Of a stretch of DNA of 5,029 nucleotides, positions 1 to 5,029 are shown piece after piece. Source of the DNA: Kiritimatiellia bacterium (GTDB taxonomy: Bacteria > Verrucomicrobiota > Kiritimatiellia > RFP12 > UBA1067); NCBI GenBank assembly GCA_017547265.1, contig JAFYQC010000243.1:1-5029 (forward strand), read 5' to 3'. The position numbers were made by a program, and so were the translations under genes. The stretch's first letter is position 1. Every line of letters starts with the position of its first letter. Below the pieces are notes generated by a model. That model did no database searches. It saw nothing but the letters and a program-made list of their open reading frames with translations, and was not told the DNA's origin.

Positions 1-1
1 C

Positions 2-1495
2 GTGTGCCGTACCGGCATCGGAATGTCGCTGGCCGCAAACCGCTTCCAGAACGTCCGTGCCGCCGTCTGTGCTACGACCGACGCGGCAACGATCACCCGC
101 CAGCACAACGGCGCGAACGTGCTCTGCCTCGGAGCAGACATCGTCTCTCCCGCCTATGCCGTTGAAATCGCAAAGGCGTTTATCGCGACTCCTGTCGACG
201 AGAGCGAGCGCCACGCGCGCCGCCGCTGGAAGCTCGAGCGCGCCGAGCGTCTTTCCGATTGCTCGGGGCTTATGCGCGACGATCCCGAGGTCTACGCCGC
301 GATCGAGGCGCAGACAAAGCAGGAGGACGCCGAAATCAACTTGATTGCGTCCGAGAACACCTCTTCCCGCGCATGCCGCGAGGCGGCTGGGTCTGTCCTC
401 ATGAACAAGTACGCTGAGGGCTATCCGGGGATGCGCTGGTACTCAGGCTGCCTTCCCGTCGATGCGGCTGAGGAGCTTGCGAGGAAGCGCGCGTGCGAGC
501 TTTTCGGCGCCGAGCACGCGAATGTCCAGCCCCACTGCGGCTCTGCCGCGAACATGGCGGTCTACTTCGCGACGATCAAGCCCGGCGACACGATCATGTC
601 GATGTCGCTTGATCAGGGCGGCCATCTGTCGCACGGCTCGCCTGTCAATTTCTCGGGCAAGATCTACAACATCGTTCCCTACACCGTCGACCCGAAGACG
701 GAAATGCTCGATTACGACGCAATGGAAAAACAGGCGCTTGAAATCAAGCCCAAGATCCTCCTGACTGGCGCTTCGGCCTATCCCCGCACGATAGACTTCA
801 AGCGCATCCGCGAAATCTGCGACAAGGTCGGCTGCATCATGATGGTCGACATGGCGCACATCGCCGGTCTCGTCGCCGGTGGCGCGCATCCGTCGCCTGT
901 TCCCTACGCCGACTTCGTCACGACGACGACGCACAAGACGCTCGGCGGTCCACGTGGCGGCATGGTGCTCTGCAAGGAGAAGTGGGCAAAGGCGCTCGAT
1001 TCCGCGGTGTTCCCCGGCATGCAGGGTGGCCCGCTCGAGAATATCATCGCTGCGAAGGCGGTCGTCTTCCGCGAGTGGATGAGCGAGGCGAAGAAGGGCT
1101 ATGCCCAGCAGGTCGTCAAGAACTGCCAGGTGATGTGCAAGACCGTCCAGGATCGCGGCTATCGCATCGTTTCCGGCGGCACTGACAACCACCTCTTCCT
1201 TGTTGACGTCAAGAAGTCGAAAGGCATCACCGGCAAGGAAGCCGCGGCCGCTCTTGACGCCGCCGGCATCATCGTCAACAAGAACACGATCCCCTACGAC
1301 ACCGAGTCTCCCTTCAAGACTTCCGGCATCCGCGTCGGCACTGCGTCCGCTACGACGCGCGGCATGAAGGAAGCCGAGATGATCAAGATCGGCACGTGGA
1401 TCGCCGACGTTCTCGACAATATCGCAGACACCACAGTCCAGGAGAGAGTCAAGCGCGAAGCCGCGGCACTCGTCGCGAACTTCCCTGTCCCGTAA
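2..1495 (+). CDS. glyA: RpiB-GlyA fusion: ribose-5-phosphate isomerase B C-terminus joined to complete serine hydroxymethyltransferase (5' partial)
   Basis: Residues are numbered from base 2, which is mid-gene: the GTG there encodes a Val of the RpiB core, not a start. Residues 1-80 match the second half of RpiB (ribose-5-P/ribulose-5-P isomerase): the Cys-containing loop CRTGIGMS (2-9), AANR, the [13 protein letters not shown] segment (33-45) and the HARR tail (71-74). About 65 N-terminal residues lie outside the window. With no stop between them, a full-length SHMT of about 415 residues follows from residue 83. SHMT is a cytosolic PLP enzyme that converts serine and tetrahydrofolate to glycine and methylene-THF. 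Visible motifs are NKYAEGYPG (135-143), RWYSGC (145-150), GGHLSHG with the PLP-stacking His208, VDMAH (282-286), TTTTHK with the Schiff-base Lys312, and SGIRVGT with carboxylate-binding Arg444. Trp146 replaces the first Tyr of the E. coli RYYGG motif. rpiB and glyA are near neighbours in Bacillus, so fusion is plausible. The stop overlaps the era start. CRTG in place of the usual CGTG/CGSG is odd. Confidence 0.95.
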
Positions 1496-2556
1496 TGGCG
1501 AAGGTCGCGACAGTCGCAGTCGTGGGGCGCACGAACGCGGGAAAGTCCACGCTCGTAAACGCGCTCGTAGGTGAGAAGGTCTCGATCGTCTCCCCAGTCG
1601 AGCAGACGACGCGCAACACGATTCGCGGCATTGTCGCAGACCCGCGCGGACAGCTTGTCCTCCTAGACACGCCCGGCCTCCACAAGGCCGTCGGCACCCT
1701 CGGCACGCTTCTCAACCGCATGGCGCGCAGAAGTGCTGCCGGAACTGACATCACTTGCGTAGTTTTCGACGCATCGCAGGAACCGCAGCTCGAGGACATC
1801 GGCTGGATGCAGCGCGTCGCAAAGGAAAAGCCCGAGAAGGTTGTATTCGTCCTTAACAAGGCCGACAAGGCGCCTTTCTTCGAGAAGATGTTCCGCGACG
1901 CCTGGCAAGAGGCGTGTGGGACAAGTGGGAGTTCAGAGTTGGAGTTGGAGAAAGGGGTCAGGAGTCAGTACGCAGGGGTCAGGGGTCAGAGTGGGAGTTC
2001 AGAGTTGGAGTTGGAGAAAGGAGTCAGGGGTCAGGAGTCAGGGGTCAGGGGGCAGAGTGGGAGTTCAGAGTTGGAGTTGGAGAAAGGAAGAATTCCTCTT
2101 TGGGTCAAGTCTATTTCCACGACCGAGGGGGGCGCGAAGCCGGTTCTCGATGCGCTTTTTGGCTTTGCCGAGGAAGGCGAGCTCCTTTTTGACGAAGACA
2201 TTGTGACGGACTATCCGCGCAAGCTCGCGATAGCCGACGTGATTCGCGAGAAGTATCTCGCCCATCTACACCAGGAGCTGCCGCACGAACTAGGCATAAT
2301 TGTAAAGCGCGTCATTGACGAGGGGTCGCGCTGGAAGTCAGAGGCCGAGGTGCTCGTCAACCGTCCTTCGCAGAAGCCGATAGTCATCGGCAGGGCGGCG
2401 TCCACGATAAAGGCCGTTCGCAAGGCGGCGGAGCGCGAACTGAAGGAAGTGTTCGGCGTGCCTGTCTCGCTGGAACTCTGGGTGAACGTCGAGCCCAACT
2501 GGATGAAGAACCAGAAGCTACTCGCGGAAATGGGCTACCTTGGAGGGTTGGTTTAA
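1495..2556 (+). CDS. era: GTPase Era with an in-frame repeat insertion in the G domain
   Basis: Era is an essential GTPase that binds 16S rRNA near its 3' end and assists 30S subunit maturation. The ATG at 1495 shares its A with the glyA stop (TAATG) and gives 353 residues; further upstream the frame reads nonsense antiparallel to GlyA coding. G-domain motifs are G1 GRTNAGKS (11-18), G2 QTTR (37-40), G3 DTPG (58-61), G4 NKAD (121-124) and G5 around SIST (206-209), where Thr replaces the usual Ala. Residues 144-199 are a 22-residue repeat (SGSSELELEKG followed by a VRGQ-rich linker, about 2.5 copies) absent from ordinary Era. Removing it leaves about 297 residues, the normal family length. The C-terminal type II KH domain runs from about 250 to 350, with QKPIVIGRAAS at the nucleic-acid loop (GRAA instead of GxxG) and the LELWVNV...W...LAEMGY ending typical of Era. 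No strong Shine-Dalgarno is visible, so coupling to glyA is likely. All GTPase motifs are intact, so the protein is probably functional. Confidence 0.95.
   Translation: MAKVATVAVVGRTNAGKSTLVNALVGEKVSIVSPVEQTTRNTIRGIVADPRGQLVLLDTPGLHKAVGTLGTLLNRMARRSAAGTDITCVVFDASQEPQLEDIGWMQRVAKEKPEKVVFVLNKADKAPFFEKMFRDAWQEACGTSGSSELELEKGVRSQYAGVRGQSGSSELELEKGVRGQESGVRGQSGSSELELEKGRIPLWVKSISTTEGGAKPVLDALFGFAEEGELLFDEDIVTDYPRKLAIADVIREKYLAHLHQELPHELGIIVKRVIDEGSRWKSEAEVLVNRPSQKPIVIGRAASTIKAVRKAAERELKEVFGVPVSLELWVNVEPNWMKNQKLLAEMGYLGGLV
1924..2087 (+). repeat. 66-bp-period tandem repeat inserted in frame in era (2.5 copies)
   Basis: Three identical 32-bp cores (beginning AGTGGGAGTTCAGAG and ending GGAGAAAGG) lie at 1924-1955, 1990-2021 and 2056-2087, exactly 66 bp apart. 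The two 34-bp linkers (1956-1989, 2022-2055) differ from each other at about six positions and are built of five degenerate heptamers of the form RGTCAGG. Because 66 is divisible by three, the era frame is preserved and each unit encodes the same peptide, SGSSELELEKG plus a linker rich in V, R, G and Q. All three forward frames are free of stops across the array, while the reverse strand is full of TGA from the heptamers. The flanks (about 1915-1923 and 2088-2095) show no target-site duplication that I can recognise and no transposase gene. The pure purine-rich, hydrophilic composition contrasts with the surrounding GC-rich era sequence. Confidence 0.95.
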
Positions 2557-2592
2557 AGTTTAAAGTTAAAAGTTAAAAGTTGAAGATTGAAT
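2551..2592 (+). repeat. Heptamer array (GTTWAAA type) at the era/TPR junction
   Basis: Six consecutive 7-bp units can be read: GTTTAAA twice, GTTAAAA twice, then the diverged GTTGAAG and ATTGAAT. The AT-rich array stands out in GC-rich surroundings. It begins with the last sense codon of era (GTT), contains the era stop (TAA at 2554-2556), spans the whole 23-base gap, and runs into the first codons of the TPR gene, including its likely TTG start at 2580. It resembles the short heptanucleotide tandem repeats known between genes of some bacteria such as cyanobacteria. It has no dyad symmetry or T-tract that would make it a convincing terminator. Confidence 0.85.
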
Positions 2593-4694
2593 TTAGAGCT
2601 GTCGGAAGTTTGTTGATGGGCGTCATTGGTTTTATGGCGTCCTTCTCGGCGTTTGGCGACGAGCTTGCTATCGCGCGCGAGGCGCTTCGCGACGGGCTCT
2701 GGGATGTCGCGCGCACGCATGCCGCTAAGTCCGAAGATCCTGCCGCTCGCTTTGTCATCGCCGAGAGTTTTGCTCGCGAAGGCAAGTGGAAGGAGCTTGT
2801 CGAGGCGATCGATGGCTGGGGCAACCCTGAGGACGAGCCGTTTCTCTATTACCGTGCGCTTGCGCTTGTCGAGACGGGCAAGAATGCGCAGGCGAACTTC
2901 ATTCTTGCAGATCGCAAGTTTGCCGATCCCGCCTATTCGCGCCTCGCAACGCGTCTCAAGGCGCGTATCGCAATGTCCGAGAAGGGCGCGGCCGAGGCGC
3001 TCAAGGTTGTAAAGGACGCACCCGACGAAATTGCCGACGAAGACTCCGCGATGTTTGCGGCGGGGCTTATGGCTGCGAGTGGCGACAAGCAAGGCGCCGA
3101 GGAGATCTGGCGTGCCATTGCCGCGCGCGGCACCAACGCGAGCGAGAGGGCTTTTGCCGCGGCGAGCGTGAACCTCAATGACGAGCAGCTTCTCCGTACG
3201 GCGTATGAGCGCAGCCAGTCGTCGGAGTCGAAGCGGCGCACCGGCTATGCCCTCGGCAAGCTCCTGCTTGCGAAACCAGAGACGCTCGACGAGGGCGCGA
3301 CGATCGTGCGTTCGCTTGTGCGCGCAGCGCCAGATGCGCCCGGCGCGCGTGATGGAATGTCCGCGATAGCCGACGCGTGTCTCGATGGCGGCCGCTATGC
3401 CGAGGCCGTTGCCGCCTACAAGGAGACGTTCGAGACGTGGCCAGATGCGGCGAAATCGTCGCTTCTCCAGGACGGTCTTGGCTGGGCGCTTGAGAAACTC
3501 GGCAAGTACGACGAGGCGCTTGAGGCCTTCAGACGGGCCGAGGAGACGGCTCCCGGCGACTCCGTGCGTGCGAGGGAGATCGTCAAGCAGGGCGACGTGC
3601 TCGCCTTGTCGGGGAAAATCGACGAGTCGCTTGTCAAATACAGGACGGTGTTGGCAAAGTATCCAGCGACTGACTCTGCCGCGCGCATAAAGGACATCGT
3701 CCGCATCAGGGATCTCGAGGACCGCGGGCGCGAACTCTATCGCGAATACAGGTTTGCCGAGGCGCAGAAGGTTTTCAGGGAAGTGGCCGAGAAGGACGCT
3801 TCGCGCAAGTCGCGGATGGACTATCTCGAGGCGATGTGCCTCTACGGTCAGGGGCTCGACGAGGAAGCCGAGCGCCTCGTTCGTCGAATCGCGTCGGAGT
3901 CCGCCGACGCCGAGACTAAGTCGATGGCCGTGCTGTGGCTTGCGAAGCACTCCTACAATCGCGGCGCGTGGCAGGAGTCGCGCAAGCTCTTCTCCGAGTT
4001 TGCCGAGAAGTCTCCCGACTCGCCAGATGCGCCCGAGGCGCTCGTATGGTCGGCTCGCGCAGCGTTTGCAGAGAACGACTTTCAGGCCGCGATACAGACT
4101 GTCACGCGCCTTGCTGAGAAATATCCCAATTCACCTTCGTCGCTGCGCGGGCTTCTCGTCCAGGGCGAGGCGCTTATCGAACTTGCGCGATTCGACGAGG
4201 CGGTGCTCGTTCTTGAAAGGGTCGCTCTTGCCAACGGTGTAGACGCTGCGGACAAGCTCAGCGCAAAGCTTCTCGGCGCGGACGCGCTTTTTGCAATGGG
4301 TGCTGACAATCCTGTGCGCTACCAGGAGGCCTTCGAGGCGTATCGCGGCGTCCGCGACGGCGAGGAGCTTTCGCCTAGCCAGCGCATTTCCGTCTCCTAC
4401 AAGGCCGCGAAGACACTCGAAAAACTTAAGCGCATGGACGAAGCCATAGATCGTTACTACACGGATGTCGTCCTTGCCTATCGCATGGCGCGCACGCAAG
4501 GCGTGCGCATGGACGATGAGGCGCGCGCGGCGTTTTCGCGCGCCGCGTTCACGCTTGCCGACGAGTACGAGTCGCGCGGTCGCGACTTCCAGGCCGTACA
4601 TGTACTCGAGCTGGTTGTCGCGAGCGACGTTCCCGCATCTGTCGAGGCCGCGAAGCGCATGGAGCGCATCAAGAGGAAAGGAAACTTCCTATGA
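2580..4694 (+). CDS. Exported TPR-repeat protein upstream of an ExbB/TolQ-like gene
   Basis: This 704-residue protein has a signal peptide if it starts at the TTG at 2580: charged Lys2 and Arg6, a hydrophobic core at about 10-24, and a plausible cleavage after AFG (24-26). There is no lipobox Cys. The rest is an alpha-helical solenoid of degenerate tetratricopeptide repeats. The clearest are at about 266-325 (RYAEAVAAYKETFETWP; GKYDEALEAFRRAEETAPG), 332-361, 383-406, 412-440, 450-480 (GAWQESRKLFSEFAEKSP), 487-518, 524-550, 564-590 and 603-630. TPRs mediate protein-protein contacts; no catalytic motif is visible. The stop overlaps the start of the ExbB/TolQ-like gene (ATGA), so a role as periplasmic partner of that proton-driven complex, comparable in context to YbgF/CpoB of Tol-Pal, is a reasonable inference. 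The start is uncertain: ATG 2616 has a better upstream GGAAG but would remove the charged n-region. The array at 2551-2592 overlaps the proposed first codons. Confidence 0.85.
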   Translation: MKIEFRAVGSLLMGVIGFMASFSAFGDELAIAREALRDGLWDVARTHAAKSEDPAARFVIAESFAREGKWKELVEAIDGWGNPEDEPFLYYRALALVETGKNAQANFILADRKFADPAYSRLATRLKARIAMSEKGAAEALKVVKDAPDEIADEDSAMFAAGLMAASGDKQGAEEIWRAIAARGTNASERAFAAASVNLNDEQLLRTAYERSQSSESKRRTGYALGKLLLAKPETLDEGATIVRSLVRAAPDAPGARDGMSAIADACLDGGRYAEAVAAYKETFETWPDAAKSSLLQDGLGWALEKLGKYDEALEAFRRAEETAPGDSVRAREIVKQGDVLALSGKIDESLVKYRTVLAKYPATDSAARIKDIVRIRDLEDRGRELYREYRFAEAQKVFREVAEKDASRKSRMDYLEAMCLYGQGLDEEAERLVRRIASESADAETKSMAVLWLAKHSYNRGAWQESRKLFSEFAEKSPDSPDAPEALVWSARAAFAENDFQAAIQTVTRLAEKYPNSPSSLRGLLVQGEALIELARFDEAVLVLERVALANGVDAADKLSAKLLGADALFAMGADNPVRYQEAFEAYRGVRDGEELSPSQRISVSYKAAKTLEKLKRMDEAIDRYYTDVVLAYRMARTQGVRMDDEARAAFSRAAFTLADEYESRGRDFQAVHVLELVVASDVPASVEAAKRMERIKRKGNFL
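2604..2608 (+). promoter_or_regulatory. Possible ribosome binding site for an alternative TPR start (ATG 2616)
   Basis: GGAAG lies 7 bases before an in-frame ATG at 2616, whereas the TTG at 2580 is preceded only by AAAAG of the heptamer array. If this site is used, the protein starts MGVIGFMASFSAFG and lacks a positively charged n-region, which is unfavourable for export. I therefore prefer the TTG at 2580 and list this as a competing possibility. Confidence 0.3.
4673..4682 (+). promoter_or_regulatory. Shine-Dalgarno region of the ExbB/TolQ-like gene
   Basis: The purine run GAGGAAAGGA, inside the last codons of the TPR gene, ends 8 bases before the ATG at 4691. Together with the ATGA overlap it fixes that start and suggests the two proteins are made in coupled amounts. 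Confidence 0.65.
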
Positions 4695-5029
4695 CGATAT
4701 CAGGTGGACCCGTGTTCTGGCTGCTCGTGGCGCTTGCCGTCGCGGCGGTCGTCATTTTCTTCGAGCGCTTCTTCGAGCTTAGGCGCGTCCAAATCGACTG
4801 GCAGGACTTTGTCAAGGGCGTAATCAACGTCCTCGGCGGCGGAAATGCCGAAGAGGCGCTAGCGATATGCGAGGACACTGCCGTTCCAGTCGCAAGCGTC
4901 GTCGCGACCGCCATCCGCCACCGCGACGCCGGTGCACGCGTGTTGCGCGAGGCCGTTGATTCGCAGGGCCGCGCCGAGATAAGCCGTCTCGACCGCCGCC
5001 TTGCTGCGCTCGCTATCATAGGGCAGATA
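4691..5029 (+). CDS. MotA/TolQ/ExbB-family proton channel protein (3' partial)
   Basis: The first 113 residues are present; the window end cuts the gene. The N-terminus MTISGGPVFW is followed by a hydrophobic segment at about 9-24 and then FFERFFELRR, the pattern of the first transmembrane helix and cytoplasmic junction of ExbB/TolQ. Next come the soluble region with ALAICEDTAVPVASVVATAIR (56-76), the helix REAVDSQGRAEISRLDRRLAALAIIGQI (86-113), and the approach to the second transmembrane helix, which lies beyond the window. Members form the inner-membrane pentamer that, with ExbD/TolR, uses the proton gradient to energise TonB or Tol-Pal function. The proton-path residues in TM2/TM3 are not visible, and sequence alone does not separate ExbB from TolQ. 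The ATG overlaps the TPR stop by four bases, and an ExbD/TolR gene is expected next. Confidence 0.88.
   Translation, partial: MTISGGPVFWLLVALAVAAVVIFFERFFELRRVQIDWQDFVKGVINVLGGGNAEEALAICEDTAVPVASVVATAIRHRDAGARVLREAVDSQGRAEISRLDRRLAALAIIGQI

Follow-up and report, generated by a model that had tools for sequence, protein, structure and literature searches.

Several kinds of short repeat are known that spread through bacterial genomes and may stand inside genes. The Rickettsia palindromic elements (RPE) are described as dispersed palindromes found both in intergenic regions and in frame inside conserved protein genes (PMC2229807). Intragenic GTAG and CGTC REPs have been reported as well, including in the two uvrA genes of the verrucomicrobium Opitutus terrae (PMC3733652), and the heptameric repeats of Xanthomonas and Nostoc (GGGNATC type) occur as genome-wide tandem arrays, mostly between genes (PMC4692102). 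In-frame RPE and intragenic REPs are already known; the mixture of repeats described here, their turnover at one site and their host group appear to be new. No description of in-frame repeats in Kiritimatiellae was found in titles and abstract openings, with few subscription papers covered. In these gut bacteria a surface loop of the GTPase Era, a protein essential to ribosome assembly, is filled with translated, genome-dispersed short repeats, which are also found in several other core proteins. Our reading, to which we assign a probability of about 0.75, is that dispersed repeats entered a tolerant loop of Era in frame, in the manner of RPE, and that slippage and further exchange followed.

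The window (the whole stretch of 5,029 nucleotides that was analysed) begins within an rpiB-glyA fusion, of which it has the end, and continues with era, a TPR gene and the first part of another gene. Its Era scores above the curated cut-offs of two family models (NF000908, 253.5 bits against 237; TIGR00436, 179.2 against 116.25) and carries the Pfam domains MMR_HSR1 and KH_2. The features of the gene and its insert are as follows.

1495-2556, plus strand: era, encoding GTPase Era (353 aa) and carrying the insert between G4 and G5; identified by NCBIfam, Pfam and structure match 1wf3
1924-1955, plus strand: core copy 1 (32 bp), which matches the left arm of a 72-bp palindromic element
1956-1989, plus strand: heptamer block 1 (GGGGTCA type; TRF 1953-1989, period 7)
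1990-2021, plus strand: core copy 2 (32 bp)
2022-2055, plus strand: heptamer block 2 (GGGGTCA type; TRF 2019-2055, period 7)
2056-2087, plus strand: core copy 3 (32 bp)
2088-2096, plus strand: centre of the palindromic element; copy 3 and these nine bases together match the element at 38 of 41 positions

The sequence-only reading had described three 32-bp cores lying in frame in era at a period of 66 bp, and this was confirmed, coordinates included, the cores being identical to one another. TRF finds the array at 1924-2088 (period 66, 2.5 copies, score 288). The longest exact direct repeat in the window is 36 bp, as against at most 17 bp in 200 dinucleotide shuffles, so the repeat in era is not a product of chance. 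The 34-bp stretches between the cores are heptamer repeats, the two copies of which differ from each other, and the second 66-bp unit is 91% identical to the first. All three forward frames of the insert are open and all three reverse frames contain stops; no GTAG tag was seen when the insert (1921-2096) was read from the sequence. As had been proposed, the insert sits between the G4 motif NKAD (residues 121-124) and the G5 region. The loop does contain extra residues, and the figure of about 56 put forward for them can be refined: the shortest Era proteins among the 120 homologues listed measure 300-302 aa, which makes the loop of the window Era about 51-53 residues longer than theirs.

From the general features of the fold, the loop would lie on the face away from the nucleotide site. 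AlphaFold2 on 66 Era sequences gave a mean pLDDT of 82.8 and a pTM of 0.78, and the best solved match of the model is Thermus thermophilus Era (1wf3, TM 0.88 by target length). Residues 146-197, between a helix (130-143) and a strand (202-205), have a pLDDT below 50, and the suggestion of a disordered loop thus agrees with the prediction. As the loop is predicted to be disordered, its content is probably near neutral. A large insert in a conserved gene could also be one that is removed after transcription or translation, whether as an intein, as an intron or by ribosome bypass. We consider this extremely improbable, given that no splicing (Hint) domain is found in Era (Pfam, E 1e-5) and that the insert is in frame and stop-free, which removal would not require.

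A protein search yielded 6130 homologues among 8000 scored candidates; the best 120 were listed, and those with a source named are from Kiritimatiellae. Across these 120 and the window Era (121 proteins), the loop from NKAD to G5 is hypervariable, with lengths of 10-63 aa. According to labels that we assigned ourselves, it contains one core in 43 proteins, two cores in 44, three cores in 2, one core with a reverse arm in 3, and two cores with a 70-bp element in 1; the others are of the GNGER type (12), GNGER with REP (4), GNGER with the 70-bp element (1), REP (2), GEGEG (6) and APST (3). When the loop is cut out, only 93 distinct sequences are left of the 121 proteins. In 11 groups of Era the remainder is identical, and the loops differ in 10 of these groups, the eleventh having three members with one core each. 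The window Era, with three cores, is identical outside the loop to P0002, with two, and the same holds for P0028 (two cores) and P0100 (GNGER). The content of the Era loop turns over quickly, and the recent change in copy number suspected from the window is borne out, Era proteins identical outside the loop carrying three, two or one cores. Also in keeping with that reading, no core is present in nine more distant loops from Kiritimatiellae and Verrucomicrobia that were inspected (L031, L033-L036, L039-L042; the loop pattern missed 6 of 43 sources, namely L022, L024, L025, L026, L029 and L032). Label changes counted on a protein tree (49 for all labels, 30 for core number) were dropped as evidence because the loop-less Era proteins are too alike to resolve the tree.

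At the DNA level, the best 80 of 292 Era loci were taken from the GTDB set, and nine Era genes were compared (window, L001, L002, L003, L004, L005, L006, L028 and L030). SHMT lies directly upstream of era in all nine loci (the L001 contig has the end of SHMT only). The TPR gene is directly 3' of era in the window, L001, L002, L004, L005 and L006 and about 2.5 kb further downstream in L003 and L030; no match to it was found at the L028 locus. Era is under purifying selection, with dN/dS (NG86) outside the loop of 0.011-0.123 in the 36 pairs of the nine genes, and each of the 10 genomes searched has a single Era match (E <= 1e-30). The reading frame is retained because Era is needed, as the single open copy per genome and the low dN/dS show. 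The contigs of L002 and L005 are about 98% identical across 8.9 kb (97.7% over the 2167 bp that precede the loop and 98.4% over the 6711 bp that follow), with wholly different loop content: cores and heptamers in L002, a REP doublet in L005. Differences between the two are slightly more frequent next to the loop than in other parts, a hint of a recombination tract but too little to claim one. The Era loops of sister genomes hold a REP doublet, the 70-bp element or GGGGAAC heptamers.

These comparisons also bear on whether the repeat is an assembly artefact. The sequences come from metagenome assemblies, short-read assemblers err at repeats, and the number of units is the least safe detail. However, all nine compared Era genes are open, the two sides of the loop agree closely between L002 and L005, and one core is present in 46 and two cores in 45 of the 121 homologues, from many records. 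Misassembly is an unlikely cause of the era insert, and we put its probability very low.

The cores are found well beyond era. An exact 24-mer starting GGGAGTTC had no match in the 80 Era loci because it carries the window's own arm variant, and a 26-bp core was used later. Allowing at most one mismatch, this core has 76 copies in G001, a near relative, and 10 in G005, with none for the reversed control, and is present in 7 of the 76 genomes of the family sample. With the era insert as query, 8 of 10 related genomes gave matches, at 3-56 places each, and the other 2 gave none. Dispersal of the core has been shown in relatives of the window organism only. A repeat private to era is not supported, nor is the view of the sequence-only reading that it differs in kind from RPE, as the core corresponds to the left arm plus centre of a palindrome that is dispersed and stands in frame in other genes. 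An alternative is purely local growth, in which replication slippage lengthened a low-complexity Era loop and dispersed repeats contributed nothing. It would account for the tandem structure with its 66-bp period, for the varying copy number and for those loops of relatives that hold no nameable dispersed repeat (for example L030, GEGEG type). The occurrence of the same core at dozens of other places has already weakened this explanation, the entire loop content has been swapped for other dispersed families, and the peptide encoded by the element is present in unrelated proteins; we regard local growth alone as improbable.

The location of most copies speaks against the entry of dispersed repeats into genes. 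For G001, 52 of the 76 core places were listed and 36 stretches examined, the era copy and one contig-end copy being left out; by our own open-frame and dicodon score, which is not annotation, 5 of the 44 core clusters in these stretches lie in genes and 39 outside. The same score applied to repeat intervals, defined by 14-mers present at at least 5 places, put 14 of 54 in genes, 39 outside and 1 at an edge in 388 kb of G001, and 0 of 5 in genes, 4 outside and 1 at an edge in 300 kb of G002. Inside and outside counts from period arrays were set aside, ordinary codon-period arrays being mixed there with dispersed repeats. The G001 sample (L141-L160) contains many AAAAGTTG-type 8-mer arrays, mostly intergenic by our score.

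The other components of the Era loops are dispersed too. Heptamer tandem repeats, made of head-to-tail 7-bp units in the window, recur as period-7 arrays in the G001 and G002 samples, and GGGGTCA-type heptamers, the spacers in era, are found between genes as well. They resemble the heptamers of Xanthomonas and Nostoc in being tandem 7-bp units spread over the genome, mostly intergenic, but differ from them in sequence and in that some stand in frame inside conserved genes. The era insert of L003, a 70-bp element, has matches in 10 of 10 genomes; copies of this element (L003:10439-10511) are 90-99% alike across genomes and sometimes adjoin heptamer or REP copies. The era insert of L005 consists of a GTAG-hairpin present twice in opposite directions and has matches in 7 of 10 genomes, and the L028 insert is of the same doublet form. 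The L005 insert shows the GTAG tag, stem-loops and RAYT association of GTAG REPs and BIMEs. RAYT-like matches occur in 10 of 10 genomes, one of them above the curated cut-off, with 6 of 14 control genomes positive too; the match in G002 (L230) has REP copies related to the L005 era insert on both sides and scores 72.8 bits, short of the curated cut-off of 80. The likeness to GTAG REPs and BIMEs with their RAYT is found in the L005 and L028 inserts and in the flanked G002 match, whereas the window insert has no GTAG-hairpin and the G002 match falls short of the cut-off.

Many of the copies inside genes form a complete, though imperfect, palindrome about 67-89 bp long, mostly 71-78 bp. A search with a 72-bp copy returned 59 matches, spread over 9 of 16 genomes (E <= 1e-9), some on both strands of one place, and none in the other 7 at that threshold. 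The 30 matches that were retrieved were classed and represent 28 distinct copies (for L291 the stronger copy next to it, that of L282, was read instead, and L308 and L304 are one place). Of these, 6 lie outside genes and 22 within, at 14 sites by flanking peptide, all 22 in the sense direction as called from the unequal arms. The insertions make use of all three sense frames. By eye, two of the three reverse frames are open too, so stop avoidance alone would leave sense-only insertion at 14 sites with a chance that we estimate at about 0.6 to the 14th, near 8e-4. One copy with its flanks (L262) folds at -50.4 kcal/mol, as expected of a palindrome. Both sides had changed in 0 of 14 consensus pairs, and we make no claim of a selected RNA on that account. 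The window insert retains only one arm and the centre, its copies 1 and 2 departing from the element at AAAGG. A nhmmer search with the element found the era insert of L002, and both arms are visible in the peptides of Era P0075, P0105 and P0119. The first of these came up in a search whose query was the region that the element encodes in an unrelated protein (92% identity over 39%, E 2.5e-3). In form and placement the element is like RPE: dispersed, palindromic and in frame in conserved genes. It differs in belonging to another phylum, probably in sequence, in size (about 72 bp against 105-146 bp), in being mixed with heptamers and tandem duplication, and in the turnover of unrelated repeats at one site.

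The same process has affected several other genes of these genomes. NCBIfam identifies the host genes as carA, gltB, uvrA, valS, priA and a radical-SAM protein gene, and further hosts are pyrG and a GH92 glycosidase; for dnaG and alpha-galactosidase the profile match that gives the name leaves the insert out, and in fucokinase-, rhamnosidase- and NapG-like genes the insert is outside the profile-matched stretch. The inserts of valS, dnaG, priA and the galactosidase are 7- or 8-mer repeats, those of carA, pyrG and GH92 are the palindrome, and among conserved genes the palindrome stands in frame in carA, gltB, uvrA (in G001 and G009) and pyrG. One uvrA loop reads GSGVRSQESG in G002, GTGNGERAGG in G010, GMGNGERAGG in G003 and SWSSKLELEKGTIPHSNSKLEP in G009, and is about 70 aa long in G004; another uvrA loop of G009 reads like the 70-bp element of the L003 era, in the same frame. 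In the valS comparison the G007 and G015 rows were unusable, G002 and G016 were partial, and 3 of 16 genomes gave no match at threshold. The gltB gene of G001 has three palindrome copies (L144:14513-14579, 14988-15065 and 15230-15300) plus other repeats, and in the gltB alignment there are 17 gap blocks that are 7 or more columns wide; several of them adjoin, and repeats do not account for all. Recurrent loop peptides in gltB of related genomes (L309-L319), such as NAESQSRREVCGG..LRLCVEK, look like translations of other repeats.

The third of these gltB copies is identical at 72 of 72 positions in G001, G009 and G003 (70 of 72 in G006), with 400 bp on each side 86-92% identical; the 5 windows at the element are the only ones of 1175 that are identical in the three genomes. 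A second gene also has its element at 72 of 72, which is not special, as 201 of its 912 windows are identical too. The gltB copy, identical in three species, and the long variable loop found at the same place in many Era relatives might be taken to indicate that the repeats give Era a disordered segment that changes fast and is under selection, with a role in regulation, binding or phase-like variation. However, sequence, length (10-63 aa) and repeat family vary among Era proteins that are identical elsewhere, and the presence of similar repeats in unrelated proteins favours tolerance; we give a functional loop little chance. Unlikely, too, is the proposal that in Kiritimatiellae a gene-internal palindrome enters coding DNA sense-wise and stays more constant in its DNA than the host gene does, whereby core proteins would gain and exchange disordered loops at fixed sites actively and not by passive tolerance.

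If, as we favour, dispersed repeats entered Era by a route like that of RPE, an element of about 72 bp, palindromic and with no stop in any sense frame, would have entered the alpha4-beta6 loop, as the homologue peptides with both arms suggest. The full element would have come first, with loss of the right arm, heptamers and duplication later. In the lineage of the window, left arm and centre are left and are joined to GGGGTCA-type heptamers in a 66-bp composite of 22 codons, which is now present in three copies in the window era. Turnover may since have proceeded by slippage, by new repeat insertions and perhaps by recombination between alleles; no recent insertion was observed whose junctions cleanly match an empty site. 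These bacteria would then be a natural experiment on the load of foreign peptide, in amount and place, that an essential protein bears. Related genomes carry different repeats in the same Era, UvrA, ValS and GltB loops, so the entry of dispersed repeats into reading frames can be studied there, as can what makes certain loops landing places and whether these loops are neutral. Annotation and identity clustering could also split or mislabel proteins that bear such repeats.

Some further observations concern the surroundings of era. Rfam matched nothing in the window, and the start of the further gene (4691-5029, plus strand), with an N-terminus that is hydrophobic by eye, had no Pfam or NCBIfam match. 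An array of GTTAAAA heptamers (2551-2585) lies immediately 3' of the era stop codon; a 17-mer of it had no exact match in the 80 Era loci, and other heptamers occupy the site in L001 and L006. Upstream, RpiB (ribose-5-phosphate isomerase B) and serine hydroxymethyltransferase form one reading frame (window 2-1495, plus strand), and an RpiB-like start is in the same frame as SHMT in all six relatives inspected.
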